NCBI RefSeq assembly: GCF_000372825.1
Contig: NZ_KB910516.1
Span: forward strand, 4,512,511 to 4,576,510
DNA length: 64,000 nucleotides
Direction: 5' to 3'
DNA from: Methylobacterium sp. 77
GTDB lineage: Bacteria; Pseudomonadota; Alphaproteobacteria; Rhizobiales; Beijerinckiaceae
Numbering within the stretch: the first letter of the stretch is position 1; each line of letters starts with the position of its first letter. Of the stretch, positions 1-64,000 are shown piece after piece. The translations under genes were made by a program, and so were the position numbers. The notes beneath the pieces were generated by a model. That model had not been told where the DNA came from. It saw nothing but the letters and a program-made list of their open reading frames with translations, and ran no database searches.

Positions 1-391
1 CGACGCCATAGGCATGGATCGGGTTGTAATAGCCCATCAGGATGACCGGGGTTCCGGCATTGCCTTCCCGGAAGCGGCGGACGAGACCGAGGGTCTTGAT
101 CAGATCCTGTCCGCCCTTCAGGGCGCGGAGCGCCGCGGCCTGGATCGCCGGTCCGTCCGCCATCGGGTCGGTGAACGGGAGACCGAACTCGACGATGTCG
201 GCACCGGCCTCCGGCAGCGCCTGAAGCACCTTCAAGGAGGTCTCGGCATCGGGATCGCCCGCCATCACGTAGGTCACGAGGGCGGCGCGCCCTTCCGCAC
301 GGCAGCGGGCGAAGGTGGCCTCGATGCGCGTCTCCACGGAACCGGTGGGGCTGACCGAGGTCGAAAGGGTCTCTGACGGCGAAAGGGTCAT
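1..391 (-). CDS. trpA: Tryptophan synthase alpha subunit, N-terminal part
   Basis: This gene reads off the left edge on the minus strand, so only about 130 N-terminal residues are present. TrpA cleaves indole-3-glycerol phosphate to indole and glyceraldehyde 3-phosphate in the cytoplasmic TrpAB complex. The translation has the family hallmarks: a first strand ending [10 protein letters not shown], then [18 protein letters not shown], which holds the catalytic Glu, followed by LIKTL and the start of VILMGYYNP. The ATG at 391 gives a normal N-terminus with a short Ser/Thr-rich lead. Its upstream neighbour is a divergent histidine kinase, not trpB, although many relatives have trpB directly upstream. 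The downstream genes are outside the window. Confidence 0.93.
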
Positions 392-623
392 GGCGCCTGC
401 GTCTCGCGGCCCGCCCTCCGAGAAGAGGCGGCCCAGGAACAAGCCGTCGCGCCTACACCATCGCGGCCTGCCCGTGAAGCGCGACGTGCCGAGGGGACGC
501 GGGTCCGACCCAGGCGCGACCCCGTCGGCGAAGGAGCGGGCATCGTCGGGCATCGTGTCAACCAAGCCTTAATCTCGTTTCGAAAGCCGTCCTTCAATCC
601 CGCATGCGAGAGAGACGAAGGGA

Positions 624-2774
624 GTGTCCGGAGACGTGTCGCGAAGTGCGGCGGCTCGCCCTGCGGCGAGGCCGGTCTCGACCGTTCCGCGCCATCCAAC
701 GGAGAAGTCGGTGGTCACACTGGAGGTCGCCCTCGCTCTCATCCTGTTCGCCGTCCTGGCCACGGCTTGCGTCCTCGCCTGGCTCCGTCGCCGACCGATC
801 GGCGACGGGACCGAGATCGAACGGCTCCAGGACCGCATCTGGCGGATGTCGGAGAGCGAGGAGCGCTACCGCGCCCTGGTGGAGGCGACCACCGACGTCA
901 TCGTCCAGCGCGACGCCAACGGACGGATCACTTTCGCCAATGACGGGTTCGGCCACCTCCTCGGAGCCGAGCCGCTGACGCTGCTCGGTTCGACGGTTCA
1001 GCTCGAAATCCTCGAACAGGGGCTTCGTCATCAACAGGCCGACGGCGTCAGCCGGATCGAGATGCAGGTGCGACCCGTCGACGGCATCCCGCGCTGGTTC
1101 TCCTTCATCGAGACGCCCGTGACCGGACCGGGCGGACGGACTCAATGGTTACGCGCCGGCTCCGACATCACCGAACGGATCGAATCCGCCCGCTCCCTCG
1201 ACGAGGCGCGGCACCGCGCCGAGGCGGCCAACGTGGCCAAGTCCCGCTTTCTCGCGACCGTCAGCCACGAGTTCCGCACGCCGCTCAACGGCATCCTCGG
1301 CATGGCCGACCTCGTTCTGGAGACCGGGCTGGACGCCGAACAGCGGACCTATGTGGAGGCGGTGCAGACGTCCGGCCGGGCCTTGCTGACGCTCATCGAC
1401 GGCATCCTCGACTTTTCGCGGATCGAGGCCGGCCGTCTCGACCTGTCGGCCGAGCCGTTCGACGTCCGTGCGGTGGTGGAGGGCGTGGTCGAACTCCTCG
1501 CGCCCCGCGCCCAGGACAAGGGTATCGAGATCGCCATCGACGTGGCGGACGACGTGCCCACGGAGGTCGTCGGCGACGCCGACCGGGTCCGCCAGATCGT
1601 GGTCAATCTCGCCGGCAACGCGATCAAGTTCACCAACCGTGGCGGCGTCGGCGTCACCATGCGCTGGGTCGAGCGAGAGATCGTCCTGGCGATCGCCGAT
1701 ACGGGACCGGGAATTCCCGACGCGCGCATCCCCATCCTGTTCGAGGAATTCGAGCAGGGCGACAACAGCGCCAGCACGCGCCACGAGGGAACCGGCCTCG
1801 GCCTCGCCATCACCCGACGCCTCGTCTCGCAGATGGGGGGGCGCATCGATGCGAGGTCGGTGGTCGGTCGCGGCAGCACCTTCACCGTCCATCTGCCCCT
1901 GCCGGCGGGCGCTGTCAGCGAGAGCGCCTTGCCCCGAATCTCCCTCGACGGCCGCCGGATCCTGATCGTCGCCGAGTCGCCCTATCAGGCGCCGTTCCTT
2001 GCCCGGCGCCTGTCCCGCTCGGGCGCATCGGCGGTGGTGGTACCCAGTCTCGATGCCGGGCTCGACGCATTGTCGGGCGTCTACTTCGATGCGGTCATCG
2101 CCGACCGCTCGCTCGGCGATGAGAGCGTGCGCAGCCTCGCGGCGGAAGCCAGGAGATGCGGCGTGCGCTGCAGCCTCATCCTCCTTTCTCCCTTCGACCG
2201 CCGCGAATTCGGCGCACCGGGGGCTGCCGGCTTCGACAGCTATCTCATCAAGCCGGTGCGAGCCCGCTCGCTCTTCGACCGCCTCCTCGAACCGACTTCA
2301 ATCACAGCCAGCTCCGATCCGGCCGTGGGACCGGCGCCCGGCTTTGACGCGGTCTCGCCTCCCAAGGTGAAGGCTCGCGGAGTGCCGGGCATCCGCGTTC
2401 TTCTCGCCGAGGACAACCCGATCAACGCCCTCCTGGCGACCAGGGCGCTGGAACGGCTCGGCGCCGAGGTGGTGCTCGCGCGGGACGGACTCGAAGCGCT
2501 GGTCCAGCTCGATCGTCCCAATTCCCGGTTCGACCTCGCCCTGATCGACATCCGAATGCCGGGGATCGACGGCCTCGAAACGGCGCGGCGCATCCGTGTA
2601 AGCGAGGCCGAGCACGGCCTCGCACCGCTCCACCTCGTGGCGCTCACCGCCAATACCGGCCGCGAGGACGAGCGGGCCGCACGCGAAGCCGGGTTCGACG
2701 CCTTCCTGCCAAAGCCCCTCGACCTCAAGACCCTGCCGGCCATCCTCGACAGGACCACCGCCGCCGCGGCCTGA
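624..2774 (+). CDS. Membrane-anchored PAS hybrid sensor histidine kinase with receiver domain
   Basis: This is a two-component hybrid kinase of 716 residues. A single N-terminal membrane segment (about residues 32-50) is followed by a PAS domain (about 76-190), a HisKA domain with the phospho-acceptor His215 in [10 protein letters not shown], a HATPase_c domain with N, G1 (DTGPGIP) and G2 (GTGLGL) boxes, a degenerate receiver-like domain (about 440-560), and a C-terminal receiver (about 590-705) with Asp642 in LIDIRMPG. The first receiver-like domain keeps an Asp (494) and a Lys but lacks the usual acidic pair, so it is probably a pseudo-receiver. The start is uncertain. The GTG at 624 is the longest, but the GTG at 711 has a much better GGAGAAG ribosome site and begins just before the membrane segment. 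No cognate regulator gene is adjacent, and the sensed signal is unknown. Confidence 0.93.
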
Positions 2775-3309
2775 AGCTCCCTCGGCGAGACAGCCTCCGC
2801 GTCGCCCGGCCCGGAGGCTTGAACCAGACCTGACGATCGACCGATCAATGTCTCTCTGTCGACTCCGACACGGCCGGAACGCATCCCGGTCTGGGGGAGA
2901 CGCGGGAGCCCGGGAATGCGCCTTGGCGACCTCGCTGGCCGGCGACGCCCGATGCCACGACCCCTGGTCGATCCTCGTCACAGCCATGCGATCCTGTTTT
3001 GGAGACACACCGGTGATGAAGGTCGCCCCGGGGGGATGAGGCGTTTCGGAGCCGGGCTGGCAGCTCCATGCTCGTGACCCCCGAAGCATGGCTTCTCACC
3101 GTGCCGGGCGTGACCTCGCCGGGGCGGTACGTCCTGCACGACAGGGTTGCCCCGCCAGCGAGGCGGCCCGGTCGCATCGTCCTGCGCCGCGAACACGGAT
3201 TCGCAGCATCCCACACATCATGCCGCTTCCAGCCGGATTTGAGAGGCAGGAGTTTCCCGCTCCCAGCCTCGCGTTGACAGGGCGCGGCGCGCGAGCGAAC
3301 ACGGGCCCC
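2775..3309. other. Intergenic stretch with one weak hairpin
   Basis: I see no convincing gene here. Short open frames exist on both strands but lack ribosome sites and recognisable composition. An 8-bp inverted repeat (AGCCTCCG at 2792-2799 and CGGAGGCT at 2812-2819) follows the kinase stop and could act as its 3' hairpin, but no T-run follows it. Confidence 0.5.
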
Positions 3310-3612
3310 ATGCAAGCACCAGCCTCGCCACCGTCCGACGCCAAGGCGCCGATGCCGCCATCGCCGAACCGGGATGGTCTCGTGGCCTGGGGCGTGGCAG
3401 CCGTCGTGGTGGTCACTGTCCTGATAGGCACCTTCGCGCCGTCGTCGCACGGCCGCTCCGGGCCTTCGTCTTCGGCCGACGACGCCACCTGCGCCGAGTG
3501 GAGCGACGGGTGCACGATCTGCCAGCGGCACGCGGAAGGGTTGGCCTGCTCCCTGCCGGGCATCGCCTGCGTTCCGCAAGAACAGCATTGCCTTCGCCAT
3601 TCCGGGGGATGA
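3310..3612 (+). CDS. Small single-pass membrane protein with Cys-rich C-terminal domain
   Basis: This encodes a 100-residue protein that I do not recognise. The order is a Pro/Ala-rich N-terminal tail of about 24 residues, one hydrophobic membrane segment (roughly 25-43), a Ser-rich linker, and a compact domain with six Cys in about 40 residues, including the pattern CAEWSDGCTICQR and later CSLPGIACVP. The topology suggests that the Cys domain is exported to the periplasm, where disulfides or metal could stabilise it. A longer in-frame extension to 3088 exists, but the ATG at 3310 gives the sensible N-terminus. The stop overlaps the gluQ start (ATGA), so the two are probably co-translated, with no obvious functional link. 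Confidence 0.7.
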   Translation: MQAPASPPSDAKAPMPPSPNRDGLVAWGVAAVVVVTVLIGTFAPSSHGRSGPSSSADDATCAEWSDGCTICQRHAEGLACSLPGIACVPQEQHCLRHSGG

Positions 3613-4475
3613 CCGGGTCGTCCGCTCCGATCCGCCTCCGCTTCGCGCCGAGCCCCAATGGGCGCCTCCATCTCGGCCATGCCTATTCGGCGCTGGTCAA
3701 TCGGGATTACGCCAGGCGGCTCGGCGGCGAACTCATTCTGCGCATCGAGGATATCGACCCGGTGCGGTCGCGCCCCGAACTGATCGCCGCCATCGAGGAC
3801 GACCTCGCCTGGCTCGGAATCGAATTCGCTGGCCCGGTCCGGCGTCAGTCACGGCATCTGCCGGCCTATCGCGATGCCGTCGAGATGCTCGGCTCGCGCG
3901 GCCTCGCCTATCCCTGCTTCTGCTCTCGCGCCGCGGTGATCTCGGCCGCAGGGCCTGACCCGGCCCGTGACCCGGACGGGGCGCCGCTTTATCCCGGCAC
4001 CTGCCACTCGCTCGATCCCGCCGACCGGGCGTCACGCCTCGCCGCCGGGCTTTTGCATGGCTGGCGACTCGATATCGGTCGCGCCCTCGCGCGCGTCCCC
4101 GGCCCGCATCGTTTCCGCAGTCTCGACGCGGCTGGCGCCGAAACGGTGCATGCCGCCGATCCGGTCCGCTGGGGCGATGCGCTGATCGCCCGCCGCGACG
4201 TGCCGACGAGCTACCATCTCTCCGTCGTGATCGACGATGCCGTCCAAGAGGTCAGCCACGTGGTTCGCGGTGCCGATCTCCTGGCCTCCACCGATCTCCA
4301 CATCCTGTTGCAGGCGCTGCTCGGCGTCGCGAGCCCGGCCTATCGTCATCATTCCCTCATCCTCGGGCCGGACGGGACGAAGCTCGCCAAGTCGCGCGGC
4401 TCGGAATCCCTCGGCGACCTGAGGGCGCAGGGCGTCACGCCGGCGGAGATCCGCCGCCGTCTCGGGTTCGGATGA
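3609..4475 (+). CDS. gluQ: Glutamyl-Q tRNA(Asp) synthetase
   Basis: This 288-residue paralogue of the glutamyl-tRNA synthetase catalytic domain lacks the anticodon-binding domain. It transfers glutamate to queuosine at the wobble position of tRNA-Asp. The class I signature appears as PSPNGRLHLGHAYSAL. A zinc-site cluster follows (CFCSR, then Y-x3-C in YPGTCH), and the KMSKS-equivalent loop is GTKLAKSRG near the C-terminus. The length is about 290 residues as expected, against 470 or more for GltX, which separates the two. The start at 3609 overlaps the preceding stop as ATGA. The longer frame reaching 3498 is an upstream read-through. It converges on the M23 peptidase gene with only 12 bases between the stops. 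Confidence 0.93.
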   Translation: MTGSSAPIRLRFAPSPNGRLHLGHAYSALVNRDYARRLGGELILRIEDIDPVRSRPELIAAIEDDLAWLGIEFAGPVRRQSRHLPAYRDAVEMLGSRGLAYPCFCSRAAVISAAGPDPARDPDGAPLYPGTCHSLDPADRASRLAAGLLHGWRLDIGRALARVPGPHRFRSLDAAGAETVHAADPVRWGDALIARRDVPTSYHLSVVIDDAVQEVSHVVRGADLLASTDLHILLQALLGVASPAYRHHSLILGPDGTKLAKSRGSESLGDLRAQGVTPAEIRRRLGFG

Positions 4476-4487
4476 GGGGAGAGGGCC

Positions 4488-6566
4488 TCAGCGCGGTGCG
4501 TCGCGCTGGGCCATGGCATTGCCGGTGCGCGATTTCTGCATCGTGCCCTCGATCTGCTCGCGCTGGCGCGTGAACTCGGTGAGCATTCGCCCGTCGAGCT
4601 CGCGCCCGCGCGGCACGCGGATCTTCATCGGATCGACGAAGTGACCGTTGATGATGACCTCGTAATGCAGGTGCGCGCCGGTGGAGAGGCCGGTGGACCC
4701 GACATAGCCGATCACCTGTCCCTGGCGCACCTTGGCGCCGGACGTGACCCCGCGGGCGAAGCGCGACATGTGGTTGTAGGTCGTGACGTAGCCGTTGATG
4801 TGCTGCAGCTCGACACGGCGGCCGTAGCCCGAATCCCAATCCGCCTTGATGACGGTGCCATTGCCGGCGGCGACGATCGGCGTGCCGATCGGGTTGGCCC
4901 AGTCCACGCCGGTATGCAGCTTGGCATAGCCGAGGATCGGGTGACGCCTGTAGCCGAACCCCGAACGCATGATGCCGTCGGCGATGGGCTTGCGGATGAG
5001 GAACTTCTTCAGCGAGCGACCCTGCTCGTCGAGATAGTCGATGGAGCCGTCGTCCGGCGACTGGAAGCGAAAGACCTTGCGCGCCTCTCCGCCCAGGTTG
5101 AGCGACGCGTAGAGGAGTTCCGGCCGGTCGAGGGCGGCCTGACCGCCATCCTCGTCGTAGGTATAGAAGACGTCGAGGCTGTCGCCATTCGAGATACGTC
5201 GCTGAAAATCGATGTCGTAGCTGAAGATCCGGACGATATCCTCCACGGTCGCGCGCGGCAGGTCATGCCGGGCCGCCGTCTCGTAGAGGCTCTGGTACAG
5301 ACGCGGACCGGAGCCGCCATCCTCGTCCTCGTCGTCATCCCCGGTATCGGCAACGACCGGCGCCTTGCGCGCCGATTTGTCCTCCACCGCCTGCGCCACC
5401 GAAACGAAGACACCGCGATCGTTGATGGCCGCGGTCACCTCGACCCCGGTCTCGCCGTAGAGCGTGACCCGCGTCAGTTGCCGTGGATCGCCGGGCTTCG
5501 GGCCGGGCGCGATCTGGATGCGGAATTGCTGGCCTTCGGCAAGCTCGCCGACCCGCGCGCGCCCGCCGAGAGCGGCGACGACGCCCTTGATCTGCTCGTC
5601 GCTCGCCTGGCCGGTGGCTTTCAGCAAGGCCTCCAGCGTATCGCCGCGCTTGATCGCCAAGTCGCGATCCTCCACCAGCGGCGTCTCGCCCTGCCGGAGG
5701 CTGGTCTTTGCGAGATTGGTGACGTTCTCGGGGACCACGAGGACGTCGATCGATTTGAAGGGGCTCGCATCGCCCGATGGCGGCGTGAGCCCACCGAAAT
5801 CGGGACCGGCAATGCCCTGCTGAAGGGCCCGCGACAGCATCAGCTGCGGGGCGATCGGGATCGCTGTGCGGCGCCCGGCCTCGGCGGCCAGTCGCTTCTC
5901 TTCCTCGACTTGCGCGGTGACGGCATCGTCGCCGAGGGCGGGCGTATCCGCCTCGATCGCTATCGTGGTCAGATCCCGCTTGATCACGGTGACCTCCGCG
6001 CCGGGGGCATCGGCGGCGCTCGGCTCGGTCGCCCGTTCGAGCGGCTCGCTGGAGACGAACTTCATCGGGTCGAAGCGCGGCATCTCTGCGGAGAAGACCC
6101 CGGTCGACATGGAGAGCGCCGTCGAGATCCGGACGAAGGGCCGGACCTTGATGATCTCGCGTTCGCCGAGGCGCACCGTCACCGGCGAGCGGAAGGTCTG
6201 CTTGGCCGAGGCGATCATCACATTGCGGACGAGCCGGTCGCCTTTCCTGGCGATGTTGGCGACATCGTCACTGGGGGCGGGGCGGACCATGATCTCGGCA
6301 TGTTCCGGAACGGCGGCGAAAGAGACGTCGCCCTGGAGGGAGACGTAGATCGCGGCGCCGATGAGCCCCGCTCCAGTGAGCCCGGTCAGAGCGCTCGCGC
6401 AGAGCCAGCGCAGATTGACCTCACGACGGTCGATCCTGGCGGAATCGGTGACGAAGAGGTCGAGAGGGGCATCGCTTGCCCGGCTTGGAGGGACCTGGCG
6501 CGACTCGGCGTTGTTCGTCGGAGCTCCGATCCTGAGACGGCCGCGCGCCACGTGATTCCCTCTCAA
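4488..6566 (-). CDS. M23-family peptidoglycan metalloendopeptidase, membrane-anchored
   Basis: This is a 692-residue cell-envelope protein. A cytoplasmic N-terminal tail of about 50 residues is followed by one membrane segment (around WLCASALTGLTG), a long low-complexity and helical periplasmic region, an OapA/LysM-like section (about 300-400), and a C-terminal LytM/M23 domain. The zinc and catalytic residues are visible as HTGVDWANP, with H and D, and HLHYEV, with the HxH motif near position 640. Proteins of this build cleave peptide cross-links in peptidoglycan during growth or division. The acidic stretch DTGDDDEDEDGG in the middle is probably a flexible linker. The first Met (6566) was kept, although a GTG five codons later is also possible. 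It is transcribed toward gluQ. Confidence 0.9.
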   Translation of the reverse strand: MRGNHVARGRLRIGAPTNNAESRQVPPSRASDAPLDLFVTDSARIDRREVNLRWLCASALTGLTGAGLIGAAIYVSLQGDVSFAAVPEHAEIMVRPAPSDDVANIARKGDRLVRNVMIASAKQTFRSPVTVRLGEREIIKVRPFVRISTALSMSTGVFSAEMPRFDPMKFVSSEPLERATEPSAADAPGAEVTVIKRDLTTIAIEADTPALGDDAVTAQVEEEKRLAAEAGRRTAIPIAPQLMLSRALQQGIAGPDFGGLTPPSGDASPFKSIDVLVVPENVTNLAKTSLRQGETPLVEDRDLAIKRGDTLEALLKATGQASDEQIKGVVAALGGRARVGELAEGQQFRIQIAPGPKPGDPRQLTRVTLYGETGVEVTAAINDRGVFVSVAQAVEDKSARKAPVVADTGDDDEDEDGGSGPRLYQSLYETAARHDLPRATVEDIVRIFSYDIDFQRRISNGDSLDVFYTYDEDGGQAALDRPELLYASLNLGGEARKVFRFQSPDDGSIDYLDEQGRSLKKFLIRKPIADGIMRSGFGYRRHPILGYAKLHTGVDWANPIGTPIVAAGNGTVIKADWDSGYGRRVELQHINGYVTTYNHMSRFARGVTSGAKVRQGQVIGYVGSTGLSTGAHLHYEVIINGHFVDPMKIRVPRGRELDGRMLTEFTRQREQIEGTMQKSRTGNAMAQRDAPR

Positions 6567-6799
6567 ATGTGCCTGGTCTTCTCAAAGGATCGACCCGGTC
6601 TCGTTGGTCCAGAACCGGAGGACTTCGATCCGTGGCCGATGATATCGATCGAGGCCCGACATGTCGAAGCCGACCATGTCCAGATTGAGGCGCGGCCGCG
6701 AGGTGTCCCCGGAGGACAGGGCGCCTGCCCTGGGTGTTTGATCCCGGATTTTGATGGTTTGGTTGTGTCCGGCGCCTGGAGGAATGCTCCATGGTCTGG

Positions 6800-7050
6800 T
6801 TCACCACCGGAGCGCCAGGACGACTGCGGCGTTCCAGCGGCACACGCCATCGCCCCTAGACCATTATCCCGACGCGTTGCAGGAAGCGATTCCGCACCTG
6901 ACGCATTCGTCACTGTGCCGCTGTCTCGCGCGCCACGGCACTTCCGGGTTGCCGAATGTGGACCGCGGTAAGCCTGCCAAGAAGCGCTTCAAAGCCGGCC
7001 GAATAGGCTCGGCCCACATTGTGACAGCGCCGAGGTAGAGATCGCCGACC
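6800..7050 (+). pseudogene. IS481-family transposase remnant
   Basis: This is a degenerate fragment of an IS481-type transposase inside the 573-base spacer between the M23 gene and ubiA. One frame reads AFQRHTPSPLDHYPDALQ, then IPHLTHSSLCRCLARHG and KPAKKRFKA. These line up with the well-conserved helix-turn-helix and linker region of IS481 transposases (RKHTLLPLDDCLYALQ, IPHLTRSSLHRCLQRHG, KPAKKKFK). After the His-Ile that normally begins the DDE domain the frame breaks. Skipping two bases restores D-x-AEV, so there is a frameshift, and the catalytic domain is missing. No terminal repeats were found. The rest of the spacer (6567-6799 and 7051-7139) shows nothing I can identify. The match is from memory of the family, not from a search. 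Confidence 0.75.
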
Positions 7051-7139
7051 CGCGCCCTGCGAGTTCGGCCCTAAAGCCCTGACAGCAGAACCCGAACAGT
7101 TCAGCGTCGATCCAATCCACAAATGCCAGGACGAGGTGC

Positions 7140-8087
7140 CTAGGACAGACCCCGCCAGACGGCATCGGCCGCCAGTCCGGCGAAGAGGATCAGCCCGGCA
7201 TCGCGGTTGGAGCGGAAGAGCGTGAGCGCCCCGCGCCCGTCGCCGGGTTTCAGGCGGTAGACCTGCCATCCGAGATGGAAGGCGAAGAGGACGACTCCGA
7301 GACAGCCCAGGGCACCCGCGCCCGCCAAGGCGGCGGCGATGGCGATGGCGGTGACCGAGACGGCGTAGCAGAGGCCGATGGCCGGCTTCAGCCCACGACC
7401 GAACAGGCGCGCCGAAGACCGGATTCCGGCGATCTCGTCATCCTCGATATCCTGCACCGCGTAGATCGTGTCGTAGCCGACGACCCAGGCGACGGTACCG
7501 AGATAGAGCAGCCAGGCGGGCGCCGCGAGATCGCCGAACGCCGCGACCCAGCCCATCAGCGCGCCCCACGAGAAGGCGAGGCCGAGCACCGCCTGGGGCA
7601 TCGACATCACCCGCTTCATGAACGGATAGATCGCCACCGGCAGGAGCGACGCCATGCCGACGAGGATGGCGGTGCGGTTGAATTGAAGCAGCACCGCGAG
7701 GCCGACCAGGGCCTGTAGCACCAGGAACAGCGCAGCGGCGCGGGTCCCGATCTGTCCCGAAGGGAGGGGGCGCGAGCGCGTGCGCTCCACCTGCGCGTCG
7801 AGGTCGCGGTCGGCGATGTCGTTATAGGTCGAGCCCGCGCCCCGCATGGCGACGGCGCCGATGAGGAACAGCGCGAGATGGACCGGGTCCGGGAACGCCG
7901 CGCGGCCGGCGAGGGCCGCCAACGCGGCCGACCACCAGCAGGGCAGTAGCAGCAGCCACCAGCCGATCGGCCGGTCGATTCGCGCCAGCCGGAGATAGGG
8001 GCGGAGGGCGCGCGGCGCGAGGCGATCGACCCAGTGCCCGGCGACCGCGTCCGCGACCTTCCCGTCCGGCGAGGTCACGCCCGCCAT
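7140..8087 (-). CDS. ubiA: 4-hydroxybenzoate polyprenyltransferase
   Basis: UbiA is a multi-spanning inner-membrane enzyme that prenylates 4-hydroxybenzoate in ubiquinone synthesis. The 315-residue product has both Asp-rich prenyl-diphosphate/Mg motifs: the first in STYNDIADRDLDAQVERT (NDxxDxxxD type) and the second in DTIYAVQDIEDDEI (DxxxD type). Eight or so hydrophobic segments are spread over the protein, and the early GWWLLLLPCWWS segment is typical. The length matches bacterial UbiA (about 290-315). The start at 8087 is the first ATG of the frame. The next gene upstream on the same strand begins 38 bases away and is unrelated, so no clear operon is visible. Confidence 0.93.
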   Translation of the reverse strand: MAGVTSPDGKVADAVAGHWVDRLAPRALRPYLRLARIDRPIGWWLLLLPCWWSAALAALAGRAAFPDPVHLALFLIGAVAMRGAGSTYNDIADRDLDAQVERTRSRPLPSGQIGTRAAALFLVLQALVGLAVLLQFNRTAILVGMASLLPVAIYPFMKRVMSMPQAVLGLAFSWGALMGWVAAFGDLAAPAWLLYLGTVAWVVGYDTIYAVQDIEDDEIAGIRSSARLFGRGLKPAIGLCYAVSVTAIAIAAALAGAGALGCLGVVLFAFHLGWQVYRLKPGDGRGALTLFRSNRDAGLILFAGLAADAVWRGLS

Positions 8088-8125
8088 GCGCGGGCGCGAA
8101 CGTCGGAGACAGCGTCAGCCAATGC

Positions 8126-8593
8126 TCAGAGCGCGCCCTGGGGCATCTTCAGGCTGCCGGTGAGACCGGGACCGCCGAGCATGCCGCCGCCACCGCCGCC
8201 GTTCTGGGCCTGGGCGCGGGCCTGGGCTTCCATCTTGGAGGCCTGGGCTGCGACGCCGCAGATCTTGGTGCGGATGCCCGAGACCTTGATGTGATCGGCC
8301 TTGAACCCTTCGGCGAAGGCATCGGGGATCGAGCACCATTCCTTGTTGGCGGCGATCCACTTGACACCCTCGGAGCCGTTGGATTGCAGCTTCCCGAACA
8401 GGGCGCAGGCTTCGCCCGGGGTCATCTTCTTCTTCGAGTTCGAGGCGGCATTCGCCTTGGCCACGAGTTCCTTGCGCGACTGGAGCGTCTTCTGGATCTC
8501 GCCGCATTCCGCGTTCTGCGCAAAGGCAGGTCCGGCGATGAGGGCGGACCCGAGAAGGGCTCCGGCAAACGCCGCGATGGTCTTCGATGACAT
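8126..8593 (-). CDS. Small exported protein with conserved Cys, function unknown
   Basis: This encodes 155 residues. A clear Sec signal peptide (AFAGALLGSALIAGPAFAQ, cleavage near residue 25) precedes a charged helical domain with four Cys (AECGEIQ, GEACALF, NKEWCSIP, TKICGVA). This spacing could form two disulfides in the periplasm. The last 35 residues are Ala/Gln-rich, then a run of six Gly, and look unstructured. I recognise it only as a protein type common in Methylobacterium-like genomes and cannot name a function. The ATG at 8593 is placed directly before the signal peptide. It is divergent from rsmE, with a 235-base shared upstream region. Confidence 0.8.
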   Translation of the reverse strand: MSSKTIAAFAGALLGSALIAGPAFAQNAECGEIQKTLQSRKELVAKANAASNSKKKMTPGEACALFGKLQSNGSEGVKWIAANKEWCSIPDAFAEGFKADHIKVSGIRTKICGVAAQASKMEAQARAQAQNGGGGGGMLGGPGLTGSLKMPQGAL

Positions 8594-8828
8594 GAGCTAG
8601 GCTTCCCTCTCCCCCAATCCACGCCGGAGCCATTTCAGGGCCGCCGGTGCGATTGCCTCTCCTGTGAGACGTCTCGCCATAGGAATGTGGCGTCATTCGA
8701 GACGTAAACCGGCGGCAAGGAATGCGTTTGGGGAAACGCGACAAAGTCCGGCCTTGTGGCTCCGCTGCAACATGCGGCTTTCGGCCCCGCGTTGACAGGC
8801 GCGGAGCCGCGGGCGACCACGCGGAACC

Positions 8829-9581
8829 ATGGCAGCCTACGACTTCACCGCCCCGCGCCTCTTCGTCGAGCCGGATCTCCGCGACGGCACGATTCTCCCC
8901 CTGGAGCGTGCCCAGGCGAATTACCTGCTGAACGTCCTGCGGCGCGGGCCCGACGACCCGGTCCTCGTCTTCAACGGCCGCGACGGCGAATGGCGCACCC
9001 GCATCGTCCAGAGCGGCCGCAAGAGCGCCGAGCTGATCGCGGTGGAGCGCCTGCGGCCGCAGCCCGAGCGGGCCGACCTGCATTACCTGTTCGCGCCGCT
9101 GAAGACCGCCCGCCTCGATTACCTGGCGCAGAAGGCGGTGGAGATGGGCGCCGGCACGATCCGCCCGGTCTTCACCCGCTACACGCAGGGTGAGCGGATC
9201 AACCAGGATCGCCTGCGCGCCAACGCCATCGAGGCGGCCGAGCAATGCGGCATCGTGGCGATTCCCGAACTTCCAGAGGCGGTCCGCTTGCCGCTGGCGC
9301 TCGCCGACCTCGCCGCCGAACGGCTCCTCGTCTTCTGCGACGAGGACGCGCCCGTCGCCGACCCGGTCGCGGCCCTGCGCAAGGCCGCAGATCCCTCGGC
9401 GCCTCCGCCGCTGGCGGTGCTGATCGGGCCGGAGGGCGGATTCTCGGAGGAGGAGAGGGCGATGATCGCCGCGCGGCCCAACACCGTGGCCCTCTCTCTC
9501 GGCCCCCGGATCCTGCGGGCCGACACCGCCGCCGTGGTGGCGCTCGCCCTGGTCCAGTCTGTGCTCGGGGACACACGCTGA
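8829..9581 (+). CDS. rsmE: 16S rRNA (uracil-1498-N3)-methyltransferase
   Basis: RsmE methylates N3 of U1498 in 16S rRNA using S-adenosylmethionine. The 250-residue product has an N-terminal PUA-like part beginning LFVEPDLRDG, and a SPOUT domain with a deep trefoil knot whose SAM-binding motifs are LIGPEGGFSEEE and LGPRILRADTAA. These are nearly diagnostic for the family, and the length is usual (about 240-250). The ATG at 8829 sits 31 bases after a short GC-rich leader. The ribosome site is weak (GCGGAACC). The following gshA gene begins 130 bases later on the same strand and may share transcription, but nothing indicates regulation. Confidence 0.95.
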   Translation: MAAYDFTAPRLFVEPDLRDGTILPLERAQANYLLNVLRRGPDDPVLVFNGRDGEWRTRIVQSGRKSAELIAVERLRPQPERADLHYLFAPLKTARLDYLAQKAVEMGAGTIRPVFTRYTQGERINQDRLRANAIEAAEQCGIVAIPELPEAVRLPLALADLAAERLLVFCDEDAPVADPVAALRKAADPSAPPPLAVLIGPEGGFSEEERAMIAARPNTVALSLGPRILRADTAAVVALALVQSVLGDTR

Positions 9582-9710
9582 GCAGCCCCCCGATGCCCCG
9601 CGTTGTCCCTACCTCGCGCCTGGACTAAGGAGTCGCCATCTCCGAAGGGGCTCCTCCGCTGCGGTCCGGCCTGCCTCTCACCACACACGACCTTCACCAC
9701 GAGGCAGCGC

Positions 9711-11078
9711 ATGGCGCGCGATACGTCCGACACCACACCGCTGACGAAGCGGGACGAGCTGATCGCGTGGTTCGCCGAAGGCGAGAAACCGCGCGCGAGC
9801 TTCGCCGTCGGCACCGAGCACGAGAAGGTCCCGTTCTACAAGAACGGCAACGGCCCTGTCCCCTATGCGGGCGAGACCGGGATTCGCGCGCTTCTCGAAG
9901 GCGTGGCGCGCGAGACGGGCTGGGAGGCGATCGAGGATGCCGGCAACCTGATCGGGCTCGCGGGCGCCGATGGCGGGGCGATCTCGCTCGAGCCCGGCGG
10001 ACAGTTCGAACTGTCCGGCGCGCCGCTCCCCGACGTCCACGGCACCGAGCGCGAACTGCGCCTCCATCTCGAAGCGACGGCACGCGCGGCCGATCCTCTC
10101 GGCATCGGCTTCCTCGACCTCGGCATGAGCCCGAAATGGACCCGCGAGGACACGCCGGTCATGCCGAAGAGCCGCTACAAGATCATGGCGGGCTACATGC
10201 CGAAGGTCGGGTCCCTCGGCCTCGACATGATGCTGCGCACGGCGACCGTCCAGGTGAATCTCGACTTCTCCTCCGAAGCCGACATGGCCGCCAAGATGCG
10301 GGTCGCCCTGGCGCTGCAGCCGGTGGCGACGGCGCTCTTCGCCAACTCGCCCTTCACCGACGGCCGTCCCAACGGCTTCCTCTCGCGCCGCTCCGAGATC
10401 TGGCGCGACACCGACGCCGCCAGGACCGGCATGCTGCCGCGCTCCTTCGAGGCCGGGTTCGGCTACGAGGCCTATACCGACTGGCTGCTCGACATGCCGA
10501 TGTATTTCGTCAAGCGCGGCGAGACCTATCACGACGTCAGTGGCGCCTCGTTCCGCGATCTCATGGATGGCCGGCTTGCCGCCCTTCCCGGCGAGCGGGC
10601 GACGGTCTCCGACTGGGCGAACCACGCCTCCACCGCGTTTCCCGAAGTGCGGCTCAAGCGCTTCATCGAGATGCGCGGCTCGGATGTCGGCGATGCCGGC
10701 ATGATCGTCGCTCAGGCGGCGTTCTGGGTCGGGCTCCTCTACGACGAGGCCGGCCTCGCCGCCGCCTGGGACATCGCCAAACATTGGAGCGCCGCCGAGC
10801 GCGAATGCCTGCGCGCCACGGTTCCGCGCCTCGGCCTCGCCGCCCCGATCGCGGGCCGCAGCCTCGGAACGGTGGCCGCCGAAGCGCTCGCCATCTCCCG
10901 CAAGGGTCTCGAAGCGCGCGCCCGCCGCGATTCGCAGGGGCGGGACGAGGCGCATTATCTCCAGCCGCTGGAAGCCATCGTCGCCGACGGTCGCTCGCGG
11001 GCGGAGGACAGGCTCGCCGATTACGAAGGGCCGTGGCGCCGCTCGGTAGAGCCCGCCTTCACCGAATGCGTATTCTGA
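9711..11078 (+). CDS. gshA: Glutamate-cysteine ligase, plant/alphaproteobacterial type
   Basis: This enzyme makes gamma-glutamylcysteine, the first step of glutathione synthesis, in the cytoplasm. The 455-residue protein is of the GCS2-like class found in alphaproteobacteria and plants. It begins LTKRDELIAWFAEGEKP, continues with FAVGTEHEKVPFY (ATP/glutamate site), SLEPGGQFELSG and DLGMSPKWTREDTP, and has the conserved MDGRLAALPGERATVSDWANH segment. A longer frame reaches back to 9603, but the family starts close to the ATG at 9711, with AGGCAGC just upstream as a weak ribosome site. In relatives gshA often follows rsmE, which matches the order here. Confidence 0.94.
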   Translation: MARDTSDTTPLTKRDELIAWFAEGEKPRASFAVGTEHEKVPFYKNGNGPVPYAGETGIRALLEGVARETGWEAIEDAGNLIGLAGADGGAISLEPGGQFELSGAPLPDVHGTERELRLHLEATARAADPLGIGFLDLGMSPKWTREDTPVMPKSRYKIMAGYMPKVGSLGLDMMLRTATVQVNLDFSSEADMAAKMRVALALQPVATALFANSPFTDGRPNGFLSRRSEIWRDTDAARTGMLPRSFEAGFGYEAYTDWLLDMPMYFVKRGETYHDVSGASFRDLMDGRLAALPGERATVSDWANHASTAFPEVRLKRFIEMRGSDVGDAGMIVAQAAFWVGLLYDEAGLAAAWDIAKHWSAAERECLRATVPRLGLAAPIAGRSLGTVAAEALAISRKGLEARARRDSQGRDEAHYLQPLEAIVADGRSRAEDRLADYEGPWRRSVEPAFTECVF

Positions 11079-11230
11079 CCCGGTCGTATTGACTCTAATA
11101 CCACGTGTCGTCTCGGGGACGATTGTGCGACGGGGCAGGTTGGGCCGATAGTGCTTGAGCTGTTCCGGAACGGTTCATCGGAGATGGTGTTTTTACGGTT
11201 CAGGTTCATTCGAAATAGGAGATCGCCCGC

Positions 11231-11641
11231 ATGTCGCGCATCATGTCCCTGGTCCTCGCCGGTTCGACCGCCATCGGTCTCGCGGCGGCTCCTGTTTCCG
11301 GTGCAACGGCCGCGCCGATGCCCGCCCTGACCTCGGCGCAGGTGGCCGGCGGCGGTTCGGCCGTCGAGACTGTGCGCTACGGCCGCTATTATGGCGGTGG
11401 CGGCTATCGCCGTGGCTATTACGGCGGCGGTTACCGCCGTGGACCGGGAATCGGCGGGGCCCTCGCGGCCGGCGCCGCGCTCGGCATCATCGGCGGCGCG
11501 ATCGCCGCGAGCCAGGCCCCGCGCTACGGCTATTACGACCGTGGTTACGCCCCCGGTTACGGCTATGCACCCGCCTACGGCTATGCCGCCCCGGCCTATG
11601 GCTATGCGCCGGCTTACGGCTACCCCGCCTACGGGTACTGA
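11231..11641 (+). CDS. Exported Gly/Tyr-repeat protein
   Basis: This encodes a 136-residue protein with a signal peptide (LVLAGSTAIGLAAAPVSG, cleavage near 25-32). The mature part has a Gly/Tyr/Arg tract (RYYGGGGYRRGYYGGGY), a hydrophobic glycine-zipper-like segment (GGALAAGAALGIIGGAIAA), and a tail of about eight short repeats of the form (P)(A/G)YGYA. The composition suggests a surface or outer-membrane-associated protein, and the zipper segment could insert in or oligomerise at a membrane. No enzyme motif is present. A GGAGA ribosome site lies 8 bases before the ATG. Two 3' hairpins, one a strong intrinsic terminator, end the unit, so it is probably monocistronic and well expressed. Confidence 0.82.
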   Translation: MSRIMSLVLAGSTAIGLAAAPVSGATAAPMPALTSAQVAGGGSAVETVRYGRYYGGGGYRRGYYGGGYRRGPGIGGALAAGAALGIIGGAIAASQAPRYGYYDRGYAPGYGYAPAYGYAAPAYGYAPAYGYPAYGY

Positions 11642-11653
11642 CCGAATCCATCG

Positions 11654-11681
11654 GCCGATGCGTCTCTCGCGACGCATCGGC
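11654..11681 (+). other. Perfect 11-bp stem hairpin after the Gly/Tyr-repeat gene
   Basis: GCCGATGCGTC (11654-11664) and GACGCATCGGC (11671-11681) are perfect inverted copies around a 6-base loop, 13 bases after the stop codon. No T-run follows directly. It may protect the mRNA 3' end or assist the terminator just downstream. Confidence 0.7.
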
Positions 11682-11694
11682 GATCGTGACGCAG

Positions 11695-11730
11695 CCCCGC
11701 CCACGGCCGACGCCGCGGGTGGGGTTTTTT
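11695..11730 (+). terminator. Strong intrinsic terminator
   Basis: A 13-bp GC-rich stem (11695-11707 with 11712-11724, one G-U pair and one mismatch) closes on a 4-base loop and is followed by six T (11725-11730). This is a textbook rho-independent terminator. It insulates the Gly/Tyr-repeat gene from the TusA-like gene, which begins 16 bases later. Confidence 0.9.
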
Positions 11731-11746
11731 CGTCGTGAGGGGCCGA

Positions 11747-11989
11747 ATGACCGACGCATTGCCCATTCTCGACCTCAGCGGCCTGAAATGCCCGCTCCCG
11801 GTCCTGCGCACCCGCAAGGCGATGCGCGCCCTGGAACCCGGGGCGAGGCTGACCATCCTCTGCACCGATCCCGTCTCGGTGATCGACATCCCTCACCTGG
11901 TCTCCCAGGAAGGCGACCGCCTGGTGGGACAGGGCCGGGAGGAGGGTGTCTTCTGCTTCACCATCGAGAAAGGCGGCGCCGGCGCGTGA
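11747..11989 (+). CDS. TusA/SirA-family sulfur carrier protein
   Basis: This is an 80-residue protein of the TusA fold. The signature LKCPLPVLRTRKAM carries the single Cys that accepts persulfide sulfur in this family, which relays sulfur from cysteine desulfurase toward tRNA thiolation or molybdenum-cofactor work. The remaining sequence follows the family (LTILCTDPVSVIDIPHLVSQEGDRLV). The start at 11747 was preferred to the GTG at 11735 because GAGGGG lies 6 bases upstream of it and the protein then begins directly at the family N-terminus. A second Cys in ILCTD and a third near the C-terminus are outside the CPxP motif. The partner proteins are not in the window, so the exact pathway is open. 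Confidence 0.88.
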   Translation: MTDALPILDLSGLKCPLPVLRTRKAMRALEPGARLTILCTDPVSVIDIPHLVSQEGDRLVGQGREEGVFCFTIEKGGAGA

Positions 11990-12099
11990 CATGCCGCGCA
12001 TTCGGCACCGCCTTTGCCTCAATGATGCGGCAACTCCCGGTTAGGTGATCCCGAACAGGGCCGCGCGACCGCCCGCGGCCGGAAGACGGGAACGAGTAT

Positions 12100-12672
12100 A
12101 TGGCGCCGGTGATCCGTGGCACGCGCATCCTGCACGACGGCTGGAGCCGCTTCCTCGTGGCCGAGGTGACGATGCCGGACGGCACGCGCCTCACCCGCGA
12201 GATCGAGGACCACGGCCGCGCGGTCGCGGTGCTGCCCTACGATCCCGAGCGGCGCGTGGCGCTGCTGGTGGAGCAATTCCGGCCACCCACCTTCTTTGCC
12301 GCCGGCACCCTGTCGCTGCTCGAAGTTCCGGCCGGGCTGCTCGACGAATCGGAGCCCGAGGACGGCGCCCGCCGCGAGGCCTTCGAGGAGACCGGGGTCC
12401 GGCTCGGCACGCTGGAGCGGCTGACGACCGGCTGGTCCATGCCGGGCATCTCCACCGAGCAGATGGACCTGTTCCTCGGCGCCTACGAAGCCGCCGACCG
12501 CTCGGGCCCCGGCGGCGGGTTGGCCGAGGAGCACGAGGCCATCACCGTGCACGAGATGCCGCTGGCGACCCTCGCGGCCATGAGCGACCGGGGCGAGATC
12601 ACCGACATGAAGACCCTGCTCCTCCTCCTCGCCCTGCGCCTGCGCCGGCCGGAATTGTTCGTGGAACGCTAG
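12100..12672 (+). CDS. NudK/AdpP-like Nudix hydrolase
   Basis: This 190-residue Nudix enzyme likely hydrolyses a nucleoside-diphosphate sugar such as ADP-ribose or GDP-mannose. The Nudix helix is GLLDESEPEDGARREAFEET followed by GV. It has six rather than seven residues between the first Glu and the REx2EE core. The same shortening occurs in NudK, whose box reads GLLDNDEPEVCIRKEAIEET, so I favour the YffH/AdpP subfamily. The preceding VALLVEQFRPP strand and the downstream GWSMPGISTEQMDLFLG loop also fit that subfamily. The start ATG at 12100 gives the normal length. An upstream frame to 12045 adds only low-complexity residues in another frame and was ignored. Confidence 0.88.
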   Translation: MAPVIRGTRILHDGWSRFLVAEVTMPDGTRLTREIEDHGRAVAVLPYDPERRVALLVEQFRPPTFFAAGTLSLLEVPAGLLDESEPEDGARREAFEETGVRLGTLERLTTGWSMPGISTEQMDLFLGAYEAADRSGPGGGLAEEHEAITVHEMPLATLAAMSDRGEITDMKTLLLLLALRLRRPELFVER

Positions 12673-12816
12673 AATCGACGGGTGGATTTTAAGCCTATTC
12701 TTGGTCTGGTTGTATAAATATCACCGTTCGTCGCGAAATCCTGCGCGTCGCTCGCGTCGATTGAAACTCGTTCCTTCGGTCCGTAGCAGAGGTTCAAGCG
12801 GTTCCCGGAGCGATCG

Positions 12817-15117
12817 ATGACGTTGAATCTGTTGACTATCGGTGATGCGATCCGTCTCGATGACGGCGGGAGCAGAACAAACATTCTCGAGATCGTCCCC
12901 AATCAGAACGGTCAGTATTCCGTCCTGTTCACGTCCGGTGAGAAGATCACGACGAGTTGGGGATACTATTTCGATACAACGTTCAAGTCCGCCACCTTCG
13001 ATGCCGCGGGTTCACAAGTTGGACAGACGCGCGATTACGGCGATCCGGTTCTCGATTCCGTGCATCTGGCAAAGAACGGCGTCCTTGTCGGATCCGTCGA
13101 TCTCATCAACCACGAGTACGACTTTCGCACCGCCACCTGGAAGCAAAGTGGCAAGGTCGATCTCGTCGTGGCCACCGAGGATGGGAGCGAAAGAACCTTC
13201 TACACCGCCAAGCTGGCGGCCCTCGACGAGAGCGCCAAGGTTTACGCGCAGTATGAATATGACGTCGCGTATGGAAGCGACGGCACGACCGCGCTCGCCC
13301 ACCTGGCGAAGGGAAGCAGCGGTGTGTACCGGACCGTCGACATCGTCGACGCCAACCGCAAATTCGTCGCCTCGGCCATCGTCGACCGCGATATGACCGG
13401 GGATCAGGCGAACTCGACCAAAGTCGTCGCTCTCTCGGACGGACGCTACCTCGCGACCTGGGTCCAGGCGACGGAGGACGGTTCGGACGTGGTGGCACGC
13501 TTGGTGACGAGCGCCGGCAAGCCGGCCGGTTCGACATTCGTCATCGGCCATGTGGACGACATGGCCTTCCCTGGTGCTCCGACCATCAAGTACAGCATCG
13601 ACTCCCTCGCCAACGGGAGTTTCGCGGTCGAATTCCTTGGCCGAGAGTATCAACCCGGCAATACGACCTCTCTGTCGTCCGGCACGGAGACGATGATCTG
13701 GAATCCGGGTCGTGGATCGTCGTTCGTGGCGGGCCTGGAATTCCCCTCCCATGACGATCTGGACAATCCCGATATCGAGGATCGCATCGGTCTCTCGAAC
13801 GGGCAGATTCTGGAAATCGTCGAGGAACGCACCGAGTTATCCGGCGACCTGTCGATCAAGACGCTGCACGGTTATCTCTACGACGCGAACGGAGCCTATA
13901 CCGGCGAACACATCCAGTTCTACTCGCAGATGGCCACGAACCATATCTGGAACTCCGGCGTCTCCGCCGAGGCGCTGTCCGATGGTCGTTTCGCCTTGAC
14001 GAGGACCACGTTACTCCAGAGCGGAACAGATCAAACTTTCCTCGAAGATCTGCAGGTCTACACGTTCTCCGATACCAAATCCGTCGTAATCGCAGGCGCG
14101 ACATCCGGCAGCGACGTGCTGAAGGGCTCCGTCACCGGCGATGTCGCCGAGACGATCTCCGGCCTCGCCGGCAACGACACGCTCTTCGGATATGGCGGCA
14201 GCGACCGGCTCGTCGGCGGTGAAGGTCGCGACACGCTCGACGGCGGAACGGGCGCCGATCGCATGCAGGGAGGTCTCGGCAGCGACACCTACATCGTGGA
14301 TCACTTCGGTGACGTGATCATCGAGGGACGCGACCAGGGCACCGATCTGGTCCTGTCGTCGGTGAGCATGAGCCTGTCCTCGAATGTCGAGAATTTGAGG
14401 CTGACGGGAACGGACGACACCTATGCGCTTGGCAACCGCCAGGCGAACGTCCTCGATGGCAATTCCGGCGATAACTGGCTCGACGGATGCGGCGGAACCG
14501 ACATCCTGAGGGGGCATGCCGGCGACGATCTCTATTTCGTGCGCGACGCGAAGGACAAGGTGATCGAGGCGCGCGGGGAGGGGAGCGATACGGTCTATGC
14601 CCGAAGCGATTACAAGCTGCCCGACGGGCAATCCATCGAGTTCCTGCGGGCCGACACCTATAGCGTCGAACCGGGCAAGGTTCTGCCGGAGCGCATCAGT
14701 CTGACCGGGAACGAACTCGACAATACGATCGTCGGAGGGGAAGGCCACAGCATCCTGAACGGTGGTCTCGGCAGGGACACGCTCAGCGATGGAGGTTCGG
14801 GCGGCGCGACACAGTTCGTCTTCGACACCACGCTCGGTTCGACCAACGTCGATCACATCACCAGTTATCTCTCTGATGCCGACGAAATCGTCCTCGAAAA
14901 CGCGATCTTCAAAGGCCTCAAAGCAGGAACGCTGAGCTCTGAGGCTTTCAAAGATCTGTCCTATGACACGATCGATAGCAACGATCGGATCTTATACAAT
15001 CATAACAGCGGCGCGCTCTATTACGATTCCGATGGAAGTGGTGCGGAAAAGGCTGTTCTGTTTGCCGTTCTGGACAACGCACGGCCGCTCTACAACAGCG
15101 ACTTTTTGATCACGTGA
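12817..15117 (+). CDS. RTX-type calcium-binding secreted protein
   Basis: This encodes a 766-residue protein without a signal peptide. The first 430 residues are beta-rich, with repeated DGRYLATWVQ- and DGRFALTRTT-like segments that suggest a propeller-like or repeat domain. From about residue 446 there are three groups of glycine/aspartate nonapeptides (GGxGxDxL type: GGEGRDTLDGG, GGLGSDTY; DGNSGDNWLDG, GHAGDDLYFV; GGEGHSILNGGLGRDTL), which bind Ca and fold into beta-rolls. The C-terminal 90 residues (STNVDHITSY to the end at NSDFLIT) resemble the uncleaved secretion signal of type I-exported proteins. Composition is less GC-rich in wobble positions than the neighbours. GGAG lies 8 bases before the ATG. 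No ABC/HlyD/TolC secretion genes are in the window, so the export system must be elsewhere. Confidence 0.85.
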   Translation: MTLNLLTIGDAIRLDDGGSRTNILEIVPNQNGQYSVLFTSGEKITTSWGYYFDTTFKSATFDAAGSQVGQTRDYGDPVLDSVHLAKNGVLVGSVDLINHEYDFRTATWKQSGKVDLVVATEDGSERTFYTAKLAALDESAKVYAQYEYDVAYGSDGTTALAHLAKGSSGVYRTVDIVDANRKFVASAIVDRDMTGDQANSTKVVALSDGRYLATWVQATEDGSDVVARLVTSAGKPAGSTFVIGHVDDMAFPGAPTIKYSIDSLANGSFAVEFLGREYQPGNTTSLSSGTETMIWNPGRGSSFVAGLEFPSHDDLDNPDIEDRIGLSNGQILEIVEERTELSGDLSIKTLHGYLYDANGAYTGEHIQFYSQMATNHIWNSGVSAEALSDGRFALTRTTLLQSGTDQTFLEDLQVYTFSDTKSVVIAGATSGSDVLKGSVTGDVAETISGLAGNDTLFGYGGSDRLVGGEGRDTLDGGTGADRMQGGLGSDTYIVDHFGDVIIEGRDQGTDLVLSSVSMSLSSNVENLRLTGTDDTYALGNRQANVLDGNSGDNWLDGCGGTDILRGHAGDDLYFVRDAKDKVIEARGEGSDTVYARSDYKLPDGQSIEFLRADTYSVEPGKVLPERISLTGNELDNTIVGGEGHSILNGGLGRDTLSDGGSGGATQFVFDTTLGSTNVDHITSYLSDADEIVLENAIFKGLKAGTLSSEAFKDLSYDTIDSNDRILYNHNSGALYYDSDGSGAEKAVLFAVLDNARPLYNSDFLIT

Positions 15118-15176
15118 TCGTTGAAGCATCGGTCGGGCCGGCGTCGCATCCTGTGGCGCGGCCCGGTCCGCCATGC

Positions 15177-16163
15177 TCATCCCTGCATGCCCGACGATCC
15201 CCGCACCACGAGGCGGCCGCTCAGGGTGACCTTGCGGACCGGCTGGTCCGGCGATTTTAGGCGGTCGAAGAGGAGCGCCATGGCCTGGGCGCCGATCTCG
15301 GCGACGGGCTGCTCGATGACCGTGAGGCCGGGCTCCACGAGGTCGGTCCAGGCATCGTTGTCGAACCCGGCGAGGCCGAGGTCGGTGGGGACGCCGAGTC
15401 CCGCATGCCGGGCCGCGCGCACCGCCCCCATCAGCATCAGCCCGTTGGAGAGAACCAGCGCGTCGGGGCGTTGCGCCTCTCCCAGCCATCGGCAGACGCT
15501 CGCCTCGGCCGCGGCGGCGTTCGGCGGCACCGAGCGCATCTCCGGTACGAGGCCGGCACGGCGGATCGCCATCTCGTAGCCGGCGAGGCGTTCCTGCGCG
15601 GTCGACGAGGTCGAGCCGAACAGGCCGCCGATCCGGCGATAGCCGCGACCGACCAGATGGTCCACGAGCAGGGAGGCGGCGGCGGCGTTGTCGAGGACGA
15701 CGCTGTCATGGCTGCCCGGCGGCCCGGTGCGGTCGATGAACACGACCGGGACGTTGAGATCGCGGATGGCGAGCGCCTCGGCCGTCATCCGGGTCGGGGC
15801 GAAGATCACGCCGGTGACGCGCTCCTCCTCCATCAGGCGCAGGTACATCGCCTCGCGGTCGGGATCCTCGTCGGTGTTGCACAGGATCAGCCGCATGCCG
15901 GCCGCATAGGCCGCATCCTCGACGGCGCGGCTCACCGCCGTGAAGAACGGGTTGCGGATATCGGCGACGATCAATCCGATCGTCTGTGTCGATTGCGACC
16001 GTAGACGGCGCGCCGACAGGTTCGGCCGATAGCCGGTCAGGCGCACGGCCTCCTCGACCTGGCGCTTGAGCGCATCGCTGACCGGTCCCCGGCCGAGCGC
16101 GCGGGACACCGTCGCCGTCGAGACGCCCGCCGCGCGGGCCACGTCGCGAATGCCGATCGTCAT
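15177..16163 (-). CDS. LacI-family repressor of the fructose PTS operon (FruR-like)
   Basis: This 328-residue transcription factor has a LacI helix-turn-helix at the N-terminus (IRDVARAAGVSTATVSRALG), a hinge helix (NLSARRLRSQST), and a periplasmic-binding-protein-like effector domain starting TIGLIVADIRNPFF. It is divergent from fruB-fruK-fruA, with a 165-base shared upstream region that contains a perfect 14-bp palindrome in the fruB promoter and a 12/14 copy before its own start. This arrangement supports control of the fru operon and autoregulation, with fructose 1-phosphate or fructose 1,6-bisphosphate as the likely inducer by analogy with FruR/Cra. It converges on the RTX gene. Confidence 0.9.
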   Translation of the reverse strand: MTIGIRDVARAAGVSTATVSRALGRGPVSDALKRQVEEAVRLTGYRPNLSARRLRSQSTQTIGLIVADIRNPFFTAVSRAVEDAAYAAGMRLILCNTDEDPDREAMYLRLMEEERVTGVIFAPTRMTAEALAIRDLNVPVVFIDRTGPPGSHDSVVLDNAAAASLLVDHLVGRGYRRIGGLFGSTSSTAQERLAGYEMAIRRAGLVPEMRSVPPNAAAAEASVCRWLGEAQRPDALVLSNGLMLMGAVRAARHAGLGVPTDLGLAGFDNDAWTDLVEPGLTVIEQPVAEIGAQAMALLFDRLKSPDQPVRKVTLSGRLVVRGSSGMQG

Positions 16164-16182
16164 GGGAACGACCTCACGGCCA

Positions 16183-16196
16183 AGGAAACGTTTTCA
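16183..16196. promoter_or_regulatory. Second FruR-type operator, upstream of the regulator gene
   Basis: AGGAAACGTTTTCA matches the perfect palindrome in front of fruB at 12 of 14 positions. It lies 20-33 bases before the start codon of the LacI-family gene, a position suited to autorepression. Confidence 0.65.
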
Positions 16197-16270
16197 GCAT
16201 CATGCCGCCGTTCTGTCACCCGTTTGTGTGACCGGCAAGCGGATTTTATGAACTATCGTACCGGAATTTG

Positions 16271-16304
16271 TTGACAGCGATTGTGAAAACGTTTTCATTA
16301 TAGT
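16271..16304 (+). promoter_or_regulatory. fruB promoter, candidate -35 and -10
   Basis: A consensus TTGACA lies at 16271-16276. The best -10 candidates are CATTAT at 16296-16301 (19-base spacing) or TATAGT at 16299-16304 (22-base spacing, too long for a standard promoter). The operator palindrome lies between the two hexamers, so repressor binding would block RNA polymerase. Confidence 0.6.
16284..16297. promoter_or_regulatory. FruR-type operator in the fruB promoter
   Basis: TGAAAACGTTTTCA is a perfect 14-bp palindrome with the central CG typical of LacI/FruR family operators. It sits between the -35 hexamer and the -10 candidates and about 32-45 bases before the fruB ATG. Confidence 0.85.
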
Positions 16305-16328
16305 CAACGAAAACAGGGAGGGCACGCC

Positions 16329-18869
16329 ATGCTCGCACCGACGCCGGTCCTGACACCCCGATTGCTGATCCGCCTCGGCGCCAAGCCCGCGACCAAGGAG
16401 GAGGCGATCCGAGAGGCCTCGCAACTTCTGGTCGCCGGAGGCTGCATCGATGCCGCCTATGGCGCGAGCATGCTCCGCCGCGAGACGGTCGCCAACACCT
16501 ATCTCGGCCACGGCGTCGTCATCCCTCACGGCATGGTCGACGACCGCCACTTGGTCCGCGAGAGCGGCTTGGCGATCCTGCAGGTGCCGGACGGCGTGGA
16601 ATGGCACGACGGCCAGATCGCCTATCTCGTCGTCGCCATCGCGGCCCAATCGGACACCCACATCACCATCCTGCGCCGGCTCACGCGGCTGATCCAGGAC
16701 GAGGCGCGCCTCGCGACCCTGCGCAGCACCGACGCCAAGGAGGACATCGCCGCCGCCCTGTCCGAGGACGCGCCGGTCTCGGGCGCGGCCGGACCGGCCG
16801 TCGACCTGCGCCAGCGCTTCGACTGGACCGTGGATTACCCGACCGGCCTCCATGCCCGGCCGGCCTCGCACTGGGTCGAGGTCGCGCGGCTCTGCCCGGC
16901 CCGCATCCAGGTCCGGCACGGATCGGAAGTCGCCGATGCCAAGAACCTCATCGCGCTGCTGCAGCTCGGCCTCCGCTGCGGCGACGAGGTGACGATCTCG
17001 GCCGAGGGTGACGACGAGGCCGGCGCACTCGCCAAGGTCTGCGCCGCGGTGACCTCGCTCAGCGCCGCCGAGAAGGCATCCGCCAAGGCCGCCGAGGACG
17101 CCGCCGCCAAGGCCGCCGGCCCGGTCGTCGGCTGGAACCCCTCCGACGCGCCGCGGACGATCCCCGGAATCAGCGCCAGCCCCGGCATCAGCATCGGCCC
17201 GATCCACGTGCTCGCCACCGCCGAGATCGTGGTGCCGGATCAGCCGGAGCCACTCACCTCCGGCGGCGACCGCCTGCACGCGGCCCTCGCCACCACCGGC
17301 GGGCAGTTGAGGGCTCTCGCCGACGATACCGAGCGGCGTCTCGGCAAGGCCGATGCCGGCATCTTCCGGGCCCAAGGCGAACTCATCGCCGATACGGACC
17401 TGATCACGCTCGCCTGCCAGCTCATGGTCGAGGGCCACGGCGTCGCCTATGCCTGGAATGCGGCGGTGGAGCGGATGGCCGGGCGGCTCTCCGCGCTCGG
17501 CAACCCGGTGCTGGCCGCCCGCGCAGCCGATCTGCGCGATGTCGGCCGGAGGGTGCTGGCGCAGATCGACCCCTCCCTGAAGAGCGGCCACGACCTGCCG
17601 GACGTGCCCTGCATCCTCATCGCCGCCGATCTCGCCCCCTCCGACACCGCCGGCCTCGACCCGTCCCGCGTCATCGGCCTCGCCACGGCGCAGGGCGGCC
17701 CGACCTCGCACACCGCAATCCTCGCCCGCACCCTCGGCATCCCCGCCATGGTGGCGGGCGGGCCGGCGCTGATGGCGCTGGTGAACCACGGCTCGGCCAT
17801 CCTCGACGGCAGCACCGGCCGGCTTTACCTCGATCCGAGCGAGGCCGACCTCGCCTCCGCCCGCGATTGGCGCGACCGCCAGCGCGCCATCGCCGAGGAG
17901 GAGGCGCGGGAGCGCGCGCTCCCCGCCCGGACCCGCGACGGGCATTCCATCGCCATCGGCGGCAACGTCAACAACCCGGAACAGGTGCCCCTCGCCCTCG
18001 ACCAGGGCGCGGAAGGCGTCGGCCTGATGCGCACCGAGTTCCTGTTCTTGGAGCGCGGCGACACGCCCTCCGAGGACGATCAATACGCCACCTACCGCGC
18101 CATGCTGCGCGCCCTGGAGGGCCGGCCGCTGATCGTGCGGGCGCTGGATATCGGCGGCGACAAGCAGGTGGCGCATCTCCACCTGCCGAGGGAGGAGAAC
18201 CCCTTCCTCGGCGTGCGCGGCGCCCGTCTCCTGCTGCGCCGGCCGGACCTGATGGAGCCGCAGCTGCGCGCGCTCTACCGCGCGGCCAGGGACGGCATCG
18301 CGGCCGACGCGCCCAAGGGCAAGGACGCCCCGCTCTCGATCATGTTCCCGATGATCACCTCGATCCCGGAAGTCGTGACCCTGCGCGGACATTGCGATCG
18401 CATCCGGGCCGAGATCGGCGCGCCCGAGGTGCCGATCGGCATCATGATCGAGGTGCCCGCCGCCGCGATCCAGGCCGATGCCCTGGCGAAATATTGCGAC
18501 TTCTTCTCCATCGGCACCAACGACCTGACGCAATACGCCCTCGCCATCGACCGCCAGAACACCGAGCTCGCCCCCGAGGCCGACAGCCTGCACCCGGCTG
18601 TGCTGCGCCTGATCCACATGACCTGCCAGGGCGCGGCCCGGCACAATCGCTGGGTCGGGGTCTGCGGCGGCATCGCCGGCGATCCGTTCGGGGCGAGCCT
18701 GCTCGCCGGCCTCGGCGTCCACGAATTGTCGATGACACCCCGCGACGTCCCCGCCGTGAAGGCGCGGCTCAGGACGTCCGAGATCGGGGAGCTGCGCGCG
18801 CTCGCCGCCCGTGCCTGCGACCAGGAAGATGCCGCCGCCGTGCGCGCCCTCGAAGGAGCCGAGGCATGA
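16329..18869 (+). CDS. fruB: Fructose PTS multiphosphoryl transfer protein (EIIA-HPr-EI)
   Basis: This is an 846-residue fusion that carries phosphate from phosphoenolpyruvate to the fructose permease. The domains in order are EIIA-Fru (about 5-150, active His67 in VVIPHGMVDD), HPr (about 160-245, active His175 in TGLHARPAS), an Ala/Lys-rich linker, and Enzyme I (about 275-846). Enzyme I has phospho-His461 in GGPTSHTAIL, the PEP-binding EGVGLMRTEFLF and the C-terminal VGVCGGIAGD with the conserved Cys. The fusion supplies its own EI and HPr, so fructose uptake is independent of a general PTS. The strong ribosome site AGGGAGGG precedes the ATG. The stop overlaps the fruK start (ATGA). Confidence 0.97.
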   Translation: MLAPTPVLTPRLLIRLGAKPATKEEAIREASQLLVAGGCIDAAYGASMLRRETVANTYLGHGVVIPHGMVDDRHLVRESGLAILQVPDGVEWHDGQIAYLVVAIAAQSDTHITILRRLTRLIQDEARLATLRSTDAKEDIAAALSEDAPVSGAAGPAVDLRQRFDWTVDYPTGLHARPASHWVEVARLCPARIQVRHGSEVADAKNLIALLQLGLRCGDEVTISAEGDDEAGALAKVCAAVTSLSAAEKASAKAAEDAAAKAAGPVVGWNPSDAPRTIPGISASPGISIGPIHVLATAEIVVPDQPEPLTSGGDRLHAALATTGGQLRALADDTERRLGKADAGIFRAQGELIADTDLITLACQLMVEGHGVAYAWNAAVERMAGRLSALGNPVLAARAADLRDVGRRVLAQIDPSLKSGHDLPDVPCILIAADLAPSDTAGLDPSRVIGLATAQGGPTSHTAILARTLGIPAMVAGGPALMALVNHGSAILDGSTGRLYLDPSEADLASARDWRDRQRAIAEEEARERALPARTRDGHSIAIGGNVNNPEQVPLALDQGAEGVGLMRTEFLFLERGDTPSEDDQYATYRAMLRALEGRPLIVRALDIGGDKQVAHLHLPREENPFLGVRGARLLLRRPDLMEPQLRALYRAARDGIAADAPKGKDAPLSIMFPMITSIPEVVTLRGHCDRIRAEIGAPEVPIGIMIEVPAAAIQADALAKYCDFFSIGTNDLTQYALAIDRQNTELAPEADSLHPAVLRLIHMTCQGAARHNRWVGVCGGIAGDPFGASLLAGLGVHELSMTPRDVPAVKARLRTSEIGELRALAARACDQEDAAAVRALEGAEA

Positions 18870-19873
18870 GCCGTTCCGCCCCCAAATCCGCAGCCATGAC
18901 CTCCATCGTCACCGTCACCCTCAACCCCGCCATCGACCAGACCGTCACCCTCGACGCGCTGAGGCCGGGCCATGTCCATCGGGCGCGCAGCGTGCGCTCG
19001 GATGCGGGCGGCAAGGGCGTCAACGTCGCCTCCTGCCTCGCCGATTGGGGCTTGAAGGTCTCGGTCACCGGCATCCTCGGCTCCGACAATGCCGTGCCGT
19101 TCGAGGCCCTGTTCGCCCGCAAGGGCGTCGACGACCGCTTCGCCTGGATACCGGGCGAGACCCGCACCAACCTGAAGCTCTTCGACGCCGCCACCAAGGA
19201 CACGACGGACATCAACCTTCCGGGCCTCGCGGCGACGCCGGGGGCGCTCGCCACGGTGCAGGCGGTCCTGCGCCAGGTCGGAACCGAGGGCAGCCTCGTC
19301 GTCCTCGCCGGAAGCCTGCCGGGCGTGCTCGGCGTCGACACCTACGCGACGATGACGCGATCGCTGAAGGCGCTCGGCATCCGCGTCGTGCTCGACGTGT
19401 CCGGGCCGCCGCTGAGCGCGGCGCTCGCCTCGGATGTGCTGCCGGACGTCATCAAGCCGAACCGGCAGGAACTGGCGGATTGGGCCGGACGCCCCCTCGA
19501 CACGCTGGCGGATGTCGTCGCCACGGCGCGCGGCCTGATCCTGCGCGGCATTCCCCTCGTGGTCGTCTCGATGGGCGCGGACGGCGCGCTGTTCGTGACC
19601 CGCGACGAGGCGCTCCTCGCCCATCCGCCGCCGACGCAGGTGACGAGCACCGTGGGAGCCGGCGACGCGCTGGTGGCGGGGCTCGTGGCCGGATTGCATG
19701 CGGGCCTGCCGCTGGCCGAGACCGCCCGGCTCGCCCTCGCCTTCGCCGCCGGCAAGCTCACCCAGCCCGGCCCGAACCTGCCGAGCCGGGGGACCATCCT
19801 CGCCATCGTCGAGACGGTGCGGGTCGAGGAGCTCGACGCCGTACCGGACATCCTGCCCTCGACCTCGTCCTGA
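18866..19873 (+). CDS. fruK: 1-phosphofructokinase
   Basis: FruK phosphorylates fructose 1-phosphate, the product of the PTS permease, to fructose 1,6-bisphosphate. This 335-residue PfkB-family kinase has TVTLNPAIDQTV at the N-terminus, the substrate-binding DAGGKGVNVASCLADWG, and the ATP-site/catalytic motif TSTVGAGDALVAG near the C-terminus. The ATG at 18866 overlaps the fruB stop by four bases. An internal ATG at 18896 is closer to the usual family start, so the first ten residues may not be translated. It lies between fruB and fruA, completing the standard fructose operon. Confidence 0.95.
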   Translation: MSRSAPKSAAMTSIVTVTLNPAIDQTVTLDALRPGHVHRARSVRSDAGGKGVNVASCLADWGLKVSVTGILGSDNAVPFEALFARKGVDDRFAWIPGETRTNLKLFDAATKDTTDINLPGLAATPGALATVQAVLRQVGTEGSLVVLAGSLPGVLGVDTYATMTRSLKALGIRVVLDVSGPPLSAALASDVLPDVIKPNRQELADWAGRPLDTLADVVATARGLILRGIPLVVVSMGADGALFVTRDEALLAHPPPTQVTSTVGAGDALVAGLVAGLHAGLPLAETARLALAFAAGKLTQPGPNLPSRGTILAIVETVRVEELDAVPDILPSTSS

Positions 19874-20028
19874 GTTGCTGCAAGGCGGCCTCGACGGAGG
19901 GGTTCGGGGATCGCCCAGCGAAGCCGAGCCCTCCCTCGAAGCCTCCGCTTCGCTCCGTCGCTTCGGGATGAGGCGACGGGCATGGAATGAAATGGCCGAG
20001 CGCGGCCGGGAAACAGGCGGACGAAAAC

Positions 20029-21750
20029 ATGGCTCAATTGTTGGCCGTCGTCGGTGGCGGTGATCTCGGCACCCATGCGGTGCTGGCCGGGGAGGCCCTG
20101 CGCAAGGCCGCCGCCCGCCTCGGCCAGGCCCTCGACCTCGAGCTCCGGGGCAAGGGCGTGAGCGGCAACCAGCTCGCGGAAGCCTCGATCGCCAGGGGAG
20201 ATTCCGTCCTGCTGATCGGGGAGGGCGACCTCGGCGAGGATCGCTTCGGCACGATGCGTCGCGCCAAGATCGCCATCGAGGACGTGCTGACCGACGCCCC
20301 TTCGGTGCTCGACCGGTTCCTGGCGGGCGGCGATGCCGGGGAGGCCGCCAAGCCGGAGAGCGGCATAGCGCGGATCGTCGCGATCACCTCCTGCCCGACC
20401 GGCATCGCCCATACCTTCATGGCCGCCGAGGGCATCCAGGCCGCGGCCCAGGCGCTCGGCCATGAGGTGAGGGTGGAGACGCAAGGCTCGGTCGGCGCCC
20501 GCGACGCGCTTACCGCCGCCGAGATCGCCGCCGCCGATATCGTCCTCATCGCCGCCGATACCGGGGTCGACCGGTCGCGCTTCGACGGCAAGCGGCTCTA
20601 CGCCACCAACACCAAGGCGGCGATCCGCGACGGCAAGGGCCTGATCGCCACCGCTCTCGCCGAGGCGCAGGTCCAGGCCGCGACCGGCGCCGCCGCGACC
20701 ACCGAGGGACCCGCCCGCCCGGCGGCCGCCGAGAACAAGGCCGGCGCCTACAAGCACCTGATGACCGGCGTCTCGTTCATGCTGCCCTTCGTGGTGGCCG
20801 GTGGCCTCCTCATCGCGCTCGCCTTCGCCTTCGGCGGAATCGACGCGATGAAGCCGGAGCATGCCGGCACGCTCGGCTTCGCGCTCGGCGAGATCGGCTC
20901 GAAGGCGGCCTTCGCCCTCATCGTCCCGGCGCTTGCCGGCTACATCGCCTATTCCATCGCCGACCGGCCCGGCATCGCGCCGGGCATGATCGGCGGCATG
21001 CTGGCGGCCAACCTCCAGGCGGGGTTCCTCGGCGGCATCGCGGCGGGCTTCATCGCCGGATACACGACCCGCTTCCTCAACCGGCATATCCGGCTGCACA
21101 AGAATCTCGAGGGCCTGAAACCCGTCCTGATCCTGCCGCTGCTCGCCACCACGATCACCGGCCTGATGATGATCTACGTGGTCGGCGTGCCCGTCGCCGC
21201 GATCCTCGCCGGGCTCACCGACTGGCTGAAGGGGATGCAGGGCGCCAGTGCATTGGTGCTCGGCCTCGTCCTCGGCGGCATGATGGCGGTGGATATGGGC
21301 GGCCCGATCAACAAGGCCGCCTACGCCTCGGCCGCCGCTCTGCTCTCCTCCGGCGTCGACGCGCCGATGGCGGCGGTGATGCTCGGCGGCATGACGCCCC
21401 CCCTCGGGATCGCGCTCGCCACCCGCCTGTTCCCGAACCGCTTCTCGAAGCCCGAGCGCGAGGCCGGCGGGGCCGCGGCGGTGCTCGGCGCCGCCTTCAT
21501 CACCGAGGGGGCGATTCCCTTCGCGGCGGCCGACCCGCTGCGGGTGATCCCGTCCATGGTCGCGGGCTCGGCGGTCGCCGGCGCCATCGCGCTCACCTCG
21601 GGCGTGACCCTGAAGGTGCCGCATGGCGGCCTGTTCGTGCTGCCGATCCCCAACGCCGTCACCAACCTGCCCGGCGCCGTGATCGCGCTGGTGGCCGGGA
21701 CATGTATCACCGGGCTGATGGTCGGGCTGCTGAAGAAGCGCGCCGGCTGA
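20029..21750 (+). CDS. fruA: Fructose-specific PTS permease EIIBC
   Basis: This 573-residue inner-membrane permease takes up fructose and phosphorylates it to fructose 1-phosphate. A degenerate EIIB' domain (about 1-105) is followed by the active EIIB with the phospho-Cys in ITSCPTGIAHTFMAAE, and by EIIC (about 235-573) with about eight to ten membrane segments, ending with GAVIALVAGTCITGLMVG. The EIIC substrate motif region MGGPINKAAYA and ITEGAIPFAAADPLRVIPS are well conserved. The ATG at 20029 was chosen over the frame start at 19987 because the family begins at MAQLLAVVG and AGGCGGA lies 6 bases upstream. About 155 bases with a GC-rich hairpin separate it from fruK. Confidence 0.95.
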   Translation: MAQLLAVVGGGDLGTHAVLAGEALRKAAARLGQALDLELRGKGVSGNQLAEASIARGDSVLLIGEGDLGEDRFGTMRRAKIAIEDVLTDAPSVLDRFLAGGDAGEAAKPESGIARIVAITSCPTGIAHTFMAAEGIQAAAQALGHEVRVETQGSVGARDALTAAEIAAADIVLIAADTGVDRSRFDGKRLYATNTKAAIRDGKGLIATALAEAQVQAATGAAATTEGPARPAAAENKAGAYKHLMTGVSFMLPFVVAGGLLIALAFAFGGIDAMKPEHAGTLGFALGEIGSKAAFALIVPALAGYIAYSIADRPGIAPGMIGGMLAANLQAGFLGGIAAGFIAGYTTRFLNRHIRLHKNLEGLKPVLILPLLATTITGLMMIYVVGVPVAAILAGLTDWLKGMQGASALVLGLVLGGMMAVDMGGPINKAAYASAAALLSSGVDAPMAAVMLGGMTPPLGIALATRLFPNRFSKPEREAGGAAAVLGAAFITEGAIPFAAADPLRVIPSMVAGSAVAGAIALTSGVTLKVPHGGLFVLPIPNAVTNLPGAVIALVAGTCITGLMVGLLKKRAG

Positions 21751-21852
21751 CGGGACAGTGCAAATTCACAGGACGGGAGTCGCACGACCAGACCGGCGCG
21801 AGATCGGTGACGACGGCGCGGCACGACACGGGACGAAAGGGGGGACCATACC

Positions 21853-23319
21853 ATGAGAGCAGCATCGACCATGCTCGCCGCGCTGGCATTGTGCGGGATG
21901 ACGGAGACCGCAGCGCTCGCGCAGACTGCTCCTGCCGAGCCGGGCCTCGCCCGTCCGCGTGCGGCACCCCGCGCGACCGCGCGCCAGCAGGACGGGCAGG
22001 GCTTTGCCGGCGCCGACACCGCGGCTGGCGCCGCCGATACCCTCGGCCAGACCGCGACGCCTCCGACGATCTCGGCCGGGACGTTCGACCTCGGCAACGG
22101 TCTCAGCTTCCTCATGAACTATACCGGCCAGGCCGCCGCGAACCCGATCGGCGGCATGCGCCAGGGCTCGGCCTATGCCGGCCAGCTCTTCTTCGGCATC
22201 GACGGCGATCTCGACCGCCTCGCCGGGATCCAGGGCGGCTCGTTTCACATCGCGGTCACCAACCGCCACGGCCGCAACCTCGCGGACGACGTCATCGGCA
22301 ACAACACCTCGGTGCAGGAAATCTTCGGCGGTGGCCAGACCACTCGGCTGACCCTGCTCAGCTACCAGCAGAAGCTGTTCGACAACCGCGTCGACATCGA
22401 GTTCGGGCGGCTCGTCGCCAACATCGCCTTCCTCAACTCGCCGATCTACTGCAATTTCCAGTCGAACTCCGCCTGCGGCAACCCGACCTTCGTCTTCAAG
22501 ACCTCGAACTTCACCTTCTGGCCGGTGGCGAGTTGGGGGGCGCACGCCAAGGCCTGGCTCACCGACAAGGTGTTCCTGCATGGCGGGATATACGAGGTGA
22601 ACCCGCTGCACCAGCAGCCCGGCGACAATGGCCTCGATTTCTCCACCAAGGGCGCCACCGGCGCGATCCTGCCGTTCGAACTCGGCTATTCCACCACTTT
22701 CGCCAACGACCTGCTGCCGCGCAATTACGGCATCGGCGGCTGGTACGACGCGTCCGACTATGCCGATCCGATGCGCGACGTGACCGGCCGCCCGGCGGTG
22801 CTCACCGGCCTGCCTCTCGGCACGCGGTTCGGGCGCTCGGGAGTGTATGCCAGGTTCGACCAGATGATCTGGCGGCCCGATCCCACCGCGCCCCAGGGCC
22901 TGACCCTGTTCGGCGTCGCCATGGCCGGCACGTCGGGGCGCCTCAACGAGGATTACTTCCTCGAGATCGGCGCGCTCCAGACCGGTACCTTCGCCGGCCG
23001 GCCGTTCGATACGGTGGGCTTCGTCGTCAACACCCAGAAGTTCAGCGACCTCGCCCTGCAGAACATCTATCTCGCCCAGGCCTCCCTCGGCATCGACCGC
23101 AAGATCCCGACCCAGCAGGTGATGATGGAGCTGAATTACGGCATCCAGGTCACGCCCGCCATTCGCCTGACGCCGAACCTGCAATACATCGTCAATCCGG
23201 ACCAGACCCGGTTCCCCTATTACCGCAAGAACATCCCCGACGCCTTCGTCGTCGGTGCCAAGCTCTCGGTGGACCTGTTCACCCTGGCCGGGTTGGCCAA
23301 GGGCCCCGGATCGAACTGA
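21853..23319 (+). CDS. OprB-family carbohydrate-selective porin
   Basis: This is a 488-residue outer-membrane protein. A signal peptide (STMLAALALCGMTETAALAQ) is followed by an Ala-rich linker with several Arg, then a beta-strand-rich barrel domain. The barrel has alternating aromatic/polar strands such as LFFGIDGDLDRLAGIQGGSF and LNYGIQVTPAIRLTPNLQYI. The end differs from the canonical terminal Phe (GLAKGPGSN). The fold and motifs match OprB porins, which admit sugars through the outer membrane. It begins 102 bases after fruA on the same strand and so is probably the entry pore for fructose in the same regulon, which is an inference from position. The ATG at 21853 is preceded by a plausible AAAGGGG site. 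Confidence 0.88.
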   Translation: MRAASTMLAALALCGMTETAALAQTAPAEPGLARPRAAPRATARQQDGQGFAGADTAAGAADTLGQTATPPTISAGTFDLGNGLSFLMNYTGQAAANPIGGMRQGSAYAGQLFFGIDGDLDRLAGIQGGSFHIAVTNRHGRNLADDVIGNNTSVQEIFGGGQTTRLTLLSYQQKLFDNRVDIEFGRLVANIAFLNSPIYCNFQSNSACGNPTFVFKTSNFTFWPVASWGAHAKAWLTDKVFLHGGIYEVNPLHQQPGDNGLDFSTKGATGAILPFELGYSTTFANDLLPRNYGIGGWYDASDYADPMRDVTGRPAVLTGLPLGTRFGRSGVYARFDQMIWRPDPTAPQGLTLFGVAMAGTSGRLNEDYFLEIGALQTGTFAGRPFDTVGFVVNTQKFSDLALQNIYLAQASLGIDRKIPTQQVMMELNYGIQVTPAIRLTPNLQYIVNPDQTRFPYYRKNIPDAFVVGAKLSVDLFTLAGLAKGPGSN

Positions 23320-23423
23320 CCCGGCATTGCGAGGCGGTCGGGGCCGGGAATGCGGAGACGGTCCGGTTTGGCGGCGCCGCCGGATCGACCGTACCGGTAC
23401 GTTTACATCACTCTAACCGGTCG

Positions 23424-24716
23424 ATGGTATTCCCATGCCGGGTTGAGTCGATTCAACGCGACGTGCCGGAGCTTCCTGACGTGACGCCCTCGTCCATCGA
23501 GGTCGGATTGAGCCGACCCTGGCATCGCCTTCGCCTGCCGCAGGAGCTCGAAGCCAAGTACCATGCGGAAGACGCGCCTCCGCGCGGTCTCTACATGCAA
23601 TCCTGGCTGCTGATCTTCATCCTCTTCAACGTCATCTCCCTGAAGATCGATCTCGACCTGTTCGGCCGTGAGGCGATCGCCGTCCCCGCCGGCCTGACCG
23701 TCGGCCTGTTCATCCCCCTGGCGCTGGTCTGGATCGTGGCGCTGAACGGGCATCCTTCCGCCCGGCGACAGGGCGCGGCCGCGATGATGACGGCGATCGT
23801 GGACATGGCGATCGTCCTGAACAGCGCCCGGATCGTGCCGCAGGAGCATGCCGACACCTATCTCATCCTCGCCGCCATCGTTCCCCTGGTCGTGGGGATG
23901 ATCGCGCCGCTGTCGTTTCGGAGCGGGATGTGGTTCTGTGGAATCGCCTTCCTGCTCTACGTCGCCTTCGTCTTCGCCTCGGGGCTCGGGCCGGAGGGCC
24001 ATACCGGCGTGCCGCTCCTGGTGGCGAGCCTCATCCTCGTGCCGATCAAGCTCACCTATTCCCGCGAATGGGACCGCAAGAAGAGCTTCCTGCTCGGATT
24101 GCGCGAGAAGGCGCAGGCGGAGGAACTGGCGCAGGCCTGCGCCCGCCTCACCATCCTGTCGGAGACCGACCCGCTCACCGGCGTCGCCAACCGCCGCCTC
24201 TTCACCGAGCGGATGGACGAGGCCTGGGCGCTGGCCGCCTCACGGCACGAATGGTTCTGCGTGCTCCTCGTCGATATCGACCATTTCAAGCGTCTCAACG
24301 ACGCCGCCGGCCATGCCGAGGGAGATCGCTGCCTCGTGAGCGTCGCCGCCGCCCTGGAAAGGGATCTCACCCGCTGGGGCGGCATGGTCTGTCGCCATGG
24401 CGGCGAGGAATTCGCGGCCTTCGTCCCGCTGGCCGGAGCCGGGACGAGCCGCGACGTGGGTGAAAGCCTGCGCCTGGCGGTGAAAACCCTCGCGATCGCG
24501 CATCCGGGCCTGCCGGAGGGCCATGTCGTCACCGTGAGCGTCGGCGTGACCGCGGCCCACGGCGCGACGCGCCATGTCGGCCTGACCGCGTCGCATCTGC
24601 TGCGCGCCGCCGACGACGCCCTCTACGCCGCCAAGAAAGCCGGCCGCGATCGCGTGGAGTTCCAGACCGTCCTGCCGCCGGCAAGCACGATCGCGATGAC
24701 AGAGCACGCGGCCTGA
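23424..24716 (+). CDS. Membrane-bound diguanylate cyclase (GGDEF domain)
   Basis: This encodes 430 residues. After a short cytoplasmic lead come five or six hydrophobic segments (about 55-210), in an arrangement like membrane sensor modules, then a short helix and a GGDEF domain. The catalytic motif is RHGGEEFAAF, with ILSETDPLTGVANRRLF at its start and VLLVDIDHFKRLND as the metal site, so the enzyme should make cyclic di-GMP. The inhibitory RxxD site normally found before the motif reads RWGG here, so product inhibition is probably lost. No EAL domain is present. The start is uncertain: the ATG at 23424 is the first, but GTG at 23463 or 23481 would also keep all domains. The open frame runs upstream to 21702 across the porin gene and is only read-through. 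Confidence 0.9.
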   Translation: MVFPCRVESIQRDVPELPDVTPSSIEVGLSRPWHRLRLPQELEAKYHAEDAPPRGLYMQSWLLIFILFNVISLKIDLDLFGREAIAVPAGLTVGLFIPLALVWIVALNGHPSARRQGAAAMMTAIVDMAIVLNSARIVPQEHADTYLILAAIVPLVVGMIAPLSFRSGMWFCGIAFLLYVAFVFASGLGPEGHTGVPLLVASLILVPIKLTYSREWDRKKSFLLGLREKAQAEELAQACARLTILSETDPLTGVANRRLFTERMDEAWALAASRHEWFCVLLVDIDHFKRLNDAAGHAEGDRCLVSVAAALERDLTRWGGMVCRHGGEEFAAFVPLAGAGTSRDVGESLRLAVKTLAIAHPGLPEGHVVTVSVGVTAAHGATRHVGLTASHLLRAADDALYAAKKAGRDRVEFQTVLPPASTIAMTEHAA

Positions 24717-24786
24717 CGGTGCGGCCCCGGCACGGCTCCCCGATACATCCGACAGTCCCGACGATAGATCGGCCGATATGGGGAGC

Positions 24787-25122
24787 TCACGACGAACACG
24801 AATCGCCGTCGCCACCGCCGCCGTCGGAGGCACAGCCGCCACTACCGGAACCATCGGAGACACCTGGGAGTGGCCCCGGGTTACCGGATCTGTATCGCAG
24901 GCGATCACCAGCCATTGTGCAGCCGATGAGGATGCTCGCAAAAGCGATCATCACCCCTCCGAACACCAGGAAATTGCCGGCCGTGCCGTTGAATGGCTTC
25001 TGTGGTGGCCCAAACATTCCGTACAGGCCGCCTGCAGCAATCAGCACACCTGGGATCAAAATCAGGATGCCGACCGTCAGAGCGCCCCAAATCGGAGTCA
25101 CCGAGAGTTCCTCTTCGTCCAT
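24787..25122 (-). CDS. Small two-helix membrane protein with Gly/Cys-rich tail
   Basis: This encodes 111 residues that I do not recognise. A short acidic N-terminus (MDEEELSVTP) precedes two hydrophobic segments (about 12-37 and 48-72) separated by a loop with GPPQKPFNG. The C-terminal 35 residues are charged and then Gly/Ser/Asp-rich with three Cys (GSGGCASDGGGGDGDSCSS). Such a tail could bind metal or be disordered. The ATG at 25122 was chosen because AGAGG lies 7 bases upstream. The longer frame to 25173 lacks a ribosome site. It is the first gene of the accessory block and its wobble composition is less GC-rich than the flanking core genes. Confidence 0.7.
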   Translation of the reverse strand: MDEEELSVTPIWGALTVGILILIPGVLIAAGGLYGMFGPPQKPFNGTAGNFLVFGGVMIAFASILIGCTMAGDRLRYRSGNPGPLPGVSDGSGSGGCASDGGGGDGDSCSS

Positions 25123-25185
25123 GTAATGACCTCTGTTGAGATGAACTCTAGACCGTCCAAAGATCGCTGGCATCCGCCAGTCTGC

Positions 25186-25428
25186 TCACGAGGACGTCGA
25201 AGCCGCCGTTGGCCGTTCGCCAACCTGGGTGACGCGGCGCGGCGTTCGCGTCTCGACGTTCGGGATCCGCTCGCGCTTCGCCATGAGGCCGACATGGACC
25301 GGAACCACGGCTCCACGGCCGAAACGGGCATGACAGGCATCGATCGCCGCCATCCGCGGCCCGCATCGTCCGCCATTCCGCCACCGAGGCGGGAGAGCGC
25401 CAGTACCAAAATGCCTCTCGGGTTGCAC
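25186..25428 (-). pseudogene. C-terminal remnant of a UmuC-type DNA polymerase (DUF4113)
   Basis: This is a minus-strand fragment whose in-frame end reads MAAIDACHARFGRGAVVP, then VGLMAKR and ETRTPRRVTQVGERPTA. These residues match the DUF4113 tail of UmuC/ImuB-like Y-family polymerases (MAAIDACNARFGRGTVVP-type, then RTPRYTTQVGELP). Upstream the frame ends at a stop within a few codons of the GTG at 25428, and the polymerase domains are absent. The tail is also altered after TTQ, and the end at ASTSS is short. The IS630-family element begins 24 bases upstream. The rest of the gene may have been lost before or with that insertion. No umuD is visible. Confidence 0.7.
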
Positions 25429-25464
25429 TCTTCAATCAAATCGTGAGATTAGAGCATTTTCGGT

Positions 25465-26106
25465 TTAATCTGGTTCGTATCCTGCGGCGGCGAAGAAGTT
25501 GGCGCACTCGTCAGGTGTGACGGTGTCGACGAGGCGTCCGATGGCCGACCACAAACCCTCGACGGTTCGCTCGGCCGCTTTGCGCAGCAGCGCCTTCAAC
25601 TTCGAGAACGCCATTTCGATGGGGTTGAAGTCGGGCGAGTAAGGCGGGAGGAACAAGAGCCGCGCGCCCGCCGCCTCGATGGCCGATCGCACGGCCGGAC
25701 CTTTGTGGCTGCCGAGGTTGTCCATGACGACGATGTCGCCGGGGATGAGCTCAGGCACCAAGACCTGATCGACGTAAGCCTGGAAGGCGTCACGGTTGAT
25801 CGGCCCATCGAGCACGAACGGTGCGGCGATCCCGGACAGGCGCAGGGCCGCCACCAGGGTCGTGGTCTTCCAATGGCCGTGCGGGATGGGCGAACGCAGC
25901 CGCTCGCCGCGGGGAGACCGTCCGCGCAGGCGGGCCATGTTGGTGGAGGTCCAGGTCTCGTCGAGGAACACGAGGCGCGCGGGGTCGAGATCGAGCTGGC
26001 ACTCGAACCATGCCTCGCGCGCGGCCTTCACGTCCGGGCGGTCTTGCTCGGTGGCGTGAGCTGTCTTTTTTTGTAGGTGAGATCGCGTGCGTCGAGGAAG
26101 CTCCAC
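25465..26106 (-). CDS. IS630-family transposase, C-terminal DDE part (ORF B)
   Basis: This is the second frame of the transposase. It carries the DDE catalytic residues: Asp in LVFLDETWTSTN, Asp in IVVMDNLGSHKG, and Glu in YSPDFNPIEMAFSKLK. The listed frame opens with MELPRRTRSHLQKK, but the natural product is a fusion made by a -1 shift from ORF A at the A7 run, giving about 337 residues in total, the normal IS630 length. In isolation it has no convincing ribosome site. It spans almost to the left terminal repeat. Confidence 0.92.
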   Translation of the reverse strand: MELPRRTRSHLQKKTAHATEQDRPDVKAAREAWFECQLDLDPARLVFLDETWTSTNMARLRGRSPRGERLRSPIPHGHWKTTTLVAALRLSGIAAPFVLDGPINRDAFQAYVDQVLVPELIPGDIVVMDNLGSHKGPAVRSAIEAAGARLLFLPPYSPDFNPIEMAFSKLKALLRKAAERTVEGLWSAIGRLVDTVTPDECANFFAAAGYEPD

Positions 26107-26408
26107 AGGGTGCCGAGCCCGACCGTGAGATCGTACTCGTCCCGCAGTCGGGCGCGCATCTCTTCCAGGGTGATGTCGCCCTTCTCCTCGATCAGGGCGC
26201 GCAGGAACGCCTCATGTGGATCGAGCTTCGAGCGGCGCGCCCGCCCTTGCGGACGAGGGGCCACCGTCCCGGTTGTCGCGAGCGCGGCCATCCAGCGAAT
26301 CGAGGTCGCGATGCCGACTCCAAAACGCGCGGCCGCTTGCCGGCGGGAGGTCGTTGCAGCGGCTTCCACCACCCGCTCGCGCAGGTCCTGGCTGTAGGGT
26401 CGTCCCAT
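26028..26408 (-). CDS. IS630-family transposase, N-terminal DNA-binding part (ORF A)
   Basis: This is the first frame of the transposase, 126 residues. It contains the paired helix-turn-helix DNA-binding region (SQDLRERVVEAAATTSRRQAA, written here as two pieces: SQDLRERVVEA and TSRRQAAARFGV) and the winged helix that ends LGTLWSFLDARDLTYKK. The ATG at 26408 is preceded by GGAGGAG at 8 bases, so I chose it over the frame start at 26468. The frame runs on past the A7G slip site into an unrelated end (RQLTPPSKTART), while the -1 frame continues into the DDE domain. Confidence 0.88.
   Translation of the reverse strand: MGRPYSQDLRERVVEAAATTSRRQAAARFGVGIATSIRWMAALATTGTVAPRPQGRARRSKLDPHEAFLRALIEEKGDITLEEMRARLRDEYDLTVGLGTLWSFLDARDLTYKKRQLTPPSKTART
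26066..26072 (-). promoter_or_regulatory. Probable -1 frameshift site (A7G) in the transposase
   Basis: The minus strand has seven A followed by G at the exact point where ORF A must join ORF B. In ORF A the codons are TAC-AAA-AAA-AGA, and in ORF B CAA-AAA-AAG-ACA. A ribosome or polymerase slip of one base here fuses the DNA-binding and catalytic parts, a known strategy in this IS family. Confidence 0.8.
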
Positions 26409-26513
26409 CTGTCGCTCCTCCTCCAGAGCGATCAGTGAATCAGCCCGCCGCCTCTCCGTGAACCCCACACGATTGATTCAGCGCAAACCGAAAACGCTCT
26501 AGAGAACCCACCA

Positions 26514-26720
26514 TTGGAGGGTTGCACCATCAATTGGTTTTGGTCCGGGCTAGTCGTCGGATCGCTACTTCCGCTCATCGACAAGCCAGAACACGTCGTC
26601 TCCGAGTTCTTCAGGGGCGAATTTCTATGCGGGATGAGAGCTTGGTTTAGGGTGGTGCGGCCTATCCTACCCTTGGTGCTCCTGGTGTTCTGGGTTGCAT
26701 CGTTGATCATTGAGAAATGA
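26514..26720 (+). CDS. Possible small two-helix membrane protein
   Basis: This is a 68-residue open frame beginning at a TTG, right next to the IS630 right end. Two hydrophobic segments (about WFWSGLVVGSLLPLI and ILPLVLLVFWVASLII) flank a charged loop with one Cys, and the protein ends with Glu-Lys. The composition looks like a real membrane protein and wobble use is AT-richer than the core genes. However, the start is poor: the nearest ribosome-like GGAGGG lies inside the frame. The gene may have lost its original 5' end to the insertion sequence. No family is recognised. Confidence 0.4.
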   Translation: MEGCTINWFWSGLVVGSLLPLIDKPEHVVSEFFRGEFLCGMRAWFRVVRPILPLVLLVFWVASLIIEK

Positions 26721-26731
26721 CTGCGACTTGA

Positions 26732-27004
26732 CGCGCGGATGCTTCGTTCCTGCGACGACCTCAATCAGCGAGGCCCCGCATCTTCACCCGCCGAAGCGAG
26801 GACGAGCGGACGCGCAAGCGGGAGGCCGAGGATAGGATCCGGCGCGCTCGCTCCGATGGCGGGTCTGCAGCCATCGGCGCCAGCTACCCTTGGCCGTTCG
26901 GCATCCCAGGCGCTGGTGGCCGTACCGCGCACTCCTCCGATTGCGCTTCATCCGACAGCGGGTCATCGACCGGTAAGGGCGGGTCATGCGGCGGCGACGA
27001 CTGA
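26732..27004 (+). pseudogene. 5'-truncated fragment with Cys/Gly/Ser tail
   Basis: This frame is open for 90 codons between stops and has no start codon before its middle. The translation looks protein-like: a charged helix (RRSEDERTRKREAEDRIRRA), a Gly/Pro segment (YPWPFGIPGAGG), and a tail rich in Ser, Asp, Cys and Gly that ends GSSTGKGGSCGGDD. The tail style resembles that of the membrane protein at 24787-25122. I interpret it as the 3' part of a gene whose 5' end was lost. The rest of the 26721-27105 spacer contains nothing else I can identify. Confidence 0.4.
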
Positions 27005-27105
27005 GCCTTGCCCGATCTGATCACCATCAAGCCACGCCTCGGGACACGCGATGCGCGGACGTCGGTATGATTGAGCCGCATCGCCCGCGAACATGGCGGC
27101 ACCCT

Positions 27106-27762
27106 TCACGCTTCGACCCGATGCGCCCTCGCGAAGAGCGCGGCCATCACCGCGAGGCTGGCTGTCAGGCCAGCCGGGAGGATCAAGGCGAAGATACCGA
27201 TTGCGCCGTAGACCGCGGCTCCACCCACTGCCCCGATCAGCAGCGCCAACCAAACCGCTGCATCACCCACCCAGCCCAGCGGCGGCCCCGTTTTGGTGAA
27301 GGCAGCGGCGATCTTCTGACCGAGGCTGAACAGCGCTCCCGTGACGAACGTCGTCCCTGCTCGAAAGCCTTGCACCGAGCCCAGAACGGCGTTCTGCGCG
27401 CCCATGGCAAGAGCCAGGAAGAACGACACCAGACCGAGATCGGGCAGTTGAAGCCCAAGGGCGAACGCTCCGAAGACGAGGATGGCTTCGTAGGTCAAGA
27501 CGATCGTCGTTTTCCAGGGCGCGGGAGTGACGATCGACAAGCCGCTGGCAATCGTGGAGCCGAGCAGGAACGTGGCGATTAAGACCGCCGGCTTGACGAC
27601 ACCCTCCACCGCACCATGGGAGATGGACACGCCCATCTGCGTGGTGTTGCCGCTCATGAACGATGTGTAGAGGCCGGTCAGCTGGATGAACCCTATCGCA
27701 TCGATGTAGCCCGCGAGCCCCGTGAGCAGCAGGCCGAACGTAAGTTGCGACGGTCGGTTCAT
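27106..27762 (-). CDS. DUF1275 (YoaK-like) membrane protein
   Basis: This is a 218-residue integral membrane protein of the YoaK/DUF1275 family. The N-terminal family signature is clear (AGYIDAIGFIQLTGLYTSFM followed by SGNTTQMG), and six or so hydrophobic segments follow, including the AMGAQNAVLG motif with an Asn-Ala pair and TTFVTGALFSLG. The family has no established function, and a transporter-like role is only presumed. The ATG at 27762 gives the usual length. The gene is isolated in the accessory block and diverges from the Cys-rich exported protein downstream of it at 27944. Confidence 0.9.
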   Translation of the reverse strand: MNRPSQLTFGLLLTGLAGYIDAIGFIQLTGLYTSFMSGNTTQMGVSISHGAVEGVVKPAVLIATFLLGSTIASGLSIVTPAPWKTTIVLTYEAILVFGAFALGLQLPDLGLVSFFLALAMGAQNAVLGSVQGFRAGTTFVTGALFSLGQKIAAAFTKTGPPLGWVGDAAVWLALLIGAVGGAAVYGAIGIFALILPAGLTASLAVMAALFARAHRVEA

Positions 27763-27943
27763 GATGCTGGCCTGGGTAGGATCACTGTGTTCCTCGAACC
27801 GGACCGTAGGGTTGGATCATTCGGCCGGTCTTCCGGCCAACCGTGGTCGAAACCGCTGCTTCGACCCTAGCTGGTGCAACGGTTCAGCCCAAGTCGAAGT
27901 TCTTACCTCCGACCCGCAACTCATGGGGTCGTGGGAGCAAATC

Positions 27944-28189
27944 ATGATTGGACGTTTCGGGTTGAGCCTCATCCTAGCGACCGCCGCGGCGAGTGCCGCG
28001 ATAGCCGCACCGATGTCCGACGAGGACAAGTCCGCTCTACAGCAGCAATGCGCCGGCGACTTCACGACCTTCTGTGCCGGCTTGCCGCCCGAGGATGGTC
28101 CCGAGACGCAGGCCTGCTTCCAAAAGAACATGTCGAAGCTGTCGCCGGGATGTCAGAACGCGATCCAGGCATACAAGAAGAAGGGCTGA
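27944..28189 (+). CDS. Small exported protein with four-Cys motif
   Basis: This encodes 81 residues. A signal peptide (LSLILATAAASAAIAAP, cleavage near 23) precedes a mature domain of about 58 residues with four Cys in the pattern C-x6-C-x14-C-x12-C (QQCAGDFTTFCAG, TQACFQKN, SPGCQNAIQ). This resembles the Cys-rich repeat found in other small periplasmic proteins, with two disulfides likely. The end is basic (YKKKG). GGGAG lies just before the ATG at 27944. The longer upstream frame to 27722 is not needed. Function is unknown. Confidence 0.8.
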   Translation: MIGRFGLSLILATAAASAAIAAPMSDEDKSALQQQCAGDFTTFCAGLPPEDGPETQACFQKNMSKLSPGCQNAIQAYKKKG

Positions 28190-28293
28190 CGGGCGCATTT
28201 GCGCCTACTCAATCCCTCCTCTGGCGGCAGGCATCGGGTGATCACCCGTTGACGACATCCAGAGGGGGGGCACTGAGTTCAGGGCGACCGCAC

Positions 28294-28500
28294 CTAGGCA
28301 CGTTTCCTGCTCATGCCACCGGACATGCCCTCGCAGCAGCAGCCGCCCTTCCTGGCCTTCATTCCACTATGGCCCATCGCCATCGAGCCCTTGGCGCAGA
28401 TCGGCGCCTTGCTTTTGCCTCCACCGCAGCAATCCATCGCCAGCGCCGGGGCTGAGCCCATCAACACCGTGGCGGCGGCAATCAGAATGAGCTTCCTCAT
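28294..28500 (-). CDS. Small exported Cys/Met-rich protein, possible metal binder
   Basis: This encodes 68 residues. A signal peptide (LILIAAATVLMGSAPALA, cleavage near 21) is followed by a mature part of about 47 residues with six Cys and at least seven Met: MDCCGGGKSKAPIC, then MAMGHSGMK, then GGCCCEGMSGGMS, ending RKRA. Clustered Cys and Met-x-Met/His spacing are typical of copper- or other soft-metal-binding proteins in the periplasm. That function is inferred from composition only. Gene context gives no metal transporter. AGGAGAA is positioned before the ATG at 28500. A short spacer of 104 bases separates it from the preceding exported protein on the opposite strand. Confidence 0.75.
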   Translation of the reverse strand: MRKLILIAAATVLMGSAPALAMDCCGGGKSKAPICAKGSMAMGHSGMKARKGGCCCEGMSGGMSRKRA

Positions 28501-28773
28501 TGAACTTTTCTCCTCGTTGATCCGTGGCTTACCAGCCGGTGCAGCGCGGGCTGCCGTGGCATATCGCTCAGCCTCGTCGATTGGACTGCGGATCCGTCAG
28601 TTCGGACAGCGGACTACCGACGGCGTCCTACATACGAGAAACTAGGTGCTCAGTCCCGAGGTCGGATCGGGACTCGTCGGTCTGCTGTATGTCCGGCTCG
28701 GGTGGCTTTGAGCCCGTCTGCTTTCGGTTTCATCGGCCAGAAGGCGTTGGGGGAAGCCTTGTCCTCGTGTCCC

Positions 28774-30051
28774 TTAGAGAAAGCGGCGAGGATCGAACGG
28801 AGCCAGCGGGATCTCAGGCTTGGCGCGGCTGACGAGTTGAGCGACGAGGCGTCCGGTCCTGGCCGATCCTACAAGGCCGACGTGGCCATGTCCGAAGGCG
28901 TAGATGACATCGGAGGTCTTCCGCGCAGTCCCGATGCAAGGGCGACCGTCCGGCATGCTCGGACGATGCCCGAGCCATACGCGCAAGCGCTCGGCCGGTA
29001 TCTGCTGGTCGGCCAGTCTCGGGAACATCGAGATCAGGTGATCGCGCAGGATATCCGCGCGCTTCCAGTTGGGGACGGCCGCCAAGCCTGCGAACTCGAC
29101 CTGCCCGGCGGCGCGCAGCCCGCCGTTCATGTGGTTGACGATCATCTTGGCGTCGGAGGCCATGATGGGCGTATGCGGGCCGATCTCTGCGTCGGTGATC
29201 ATGACGTGGTAGCCACGTTCACTCTCGAGGGGAAGCGGGTCGCCGAGCGATGAGGTCAGCGCTTTCGAGCGCGCGCCGGCCGCAACCACCGCGCAGTCGC
29301 AGGCGATCTCACCCTGGTCCGTCGTCACCGCAATGAGGCGTCCCTCGTCGTGACAGAACCCCGTCGCGCGGGTCGAGACGTAGGTCGCCCCGCGCTCACG
29401 AGCCAGTTCGGACAGAGCGGCAATGTAGCGTCCTGGATCGCGGCAGTGCCCCGCTTCCTCGACCACGAGGCCGAAGGTGTAACGCGGATGCAAGTTCGGT
29501 TCTCGCTGCCGTAGTTCGTCGGTTGAAAGTTCGATCCACTCGATGCCGACCTTGCGGCGGATGGCCCAGGACCGAGCTTCACCCTCGAAGGCTGCGCGAT
29601 CGGGATAGACGTGCATGACGCCGCGGCGCTCGATCAGCCGCGACACGCCGGCCTCGCTGGCAAGGCCTGCATGGAGCTTCGGCGCGTCAATCAATAATGT
29701 TCTCATGGCCGCCGCCGTCTGCTCGATCAGGGCCGGGGTCCTGGCCGCCAAGAGGAAGCGGATCAGCCAGGGCAGGACCTTCGGCAGGTAGGCCCACCGG
29801 ATCGAGAGCGGTCCAAGCGGATCGAGAAGGAAAGAGGGGACCTTCTTCCACATCCCAGGCTCGCCCGGTGGGATGACGGAATGCGAGGAGAGCCAGCCGG
29901 CATTGCCGTAGCTGGTGGCTTGCTCACCCCCGGGCTGACCCGGATCGATCACGGTCACGCGGTGCCCCATCCGCAGGCATTCGATCGCGCTCACCGTCCC
30001 CACGGCGCCGGAGCCAATGATGACGACGTGCCGACCTGTTCCTGCGGACAT
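28774..30051 (-). CDS. FAD-dependent D-amino-acid dehydrogenase-like oxidoreductase (DadA type)
   Basis: This 425-residue flavoprotein is of the DAO/DadA family. The dinucleotide-binding fold is at the N-terminus (VVIIGSGAVGTVSAIECLRMG) with the acidic strand end VTVIDPG. The typical TSYGNAGWLSSHSVIPPGEPG segment follows. Near the C-terminus HRPSMPDGRPCIG and FGHGHVGLVGSARTGRLVA complete the FAD and substrate site. Such enzymes oxidise D-amino acids or related amines and pass electrons to the respiratory chain. The substrate cannot be told from sequence. Start at 30051. It stands alone between small exported-protein genes and the tRNA-Thr gene. Confidence 0.9.
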   Translation of the reverse strand: MSAGTGRHVVIIGSGAVGTVSAIECLRMGHRVTVIDPGQPGGEQATSYGNAGWLSSHSVIPPGEPGMWKKVPSFLLDPLGPLSIRWAYLPKVLPWLIRFLLAARTPALIEQTAAAMRTLLIDAPKLHAGLASEAGVSRLIERRGVMHVYPDRAAFEGEARSWAIRRKVGIEWIELSTDELRQREPNLHPRYTFGLVVEEAGHCRDPGRYIAALSELARERGATYVSTRATGFCHDEGRLIAVTTDQGEIACDCAVVAAGARSKALTSSLGDPLPLESERGYHVMITDAEIGPHTPIMASDAKMIVNHMNGGLRAAGQVEFAGLAAVPNWKRADILRDHLISMFPRLADQQIPAERLRVWLGHRPSMPDGRPCIGTARKTSDVIYAFGHGHVGLVGSARTGRLVAQLVSRAKPEIPLAPFDPRRFL

Positions 30052-30407
30052 CCGCGGAATTCCTCGATACTGGCGAAACAGGTGCTGATTAAGCTCGGCT
30101 GGCCATGCTGTAGCACGAACGAGGCTATTGGGCTTGGTCTAGGTCGCCTTCTGTGGCGGGGTTGGGTCGGGGGCGGTACGTCCGCGTCGAGGCGAAAGGC
30201 CCAGGTCTGGTTGCCACTCGTCCCAAGCATTTCGATCGCGATCGCCGCTTTGTCCGACTCACCGCGAATGAAACCGGGCTACCCCCAAATATTCTCCGGG
30301 CATGCGTCACCGCGGCTCTGGGCGGGGTACCGGTTGCGATGTGGTGAGTCTGCCGACCATGCGCTTGCCGGTCAGTGTTTCCGGTCAGCAGGAGGAGGGC
30401 TGAGTAT
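30052..30407. other. Gene-free spacer next to tRNA-Thr
   Basis: No supported gene is seen in these 356 bases. A minus-strand frame overlaps the tRNA 3' end and is not credible. I looked here for an integrase, or a direct copy of the tRNA 3' end that would mark an integration site, and found neither. Confidence 0.5.
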
Positions 30408-30483
30408 TGGTGCCGCAAGAGGGATTCGAACCCCCGACCCCCTCATTACGAATGAGGTGCTCTACCAGCTGAGCTATTGCGGC
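30408..30483 (-). tRNA. tRNA-Thr(CGT)
   Basis: The complement folds as a complete tRNA of 76 bases. The acceptor stem GCCGCAA pairs with TTGCGGC, the D-arm is GCTC/GAGC, the anticodon arm is CCTCA/TGAGG with loop TTCGTAA, and the T-arm has loop TTCGAAT. The anticodon is CGT, which reads ACG (Thr). The discriminator A and CCA are encoded. It marks the right edge of the accessory block. Confidence 0.97.
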
Positions 30484-30704
30484 GAGATCCGGTGAGTGAC
30501 GGCTGGTGGCGCGTCGGATCGTTGCGGGTTCATATCCGCAGGTTCGTCCGAAGGCAAGGCGGCATGGGGCGTCCCCTTGATCCGGGGCCGTCCCTATGAT
30601 GCAGCCGTGCCACGCCTCCGGTCTCACGCTCGCGGGGCGATCCGTGCCGCCTTGACGCGGGATGGCACGGCTTCGAAGGCTCCCTGGCACTGTCAGGAAC
30701 CGTC

Positions 30705-31169
30705 ATGTCGCTCATCGCCCGCTTGCGTGCCTATGCCGCCGATGCCTTCGGCCTGTCCGCCGGACAGGAGGAGGAAGCCGTCGACGAGCGTCTGGCGGCC
30801 ATCGCCCTCCTCGTCCATGTGGCGAAGGTCGACGGCGTTCTCGATGGCGCCGAATCCGAGCGATTGTGCCGCCTCGTCGAGGGTCGCTATGCCGGAACCC
30901 GCGAGGAGGCAGAGGCGCTGATCGCCCGCGCCGCCAGCGTCGATGCGCAGACCCGCGACATGGCCTTGCTCGTCGTGATGATGGGCCACGAATTCGGCGA
31001 GACCGAGCGGGCCCGGCTGCTGTCGATGGCCTGGTCGGTGGCGGATGCCGATGGCACCGTTCATGAATTCGAGGAGGCGCTGGTCTGGCGCCTCGGGCGC
31101 CTGCTCCGGTTCGACGATACGGCGATCCGGCTGGCACGGGCGGGTGCCGATGCCGTGACGGCCCCATAG
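30705..31169 (+). CDS. TerB-family protein
   Basis: This is a 154-residue all-helical cytoplasmic protein of the TerB-like family (tellurite-resistance TerB superfamily, COG4103 type). Conserved family features are LAAIALLVHVAKVDGVLDGAESERL, here listed as LLVHVAKVDGVLD, the later AWSVADADGTVHEFEE, and the final WRLGRLLRFDD. The two Asp-rich loops (KVDGVLD and DADGTVHEFE) form the metal-binding site of the fold. In most genomes this type is not tied to tellurite resistance, and its role is unknown. The ATG at 30705 lies 221 bases after the tRNA. Confidence 0.88.
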   Translation: MSLIARLRAYAADAFGLSAGQEEEAVDERLAAIALLVHVAKVDGVLDGAESERLCRLVEGRYAGTREEAEALIARAASVDAQTRDMALLVVMMGHEFGETERARLLSMAWSVADADGTVHEFEEALVWRLGRLLRFDDTAIRLARAGADAVTAP

Positions 31170-31237
31170 GGCGGACTTCTCCCACGGCACCCGGCTTCGG
31201 GGTGCCGCATCATGCTGGAATTAGGGATCGGGGCGCG

Positions 31238-31633
31238 ATGATCGTCAGCTTCACGCTGATCCTCCTGGCACAGCTCGTCGGCGAGGCGATGGCCAGGGCG
31301 ACGGCGCTCCCGGTTCCCGGCCCGGTCATCGGAATGGCGCTCCTGCTCCTGTTCATGGTGCTGCGCGACCGCTCCCCCGCCACGGCCGGGCGCCTCCTCG
31401 CGCCCCCCCTCGTCGACGGAACCCTGGAGCGCTCCGGCAAGGGGCTGCTGGCCAACCTGTCGCTGATGTTCATCCCGGCCGGAGCCGGCATCGTCGGACG
31501 GCTCGACGTGCTCGAAGCGCATGGCCTGGGGCTCGCCTGCGTCGTCGTGGTCTCGACGCTGGCGACTCTGACGGCGACGGCACTCACCTTCGTGGCGGTG
31601 AAACGCTGGGTCGCCCCGGGAGACCCGTCATGA
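31238..31633 (+). CDS. LrgA/CidA-family membrane protein
   Basis: This is a 131-residue inner-membrane protein of the LrgA/CidA (holin-like) family. Four hydrophobic segments are visible, and the family pattern LAQLVGEAMARATALPVPGP followed by VIGMALLL is clear, as is GLLANLSLMFIPAGAG. Members work with LrgB to modulate murein hydrolase export or to exchange metabolites such as glycolate or pyruvate. Start ATG at 31238, and the upstream part of the frame is not used. The last codons overlap the lrgB start as ATGA. Confidence 0.9.
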   Translation: MIVSFTLILLAQLVGEAMARATALPVPGPVIGMALLLLFMVLRDRSPATAGRLLAPPLVDGTLERSGKGLLANLSLMFIPAGAGIVGRLDVLEAHGLGLACVVVVSTLATLTATALTFVAVKRWVAPGDPS

Positions 31634-32346
31634 CCGGCGATTTCGCCCTCTGGGTCTATCTCTCGCGCACGCCGCTGCTGTGGCTCACCGTCACCCTGAT
31701 GGTCTACGCGGTGGCCGATCGCATCGCCACGGCGACCGACCGGCATCCGCTGGCGAACCCGGTCGTCGTCGCCATCATCCTGATGGCCTGCGTGCTGAAG
31801 CTGACGGGCACGCCCTACCCGACCTATTTCGAGGGCGCGCAATTCGTACACTTCCTGCTCGGGCCGGCCACCGTGGCCCTGGCGATCCCGCTCTACGAAT
31901 ATCGCGCCACGGTGTTGCGCTCGCTTGCGCCGATGCTGGCCGCGCTCGTCGTCGGTTCCGTCGTGGCGCTGGTCTCGGCGATGACGCTCGGGACCGCCTT
32001 CGGCATCCCGCATGACGTCATCGTGGCGCTGGTGCCGAAATCGGTGACGACCGGTGTCGCCATGGGCATCGCCCAGAATCTCGGCGGCGACCCGACCCTG
32101 GCGGCCGTGCTGGTGATGCTCACCGGGATGACCGGCGGCATCCTCGTCACCCCGCTGATGAACCTGCTGCGCATCCGCGACATGCGGGCGCGCGGCTTCG
32201 CGGCGGGCCTCGCCGCCCACGGGGTCGGCACGGCGCGCGCGTTTCAGGTCAACGAGGTGGCGGGCGCCTTCGCCGGCATCGCGCTCGGCCTCAACGCCTT
32301 CATCACCGCGATCCTGGCGCCGCTCGCGGTGACGTTCCTGCGCTGA
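31630..32346 (+). CDS. LrgB/CidB-family membrane protein
   Basis: This is a 238-residue inner-membrane partner of the preceding LrgA-like protein. It has about six to eight membrane segments with the LrgB family signature: YFEGAQFVHFLLGPATVALA near residue 57, VPKSVTTGVAMGIAQNLGG, and AAHGVGTARAFQVNEVAGAF toward the C-terminus. The pair resembles plant PLGG1, a chloroplast glycolate/glycerate transporter formed by an LrgAB fusion. That parallel is interesting because glycolate oxidase genes (glcE, glcF) are in this window, but no direct link is shown. It overlaps lrgA by four bases. Confidence 0.92.
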   Translation: MTGDFALWVYLSRTPLLWLTVTLMVYAVADRIATATDRHPLANPVVVAIILMACVLKLTGTPYPTYFEGAQFVHFLLGPATVALAIPLYEYRATVLRSLAPMLAALVVGSVVALVSAMTLGTAFGIPHDVIVALVPKSVTTGVAMGIAQNLGGDPTLAAVLVMLTGMTGGILVTPLMNLLRIRDMRARGFAAGLAAHGVGTARAFQVNEVAGAFAGIALGLNAFITAILAPLAVTFLR

Positions 32347-32379
32347 GGCGGGCAATACTCGCCTCGGCTGAAACGGGCG

Positions 32380-34491
32380 TTATTCGGCCGGCACGACCTT
32401 GGCCAGATCCGTCGGGACGAAGCGCCCGTCCTGGCCCGGCTTCATGTCGATGCATTTGTCGTGGAGGGCGTGCAGCGTCGAGCGGTGGCCGATGGAGACG
32501 ATGGTGGTGCCGGGCAGGCGTTCGCGCAGCATGCGGTAGATGCCGGCCTCGCTCGGCTCGTCGAGGGCGGCGGTGGATTCGTCGAGGAACAGCCAGGCCG
32601 GCTTGGCCAGCACGGCGCGGGCGATGGCCAGACGCTGCTGCTCGCCGCCCGAGAGGCGCTGATCCCAGGCATCGACCTCGTCGAGGCGATCGGCCAGCTG
32701 CGGCAGTTGCGCGGCGACCAGGGCCTCGCGGATCTCCGCGTCGGAGAACTGATCGGTGGTGCTGGGATAGACCACCGCGCCGCGCAGCGTCCCGAGCGGA
32801 ATGTAGGGCCGCTGCGGCAGGACCAGCGCAGACTGGCCCTCCGGCACGTCGATCCGACCCTTGCCGAACGGCCAGATGCCGGCGATCGCGCGGAACAGGG
32901 TCGACTTACCCGAGCCGGACGGACCGGTGAGCAGGGTCGCGGCGCCCTTGGTGAGGGCGAACCTGTCGGCTGCCACGATCTCGCGGCCGTCGGGCAGGGC
33001 GAGGGTCAGTCCGGACGCCGTCACGTCGGATTGGCTCTGGCTGCCCTGGACCAGACCGTACCCGACACCGGACAGGGCGTCCGCCTTGGTCATCGCCCGC
33101 TTGAAGGACGTCAGACGATTGGTGTTGGCGCGGTAGGACGCGATGGTGGTGTAGGAATCGATGAAGAACGACAGCGAGCCCTGGACGCTGCTGAAGGCGT
33201 TCGCCGTCTGCTGGAACTGGCCGAGGGTGATCTTCTTCAGGAAGTAGGAGGGCGCGGCGAGGATGTAGGGAAACACCACGCTGATCTGGTTGTACGACAG
33301 GGTGAAACTGCCGATCTTGATCCGCCGGTAGATGATGGCGAGGTAATTGCCGATGATCTCGCGGAAGAGTTCACGCAGGCGCAGGGTCTCCGATCGCTCG
33401 CCGCGCAGCAGCGCGATCTGCTCGGAATAGACGCGGGTCCGCGCGAGCGAGAAGCGGAAATCGGCCTCCACCTTCTCCTGCCGGAAATCGAGCCCGATCA
33501 GCGGGCGGCCGATGAGATGTGTCAGCCAGGTGCCGACCACCGCGTAGACGATGACCAGCCAGACCAGGAAACCGGGGACCACCGTGTCGGTGAAGGGCAG
33601 CACGAAATCCCGCGACAGGCCCCAGAGAATGACCATGAACGAGACCAGGGTGGCGGCCTGCGACAGCAGGCGGATCGACAGGCTCGTCGTCTGCTGGATG
33701 AACAGGTTGACGTCGCTCTGGATGCGCTGATCGGGGTTGTCGGCCGGCTCGTCGGTGAAGGGGATGCGGTAATGGATGCCGGCATCGAGCCAGCGGCTAT
33801 AGAGGCTGCGCGTCAGCCAGGTGCGCCAGCGGATGTGAAGCGAGGCGTCGACGAAGGTGTCGAACATGCCGATGACGACCCAGATCGTCGCCAGCGGCAC
33901 GAAGATCCAGACGAGCTGATACCAGAAGGCGTCGGCGTTATATTCCTGCAGGGCGTTGAAGAGATCGCGGTACCAGAAGTTCAGCCGCAGCTGCAGCGCC
34001 ACCTGGGCGAAGGTGATGAAGATCGACAGCGCCACGAGGCGGCGTGCGACCCGGCCCTCCGTCGTGCCGAAGAAGCGGAACGGCCCGATCTCCCGGGTCG
34101 GCTCTTCGCGAGCGGCGAAGAACGGGTCGGCGATGCGGGTGATGGCGCGGATCGGCTCGAGATGCGAGATCCCGAACACGATACCGCCGAACACCACCGC
34201 GCCCGTGGCCGCGAAGGCGGGCGGCAGCAGCGCCGCCAGCGTGTCCGGCAGCGCGCCCATGGCTGCCAGCTGCTTGGCACCGGCGAGAAACAGGTAGCCG
34301 ATCCCGTAGACCGAGATGAAGACCTTTAAGTAATCGGAGAGCTTGGCCGAGGCGAGGAGGATCGCCACCATGGCAAAGCCGCTGATGCTCACGTAAAGCG
34401 GCGTCGATACGCCCGGCAGGATCAGGAGTGCGAGGACGAAGAGCGCCGTGATGGCGGCCTGCAGGCCGAGGCCTGTCCTGAATACGGCCAC
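32380..34491 (-). CDS. ABC exporter of the YddA/SbmA-BacA type, permease-ATPase fusion
   Basis: This is a 703-residue half-transporter. About the first 120 residues hold four hydrophobic segments. The ABC_membrane_2 permease domain (about 150-450) follows, with five or six segments and the family patterns LRLNFWYRDLFNALQEYNAD and DNPDQRIQSDVNLF. The ATPase domain is C-terminal: Walker A GPSGSGKST, signature LSGGEQQRLAIARA, Walker B WLFLDESTAALDE, and switch His in GHRST. The relatives include YddA and the peptide/vitamin B12 importer BacA. The substrate here is unknown. The start at 34491 gives the extra N-terminal segments, which is longer than SbmA alone. It converges on lrgB. Confidence 0.9.
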   Translation of the reverse strand: MAVFRTGLGLQAAITALFVLALLILPGVSTPLYVSISGFAMVAILLASAKLSDYLKVFISVYGIGYLFLAGAKQLAAMGALPDTLAALLPPAFAATGAVVFGGIVFGISHLEPIRAITRIADPFFAAREEPTREIGPFRFFGTTEGRVARRLVALSIFITFAQVALQLRLNFWYRDLFNALQEYNADAFWYQLVWIFVPLATIWVVIGMFDTFVDASLHIRWRTWLTRSLYSRWLDAGIHYRIPFTDEPADNPDQRIQSDVNLFIQQTTSLSIRLLSQAATLVSFMVILWGLSRDFVLPFTDTVVPGFLVWLVIVYAVVGTWLTHLIGRPLIGLDFRQEKVEADFRFSLARTRVYSEQIALLRGERSETLRLRELFREIIGNYLAIIYRRIKIGSFTLSYNQISVVFPYILAAPSYFLKKITLGQFQQTANAFSSVQGSLSFFIDSYTTIASYRANTNRLTSFKRAMTKADALSGVGYGLVQGSQSQSDVTASGLTLALPDGREIVAADRFALTKGAATLLTGPSGSGKSTLFRAIAGIWPFGKGRIDVPEGQSALVLPQRPYIPLGTLRGAVVYPSTTDQFSDAEIREALVAAQLPQLADRLDEVDAWDQRLSGGEQQRLAIARAVLAKPAWLFLDESTAALDEPSEAGIYRMLRERLPGTTIVSIGHRSTLHALHDKCIDMKPGQDGRFVPTDLAKVVPAE

Positions 34492-34633
34492 GCGCGTCTC
34501 CTCGAGTCTATGCTTCGGATATGCGATGCCGTCATCGCCCTCCGGTATGGGACCGGATTGTTACGGCGGCAGTGACGGCCGGTCGTGGCGAGATCGTGGC
34601 GGGGTCGGGCGCCTTCAGAATCGTGAAGACGGA

Positions 34634-34972
34634 TCAGGGCCAGTCCCAGTCACCGTAATCGGGCTCGCGACAGCGGTATCCGACCGGACATTCGATGTTG
34701 TCGCGCGTCGGCACGAAGCGGAGTTCGGCGATCTCCGTCAGGCCGCAGAGGCTGCGGTCGTGGACGAACCGTTCGGTCTTGCCGATCTGGGGCGACATCG
34801 TGGCCGACCCGTCCCTCCTCACGAAGGCCATCGCGTCCGCGCAGGTCATCCGCAGAGTGGAGGGGGGTGCTTGAGCACTGGCCGGGGCTGCGATGGCGAC
34901 GCAGACGGCGATGGCGAGGCGTCTCGTCACGGTAGCTCGGCGCACTGACTTGTTTCTCACAAGCTTGAGCAT
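34634..34972 (-). CDS. Small exported protein, function unknown
   Basis: This encodes 112 residues. A signal peptide (RRLAIAVCVAIAAPASAQ, cleavage near 34) precedes a mature region of about 78 residues with four Cys (LRMTCADAM, RSLCGLTE, NIECPVGYRC) and an aromatic acidic end (REPDYGDWDWP). No enzyme motif is seen. The start at 34972 may be slightly too early. A GTG 15 codons later (VTRRLAIAV) would give a conventional signal-peptide start. It lies upstream of the ABC exporter on the same strand, 142 bases apart, without evidence of co-transcription. Confidence 0.72.
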   Translation of the reverse strand: MLKLVRNKSVRRATVTRRLAIAVCVAIAAPASAQAPPSTLRMTCADAMAFVRRDGSATMSPQIGKTERFVHDRSLCGLTEIAELRFVPTRDNIECPVGYRCREPDYGDWDWP

Positions 34973-35273
34973 GGCAGTTTTGATGAGATACGGGAAGGCC
35001 TTGCCGTTCGCTCGCCGTATTCACGGAGTCTATCCACTGCTATCGATCACGCCGAGACAGAGTAACGGTCCGCTTGTTTTCCTGCGGCCGGTGTTGCAAG
35101 AACACAACGGTATCCGCAGGGACTGAAGGACTTCGGCGAGAACTGAACGACGCCGGCAAGAACGCAGCGACGTCGGATCGGCGAGGGCGTGATGGAGCGG
35201 TGAGGGATCGACGCGGCCAAGGCCGCTGCGAGGATCGCTCCGCCAATGTAGTGAAGGTCGACGGGAGACGGCG
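34973..35273. other. Spacer without a supported gene
   Basis: These 301 bases separate two divergent genes. Several overlapping short frames occur, but none has a ribosome site or recognisable protein character. Promoters of both neighbours must lie here. I could not assign them. Confidence 0.4.
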
Positions 35274-36020
35274 ATGGCTGCGGGCATCGAAGGGACGGCA
35301 GCGGGGATCATCGACGACGGAGCGCCATCCTCGGCGCCACCGGAGGCGCGCGCCACGTCTCGACGCACCCTCGTCCTTCCGCTGGCGCTCGCCATGGGCT
35401 GGGGCGTGCTGCTCGGCTACAGCACCGTCCTCCTCACCAACGACACGCCGGCACGGCCCGAAACCGGCACGGCGCAGGCCGCCTTCAACGAACCGGGTCC
35501 GTTCGAGGATACGGGTGGCGCGTCACGCCCCAACCGCGGCGGCGCGCCCTGGTCGGACGTGACGGCCGGGCCCGGCCTAGAAGGGACGTCGGCCAAGGGG
35601 TCGATCAAGGGTTCGGGCGAGGGGGCGACCGTTTCATCGAACGTCCGGGCCGTGGCCCTCAAGCAGGATCTCGAGGCGGCGTCGCGGATCGATGGCGGCG
35701 CAACCGCGTCTCCGCCGATCGAGCCGGCAGCCTATGTCGGCCTCTGGGGACCCAACGAGATCGCCTGCCGTCGCGGAGCGAGGCGGCGGGGGTATATCCC
35801 GGCGCGGATAACCGAGGGCGGGGCACGGGCCGGAAACACGGTCTGCACCTTCCGCGACGGGCGCCGCCTCGGTGCGAGTTGGAGCGTGGCGGCGTCGTGC
35901 AGCGATGGAGGCCGGCGCTGGTCGTCGCAGGTCAAGCTGGTCGTCGACGGTGACCGGCTGACCTGGTCGAGCCCGCGAGGCGATGCCTCGTATATCCGGT
36001 GCGGACGCCGCGCGGGCTGA
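35274..36020 (+). CDS. Membrane-anchored protein with Cys-containing C-terminal domain
   Basis: This 248-residue protein is not recognised by family. A cytoplasmic N-terminal tail of about 30 residues precedes one membrane segment (LVLPLALAMGWGVLLGYS), a long Gly/Pro/Ser-rich linker (about 55-150), and a compact C-terminal domain of about 95 residues. The domain has four Cys (NEIACRRG, NTVCTF, AASCSDGG, YIRCGRR) and alternating beta-like strands (WSSQVKLVVDGDRLTWSSP). The Cys suggest an extracytoplasmic disulfide-bonded domain tethered by a flexible arm. The frame begins at the ATG at 35274 with GGGAGACGGCG just upstream. It is flanked by the AT-rich spacer before the Tad genes. Confidence 0.72.
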   Translation: MAAGIEGTAAGIIDDGAPSSAPPEARATSRRTLVLPLALAMGWGVLLGYSTVLLTNDTPARPETGTAQAAFNEPGPFEDTGGASRPNRGGAPWSDVTAGPGLEGTSAKGSIKGSGEGATVSSNVRAVALKQDLEAASRIDGGATASPPIEPAAYVGLWGPNEIACRRGARRRGYIPARITEGGARAGNTVCTFRDGRRLGASWSVAASCSDGGRRWSSQVKLVVDGDRLTWSSPRGDASYIRCGRRAG

Positions 36021-36750
36021 CGTCCAGGCGAGACAAGCGCCGAAATCTCGGCCTGCCGCGCGTTAGTCCTTACAGAGGACAGCGCGAAACCGCGATATCT
36101 TGGCATTGCCGGACAGCCATCATCCCATAGCAAATGACGACGCGGCATCCGCAAGCGGGCATCGATGGCCGCGCCTTGGAGAGAAAGCGCTTATTCTCCA
36201 ATGGCTCTTCGATACCTCGATGATCACTCAATCAAGCAGCGTATGAGTGCTCGCATAGATTGATTTTCATGATGAGCATAAGTTCTCATAAGAAAATCTG
36301 ACGCCACGGTATCAGCATGCGCCTGAGGCTTGAGCATTTAGGGCGAAATCGTTCGAAAGCGCACAATCCAAGACAGAACGATTTTGCGCAACTTACCTGA
36401 CGAGTGCTAGCGATTTACGCTCGGTCAGTGCCGCAGGCGAATTGAATACAACCATACCGGTGTCATTTAATTTTTGTTTCTCGAACTGGCCGAGAAATTA
36501 ATTTATATGAGATTTTTCTCATGCAATCTAAAAGTTGCATAATTCTGGCCGATACACGGTAGCGAAAAGGATAATATACTTATACATAGGTTGTTTTCTG
36601 ATTCGAATCAAACATAGATTAATTCCACATGCGCGGCCTGATAGCGAACGCCGCCGAACTTAGAAGATCGTATCAAGATTCTGTTATGAATTCGATCCGA
36701 TCCTTCGTCGCTGACCACATCAGATTCTCGGTTTTTCTGAAGTCACGGCG
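36021..36750. other. AT-rich gene-free region upstream of the Tad-like genes
   Basis: This 730-base stretch is visibly AT-richer than the core and has no supported gene. It contains several inverted repeats: CGAAATCGTTC at 36344-36354 with GAACGATTTTG at 36376-36386, a small ATGAG/CTCAT hairpin near 36507-36522, and TGCAA/TTGCA near 36523-36540. They may be regulatory or remnants of mobile DNA. I could not assign a promoter. Confidence 0.5.
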
Positions 36751-37197
36751 ATGGCTATGAAACAACTTCAAGGCAATACTAAGCGATCATTTTTCGATTG
36801 CACGCAAGGTACTTCGGCTGTCGAGTTCGCACTGGTCGTTCCAGTCCTGCTCGGCCTGTTCGCGGGCATCGTCGTGTTCGGCATCTATCTCGGCGCGTCA
36901 CACAATCTCAGGCAGCTCGCATCGGATGCTGCCCGTGCTTCGATCGCGGGTGTCAACGACCAGGAGAGAGCGGATTTCGCACGTCAGCGCGTCAGCTCCG
37001 CCCTGGCAGGTGGCGCCATGTTCAAGCCCGGAACCGTGGATGTCCAAGTCGGTCCCGATGCGGCGGATACGTCGCTCTACACGGTCACGTTGACCTTCGA
37101 TTCGAAGGCCCTCGGCTTTTCGGGCTTCTCCGGCCTCATCCCGATTCCGCCGGACCTGATCAAGAGCTCGGTGAGCGTGCGGCGAGGGGGCCTGTGA
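36751..37197 (+). CDS. TadE-like pilus-assembly protein
   Basis: This is a 148-residue pseudopilin-like protein of the TadE family. The short cytoplasmic lead ends in the prepilin-type sequence TSAVEFALVVPVLLGLFAGI, a Gly/Ser then Val-Glu-Phe followed by one hydrophobic helix, as in TadE/TadF. The rest (RQLASDAARASIAGV and beta strands ending SVSVRRGGL) is periplasmic. The family serves in tight-adherence (Flp) pilus assembly. No flp, cpa or tad ATPase genes are in the window. The ATG at 36751 is two codons before another ATG that could serve instead. The stop codon overlaps the next start as TGATG. Confidence 0.85.
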   Translation: MAMKQLQGNTKRSFFDCTQGTSAVEFALVVPVLLGLFAGIVVFGIYLGASHNLRQLASDAARASIAGVNDQERADFARQRVSSALAGGAMFKPGTVDVQVGPDAADTSLYTVTLTFDSKALGFSGFSGLIPIPPDLIKSSVSVRRGGL

Positions 37198-38846
37198 TGC
37201 GGGCCTCGACCTTCTCCACCGATCGACGGGGCTCCGTCGCGGTGTTCACGGCTTTCGGGATGACCGCCCTGATGGCGGTCGCCGCGATAGGCGTCGATCT
37301 CGGCGCCATGGTCCTCGCGCGTCGTCGCGCACAGGGGGCGGTCGACCTCGCCGCGATGATCGCGGCCACCAATCTCACCAACGCCAATGCGCTGGCACGC
37401 CAGTCCCTCAGCGACAACGGTTACGCGGCCGCTCAGATCGTGGTCGAATCCGGCACCTATTCCGGTGACGCCAAGCTCGCCGCGGGATCCCGCTTCGTCG
37501 CCGGCGTCGCGCCGGCCAGCGCGGTCCGGGTCGCCATTCAGACCACCACGCCGACCTATTTCGCACCGGCCCTCGGTTTCGGTCGCGACGTCGCCATCGG
37601 TGTGAAGGGCACCGCCGCCACGGCACAATTCGCGTCCTTCACCATCGGCTCGGGCCTCGCCTCCGTCGATGCCGGCATCGCCAACGCGATCCTCGGCGCC
37701 ATGCTGGGACGGACGCTGTCCCTGTCGGTGATGGATTACAACGCGCTGCTGAGCACCCGGATCGACGCGTTCCGGTTCCTCGATGCGCTGGCGCCGACCC
37801 TCAACCTCAAGGCCGGAAGCTATTCGGACATCATCAAGGGCAGCGCGACGATCGGCCAGTTCACCGCCGCTCTCCAGGTGGCCGCCGCGTCGACCGGCGG
37901 CGGTTCGGCGGCCTCCTCCGCCCTCGCGCAGATCTCGGCGGCTCTGCAGGCCGGAGGGCAGACCCTGCAGATCAGCGACGTGGTCGGCCTCGGCGACCTG
38001 GCGGCTCTGTCGCCGGGGGCCGGAACGAAGGGTCCTCAGATCAGCGTGCTCGATACGCTCTCGGAAGCGGTGTCTATCGCGAACGGAAACCGTCAGGTTT
38101 CGGTCAATCTCGGACCGTCGATTCCGGGCCTGCTCAAGACGCAGATCACCATCGGCATCGGCGAGCGGAAGCAGAGTTCGGGATACGTGCAACCGAACTC
38201 TCCCCAGGCGACGGTGAATACGGCCCAGACCCGGATCCTGATCGAGGCGAGCCTCACCCTGCCGCTCGGCCTCGGTTCGCTGACATTGCCGATCTACGTC
38301 CAGGCGGCGCAGGCGAAGGCGACCCTGCGGACGGTCACCTGCCCGTGGTCCGATACGGGCCGCCGGCAGATCAGCCTCGACGCGCTGCCGGGGCTCGCCG
38401 ATCTCGCCATCGCCAACATCCCGGGCAACCTGATCGACCCGAATGCGGCCACGCCGGACCTGACGGGGGCGGCGACCATCCTTCAGGTCACCCCGTTGCT
38501 GAATGTCAGCGCGCGATCCCGCCTGACGCTGGGAAGCCCTTACGCGCAGTCGGTGAGCTTCAACGACGACGAGATCACGCGGCATACCTCGAAGACGGTC
38601 ACGTCCTACGGCATGACCCAATCGGCCGTGACGAGCCTGATCCAGAACATGAGCCTCTCGGTGAACGGCCTCGGCCTCATCGCGCCGGGTCTCCTCACCA
38701 GCACCGTCGCCACGGCCCTGTCCGGTGTCGCCCCGGCCCTCGACGGCGTCCTGGCGAACACCCTGCGCACGCTCGGCTTGAGGCTCGGCACCGCCGACCT
38801 GACGGTCGATGGCGCGCGCTGCGACCAGGCCGTGCTGGTTCAGTGA
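37197..38846 (+). CDS. TadG-like protein
   Basis: This is a 549-residue protein with a TadG-type N-terminus. The cytoplasmic lead STDRRGSVAVFTAFGM is followed by one membrane helix (TALMAVAAIGVDLGAMVLA) and the first periplasmic helix ARRRAQGAVDLAAMIAA, as in Flp-associated TadG/DUF2134 proteins. The remaining 480 residues are a Gly/Ala/Ser/Leu-rich extracytoplasmic region without a von Willebrand motif that I can see. It contains paired Cys near 382 and near the C-terminus (RTVTCPWSD, DGARCDQAV). It follows the TadE-like gene by overlap and ends before a bidirectional terminator. A role in surface adhesion is inferred from family only. Confidence 0.82.
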   Translation: MRASTFSTDRRGSVAVFTAFGMTALMAVAAIGVDLGAMVLARRRAQGAVDLAAMIAATNLTNANALARQSLSDNGYAAAQIVVESGTYSGDAKLAAGSRFVAGVAPASAVRVAIQTTTPTYFAPALGFGRDVAIGVKGTAATAQFASFTIGSGLASVDAGIANAILGAMLGRTLSLSVMDYNALLSTRIDAFRFLDALAPTLNLKAGSYSDIIKGSATIGQFTAALQVAAASTGGGSAASSALAQISAALQAGGQTLQISDVVGLGDLAALSPGAGTKGPQISVLDTLSEAVSIANGNRQVSVNLGPSIPGLLKTQITIGIGERKQSSGYVQPNSPQATVNTAQTRILIEASLTLPLGLGSLTLPIYVQAAQAKATLRTVTCPWSDTGRRQISLDALPGLADLAIANIPGNLIDPNAATPDLTGAATILQVTPLLNVSARSRLTLGSPYAQSVSFNDDEITRHTSKTVTSYGMTQSAVTSLIQNMSLSVNGLGLIAPGLLTSTVATALSGVAPALDGVLANTLRTLGLRLGTADLTVDGARCDQAVLVQ

Positions 38847-38856
38847 TCCGGACACG

Positions 38857-38885
38857 AAAAAGGGCCGCCTCGCGGCGACCCTTTT
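38857..38885. terminator. Bidirectional intrinsic terminator between tadG-like and groEL genes
   Basis: AAAAGGG (38858-38864) pairs with CCCTTTT (38879-38885), with an inner CGCC/GGCG stem around a 4-base loop. T-runs occur on both strands (four on plus, five on minus), so it can end the TadE-TadG transcript and the groES-groEL transcript, which converge here. Confidence 0.8.
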
Positions 38886-38897
38886 CCAACTTAGCCG

Positions 38898-40728
<1,831 letters not shown>

Positions 40729-40808
40729 TCATGAGGTTGGAAGCCCCGAGACGCCGTCGCGGCGCTCGAAGGGCTCGGATGGGGAAGAAGGAAGAGGGCA
40801 GGGTCGCT

Positions 40809-41096
40809 TTAGGCGACGACGCCCATGATGTCGGATTCCTTCATGATCAGGAGGTCCTGACCGTCGATCTTGACCTCGGTGCCGGACCACTTGCCGAACA
40901 GCACGCGATCACCGGCCTTGACGTCGAGCGCGTTCACGCGGCCGGCTTCGTCACGGGCGCCGGGGCCGACGGCGACGATCTCGCCCTCTTGCGGCTTCTC
41001 CTTGGCGGTGTCGGGGATGATGATACCGCCCTTGGTCTTCTCTTCGCCTTCGATACGACGGACGACGACACGGTCGTGCAGCGGACGGAACTTCAT
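40809..41096 (-). CDS. groES: Co-chaperonin GroES (Hsp10)
   Basis: This 95-residue lid of the GroEL chamber begins [20 protein letters not shown]. The mobile loop [18 protein letters not shown], the roof loop and the final [15 protein letters not shown] are typical. The ATG at 41096 has AGAGGG just upstream; the longer frame to 41171 enters the CIRCE region and is not used. groES-groEL is a two-gene heat-shock operon. Confidence 0.98.
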
Positions 41097-41164
41097 GAGC
41101 TGCCCTCTTGCTTCGAATTCATGGATGGCGTTGATGCGGCCGAAGGGCACGCCCAACCCAGCTG

Positions 41165-41191
41165 TTAGCACTCCCGAGCGAAGAGTGCCAA
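41165..41191. promoter_or_regulatory. CIRCE element (HrcA operator) before groES
   Basis: TTAGCACTC (41165-41173), nine bases, then GAGTGCCAA (41183-41191) match the CIRCE consensus TTAGCACTC-N9-GAGTGCTAA at all but one position. This is the binding site of the heat-shock repressor HrcA, about 70-95 bases before the groES start, and indicates HrcA control of groES-groEL. hrcA itself is not in the window. Confidence 0.93.
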
Positions 41192-41308
41192 AGACAAGCG
41201 GGAGGTAGGCTCAAGCCCCTGGCGAGTCAAGATGGCGACGTCGCGTCATGCCGCCTTGCGCAGCATGTTCTGCTACGCGAATGCCGACAGACGGATGACA
41301 ATCACCTC

Positions 41309-42307
41309 ATGATCAGCCTCCAGGGACCGCAGGGCGCGGTCGAGCATTCCGGTGCGGCTTCAGGCGGCTCCGTGCCGAGCCACGCGATCTGGATCGATCT
41401 CAACGATCCGAGCGCGGAGGAGGCGGCGCATATCGAGGAGGCGACCGGCCTGCGCGTGCCCTCGCGCAAGGCCTTGAGCGAGGTCGAGAATTCCAGCCGC
41501 CTGCGGCGCCTCAAGAACGGCCTCTCGCTCTCCACGCCGATGATCACCTTCGACAAGGTCGATTCGCAGCTCACCCCGCTCGGCTTCGTCCTGACCAAGG
41601 ACCGGCTCATCACCGTGCGGTTCAACGATCTGCGCGCCTTCGCCGAGGTGAAGAAGCGCATCGGCGAGGGCGACGGGGATTGCCAGACCGGCACCGAGAT
41701 CTTCCTCCTGCTGGTGGAGGAGCTGGTCGACAGCCTCGCCGATGCCCTGGAGGAGATGGGCGCCGACCTCGACGCGCTCTCCACCCGGATCTTCGATTTC
41801 GACGTGAGGGCAGGGGGCGTCGCCGGTTCCGACAAGACCCCGCGACGGCGCGATCTCGCCCTCCGGCGCATCCTGCGCAGCGTCGGGCGCCGGGGCAAGG
41901 CGCTGGGCAAGATCCGATCGAGCCTGCTCGGCCTCGAGCGCATCCTCCCCTTCGTCGCCGGCGAGTGCGAGCACCTCCTCGGCGCGGCCGAGATCCCGCG
42001 CTTCGAGACCCTGCGGCGGGACATCGCCTCCCTCGACGAATTCGAGATCCGCCTGTCCGAGAACGTCCAGTTCCTGCTCGACGCCACCCTCGGCCTGATC
42101 AACATCGAGCAGAACAACACCTTCCGCGTGCTCACCGTCGTCTCGGTGGTGGGGGTGCCGCCGACCCTGATCGCCTCGCTCTACGGCATGAACTTCAAGC
42201 ACATGCCGGAACTCGACTGGGCCTATGGCTATCCCTATGGTCTCTCGCTGATCGCCATCAGCGCGATCATCCCCGTCATCTTCTTCAAGCTGCGCGGGTG
42301 GTTCTGA
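41309..42307 (+). CDS. CorA-family magnesium/divalent metal transporter
   Basis: This 332-residue protein has a large N-terminal cytoplasmic domain and two C-terminal membrane helices. The first helix ends with the invariant YGMNFKHMPELDWAYGYPYG (GMN motif and the loop). The second is SLIAISAIIPVIFFKL, and the short tail RGWF follows. The order and spacing are those of CorA/ZntB pentameric channels. It may carry Mg, Ni or Co; selectivity cannot be told. A charged helix before the membrane (EFEIRLSENVQFLLDATLGL) is the long stalk helix. Start ATG 41309. It is divergent from groES. Confidence 0.92.
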   Translation: MISLQGPQGAVEHSGAASGGSVPSHAIWIDLNDPSAEEAAHIEEATGLRVPSRKALSEVENSSRLRRLKNGLSLSTPMITFDKVDSQLTPLGFVLTKDRLITVRFNDLRAFAEVKKRIGEGDGDCQTGTEIFLLLVEELVDSLADALEEMGADLDALSTRIFDFDVRAGGVAGSDKTPRRRDLALRRILRSVGRRGKALGKIRSSLLGLERILPFVAGECEHLLGAAEIPRFETLRRDIASLDEFEIRLSENVQFLLDATLGLINIEQNNTFRVLTVVSVVGVPPTLIASLYGMNFKHMPELDWAYGYPYGLSLIAISAIIPVIFFKLRGWF

Positions 42308-42444
42308 AACGCGGTCGATCCGGTCCCCTTGAGGTTTGGAAGGATCTCGAGGTTTGAAGGATCTCGGGGGTTAGGGGAATCTTTGCGGGCCGGTGCGCAA
42401 GGATCGGGAGCAATGCCGGGATTCCGGCGACCAGAGTCGACCGC

Positions 42445-43893
42445 ATGGCCGTGATCGTCGCCTTCATCCTGAATGCCGGGCTCAATTTCGGCCTCGGCCT
42501 GCTCCTGGCCAAGTTGATGGGGCCGGCGGATTTCGGTCTTTTCGGCCTCGCCACCACCGGCGCCGTGGTCCTCAACACCCTGGTCTTCGAGTGGCTGCGG
42601 CTGTCGGCGACCCGGTTCTATTCCAACCGCGTCCGGCGCGAGGAGCCCTGGATCCGGCACGGGCTCGACCGCGCCTATGCCGTCCTCGCCCTGGTCTTGC
42701 TCGTGGCCTCCGCCCTCTGCGCCATTCTCGGCGCAACGGTGGAGATGGATGCCGAGGGCCGCTTCGCCATCGCGGCGGGCGCCGGTCTCGCCGCCTTCGG
42801 TATCGGCCTGTTCGATTATCACGCGGCCCTGACGCGGGCGCGGTTCGACGGCGGGCTCTATCTCAAGCTGACGATCGTCAAGAACGGCCTGTCGCTCCTG
42901 CTCATGGCGGGCGCGGCCTGGCTGTTTCCCCAGCCGGTCTGGGTTCTCGTCGCCTGCGGGCTCAGCCAGTTCCTGCCCGTGGTCCTGCTGCGCAGGCCCA
43001 TGCTCGATCCGCCGGTGCCCATCGTCCGGGTGCGCATGAGCGAGACCTGGCGGCTGTTTCGCGCCTACGGGCTTCCGCTGATCGCCGCGAACGCGATCTA
43101 CCAGATCACGCCGTTCCTGAATCGCAGCGCCATCGCCATGTCGTTCGGCCTGGCGGAGGCCGGCTATTTCGCCCTCGCGGCGGATGTCGCCTCGCGCAGC
43201 CTCAGCATGATCGGGACGGCCCTGGACCTCATCCTGTTCCAGCTCGCCGTGCGGGTGGACGAGCACGAGGGCCATGTCGCGGCCGAAGCCCAGATCGGGC
43301 GCAATGCCGGGATCGTGGTGGCGCTGATGGTGCCTTGCGCCGGCGGCCTTTGGGCGGTGCTTCCGGCGATCCAGGGTCTCGTCGTGCCGGAAGCCTATCG
43401 CGGACCCTTCGCCCTCTACGCGATGCTGCTCATTCCCGGCCTGCTCTGCGGGACGCTGATCAATTTCGGCCTCAACCCGATCTTCCAGATCCGCCGCAAG
43501 ACGGTGCCGGTCATCGCCGCCGCCATCATCGGTCTCGCCGTCAACGCCGTCTGCCTGTTCATCCTGCCGGCGCATTTCGGGCCGCCGGGCATCGCCATCG
43601 CGCAGAGCGCCGGCCTCGTCGCCTCGACCCTGTGGCTGGCGGTGCGGGCGCTCACCGGACCGCGCCGGCTGCGCATCGACTGGTGGGACGTCTTCGCCGC
43701 CTGCACCGCCACCCTGGCGATGATGGCTTGCCTCACGCCGTTCCGGCACATGGACCCGGCCGTGGCCTTGGCGATCTGCCTGCCGCTCGGCGTCCTCGTC
43801 TATGCCGCCCTCGTCGGCCTGTTCGACATCGCCGGGCTGCGCGGCCTCGTCGCCTCCTATCTTCGAGAGCGCGCGGTCACACCGGTCGCCTGA
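42445..43893 (+). CDS. Polysaccharide flippase-type membrane protein (MOP superfamily)
   Basis: This is a 482-residue protein with about 12-14 hydrophobic segments and the N-terminal pattern GLNFGLGLLLAKLMGPADFG, typical of Wzx/PST-type flippases that move lipid-linked sugars across the inner membrane. It lacks the motifs of MATE drug pumps. Gene context does not include glycosyltransferases or polymerase genes, so its substrate (O-antigen, exopolysaccharide or other) is open. The ATG at 42445 follows a GAGTCGACCGC leader with only a weak ribosome site. It runs in the same direction as corA, glcE and glcF. Confidence 0.85.
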   Translation: MAVIVAFILNAGLNFGLGLLLAKLMGPADFGLFGLATTGAVVLNTLVFEWLRLSATRFYSNRVRREEPWIRHGLDRAYAVLALVLLVASALCAILGATVEMDAEGRFAIAAGAGLAAFGIGLFDYHAALTRARFDGGLYLKLTIVKNGLSLLLMAGAAWLFPQPVWVLVACGLSQFLPVVLLRRPMLDPPVPIVRVRMSETWRLFRAYGLPLIAANAIYQITPFLNRSAIAMSFGLAEAGYFALAADVASRSLSMIGTALDLILFQLAVRVDEHEGHVAAEAQIGRNAGIVVALMVPCAGGLWAVLPAIQGLVVPEAYRGPFALYAMLLIPGLLCGTLINFGLNPIFQIRRKTVPVIAAAIIGLAVNAVCLFILPAHFGPPGIAIAQSAGLVASTLWLAVRALTGPRRLRIDWWDVFAACTATLAMMACLTPFRHMDPAVALAICLPLGVLVYAALVGLFDIAGLRGLVASYLRERAVTPVA

Positions 43894-43992
43894 GACATGC
43901 GCCCGCTTGAAAGCGGGGCGTCCCTTCCCGCATATGATCCACCCCAAGGTGCCGTCGAGCATCGCGGCGGGCAGGAAGAGCGGGCAGGACAG

Positions 43993-45180
43993 ATGCGTTC
44001 ATACGAGCCTCAGGACGAGGGCGAGGCGCAAGCCATCGTCGCCGATGCCGCCGGCCGGTCCGAGCCGATGCGGCTCGTCGGCGGGGGCACCAAGGCCGCC
44101 ATCGGCCGCCCCGCGCAGGACGAGGCGACCCTCTCGGCCCTGAAACTGTCCGGGATCACCCTGTACGAACCGGCCGAGATGGTGGTGGCCGCCCGCGCCG
44201 GCACGCCCCTCGCCGAAGTCCAGGCGCTCCTGGCCGAGCGCGGGCAGATGCTGCCCTTCGAGCCGATGGACCATCGCATCCTGATGGGCTCGGCCGGCGA
44301 GCCGAGCTTCGGCGCCGTGGCCGCGACCAACAATGCGGGTCCGCGCCGGATCAATGCGGGTGCCGCCCGCGACAGCCTCATCGGCGTGCGCTTCGTCAAC
44401 GGGCGCGGCGAGGCGATCAAATCCGGCGGCCGGGTGATGAAGAACGTCACCGGCCTCGATCTCGTCAAGCTCATGGCCGGCTCCTGGGGCACCCTCGGCC
44501 TCCTCACCGAAGTGACCTTCAAGGTGCTCCCGGTGCAGGAACGCGTGGCGACCCTGGCCTTCTCGGGGCTTGACGACGGAACCGCCGTGGCCGCCCTCAG
44601 CGCCGCCCTCGGTTCGCCGTTCGAGCTCACCGGGGCCGCCCATCTGCCGGGCGGCCTCGACGGGCCGAGCCCCCGCACCCTGATGCGCCTGGAAGGCTTC
44701 TCGGAATCCCTCGACTATCGCCTCGGCGAGCTGCGCAAGCTGCTCAAGCGCTTCGGCGAGCCGGAGATCATCGAGGACGAGATCGGTGCGGTCCTGTGGG
44801 CGGCGATCCGCGACGTGATCCCGCTGACGGAGCCGCGCGCATCCGCCGTGTGGCGGATTTCCACGGCGCCGACGCGAGGGCCCATCGTCACCGCCGCTAT
44901 CGCCGCGCGGCGCGAGGCGCGCTGGTTCTACGATTGGGGCGGCGGCCTCGTCTGGCTCGCCACATCGGCCGAGGGCGATGCCGGCGCCGAGATGATCCGC
45001 GCCGCCCTTCGCGCCACCGGAGGCCACGCCACTCTGGTGCGGGCCCCCGACGCGGTCCGTGCCGCGACCGCCGTCTTCGAGCCCCTGTCCGAGCCGCTGC
45101 TGCGCATGACGGCCGGGATCAAGGCCGCCCACGACCCCAAGGGCGTGTTCAATCCGGGTCGGATGTATGCAGGGATTTGA
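43993..45180 (+). CDS. glcE: Glycolate oxidase FAD-binding subunit GlcE
   Basis: This is a 395-residue FAD/PCMH-type subunit of glycolate dehydrogenase, which with GlcD and GlcF oxidises glycolate to glyoxylate. The binding domain shows MRLVGGGTKAAIGRP, LPFEPMDHRI and the glycine-rich GSAGEPSFGAVAATNNAGPR region. The protein ends with the family-typical KGVFNPGRMYAGI. The ATG at 43993 (with AGGA 5 bases upstream) was chosen over the frame start at 43897, whose extra 32 residues are low-complexity. glcD is not next to it in the window. glcF lies 1.36 kb downstream, with an AT-rich gene and a DUF2585 gene between, so the usual glcE-glcF adjacency is broken. Confidence 0.93.
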   Translation: MRSYEPQDEGEAQAIVADAAGRSEPMRLVGGGTKAAIGRPAQDEATLSALKLSGITLYEPAEMVVAARAGTPLAEVQALLAERGQMLPFEPMDHRILMGSAGEPSFGAVAATNNAGPRRINAGAARDSLIGVRFVNGRGEAIKSGGRVMKNVTGLDLVKLMAGSWGTLGLLTEVTFKVLPVQERVATLAFSGLDDGTAVAALSAALGSPFELTGAAHLPGGLDGPSPRTLMRLEGFSESLDYRLGELRKLLKRFGEPEIIEDEIGAVLWAAIRDVIPLTEPRASAVWRISTAPTRGPIVTAAIAARREARWFYDWGGGLVWLATSAEGDAGAEMIRAALRATGGHATLVRAPDAVRAATAVFEPLSEPLLRMTAGIKAAHDPKGVFNPGRMYAGI

Positions 45181-45181
45181 G

Positions 45182-45835
45182 ATGCTAACAAAAGACAATG
45201 TTATCAATGCGGCTATCTATGGTATTTTAAATGCAAATGATTTTTATGAGAAGATTTCAAATGGATTCTCTATAGATGGATCTGGCGTTGAAGGTCTTCT
45301 CCAAACAAAAATCGCCGAAGCAATTTTTGATATGCTTCCAAAAGATACGGACGGCTTTCTAAGCGAAGAGTCCATAGTTTTAGAGCATTCATTCAAAGAA
45401 ATTTTTGCGGAGTCTGGGGCCGGAAAATCACGTGGTCGAATTCCTAAGTTAGTTAACGGTGCAAAGCGCATTGATATTTTGATAATGAGCAAAGATGGGA
45501 AGCCACTTATACCTATCGAAGTAAAAAGAAATGCGGCAGCGGATGGATTTGCGGTGGATGCAAATCGGATTTTTGGAATTTTAAAGCGTTCTGATAACTT
45601 AGCCGGTGGTTCTGTGAAATTTGGTCTGATTTGTGGATTTATTTCTGGAAGAGGGCACTCAAAATCAGACTGTTTGGATGACATCAAACGGAAAAAAGCA
45701 AAGTGCATAGAAAATATTGAAAATAGCAACATATCTCAAGGAAATATGTATCATCAATTTGACGAACCTAAGAAATTTGAAGACGAAGGATGGTGGGTTG
45801 GCGGCGCGATTTGCGTGTATCTGCGGCGCCAATAA
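45182..45835 (+). CDS. AT-rich gene for a PD-(D/E)XK nuclease-like protein, horizontally acquired
   Basis: This encodes 217 residues with a base composition unlike all neighbours (21 and 24 G+C in two 60-base lines I counted; many A/T-ending codons). No family is recognised. The middle holds a PD-(D/E)XK-type core: a helix with Glu46 (TKIAEAIFDML), then Asp98 in KRIDILIMSKDG and Glu113-Val-Lys115 in LIPIEVKRNA, with spacing D-x14-E-x-K. These match the catalytic residues of many restriction-like nucleases. The C-terminal half has a Cys-Lys-rich segment and ends with GWWVGGAICVYLRRQ. AGGGA lies 5-10 bases before the ATG, and only one base separates it from the glcE stop, so it can be co-transcribed and coupled. 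No methyltransferase partner is seen. Catalytic activity is inferred, not shown. Confidence 0.78.
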   Translation: MLTKDNVINAAIYGILNANDFYEKISNGFSIDGSGVEGLLQTKIAEAIFDMLPKDTDGFLSEESIVLEHSFKEIFAESGAGKSRGRIPKLVNGAKRIDILIMSKDGKPLIPIEVKRNAAADGFAVDANRIFGILKRSDNLAGGSVKFGLICGFISGRGHSKSDCLDDIKRKKAKCIENIENSNISQGNMYHQFDEPKKFEDEGWWVGGAICVYLRRQ

Positions 45836-45903
45836 ACATAGAAACTAAAATAATATCAGTCAATAATGCGAATATTGTGCTGTCGTTTGTGATATTTTAT
45901 TAA

Positions 45904-45933
45904 GCCCCATGGCGATTTTCATCGCCATGGGGC
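45904..45933. repeat. 13-bp perfect inverted repeat at the AT-rich/GC-rich junction
   Basis: GCCCCATGGCGAT (45904-45916), a TTTC loop and ATCGCCATGGGGC (45921-45933) form a perfect hairpin exactly where composition returns from AT-rich to GC-rich. The left arm contains the ATG assigned to the DUF2585 gene. The right arm is inside its reading frame. No T-run follows. Confidence 0.9.
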
Positions 45934-46427
45934 GCGAGCCGATCTGTACCTGCGGAACGATCCGCCTCTGGTACGGCAACGTCCACGGCCCCGAGAACTC
46001 GCAGCAGATCGCCGACTGGTACACGCCGTCCTACATCATCCACGGCTTTCTGTTCTACGGCGCGATCCACCTCCTCGGCCGGATCGCGGGTCGGCCGCTG
46101 CCGCTGGGCCTCGCCTTCCTCATCGCCGTCGGCGTCGAATGCGCCTGGGAGATTGCCGAGAACACGCCGGCCGTGATCGCGCATTACCGGCAGGCGACCA
46201 TGGCCGCAGGCTATGTCGGCGACAGCGTGCTCAACTCGCTCTGCGACATCGCCGCGATGGCCCTCGGGTTCTGGCTCGCCCGCCGGCTTCCGGCCTCGGT
46301 GGTGGTGATGGCGGGCGTCGCCATGGAGATCGGCGTCGGCTACGCCATCCGCAACAATCTCACCCTCAACGTGCTCATGCTCCTCCACGATTTTCCCGCT
46401 ATCCGGGCGTGGCAGGCCGGGGCTTAG
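45909..46427 (+). CDS. DUF2585 (UPF0314) membrane protein, N-terminus shortened
   Basis: This encodes 172 residues of the DUF2585 family. Conserved parts are AMGREPICTCGTIRLWYG, then NSQQIADWYTPSYIIHGFLF, VGVECAWEIAENTPAVIAHYRQ and GDSVLNSLCDIAAMALGFWLA, with about four hydrophobic segments. Family members normally begin with an extra hydrophobic helix before the MGR-PICTCG motif. Here only six residues precede it (MAIFIA), so the original 5' end appears to be replaced at the junction with the AT-rich insert. The protein may still be made, from the ATG at 45909 inside the inverted repeat, or may be inactive. Function of the family is unknown. Confidence 0.82.
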   Translation: MAIFIAMGREPICTCGTIRLWYGNVHGPENSQQIADWYTPSYIIHGFLFYGAIHLLGRIAGRPLPLGLAFLIAVGVECAWEIAENTPAVIAHYRQATMAAGYVGDSVLNSLCDIAAMALGFWLARRLPASVVVMAGVAMEIGVGYAIRNNLTLNVLMLLHDFPAIRAWQAGA

Positions 46428-46539
46428 AGCCATTCCAAGGCTCGGCTTCCGTCGCGTTTCTCTCTAAGCTGCGGGAAACAGCGCCGGGCGGCGAAAGAAC
46501 GCCCGGCACCGGACGATGTCGGGACCCTGAGGAAACGCC

Positions 46540-47922
46540 GTGCAGACCAATTTCAGCCTGACGCAGCTCGCCGACCCGGCGATGGCGGCCTCGGAGAAGA
46601 TCCTGCGGACCTGCGTGCATTGCGGGTTCTGCACCGCCACCTGCCCGACCTATCTCCTCCTCGGCGACGAGCTCGATTCCCCGCGCGGGCGCATCTACCT
46701 GATCAAGGACATGCTGGAGGGCGGCAAGCCGGCGACGCCCGAGGTGGTCAAGCACGTGGACCGCTGCCTCTCCTGCCTGTCCTGCATGACGACCTGCCCC
46801 TCGGGCGTGCATTACATGCACCTCGTCGATCACGCCCGCACGCATATCGAGGAGACCTATCGCCGGCCTCTGAGCGACCGGCTCCTGCGCAGCGTGCTCG
46901 CCTTCGTGCTGCCCTACCCGAACCGCTTCCGCCTGGCGCTCCTGGCCGCCAAGATCGGCGCGCCGTTCCGGCCCCTCGTCGCCCAGCTTCCCCGCGTCGG
47001 CAACCGGCTCGCTGCGATGCTCGACCTCGCGCCGGCACTCCTGCCGAACCGCACCATCACCGACCGGCCGGGCACCTTCCCCGCCGACAACCGCGTGCGG
47101 GAAGCCAGCGCCCTGCTCCAGGGCGAGGCCGCGCCGGCCCGCGCCGGGCGCGTCGCCCTCCTGCGCGGCTGCGCCCAGAGCGTCCTGCGCCCCGATTTCA
47201 ACGAGGCGGCGATCCGTCTCCTCACGCGCCACGGCGTCGAGGTGGTCCAGGCGCAGGGCGAGGGCTGCTGCGGCGCGCTCACCCACCATATGGGCAAGGC
47301 GGATTCCTCGCACGCCCAGGCCCGGCGCACCATCGATGCCTGGATCGCCGAGATGGACGGCCAGGGGCTCGACGCGATCATCGTCACGGCCTCGGGCTGC
47401 GGCACGACGATCAAGGATTACGGCTTCATGTTCCGCGACGACCCGGCCTATGCCGACAAGGCGGCGCGGGTCTCCGCCATCGCCAAGGACGTCACCGAAT
47501 ACGTGGCAACCTTGGGCCTGATGCCGCCGCTCTTCGAGAGCGACCTCGTGGTCGCCTACCATTCCGCCTGCTCGATGCAGCACGGCCAGGGCATCCGGAC
47601 CGAGCCGAAGAACCTGCTGAAGAAAGCCGGCTTCACCGTGAAGGACGTGCCCGAGGGCCATATCTGCTGCGGCTCGGCCGGCACCTACAACATCCTCCAG
47701 CCGGAGATCGCCAACCGCCTGCGGGACCGGAAGGTCGCCAATATCGAGCGGATGCGCCCGGACGTGATCGCCACCGGCAATATCGGCTGCGCCACGCAGA
47801 TCGGGAAAGGCACCGCCATTCCGATCGTCCACACGGTGGAACTGCTCGACTGGGCGACGGGCGGACCGAAGCCGGCGGTGCTGGAGGGGCTTCCGGATCG
47901 GACTTTGCTCGCCGCGGAATAA
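46540..47922 (+). CDS. glcF: Glycolate oxidase iron-sulfur subunit GlcF
   Basis: This is a 460-residue subunit that passes electrons from glycolate to the quinone pool. Two [4Fe-4S] ferredoxin motifs lie near the N-terminus: CVHCGFCTATCP (Cys25-Cys35) and CLSCLSCMTTCP. Two CCG-type motifs follow: EGCCGALTHHMG, and HSACSMQHGQ with HICCGSAGTYN. The start is GTG 46540 with TGAGGAA just upstream. It is 112 bases after the DUF2585 gene. In relatives glcF usually follows glcE closely. The intervening DNA here is partly foreign. It converges on the ribbon-helix-helix gene. Confidence 0.95.
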   Translation: MQTNFSLTQLADPAMAASEKILRTCVHCGFCTATCPTYLLLGDELDSPRGRIYLIKDMLEGGKPATPEVVKHVDRCLSCLSCMTTCPSGVHYMHLVDHARTHIEETYRRPLSDRLLRSVLAFVLPYPNRFRLALLAAKIGAPFRPLVAQLPRVGNRLAAMLDLAPALLPNRTITDRPGTFPADNRVREASALLQGEAAPARAGRVALLRGCAQSVLRPDFNEAAIRLLTRHGVEVVQAQGEGCCGALTHHMGKADSSHAQARRTIDAWIAEMDGQGLDAIIVTASGCGTTIKDYGFMFRDDPAYADKAARVSAIAKDVTEYVATLGLMPPLFESDLVVAYHSACSMQHGQGIRTEPKNLLKKAGFTVKDVPEGHICCGSAGTYNILQPEIANRLRDRKVANIERMRPDVIATGNIGCATQIGKGTAIPIVHTVELLDWATGGPKPAVLEGLPDRTLLAAE

Positions 47923-47928
47923 CCCGCC

Positions 47929-48159
47929 TCAGGCGGGGTCCGGCCTTGGATCGCGGACGGCGTTCAGCACGAAGACCCGGATGGCCGAGGAGAGGTTCTG
48001 TCCCTCCCGGCCGGCATCGATGCCGCCGATCAGCGCCTGAACCGACTGGCCACGCTCCGCCGCGATCTCGCTTAAGACCTCCCAGAACGGATCCTCCAGG
48101 GACACGCTGGTGCGATGGCCGGCGATCATCACGGAATGCTTGGTGATGCCGGTGGTCAT
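47929..48159 (-). CDS. Ribbon-helix-helix domain protein (RHH_4 type)
   Basis: This is a 76-residue protein with a short ribbon-helix-helix fold: HSVMIAGHRTSVSLEDPFWEVLSEIAAERG, listed here as HRTSVSLEDPFW and EVLSEIAAERGQS. The fold belongs to a family commonly found beside fumC and a DUF4169 gene in alphaproteobacteria, as here. Some members bind DNA as repressors. The target is unknown. The ATG at 48159 was preferred; an extended frame to 48237 contains the repeat element. It is followed by no partner gene that would suggest a toxin-antitoxin pair. Confidence 0.85.
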   Translation of the reverse strand: MTTGITKHSVMIAGHRTSVSLEDPFWEVLSEIAAERGQSVQALIGGIDAGREGQNLSSAIRVFVLNAVRDPRPDPA

Positions 48160-48170
48160 GGCGCGCGCGG

Positions 48171-48300
48171 CCCTCCCCCCAATGCGGGGGAGGGTTCCTG
48201 CGAAGCAGGCGGGAGAGGGGGCGACCTCTCCGGACAACGCGATCCCTTCTCCCGACCCTCGCTCACGCGAGGGCCACCCTCCCCCGCAGAGGGGGAAGGG
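48171..48300. repeat. Hairpin-rich intergenic repeat element
   Basis: About 130 bases hold at least four hairpins in a row: CCCTCCCCC/GGGGGAGGG (48171-48194 region), CCTGC/GCAGG (48198-48208), CCCTCGC/GCGAGGG (48256-48273) and a final CCCTCCCCC with GGGGG-A-AGGG (48277-48300). The outer arms are similar to each other in opposite orientation. It lies between the RHH and DUF4169 genes and looks like a GC-rich REP-like element. Confidence 0.75.
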
Positions 48301-48316
48301 ACGGTCGCTTCCCGCG

Positions 48317-48508
48317 TCATTCCTTCGAATCCGGCCCCACGAGCTTGTGGCCCTCGTGGCGCGAGAACTCGATGGCCTTCTTGGCCTCGGCCAGGGTCTT
48401 CGCCTTCTTGGGCCGGCCGAAGGCGATGCGGTTGTCCTCCGCCTTCGCCTCTTTCTCCGCCCGAAGCTTGCCCTTGCGGACCGAGCGCAGGTTGATGATC
48501 TCGGCCAT
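48317..48508 (-). CDS. DUF4169 small protein
   Basis: This is a 63-residue, very basic protein that begins MAEIINLRSVRKGKLRAEKE and ends with HEGHKLVGPDSKE, matching the DUF4169 family of alphaproteobacteria. It is rich in Lys, Arg and Ala. Function is unknown. Start ATG at 48508, 11 bases after the fumC stop, consistent with co-transcription fumC-DUF4169 (and the RHH gene beyond the repeat element). Confidence 0.88.
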   Translation of the reverse strand: MAEIINLRSVRKGKLRAEKEAKAEDNRIAFGRPKKAKTLAEAKKAIEFSRHEGHKLVGPDSKE

Positions 48509-48519
48509 GGGGACCCTCG

Positions 48520-49944
48520 TCAGTCGACGCTCGGCGCCAGCATCGTCTCGGGGCGGACGACACGGTCGAACTCCTCCTCCGTGACGTAGCCGAGGCGCAG
48601 GGCCTCTTCCTTCAGGGTGGTGCCGCGCTTGTGAGCGGTCTTGGCGATCTCGGCGGCCTTGTCGTAGCCGATCGAGGGGGCGAGCGCCGTCACCAGCATG
48701 AGCGAGCGGCTCATCAGGTCGGCGATCCTGTCCTCGTTGGCCTTGATGCCGACGACGCAATTGTCGGCGAAGCTCACGGCCGCGTCGGCGATGAGGCGGA
48801 TCGATTGCAGCACCGCGTTGGCGATGACCGGCTTGAACACGTTGAGCTCGAAATTGCCCTGGGAGCCGGCGAAGCTCACCGTGGTGCCGTTGCCGATCAC
48901 CTGGGCGCAGACCATGGTCAGCGCCTCGCACTGGGTCGGGTTGACCTTGCCCGGCATGATCGAGGAGCCCGGCTCGTTCTCCGGCAGGGACAATTCGCCG
49001 AGGCCCGAGCGCGGGCCGGATGCCAGCAGGCGGATGTCCTGGGCGATCTTGAACAGGCCCGCCGCCAGCGCGGACAGCGAACCCTGGGTGAAGACGAGGG
49101 CGTCGTGGGTGGCCAGCGCCTCGAACTTGTTGGCGGCCGAGGTGAAGGGCAGGCCGGTCAGTTCGGCGACCTTGGCCGCGAATTTCTCGGCGAAGTCCGG
49201 ATGCGCGTTGAGGCCGGTGCCCACCGCCGTGCCGCCCTGCGCCAGGGCGAGCACGCCCGGAAGCGTCGCCTTCACCCGCTCGGTGCCGAGGGCGATCTGC
49301 GCGACATAGCCCGAAAATTCCTGGCCGAGGGAGACCGGCGTCGCATCCTGCAGGTGGGTGCGGCCGATCTTGACGATGTCGGAGAACGCCTCGGACTTGG
49401 CCTGAAGTGCGTCGTGCAGGTGCTCCAGGGACGGCAGAAGGAGATCGTTGATCTCGCGCGAGACCGCGATGTGCATCGCGGTGGGGAACACGTCGTTGGA
49501 GGATTGGCCGCGATTGACGTGGTCGTTCGGGTGGACCGGCGACTTGCCGCCGCGCTTGCCGCCGAGCAGTTCGTTGGCGAGGCTGGCGATGACCTCGTTG
49601 GCATTCATGTTCGACTGGGTGCCCGAGCCCGTCTGCCAGACCACCAGGGGGAATTCCTGGTCGTGCTCGCCGGAGACCACCTCGGCGGCGGAGGCGGCGA
49701 CGGCCTGGGCCACCTTTGGGTCGAGGGCGCCAAGATCCTGGTTCACCAGGGCGGCGGCCTGCTTGACCATGCCCAGCGCGTGGACGAGGGGGGCCGGCAT
49801 CTTCTCGGTGCCGATCTTGAAGTTCTGGATCGAGCGCTGGGTCTGCGCACCCCAGTAGCGATGGGCCGGAACCTCGATCGGGCCGAACGTGTCGGACTCG
49901 GTCCGGGTGGCGGACGTATCGGTGGGGCTTTCGAGCGGCGACAT
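48520..49944 (-). CDS. fumC: Class II fumarate hydratase
   Basis: This is a 474-residue oxygen-stable fumarase of the citric acid cycle, tetrameric, with no iron-sulfur cluster. The family signature [16 protein letters not shown] (active-site loop) is present, as are [30 protein letters not shown] and the C-terminal [13 protein letters not shown]. Length and ends are as in FumC. The first 15 residues (Ser/Thr/Glu-rich) are a variable lead. It is followed by the DUF4169 and RHH genes on the same strand. Confidence 0.97.
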
Positions 49945-50080
49945 CGTGGCCTCTTAGATGGCGGGTTATGCGGCCCTACTTAGACGGTGCGGCGTGAAAC
50001 CGCGATGGTGCTTTTGCCGAAGGCGTCACAGGTCCATGCCGGAGTCAGGCGCCTCCCCATAGCGATGCCAACGAGGATCC

Positions 50081-51481
50081 ATGCCGATGCCTGTGGACGC
50101 CGCGACCATGGAGCCCGACGCACCGCCTCGCTTCCGTCCCTCGGTCCCGCGCCCCCGGCGCGAGCAGGCGGGGCTGTTCGCCTTTCTCAAGGCGGTGCGC
50201 GCCAACCCGATCACGACCTGGCTCGACGAGCATTTCGTGGAGCCGGTCGTGGCCCGCGAGGGCGCGATGGGGCGCGTCACCGTGGTCAGCGATCCGGCCC
50301 TGATCCGCTACCTGTTCGTCGAGAACGCCGCCAATTACCGCAAGGACGACCTGCAGCGCCGTGTCCTCGCGCCGGGCCTGGGAAACGGCCTTCTCACGGC
50401 GGAGGGCGAGGAGTGGAAGCTCCAGCGCCGCACGCTGGCGCCGATCTTCTCGGCCCGCCACGTCCTCGGATTCGCCGCCCCGATGAACGAGGCCGGCGCG
50501 CGGATCGGCCGCCGCCTCGCCCGGCGCGACGCCACCGGCATCGACGTGGCGCTGGAGATGACACGCGTCACCCTCGACGTGCTCGAACGGACGATCTTCA
50601 CTGAAGGTCTGTCCAGCGATCCCGACGCCCTCGGCCGCGCGATCACGCGCTTCCTCGAATCCGTCGGCCCCGTGGACCCGATGGACGTGTTCGGCGTGCC
50701 CGCCTTCGTGCCGCGCATCGGCCGCATCCGGGCGAGGCCGGCGATCCGCTTCTTCGAGGAGGTGGTGAACGCGCTCATCGCCCGCCGCCGGGGCCAACTC
50801 GATGCCGGTACGGCACCGTCCGACCTGCTCACTCTGCTGCTTGAGGCGCAGGACCCGGAGACCGGCAAGGGCCTGACCGATTTCGAGGTGCGGGCCAACA
50901 TCGTCACCTTCATCGCCGCGGGCCACGAGACCACCGCGAACGCGTTGACCTGGGCGCTCTACTGCCTGTCGCAGGACCATGAGGCGCGAGGCCTTGTCGA
51001 GCGCGAGGTCGATGCGGTTGAGGGCGATGCATTCGATGCCGATGCGCTCCCCTTCACCAAGGCGGTGATGGAGGAAACCATGCGGCTGTTCCCGCCGGTG
51101 CCGTTCATGAGCCGGCAGGCCATCGCCGAGGACCGGATCGGCCGGATCAAGATCCCGAAAGGCTCGCTGATCATGGTGGCGCCCTACGTGCTCCACCGCC
51201 ACCGCACCCTCTGGGACGAGCCGGAGGCGTTCATGCCCGAGCGCTTCCTGCCCGAGAACAGGGCCTTGGTTCAGCGCTTCTCCTATCTGCCGTTCGGAGC
51301 GGGACCGCGCGTCTGCATCGGCCAGAGTTTCTCGCTGCAGGAGGCGGTGATCGTGCTGGCGCATATCGCCCGCCGCGCGCGTTTCACCCTGGCGCCGGGT
51401 CACGCCCCGGTGACGCCGCTGCAGCGCGTGACGCTGCGGCCCGAGCACGGTTTACGGATGCAGGTGGAGCGGCGGTCCTGA
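50081..51481 (+). CDS. Cytochrome P450
   Basis: This is a 466-residue soluble heme monooxygenase. The I-helix oxygen-binding motif is FIAAGHETTANALTWALY. The K-helix ExxR is VMEETMRLFPP, and the heme-binding loop is LPFGAGPRVCIGQ with Cys412. No N-terminal membrane anchor is seen, so it is cytoplasmic and must receive electrons from a ferredoxin or other reductase that is not adjacent. The sequence style resembles CYP102/4-like or fatty-acid-hydroxylase-like P450s, but the substrate cannot be assigned. ATG at 50081, and a second in-frame Met at position 3 is possible. Confidence 0.93.
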   Translation: MPMPVDAATMEPDAPPRFRPSVPRPRREQAGLFAFLKAVRANPITTWLDEHFVEPVVAREGAMGRVTVVSDPALIRYLFVENAANYRKDDLQRRVLAPGLGNGLLTAEGEEWKLQRRTLAPIFSARHVLGFAAPMNEAGARIGRRLARRDATGIDVALEMTRVTLDVLERTIFTEGLSSDPDALGRAITRFLESVGPVDPMDVFGVPAFVPRIGRIRARPAIRFFEEVVNALIARRRGQLDAGTAPSDLLTLLLEAQDPETGKGLTDFEVRANIVTFIAAGHETTANALTWALYCLSQDHEARGLVEREVDAVEGDAFDADALPFTKAVMEETMRLFPPVPFMSRQAIAEDRIGRIKIPKGSLIMVAPYVLHRHRTLWDEPEAFMPERFLPENRALVQRFSYLPFGAGPRVCIGQSFSLQEAVIVLAHIARRARFTLAPGHAPVTPLQRVTLRPEHGLRMQVERRS

Positions 51482-51631
51482 CATCGCATTTCGCGATGGA
51501 TGACGCGACGCGGAACCGAATCCCGCGCCTGGCCGGCGGAGCCGCGAAGCGTCCGGACCCCGGCGGCGACGCCGTACCGCTCCGGGTCTAGGATCGCTTT
51601 CCTCTGCGCTTCGAGCGTCCGGGAAAGGCGT

Positions 51632-52276
51632 TCAGCTCTTCTTGCGGAACGCGTCGAGGCTGACGACTTCGGCGCTGGCCTCGCCGCCCTCGGTCTTCTT
51701 GGCCGCCGGGCGTGCGGGTTTGCCGTCGGCGCCATCCTCGGTCTTGTCGAGGTTCTGGCTCGCCCCCTGGGCCGGCAGGAGCTTGGGAACGCTGGCGCCG
51801 ATGGCCGCGACGGCCTTGCCCTTCGGCATGATCTCACTCGGCTCCGAGGCCGCACCGCGCGGCGCATTCTTGGCGCCCGGTGCCTGCGGCGCATCGTCCT
51901 GCGCTTCCTCTTCCACCGTCTCGTTCAGATCGAACTTGAGGCCGAATTGGACCGAGGGATCGAAGAATCCGCTCAGCGCGTCGAACGGCACGAGCAGCCG
52001 CTCTGGCACGCCGGAGAAGGACAGGCCGACCTCGAACGAATGCTCGGTGACCCCGAGATCCCAGAACTGATGCTGGAGCACGATGGTCATGTCCTGCGGA
52101 TATTTCTCCCGCAGGCGCTGCGACATCCGCACGCCGGGCGCTTCCGTCCGGAACGACACGTAGAAATGGTGCTCTCCGGCGAGGCCGTCTCGGGCCGCGT
52201 CGGTCAGAACCTTGCGCACGACGCCGCGCAGGGCATCCTGAACCAGAAGGTCGTAACGGATCAGATCGTCTGCCAT
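51632..52276 (-). CDS. sspB: SspB-like ClpXP adaptor
   Basis: This is a 214-residue protein of the alphaproteobacterial SspB family, which tethers ssrA-tagged and other substrates to ClpXP. The N-terminal fold is IRYDLLVQDALRGVVRKVLTD, then FYVSFRTEAPGVRMSQRLRE, the DMTIVLQHQFWDL segment and FEVGLSFSGVPERLLVPFDAL. The C-terminal half is disordered and Ala/Gly/Lys-rich, ending with VVSLDAFRKKS, the ClpX-binding tail. The start at 52276 (MADDL) fits the family. Confidence 0.92.
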   Translation of the reverse strand: MADDLIRYDLLVQDALRGVVRKVLTDAARDGLAGEHHFYVSFRTEAPGVRMSQRLREKYPQDMTIVLQHQFWDLGVTEHSFEVGLSFSGVPERLLVPFDALSGFFDPSVQFGLKFDLNETVEEEAQDDAPQAPGAKNAPRGAASEPSEIMPKGKAVAAIGASVPKLLPAQGASQNLDKTEDGADGKPARPAAKKTEGGEASAEVVSLDAFRKKS

Positions 52277-52589
52277 CGGTTGTCGCTTTGCCCGGTACCT
52301 GCCGGAATATCGCGCGGGTGGCGCACCGGGTCGGTGAATTGACGTGAAGGCCTGCCGGGATCGGCCGCCTTTTCCTACCCCGTTCAACCGGTATGATCCG
52401 GTCGAACGCCGGTTTCAATCGCGCCGTTCCCGCCGCGGGCTCCGCGAGGGGCGGTGAATTGACACCGTATCCAAGAACCCAGGATTCTGGTGAAAACGCC
52501 AGGGTCGATCGGCTTTCGCCGAAGATCGTCGGGCGCCCGGCTCGGCCTCTCGACCGAACGAAGCGAATATAGAGGGAGAGGCGTCGCTT
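52277..52589. other. Divergent spacer without a supported gene
   Basis: These 313 bases separate sspB from the CPBP protease gene. The promoters of both must lie here. A minus-strand frame at 52384-52632 overlaps the protease start and has no protein character. Confidence 0.4.
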
Positions 52590-53441
52590 TTGAAGCCCGA
52601 TCCTGGCGCCGAGATGCCCGTCGGTCGGGCAAGCGTGCAAATGCTGCCCGCGAGCGGCGGCGCGCGGCCGCGGCGCTCGTCGATCGGGCTCGCGGCGATC
52701 GCCCTGCGCGATGCCCTCGGCCTCGTTCTGACGACGCTGCTGATCATGATCGTCGCGGCGATCGTCGCCATGCTGATCGTGCGGGTCGGCGCGGATATCC
52801 TGCAGGGGATCGATCCGCTCGCCAGCGAGGCGCGCCGCCCACGGCTGTATCCGCAGCAACTCGTGCTGCGCGAGGTCGCAAGCGACATCCTGCGCCAAGG
52901 CCTGATCGTCGCCATCGTCCTCGTCATGTCGGTCCGGAACGCGGGATCGGACTGGCGCCGAACCCTGGCGCTCACACCCGTGGACGCCCCCGGCCTCGCC
53001 TCCAAGCGGCTCTTCACCATCATCCTGCTCTGGCCGGTCCTGCACATCCTGTGGGTGATCGGGACGGCGGATGTCTTCCACATGGCCTTCGGCCGCAATG
53101 TCGGCCTGTCGCCGCTGCTTAGCAGGACGGGCGCGCTGGCGTGGCTCGCCTTCACCATCGTGCTGGCGCCGGTGGCGGAGGAATTGCTGATGCGCGGCGC
53201 GATGTTCGAGCGCGCATCGCGCTTCCTCAGGCCGTGGGGTGCCATCCTCAGCACCTCGGCGCTGTTCGCGCTGCTGCACCTCCAGGTCGGCAGCGTCGCC
53301 CGCGCGGTCTCGCTGATTCCGCTGGCCCTGATGCTCGGTTGGCTGCGCTGGCGGACCGGGCGGCTGTGGCCCTGCATCCTGCTCCACGTCTGGAGCAACC
53401 TCGCCGTCGTCATCTATCTGCTGTGGCCGGGACCGGCCTGA
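52590..53441 (+). CDS. CPBP-family intramembrane metalloprotease
   Basis: This is a 283-residue membrane protein of the CPBP (Abi/CAAX-protease-like) family. Motif 1 is [14 protein letters not shown] with the Glu-Glu and Arg, motif 2 is [11 protein letters not shown] with the His, and motif 3 is [12 protein letters not shown]. These give the Glu and His residues of the metal site. About seven hydrophobic segments surround them. The start is TTG 52590 with AGAGG 8 bases upstream. The ATG at 52614 is an alternative. The substrate is unknown. Its stop is 56 bases before thyA. Confidence 0.85.
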
Positions 53442-53497
53442 CGGCTCGCCTCGCGGCCCGGTTCGCGGTATCGCGAGGGGCGGAACACGGGACCCCG

Positions 53498-54292
53498 ATG
53501 CAGGCCTATCATCAGCTACTCGAACGCATCCTCTCCGAGGGCGTGCGCAAGGACGACCGGACCGGAACGGGAACGCTCTCGGTCTTCGGCCACCAGATGC
53601 GCTTCGATCTCGCGCAGGGGTTTCCGCTCGTCACGACGAAGCAGCTGCATCTGCGCTCGATCATCCATGAATTGCTGTGGTTCCTCACCGGCGACACCAA
53701 CGTTCGCGCGCTCCAGGCCAACGGGGTGACGATCTGGGACGAATGGGCCGACGCCAACGGCGATCTCGGCCCGGTCTATGGCCGGCAATGGCGCTCCTGG
53801 GCGAAGCCCGATGGCGGCGCGGTGGACCAGATCGCCTGGCTCGTGGACGAGATCCGGCGCAACCCGGATTCGCGCCGCCTCATCGTCTCGGCCTGGAACC
53901 CGGCCGATCTCGACAGGATGGCGTTGGCGCCCTGCCATTGCCTGTTCCAGTTCTACGTCGCCGAGGGCCGGCTCTCGTGCCAGCTCTACCAGCGTTCGGC
54001 CGATGTCTTCCTCGGCGTGCCGTTCAACATCGCCTCCTACGCGCTGCTCACCGCGATGATCGCCCAGGTGACGGGCCTGATTCCGGGCGACTTCGTCCAT
54101 ACGCTGGGCGACGCCCATCTCTACGTGAACCACCTCGATCAGGCGCGGCTTCAGCTCACCCGCGAGCAGCGCCACCTGCCGCGCCTCGCGCTGAACCGCG
54201 ACATCCGCTCGCTCTTCGATTTCCGTTTTGAGGACATCGCCATCGAGAATTACGTGCCGCATCCCGCCATCCGCGCGCCGGTGGCCGTCTGA
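53498..54292 (+). CDS. thyA: Thymidylate synthase
   Basis: ThyA methylates dUMP to dTMP with methylene-tetrahydrofolate. The product is 264 residues, exactly as in E. coli ThyA, with the catalytic Cys146 in [25 protein letters not shown] and [15 protein letters not shown] are also present. ATG 53498 starts at [13 protein letters not shown] longer upstream frame is not real. The stop overlaps the folA start as TGATG, forming the classic thyA-folA pair. Confidence 0.97.
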
Positions 54293-54801
54293 TGGCCGCT
54301 GCATCCCACCGCCCCCGCATCAGCCTCATCGCCGCAGTCGCCCGCAACGGCGTCATCGGCCGCGATAACGGCCTGATCTGGCGCCTCGGCAGCGACCTGC
54401 GCCGGTTCAAGGCGCTGACCATGGGAAAACCGGTCCTGATGGGCCGCAAGACCTACGATTCCATCGGCCGGCCTCTGCCCGGCCGGCGCATCGTCGTTCT
54501 CACCCGCGATCGCTCGCTCACGATCCCCGCCGTGACCATGGTCCACGATTGGGCGGGCGCCCTCGCGGCGGCCGGCGACGCCGAGGAACTGATGGTCGCC
54601 GGCGGCGGCGAGATCTATGCCCTGGCGCTGCCGCAGGCCGACCGCATCCACTTCACCGAGGTCGAGACCAGCCCGGACGGCGACACGGTGTTCCCGGCCT
54701 TCGACAGGCGCGACTTCCGTGAGGTCGCGCGCGTCGCGCAACCGCCCGGCGAGAGGGATGAATGCGCCTTCGCATTCGTTGATCTGGAACGGGTGCGGTA
54801 A
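54292..54801 (+). CDS. folA: Dihydrofolate reductase
   Basis: This is a 169-residue DHFR that regenerates tetrahydrofolate after the ThyA reaction, using NADPH. It begins with ISLIAAVARNGVIGRDNGLIW; the catalytic Asp/Glu region (given as GRDNGLIWRLGSDLRRF), GKPVLMGRKTYDSIG and VAGGGEIYALALPQADRIH are typical. The ATG overlaps the thyA stop, so the two enzymes are made together, which fits their linked folate cycle. Confidence 0.96.
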   Translation: MAAASHRPRISLIAAVARNGVIGRDNGLIWRLGSDLRRFKALTMGKPVLMGRKTYDSIGRPLPGRRIVVLTRDRSLTIPAVTMVHDWAGALAAAGDAEELMVAGGGEIYALALPQADRIHFTEVETSPDGDTVFPAFDRRDFREVARVAQPPGERDECAFAFVDLERVR

Positions 54802-54985
54802 CTCTACGCCGCGACGCATCGTGCATGAGCGCCCGGCGCTGTTGCCTTTCCTCTCCACGATGCCCACTTGCCAGCCTTGACAGGACCGAGTGGCGACACT
54901 CAGTACCATGGGACGGATCGGCTTCGGCGCGAGCGCGACGGTCCGGCCCCGAACGACACTGCCTCAGCGGGAGATATCGGCGAGC

Positions 54986-56164
54986 ATGCCTTGGAGCAAT
55001 CAAAGCGGCGGCGGTGGCGGCAACGGGGGAGGGCCCTGGGGCCGTGGCGGCGGCGGCAATGGAGGCGGGGGCGGCCCGTGGGGTAGCGGCGGTGGCGGCG
55101 GCGGCGGCGGCAAGACGCCTCCGGACCTCGAAGAAATCCTCCGTCGCGGCCAGGACCGCCTGCGCGGCATCATGCCCGGCGGCTCCATGGGCGGCGGCAA
55201 GGGCGTGGCGATCGCCGGCGGCATCGTCGTGTTGATCTGGCTCGCGACCGGCATCTACACCGTCGCGCCGCAGCAGGTCGGCATCGAGACCATCTTCGGC
55301 CGCTACACCAACACCACCGGTCAGGGCCCGCATTACAACTTCCCCTATCCGGTCGGCGCCGTCACGAAGCCGAACGTCGGGCAGGTGAACAGCATCCAGA
55401 TCGGCTATCGCGCCGGCGTAGGATCCCAGTCCCGCTCGCGCGACTTGCCCGAAGAGAGCCTGATGCTCACGGGAGACGAGAACATCGTCGATCTCGATTT
55501 CGAGGTGCAGTGGCGGATCAATCCGCTGAAGGCGTCGGACTTCGTCTTCAACCTCGAAAATCCCGAAGGAACGATCAAGGCAATCTCCGAGAGCGCCATG
55601 CGCGAGGTAATCGGCCGCCGCAACATCCAGGCGATCCTCACCAACGAGCAGTCGAGCGTGGCCCAGGAGGTCAAGGAGATCACCCAGAAGGCGCTCGACG
55701 AATACGGCGCTGGCGTCCGGATCGAGGTGGTCCAGCTCGTCGCGGTGAACCCGCCGCCGGATGTCCGTCCTGCCTTCATCGACGTCAACGCCGCCCAGCA
55801 GGACGCTGAGCGCGCGCAGAACGAAGCTCGGACCTATGCGAGCCGCGAGGTTCCGCAGGCTCGCGGTAAGGCGTCGCAGATCGTCCAGGCCGCCGAGGCC
55901 TACAAGACCCAGGCGACGGCGGACGCGACCGGTCAGGCCGCGCGGTTCCAGCAGGTCTACGAATCCTACAAGCTCGCACCGGCGGTCAGCCGCGAGCGTA
56001 TCTTCCTCGAAACGATGGAGCGGGTCCTGGGCTCGGTCAACAAGGTCATCATCGACCAGAACGGCACCGGCGTCGCCGGCGGCTCGAACGGCGCGGGTGT
56101 CGTCCCCGTGCTGCCGCTGTCCGAATTCGGTAGCCGCACCAACAGCACGGGAGCCGCCCGATGA
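54986..56164 (+). CDS. hflK: HflK, regulator subunit of the FtsH protease
   Basis: This is a 392-residue inner-membrane protein that with HflC forms a cage around FtsH. A Gly-rich, Trp/Asn-containing N-terminus of about 45 residues precedes one membrane helix (GVAIAGGIVVLIWLATGIYT) and the SPFH/band-7 domain (VAPQQVGIETIFGRYTNTTG onward), with a coiled coil near the end (DAERAQNEARTYASREV). The ATG at 54986 (MPWSNQSGGG) is the family start; the extra 32 residues of the longer frame are not used. Its stop overlaps the hflC start (ATGA). Confidence 0.95.
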   Translation: MPWSNQSGGGGGNGGGPWGRGGGGNGGGGGPWGSGGGGGGGGKTPPDLEEILRRGQDRLRGIMPGGSMGGGKGVAIAGGIVVLIWLATGIYTVAPQQVGIETIFGRYTNTTGQGPHYNFPYPVGAVTKPNVGQVNSIQIGYRAGVGSQSRSRDLPEESLMLTGDENIVDLDFEVQWRINPLKASDFVFNLENPEGTIKAISESAMREVIGRRNIQAILTNEQSSVAQEVKEITQKALDEYGAGVRIEVVQLVAVNPPPDVRPAFIDVNAAQQDAERAQNEARTYASREVPQARGKASQIVQAAEAYKTQATADATGQAARFQQVYESYKLAPAVSRERIFLETMERVLGSVNKVIIDQNGTGVAGGSNGAGVVPVLPLSEFGSRTNSTGAAR

Positions 56165-57114
56165 ACGGTTCCGCTCTCCGTACCGGCGGCCTCATCCTGG
56201 TGGCGATCCTCGCCGTCGCGATCTACGCCTCGGTCTTCACCGTCGGGCAAATGCAGCAGGCGCTGGTGATCCAGTTCGGCCGTGTCCGCACCGTGCTCAA
56301 CCAGACAGGCACCGAGAAGCCCGGCCTCTACTTCAAGGTTCCGTTCATCGAGAACGTCGTTCTGTTCGACAAGCGCGTGCTCGACCTCGACCTGCCGGTC
56401 CAGACGCTCCTGACTGCCGACCGTCAGAACCTCGAAGTCGATGCCTTCGCACGCTACCGCATCGTCGATCCGCTGCGCTTCTACCAGTCGGCCAACAACG
56501 TCCTGCGCGCCAACACGCTTCTGGCGAGCTTCACCAACTCGGCCCTGCGCAACGTGCTCGCCCGCTCGACCCGCGACGCCATCGTGCGGACCGAGCGTTC
56601 GCACCTGATGAACGTCATCCAGGGCGACGTGAACACCCAGGCGAAGGAACTCGGCGTCGAGATCGTCGATCTGCGCATGACCCGCGTCGATCTTCCCGCC
56701 CAGAACTCCAGCGCCGTCTACAAGCGGATGATCACCGAGCGGAACCGCGAGGCCGCCGATATCCGCGCGAACGGTGACCAGATCTCGGCGACGATCAAGG
56801 CGAAGGCCGACCGTGACGTGACGGTCGTCCTGTCCGAGGCCAACCAGACCGCCGAGACCCTGCGAGGCCAGGGCGACGGCGACAAGAACCGCATCCTCGT
56901 CGAGGCTTTCGGCAAGGACCCGGATTTCTTCGCCTTCTATCGGTCGATGCAGGCGTATGAGACGGGTCTGAAAGGCCCCGATACGCGCCTCGTGATCAAC
57001 CCGAACTCGGATTTCTTCCGCTACTTCAACGATCCGCAGGGTCGTGCTCCGGCCACCGCGCCGCGGGCGTCCGGTTCGGCGAATACGGGTATGACGACCG
57101 GCACGGTTCCCTGA
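56161..57114 (+). CDS. hflC: HflC, regulator subunit of the FtsH protease
   Basis: This is a 317-residue partner of HflK. One N-terminal membrane helix (GGLILVAILAVAIYASVFTV), a band-7/SPFH domain (YFKVPFIENVVLFDKRVLDLD) and a C-terminal coiled coil (NREAADIRANGDQISATIKA) are visible. The C-terminus is short and Ala/Thr/Gly-rich. It is co-translated with hflK and followed by degP after a hairpin. Confidence 0.96.
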   Translation: MNGSALRTGGLILVAILAVAIYASVFTVGQMQQALVIQFGRVRTVLNQTGTEKPGLYFKVPFIENVVLFDKRVLDLDLPVQTLLTADRQNLEVDAFARYRIVDPLRFYQSANNVLRANTLLASFTNSALRNVLARSTRDAIVRTERSHLMNVIQGDVNTQAKELGVEIVDLRMTRVDLPAQNSSAVYKRMITERNREAADIRANGDQISATIKAKADRDVTVVLSEANQTAETLRGQGDGDKNRILVEAFGKDPDFFAFYRSMQAYETGLKGPDTRLVINPNSDFFRYFNDPQGRAPATAPRASGSANTGMTTGTVP

Positions 57115-57143
57115 CGCGACCGTCCATCGCGCGACCGGCCCTT

Positions 57144-57167
57144 GATCGTCCGCCACGGCGGACGATC
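57144..57167 (+). terminator. Perfect 11-bp hairpin between hflC and degP
   Basis: GATCGTCCGCC (57144-57154) and GGCGGACGATC (57157-57167) are perfect inverted copies with a 2-base centre. It lies 30 bases after the hflC stop. No T-run follows, so it may be a partial terminator or an mRNA-stabilising hairpin. It also argues against the ATG at 57170 as the degP start. Confidence 0.6.
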
Positions 57168-57196
57168 TAATGCCTCGTTCCAGCAAGAGGTCGACC

Positions 57197-58720
57197 ATGA
57201 TTTCCGTCGCGAGCGCCGTCACGGCGCGACGTCCCCGAGCATCCCGCCATTCCGCGCGCTCGGCCTTCGCCGCCCTGTCGCTCGCCACGGCGGTGGCCTT
57301 CACCGGCCTCGCGACCCCGGTCCTGGCCAAGGGACCGGAATCCCTGGCCGACCTCGCGGACAAGGTCACGGATGCCGTGGTCAACATCTCGGCCTCTACG
57401 ACGGTGGAAGCCAAGGCGCCCGGCCGGACGATGCCTCAGCTGCCCCAGGGCACGCCGTTCGAGGATCTGTTCGAGGAGTTCTTCAACAAGAAGGGACAGC
57501 GCGGCGACGGCGACTCCCCGCGCCCGCAATCGCGCAAGTCCAACTCGCTCGGTTCCGGTTTCATCATCGACGCTTCCGGCATCGTGGTGACCAACAACCA
57601 CGTCATCGGCGACGCCAACGACATCCAGGTGATCCTGCACAACGGCACGAAGCTGAAGGCGGAGATCATCGGCAAGGACGCAAAGATCGATCTCGCGGTC
57701 CTGCGGGTGAAGCCCGATGCGGACAAGCCTCTGAAGGCGGTCCCCTTCGGCGATTCCGAGAAGATGCGTCCCGGCGACTGGGTCATCGCCATCGGCAACC
57801 CGTTCGGCCTCGGCGGCTCGGTCTCGGCCGGCATCGTGTCCGCGCGCGGACGCAACATCGAATCCGGTCCGTACGACAATTACATCCAGACCGACGCGGC
57901 CATCAACAAGGGCAATTCCGGCGGTCCGCTGTTCAACATGGATGGCGAGGTCATCGGCATCAACACGGCGATCCTGTCGCCCACCGGCGGTTCGGTCGGC
58001 ATCGGCTTCGCCGTTCCCTCCGCGACCGCATCGCAGGTCATCGACCAGCTTCGAGAGTTCGGAGAGGTCCGCCGTGGCTGGCTCGGCGTGCGTATTCAGA
58101 ACGTCGACGATGCCACCGCCGATGCGCTGGGCCTCAAGGGCGGCGCCAAGGGTGCCCTGATCGCGGGCGTCGACGAGAAGGGCCCCGCCAAGGCGTCCGG
58201 TCTCGAAGTCGGCGACGTCATCACGAAGTTCAACGGGATGGCGGTGAAGTCGTCGAGCGATCTCCCGCGCATCGTCGCCTCGACGCCGGTCGGCAAGGTC
58301 GTCGAGGTCATCGTCGTCAGGAAGGGCGCCGAGACGACGAAGTCGGTCACCCTCGGTCGCCTGGACGATCCCGAGAAGCCGCAGCTCGCCAACGTCAAGC
58401 AGCCCGAAGCCGAACCGGCCATCCGGCAGGCTCTCGGTCTCAACCTGTCGGGGATTACTGACGACCTGCGCCGCCGCTACAGCCTCAAGGACAGCGTCAA
58501 AGGCGTTGTCGTGACCCGCGTCGATCCCAATTCGACGGCCGCCGACAAGCAGATCAAGGCCGGTGAGGTCATCGTGGAGGTCGGCCAGGAAGCGGTCGCG
58601 TCTCCCGCCGACGTGACGAAGCGGGTCGACCAGCTCAAGAAGGACGGTCGGAAGTCGGTCCTCCTCCTGGTGGCCAGCGCCTCGGGTGATGTGCGGTTCG
58701 TGGCGATCGGGCTGGAATAG
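57197..58720 (+). CDS. degP: DegP/DegQ-type periplasmic serine protease
   Basis: This is a 507-residue envelope protease and chaperone. A signal peptide (about residues 15-45, FAALSLATAVAFTGLATPVLA) is followed by a chymotrypsin-fold domain with the triad His135 (VVTNNHVIGDAND), Asp165 (KIDLAVLRV) and Ser241 (GNSGGPLFN), and two PDZ domains (about 295-385 and 410-505). ATG 57197 has AAGAGG 7 bases upstream, whereas ATG 57170 has none and directly follows a hairpin, so I chose 57197. It follows hflK-hflC, a common order in alphaproteobacteria that links membrane and periplasmic quality control. Confidence 0.95.
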   Translation: MISVASAVTARRPRASRHSARSAFAALSLATAVAFTGLATPVLAKGPESLADLADKVTDAVVNISASTTVEAKAPGRTMPQLPQGTPFEDLFEEFFNKKGQRGDGDSPRPQSRKSNSLGSGFIIDASGIVVTNNHVIGDANDIQVILHNGTKLKAEIIGKDAKIDLAVLRVKPDADKPLKAVPFGDSEKMRPGDWVIAIGNPFGLGGSVSAGIVSARGRNIESGPYDNYIQTDAAINKGNSGGPLFNMDGEVIGINTAILSPTGGSVGIGFAVPSATASQVIDQLREFGEVRRGWLGVRIQNVDDATADALGLKGGAKGALIAGVDEKGPAKASGLEVGDVITKFNGMAVKSSSDLPRIVASTPVGKVVEVIVVRKGAETTKSVTLGRLDDPEKPQLANVKQPEAEPAIRQALGLNLSGITDDLRRRYSLKDSVKGVVVTRVDPNSTAADKQIKAGEVIVEVGQEAVASPADVTKRVDQLKKDGRKSVLLLVASASGDVRFVAIGLE

Positions 58721-58740
58721 GGTCATCGCCCGTGCCGGCG

Positions 58741-58769
58741 CGGGCCGCTTCCACTGACGGAGCGGCCCG
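58741..58769 (+). terminator. Hairpin after degP
   Basis: CGGGCCGCT (58741-58749) and AGCGGCCCG (58761-58769) form a 9-bp perfect stem with an 11-base loop, 20 bases after the degP stop. There is no T-run, so termination here is only probable. Confidence 0.55.
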
Positions 58770-58856
58770 AACCTCAAGACGGCAACGGACGGACGGCTTG
58801 CGGGACGGGGGTGCTGGCGCGTACCGTTCCTGCAACTGCCAGAGACCCATCGACCG

Positions 58857-59222
58857 ATGAGCGCCGTCGCTTTCGATACCCTGAAATTCGCCCGTTCGCT
58901 TCGCGAGAAAGCGAAGCTCTCGACCGAGCAGGCTGAAGGTCTCGCCGACGCGTTCACCGAAGTGTTCCAGGGTGACATCGCGACGAAGGCCGATATCGGA
59001 TCGGTGAAAGTCGACATCGAAGCGCTTAAACTCTCCACGCGATCGGATATCGAAGCGTTGAGACTGTCGACACGATCCGATCTTCGCGAGGCGGAAGCGC
59101 GCCTGGAGGCCAAGATCGAGGCATCCAAGGCCGATATCGTTAAATGGATGTTCGGAACGATCGGCTTTCAGACCCTGATCATCCTCGGGGCCGTCATAGC
59201 GCTGGCGCGAATCATCCGTTGA
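58857..59222 (+). CDS. DUF1640-type coiled-coil membrane protein
   Basis: This 121-residue protein resembles the DUF1640/CCDC90 family. It begins with AVAFDTLKFARSLREKAKLS, then a helix with QAEGLADAFTEVF. A long coiled coil with two copies of an 11-residue unit (DIEALKLSTRS, DIEALRLSTRS) follows, and one C-terminal membrane helix (GFQTLIILGAVIALARII). The ATG at 58857 follows a short GC-rich leader. It converges on serB with ten bases between the stops. Function is unknown; relatives in mitochondria assist calcium uptake or proline metabolism, but that does not transfer directly. Confidence 0.85.
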   Translation: MSAVAFDTLKFARSLREKAKLSTEQAEGLADAFTEVFQGDIATKADIGSVKVDIEALKLSTRSDIEALRLSTRSDLREAEARLEAKIEASKADIVKWMFGTIGFQTLIILGAVIALARIIR

Positions 59223-59232
59223 TCGGCCGGTA

Positions 59233-60129
59233 TCAGCCGACGAACTCGCTGGCCCCGTAGCCCTGCAGATAGAGAAGCGCGGTGAGGTCACCGTGGTCGA
59301 TGCGGACATGCGCCGCCGCCGCGACCTTGGGCTTGGCCCGAAACGCAACGCCGAGGCCGGCCTCGGCGAGCATGTCGAGATCGTTCGCCCCATCTCCCAC
59401 CGCCATCGTGTCGCCGCGGTCGAGGCCGAAGCGCGAGCGCAGGGCGACCAGCGTCGCCCGCTTCGTCTCCTTGCCGACGATGGGCTCGATCACGTCCCCG
59501 GTGAGACGTCCGTCCTTTACGCCGAGCGTCGTGGCATGGGCCTCGTCGAAGCCGATCTTCGCCGAGATCGGGCCGGTGAACAACGTGAAGCCGCCCGAGA
59601 CCAGACAGGTATGGGCGCCGTTGGACCTCAGCGTGCGCACCAGGGTGCGCCCGCCCGGGGTGAGGGTGATCCGATCCCGGATCAGGTCGTCGACGATACC
59701 GACCGGCAGATCGCGCAGCAGCGAGACGCGCTCGCGCAGGGCCGGCTCGAAAGCGATCTCGCCGCGCATGGCCCGCTCGGTGATCGCGGCGACCCGATCT
59801 TTCAGGCCGATCGTATCGGCGAGTTCGTCGATGCATTCCTGCTCGATCATGGTCGAATCCATGTCGGCCAGGAACAGCCGCTTGCGGCGATGGGCGCCGG
59901 CGGCCTGCACGGCGACGTCGAACGGCTCGGCGGCGAACGCGGCCCGCAGGCGTCGCGCCAGCGCCGGAATTTCCTCGGTGGAGCCCGCGAACAGGATCTC
60001 GGCCGCCACCTCTCCATGGAGGATGCGCGGCTGATGCTCCGTCCGCAGCACGGAACGCGCTTCGGCCAGGACCGCATCGGTGATGGCGGGCCGGCTCTCG
60101 TTTGCTATCAGGGTCGCGACGAGGGTCAT
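59233..60129 (-). CDS. serB: Phosphoserine phosphatase
   Basis: This 298-residue HAD-family enzyme completes serine synthesis. An N-terminal ACT-like domain of about 80 residues is followed by the catalytic core: [17 protein letters not shown] with the nucleophile Asp, the [14 protein letters not shown] motif, and [16 protein letters not shown] near the end. The start ATG at 60129 is the first of the frame. A TTG start for the miaA frame lies only 18 bases away on the other strand, so promoters of the two genes overlap. Confidence 0.96.
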
Positions 60130-60146
60130 CCGGGAGTTTCCACGCC

Positions 60147-61100
60147 TTGCCGCCGGTCACGGACGGAACATACGGACAGGCGCCCCCGGCGGCGATCCTC
60201 ATCGCAGGGCCGACCGCCTCGGGCAAGTCCGGCCTCGCGACGGCGCTCGCGCGCCTGATCGACGGCGTGGTGGTCAACACCGATTCGATGCAGGTCTATG
60301 CCGATCTGCGACGGCTCTCGGCCCGGCCGAGCCTCGCGGAAGAAGCCCTGGCGCCCCACCGCCTCTACGGCCACGTAGACGGCGCGGTGAACTATTCCGC
60401 CGGGCATTTCGCCCGCGATGCCGCGACCCTGCTCGCCGACCTGCACGGACGGGTGCCGATCTTCGTCGGCGGCACAGGGCTGTATTTCCGCGCTCTGGAG
60501 GAGGGGTTGTCCGAGCTGCCGCCGGTCCCCGACGAGATTCGAGCCGCATCGCGCGCACGGGCCGAGCAGCGCACGACCGACCTGCTCCATGCCGACCTCG
60601 CCGAGATCGATCCCGCCGGCGCCGCGATGCTGCGCCCGACCGACCGCGCCCGGATCATGAGGGCGCTCGAGGTCTTTTCCGCAACGGGGCGGCCGATCTC
60701 GGCATTCCATGGCGAACGCATCGCCGGGCCGCTCGCGGGCAAGCGCCTGATCAAGCTGTTCCTCGCCCCCGAGCGCGAATCCCTGCGCGCCCGGATCGAC
60801 CGGCGGTTCACGGCAATGATCGAGGAGGGCGCCCTCGACGAGGTCGCGGCGCTGCGGGAGCGCCGCCTCGATCCGCTGCTGCCGATCATGCGGGCGCATG
60901 GCGTGCCGGCGCTCATCGCCCATCTCGACGGGACGATCCCCCTCGCCGAGGCGATCCAGCGCGGCCAGGGCGATACGCGGCGCTACGCCAAGCGCCAGTT
61001 CACCTGGTTCCGCCACCAGATGGGCGAGGACTGGGTATGGACGGATCCCGACGCAGCCTTCGCCCTGGCGACGCGTCTCATTTTTCCAGACGGGCGATGA
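60147..61100 (+). CDS. miaA: tRNA dimethylallyltransferase
   Basis: MiaA attaches the isopentenyl group to A37 of tRNAs that read UNN codons. The 317-residue product has the P-loop [15 protein letters not shown], the conserved [13 protein letters not shown] and [15 protein letters not shown]. The C-terminal region includes [16 protein letters not shown]. The start is not certain. TTG 60147 has GGAG about 9 bases upstream and gives a normal length. TTG 60102 would overlap serB. The 3' end overlaps the convergent dehydrogenase gene by 23 bases. Confidence 0.94.
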
Positions 61101-61947
61101 GGCTCGACGTGTCCCAGCGGTTGCCGCCCATGGCCTGCACGTCGGCATAGAACTGGTCGACGAGGGCGGTCACCGGGAGCTTGGCACCGTTGCGCCGGGC
61201 TTCCAGGAGCAGGATGCCGAGATCCTTGCGCATCCAGTCGACCGCGAAGCCGAAATCGAATTTTTCGGCATTCATGGTCCGGCCGCGATTCTCCATCTGC
61301 CAGGAGCCGGCCGCGCCCTTCGAGATCACGTCGAGCACCGCGTCCACATCGAGTTCGGCGCGCTTGGCGAAGTGGATCGCCTCCGACAGACCCTGGACGA
61401 TGCCGGCGATGCAGATCTGGTTGACCATCTTGGTGAGCTGGCCCGACCCGGCCGGACCCATCAGCCGCGAGGCCTTAGCGAAGCTGAGGATCGCCGGTTC
61501 GACCTTGGCATAGGTCGCCGCATCGCCACCGCACATCACCGTCAGCGCGGCATTCTCGGCGCCGGCCTGACCGCCGGAGACGGGAGCGTCGATGAAGCCG
61601 AGGCCGAGCTCGGACGCGGCTTGCGAAAGCTCGCGGGCGACCTCGGCCGAGGCCGTGGTGTGGTCGACGAAGATCGCGCCCTTCTCCATGCCGGCGAAGG
61701 CGCCGTCATCACCGAGCGTCACGCCGCGCAGATCGTCGTCGTTGCCGACGCAGGCGAAGACGATCTCCTGTCCCGCCGCCGCTTCGCGGGGGGTCGCAGC
61801 GAAGGCGCCGCCATGGGCCTTGACCCAGGCCTCCGCCTTGGCCGTCGTCCGGTTGTAGACGGTTACGTCATGGCCTTTTTTGGCGAGGTGACCCGCCATC
61901 GGGCCGCCCATCACGCCGAGGCCCAGGAACGCGACCTTCGCCATCAT
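61078..61947 (-). CDS. Beta-hydroxyacid dehydrogenase (3-hydroxyisobutyrate/tartronate-semialdehyde reductase family)
   Basis: This is a 289-residue NAD(P)-dependent oxidoreductase. The N-terminal Rossmann fold is [21 protein letters not shown], the substrate segment [17 protein letters not shown], and the catalytic Lys is in [12 protein letters not shown]. The C-terminal helix region carries [18 protein letters not shown]. Members reduce tartronate semialdehyde or oxidise 3-hydroxyisobutyrate; the specificity cannot be settled from sequence. A link with glycolate metabolism is possible but not shown. It overlaps miaA at the 3' end. Confidence 0.92.
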
Positions 61948-62019
61948 CCGTCTCCATCCGTCACTACGATGGCGGCGGGTCTAGATTCGATGGCGAGAGG
62001 GGTCAAACCCGAGGCGGCT

Positions 62020-63054
62020 TCAGCCGCCGGTCACGCTCATGTGGCGCGGCACGGCGGCCGGGCGGGCACGCTCGATGACGAAGTCGTGGCCCTTGGGCTT
62101 GCGGGCGATGGCATCGACCACCGCCTGCGTCACGAGGGAATCGTCCGGCGAGGCGCGCAGGGCCTCGCGCAGGTCGGCGGCATCTTCCTGGCCGAGGCAC
62201 ATGTAGAGCTTGCCGGTGCAGGTCAGGCGGACCCGGTTGCAGCTCTCGCAGAAATTATGGGTCAGCGGCGTGATGAAGCCGAGCCGGCCCCCGGTCTCGG
62301 CGATGCGGACGTAACGGGCAGGGCCACCGGTGCGGTCCGGCAGCGGGATCATGGTGTAGCGCTGTTCGAGGCGCGCGCGGGCGACGGAGAGGGGCAGGAA
62401 CTGGTCGGTGCGGTCGCCCTCGACCTCGCCGAGCGGCATGACCTCGATCAGGGTCATGTCCATGCCGTCGCCATGAGCCCAGGCGATCATGTCGGCGATC
62501 TCGTCCTCGTTGACGCCCTTCAGCGCCACGGCGTTGATCTTGACCTTGATCCCGGCCTTGCGGGCCTTCTCGATGCCGTCGAGCACGACCTTGAGGTCGC
62601 CCCGCCGGGTCACGGCGCGGAACTTGTCTGGGTCGAGGGTATCGAGAGACACGTTCACGCGGCGGACGCCGAGTTCGGCGAGTTCGGAGGCGAAGCGCCC
62701 GAGCTGCGTGCCGTTCGTCGTCATCGTCAGCTCTTCCAGAGCGCCGGTGCCGAGATGGCGCGACAGCCGCCGGAAGAGATGCATGATGTCGCGACGAACC
62801 AGCGGCTCGCCGCCGGTGATCCTGAGCTTGCGCACGCCCCGGTCGATGAACACGCCGCAGAGCCGATCCAGCTCTTCCAGGGTAAGCAGATCGCGCTTGG
62901 GCAGGAACGTCATGTCGTCGGACATGCAATAGACGCAGCGCAGGTCGCAGCGATCGGTCACCGAGATCCGAAGGTAGGTGATCGCCCGCTGGAACGGGTC
63001 TATCAGGGGAGCCTGCGCCTTCGATGCGACGGGTTCGACATAGGCAACACCCAT
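62020..63054 (-). CDS. moaA: GTP 3',8-cyclase (molybdenum cofactor synthesis)
   Basis: MoaA is a radical-SAM enzyme that begins molybdopterin synthesis from GTP. The 344-residue product has the N-terminal cluster motif CDLRCVYC (CxxxCxxC), [13 protein letters not shown], and the C-terminal cluster [18 protein letters not shown]. It ends in Gly-Gly, as MoaA does. The start at 63054 ([11 protein letters not shown]) gives the usual length. The frame extends to 63168, and ATG 63084 or farther ones are possible but add low-complexity residues. It is divergent from the DUF971 gene. Confidence 0.95.
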
Positions 63055-63228
63055 GGGGGACTCGTGACTCGGGCCTGGGGACATTTCGGGAGCGTGGTCG
63101 CGCGACGAACCTAGCATCCCTGGCATATGAGGCGTGGGAAGCCCGTGGGCAAGCGCATGGCGGCGCATGCCCCATGCGCTCTACACATATATTGCATCCA
63201 AAGCGATTTCAGGCATGAGATTTCCCGC

Positions 63229-63717
63229 ATGAGCCAGCATCACGCCGATCCCGTCTCCACCGGTCAGCAGGTCGCAGCACCCGAGCGCTGGCCGACCGAG
63301 ATCCGCCTGTCCGGCGACAAGCGGACGCTCAACGTCGCCTTCGAGGATGGCGGCCGGTTCGCCCTGCCGGCGGAATATCTGCGCGTGTCGAGCCCTTCGG
63401 CCGAGGTGCAGGGGCATTCGCCTTCCGAACGCAAGGTCATCGGCGGCAAGCGCGACGTGGCGATCCTGTCGGTGGAGCCGGTGGGCAATTACGCGGTGAA
63501 GCTGACCTTCGACGACATGCACGATACCGGGCTGTTCGGCTGGGGCTATCTCTACGATCTCGGCCGGGAATACCGGAACCGCTGGGCGAAATACCTGTCC
63601 GAACTCGACGAGCGCGGCCTCGCTCGCGATGCCGCCCGCCGTCCCGCCGCGAACCCGGCCAAAAGTGAGCCTCCGAAGGGCGGGGGAAGCTGCGGCAGCG
63701 GGTGCGGATGCCACTGA
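63229..63717 (+). CDS. DUF971 protein with Cys-rich tail
   Basis: This 162-residue protein has a DUF971 domain (about 20-120: WPTEIRLSGDKRTLNVAFED, then LPAEYLRVSSPSAEVQGH and ISVEPVGNYAVKLTFDDMHDTGLFGWGYLYDLG region), the fold of the N-terminal domain of gamma-butyrobetaine hydroxylase. The last 20 residues are a Gly/Cys tail, GGGSCGSGCGCH, which could bind metal. The family is often near moaA and in Mrp/iron-sulfur contexts. The ATG at 63229 has weak ribosome-site signals. Its stop overlaps the start of the next gene by ten bases. Confidence 0.85.
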   Translation: MSQHHADPVSTGQQVAAPERWPTEIRLSGDKRTLNVAFEDGGRFALPAEYLRVSSPSAEVQGHSPSERKVIGGKRDVAILSVEPVGNYAVKLTFDDMHDTGLFGWGYLYDLGREYRNRWAKYLSELDERGLARDAARRPAANPAKSEPPKGGGSCGSGCGCH

Positions 63718-64000
63718 CCGCGACCGCCGACCCCCACGCCGCGCACACGCCGACGCCCGCCACCAGCCGGAGCATCCTCGCGCTGGCGCTGCCGATGACG
63801 CTCGCCAACGTCACGACCCCGCTTCTCGGCTTCGTCGGAGCGGCGGTGATCGGACGGCTCGGCGATGCCGCGCTCCTCGGCGCCATGGCGCTGGGCGCGG
63901 TGATCTTCGACGCGATCTTCTGGTCGTTCGGCTCGCTCCGCATGGCGACCGCGGGTCTCACGGCCCAGGCGGTGGGCGCACGCGACGCCGCCGAGATCGA
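63708..64000 (+). CDS. MATE-family efflux transporter, N-terminal part
   Basis: This gene runs off the right edge; about 97 residues are present. The sequence MPLTATADPHAAH is followed by the MATE pattern LALALPMTLANVTTPLLGFV and AAVIGRLGDAALLGAMALGA, then a segment with FDAIFWSFGSLRMATAGLTA. This matches the DinF/NorM type, which exports cationic compounds using Na or H gradients. The ATG at 63708 overlaps the DUF971 gene by ten bases, suggesting co-translation. Confidence 0.9.
   Translation, partial: MPLTATADPHAAHTPTPATSRSILALALPMTLANVTTPLLGFVGAAVIGRLGDAALLGAMALGAVIFDAIFWSFGSLRMATAGLTAQAVGARDAAEI

Follow-up and report, generated by a model that had tools for sequence, protein, structure and literature searches.

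Tin of phage P2, an exclusion protein, was reported in one study to block all Tevenvirinae and no other phage tested there (PMC8594841), and is cited elsewhere as poisoning gp32 (PMC8987985, citing Mosig 1997). The tin gene was also found by another study in a screen against lambda-vir (PMC9519451), so that the T-even specificity of Tin may be less than the whole story. For Old-tin, AAA+ and SMC ATPase domains are listed in a review of defence domains (PMC10952713). In the literature covered, which included few subscription papers or bioRxiv preprints, we found neither a description of Tin as having a nuclease core nor one of the gene studied here at glcE. Free-standing homing endonucleases are encoded by single intergenic genes of sporadic distribution, which occur at the same site in distant hosts.

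The stretch of DNA analysed here, called the window, comprises 64 kb (positions 4512511–4576510) of the one-contig 4.66-Mb genome of Methylobacterium sp. 77, and contains a glc operon interrupted by a foreign insert (Table 1). The initial annotation had described this insert as an AT-rich single-gene block in a GC-rich run, which was confirmed: the 722-bp block 45182-45903 has a G+C content of 0.377, compared to 0.682 for its surroundings (40-52 kb minus the block), and only 9 of the 6328 windows of 722 bp taken in 10-base steps along the 64 kb have a G+C content not exceeding that of the block by more than 0.02. The gene itself has a G+C content of 0.390 and a GC3 of 0.321, against a GC3 of 0.89-0.92 for glcE, DUF2585 and glcF. 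In 600-bp windows, a G+C content under 0.55 is reached in just one further patch (35951-37151, minimum 0.427), which lies mostly between a hypothetical ORF ending at 36020 and an ORF starting at 36751 that is TadE-like by eye.

Table 1. Features of the glcE–glcF region, in positions of the window.
Feature	Position	Strand	Evidence
glcE, glycolate oxidase FAD subunit	43993..45180	+	NCBIfam NF008439, E 1.2e-82, 277.6 bits (cut-off 284)
Tin-like PD-(D/E)XK-type nuclease gene (predicted)	45182..45835	+	217 aa, intact frame
AT-rich non-coding insert tail	45836..45903	+	Sequence, composition
13-bp perfect palindrome, 4-nt loop	45904..45933	.	Foreign/native boundary; compared with L203, L204 and L206
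DUF2585 gene, 172 aa	45909..46427	+	Pfam PF10755, E 9.2e-67; NF002099 from position 30 of 195
glcF, glycolate oxidase iron-sulfur subunit	46540..47922	+	NF008434, 460.9 bits (cut-off 333)

The ORF coordinates agree with the earlier statement that the gene starts one base past the glcE stop codon (45178-45180). An alternative in-frame ATG is listed upstream at 45167, but the start at 45182 is preferred because the family alignment begins at the same Met. A Shine-Dalgarno-like AGGGA, provided by the 3' end of glcE, lies 6 bases ahead of this ATG. The gene sits where DUF2585 begins in other genera and has no promoter space of its own between the genes, so that it would follow glc expression; read-through from glc, deduced from gene spacing only, together with translational coupling is the expected mode of expression. 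As initially claimed, none of the neighbouring genes in the window that adjoin the insert encodes a methyltransferase or a partner.

Three loci from other genera (L203, L204 and L206) show the order glcE–DUF2585–glcF; there, the DUF2585 start overlaps the glcE stop or sits 1 base past it, and a published neighbourhood analysis ties DUF2585 to glcE and glcF (PMC12419801). Compared to these three loci, the DUF2585 gene of the window is devoid of ~33–39 N-terminal codons, including a probable membrane helix (by eye). The 3' edge of the insert (45903/45904) coincides with the palindrome (folding z-score -5.9), in which the native IAMGR codons of DUF2585 are represented by the right arm, the left arm being an inverted copy; the DUF2585 start codon is a new ATG inside the palindrome, and by eye no ribosome-binding site was evident for it. 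The palindrome possibly originated from a fold-back repair event; it is present in a single copy in the 4.66-Mb genome, which led us to reject a repeated element. No direct repeats were seen at the two edges of the insert. DUF2585 is an older member of the glcE/glcF junction and was truncated by the insert. DUF2585 is present in 57 of 298 genomes of the bacterial family, that of the window included; in the genus sample (59 genomes), only the gene of the window and a 42-residue remnant in G045 were detected. Remnants of the DUF2585 3' end were also observed in the glcE-glcF gaps of two relatives, L080 (tblastn) and L077 (by eye), which suggests that the genus has lost DUF2585 repeatedly.

The junction was surveyed in 109 of the 111 genomes of the genus, G015 and G370 being missing; with G044 and G025 entered twice, this gave 111 rows. 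Within the fetched range, glcE was located upstream of glcF in 77 rows, the other 34 having no glcE at >60% identity in range. The glcE-glcF spacing was 21–276 bp in 69 of these 77 junctions and exceeded 600 bp in 8, namely the window, Methylobacterium sp. J-077 and six loci (L112, L114, L152, L158, L161 and L165) holding sequence of G+C 0.64–0.78, whose ORFs resemble, by eye, pyridoxamine oxidases, papain-like peptidases and SOUL proteins. The empty site that was looked for in relatives is present, with a junction of 191–276 bp, in the six surveyed loci whose glcE is closest to that of the window (87.5–89.7% nucleotide identity). At one further locus (L026; G007 C2 4286790-4287970), glcE and glcF each seem to be split into two frames, suggesting frameshifts or assembly errors.

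Members of the same protein family lie directly behind glcE at three loci belonging to two bacterial families. The J-077 copy (G373; G+C 0.415) starts 10 bases past the glcE stop, ends 2 bases before the glcF ATG and has replaced the spacer, which measures 47-51 bp in its near relatives. The G488 copy (G+C 0.45) starts 9 bases past the glcE stop and its TAA overlaps the glcF ATG. Both proteins are 20–26% identical to the window protein. A clade of the three glcE-sited genes was obtained in 0% of 200 bootstrap trees (23 rows, including eight of no known genomic position, P0002–P0005 and P0008–P0011), although constraining them together was not rejected by the AU test (p 0.213; 15 rows, known positions only); several branches of the tree are long. 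Between the window and J-077, GlcE and GlcF are 77–80% identical, so that plain vertical descent of the nuclease-like proteins at 20–26% would require very uneven rates. We thus prefer separate gains over a shared single origin.

A search of 5.8 billion proteins returned, besides the window protein, four relatives at 48–62% identity, and iteration of the protein search brought the family to 11 members in three subfamilies; two of these proteins are named Methylobacterium sp. Leaf117 and J-077. Genome searches added seven members (G488, G717, G402, G944, G116, G135 and G113), the weakest being G402 (8.4e-4), G717 (5.7e-6) and G113 (2.6e-7); G116, G135 and G113 were missed by the single-sequence search and found by the profile search. 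The single-sequence family search gave the window and two short matches only, G198 (L004) and G213 (L005), of 35–36% identity over ~76 residues in long open frames (E 3.5e-4 and 5.6e-4). No relative was found among the printed ORFs of L004, and L004 and L005 were left out of the family loci. The family was detected in 2 of 110 other genomes of the genus, 3 of 243 of the bacterial family, 3 of 396 of the order and 1 of 384 of the class, these samples overlapping. The window protein had no match at E 0.01 in phage and plasmid records, and scans of genome contigs (A1) and viral contigs (A1, A3) gave pattern matches, none of which was confirmed as a relative.

The 11 members, the 7 genome-derived proteins and 5 Tin proteins were aligned. 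Glu37, Asp98, Glu113 and Lys115 are invariant in all 23 sequences, Asp126 is conserved in 22, Arg96 in 21, and Glu68 and Arg129 in 20. The initial annotation had proposed a core composed of Glu46, Asp98, Glu113 and Lys115. All four residues are at the positions given and the last three hold throughout the family, but Glu46 is kept in two subfamilies and replaced by Arg or Asp in the third, that of J-077. As Glu37 is invariant whereas Glu46 varies, it is probably Glu37 that provides the first acid of the core. The order of elements read by eye is helix (Glu37), strand, strand (Asp98), strand (Glu113-x-Lys115), helix, strand. The proposed assignment of the window protein to the PD-(D/E)XK type is based on sequence, and no PD-(D/E)XK Pfam family matched it or the members scanned above the curated cut-off: PDDEXK_4 gave 14.5 bits for the window protein (cut-off 22.3) and HSDR_N_2 gave 19.2 bits for P0007 (cut-off 25). 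HSDR_N_2 matches at E up to 1, all sub-threshold, were obtained in 7 of 11 members (best 0.0013), and the sub-threshold PDDEXK_4, HSDR_N and HSDR_N_2 matches span residues 92–119 of the window protein. Sequence searches of the PDB gave nothing significant for the family, the best hits being a kinase (0.073) and RM.BsaXI (0.054), over the RxD…ExK stretch, and none for Tin.

This RxD...ExK stretch is common to the family and the HSDR_N and HSDR_N_2 domains (PF04313 and PF13588), but the helicase/translocase is absent from the family. In hhalign comparisons with seven Methylobacterium HSDR_N_2-type proteins, the family profile scored no higher than 6.3% against any single protein and 10.9% against the whole set, over 25 columns, and the Tin profile reached at most 11.2% with such proteins. 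A plain HSDR_N subunit was rejected on these weak matches of ~25 columns. The window protein also matched the PADLOC model PDC-S02, a code that we take to designate a candidate single-gene defence system, over 43 core residues (E 1.4e-4); only positions 220-262 of this 308-position model were matched, and none of the other 10 members matched it.

By profile comparison, the closest known relative of the family is Tin of phage P2. Alignment of the family and Tin profiles by hhalign scored 97.3% (P 2e-11) over 148 columns of the 226-column family profile, compared to 0.2% for a reversed control and at most 0.8% for 20 column shuffles, and the invariant residues line up in this alignment. Subfamilies a, b and c taken singly scored 89.5, 94.9 and 68.9%, respectively. 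With the Tin HMM, 3 of the 11 members reached 1e-3; the window protein gave 0.018, P0005 0.16, P0002 0.18 and P0004 7.0, the latter inside the shuffle range (best shuffle 1.6). Matches to the PADLOC Tin model at E up to 1 came from 4 of 11 members (best 3e-5) and did not include the window protein. P2 Tin matches no Pfam family, and HSDR_N_2 matches were found in only 2 of 72 Tin proteins (best 0.061). P2 Tin (AAD03308.1; 253 aa, compared to 217 aa for the window protein) shares with the window protein the series E, E, RxD, ExK and R, its Glu35, Asp103, Glu121 and Lys123 being the counterparts of Glu37, Asp98, Glu113 and Lys115, and is likewise encoded by a single gene; in profile alignments, in one of which the C-terminal part is unaligned, it is 17-18% identical to the family. 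The genomic settings differ: tin adjoins old in a phage, whereas the window gene is a cistron of a chromosomal metabolic operon. A PD-(D/E)XK core in P2 Tin itself would be a possible implication; the presence of the same invariant acids and lysine in Tin leads to the prediction that it is an enzyme with active-site residues.

The genomic surroundings were read at ten family loci, the window included. Three of them (G116, G055 and G135) have restriction-modification or other defence surroundings, and no clear defence neighbour was seen at the other seven within the stretch read. In G116 (L236 4943-5581), the family gene is enclosed by Res and Mod in a type III-like restriction-modification operon; its first ATG overlaps the Res stop (TGATG), the start being otherwise 11 bases on, and it ends 7 bases before Mod. 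By contrast, the window gene differs from restriction-modification systems in that a cognate methyltransferase is absent beside it. The G055 gene is accompanied by C5-methyltransferase, Vsr, integrase fragment, REase-ARP and GmrSD_N genes, and the G135 gene by caspase, trypsin-like and HNH genes, to which the defence label is given by interpretation. The short family member at L237 (1598-7193) is surrounded by genes for trypsin-like peptidase, caspase and HNH proteins, which possibly form an uncharacterised defence cluster. The remaining settings are diverse: the G717 gene has a thiolase gene on one side and an SDR reductase gene on the other, a patatin-like ORF (by eye) separating it from the reductase; cobS and cobT flank the G402 gene, along with an ORF that is GNAT-like by eye; the G944 gene follows a WYL gene, and the G113 gene is near nor-like genes (by eye). 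At 7 of the 10 loci the start overlaps the stop of a co-oriented gene or lies <40 bases from it (window 1, G373 10, G488 9, G116 overlapping or 11, G717 27 from a GTG start, G402 33, and G944 6 or 39 depending on the start chosen). At 9 of 10 loci the G+C content of the gene is lower by >0.05 than that of either flank (of up to 3 kb), while G113 differs by 0.02 from one flank. Ten Tin loci were found and the neighbours were scanned at four (10 proteins): L221 adjoins Wadjet genes and an Avs1b-like gene, L223 adjoins NsnA/PD-T4-2_A-like and methyltransferase genes, a GajB-like helicase lies ~4 kb from L225, and the two neighbours scanned at L226 had no match.

We consider it reasonably probable that the insert was acquired by horizontal transfer and constitutes a single-gene anti-phage effector, related to Tin, of PD-(D/E)XK type and expressed with the glc operon. 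The composition, the empty sites in relatives and the invariant E...D...ExK core support the initial proposal of a foreign, gained, single-gene insert of predicted nuclease type, and the homology to P2 Tin as well as the relatives in restriction-modification or defence surroundings support a putative defence-type role. The predicted nuclease core (Glu37, Asp98, Glu113-x-Lys115) would cut nucleic acid upon meeting phage replication intermediates, with action probably at complexes of ssDNA-binding protein and ssDNA, by analogy with Tin and T4 gp32. We regard as rather unlikely that the gene encodes a free-standing intergenic homing-type nuclease, which would cut the empty junction at the conserved 3' end of glcE, be copied by repair and persist through site-specific spread and not host benefit. 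The family resembles such endonucleases in its single intergenic gene, its sporadic distribution in overlapping genome samples and its recurrence at glcE in distant hosts, with proteins as divergent as noted above; the lack of an integrase in the insert and the tight fit behind co-oriented genes would also agree with homing. However, members occupy several unrelated sites (thiolase/SDR, cobS/cobT, behind WYL, a restriction-modification operon), no homology to homing enzymes was shown and Tin, the closest relative with a name, is an exclusion protein. Moreover, part of DUF2585 was lost in the window and the spacer was replaced in J-077, neither being a clean homing insertion, and a single clade of the glcE-sited genes has no bootstrap support, though the AU test (p 0.213) does not reject it.

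The junction could also be a permissive operon slot that accepts any short gene, where a nuclease-like gene, unspecialised, would lie by chance. Eight long junctions among 77, six of them carrying other GC-rich sequence, and DUF2585 itself at the junction in three loci of other genera are in line with such a slot, which would be compatible with a defence role. This explanation is nevertheless improbable, as both AT-rich junctions of the eight carry members of this one rare family and a third member occupies the same junction in another bacterial family. That the gene is a leftover, decaying or already inactive, from a larger prophage or defence island appears highly unlikely: no partner gene is present, the composition shows foreign origin and a palindromic scar marks one edge, but the open frame is full length, the invariant core residues are retained and start and stop are tightly placed. 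Returning to the favoured anti-phage effector, a bolder version, which we hold to be distinctly improbable, is that Tin-type exclusion proteins including P2 Tin are PD-(D/E)XK nucleases and that their bacterial branch inserts itself by homing to operon junctions, the 3' end of glcE being one example. If true, the genes would gain expression without a promoter, and the class would join homing-type mobility with phage exclusion.

Beyond the initial annotation, the present analysis adds the link to Tin, Glu37 as the corrected core residue, the truncated state of DUF2585 and the three uses of the glcE junction. The gene represents a new Tin-family branch that is chromosomal, has a conserved core of predicted nuclease type and is embedded in a metabolic operon. 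These genes, placed a few bases behind housekeeping genes and three times at glcE, indicate that single defence genes can sit outside defence islands, and island-based searches would miss such operon-embedded genes.
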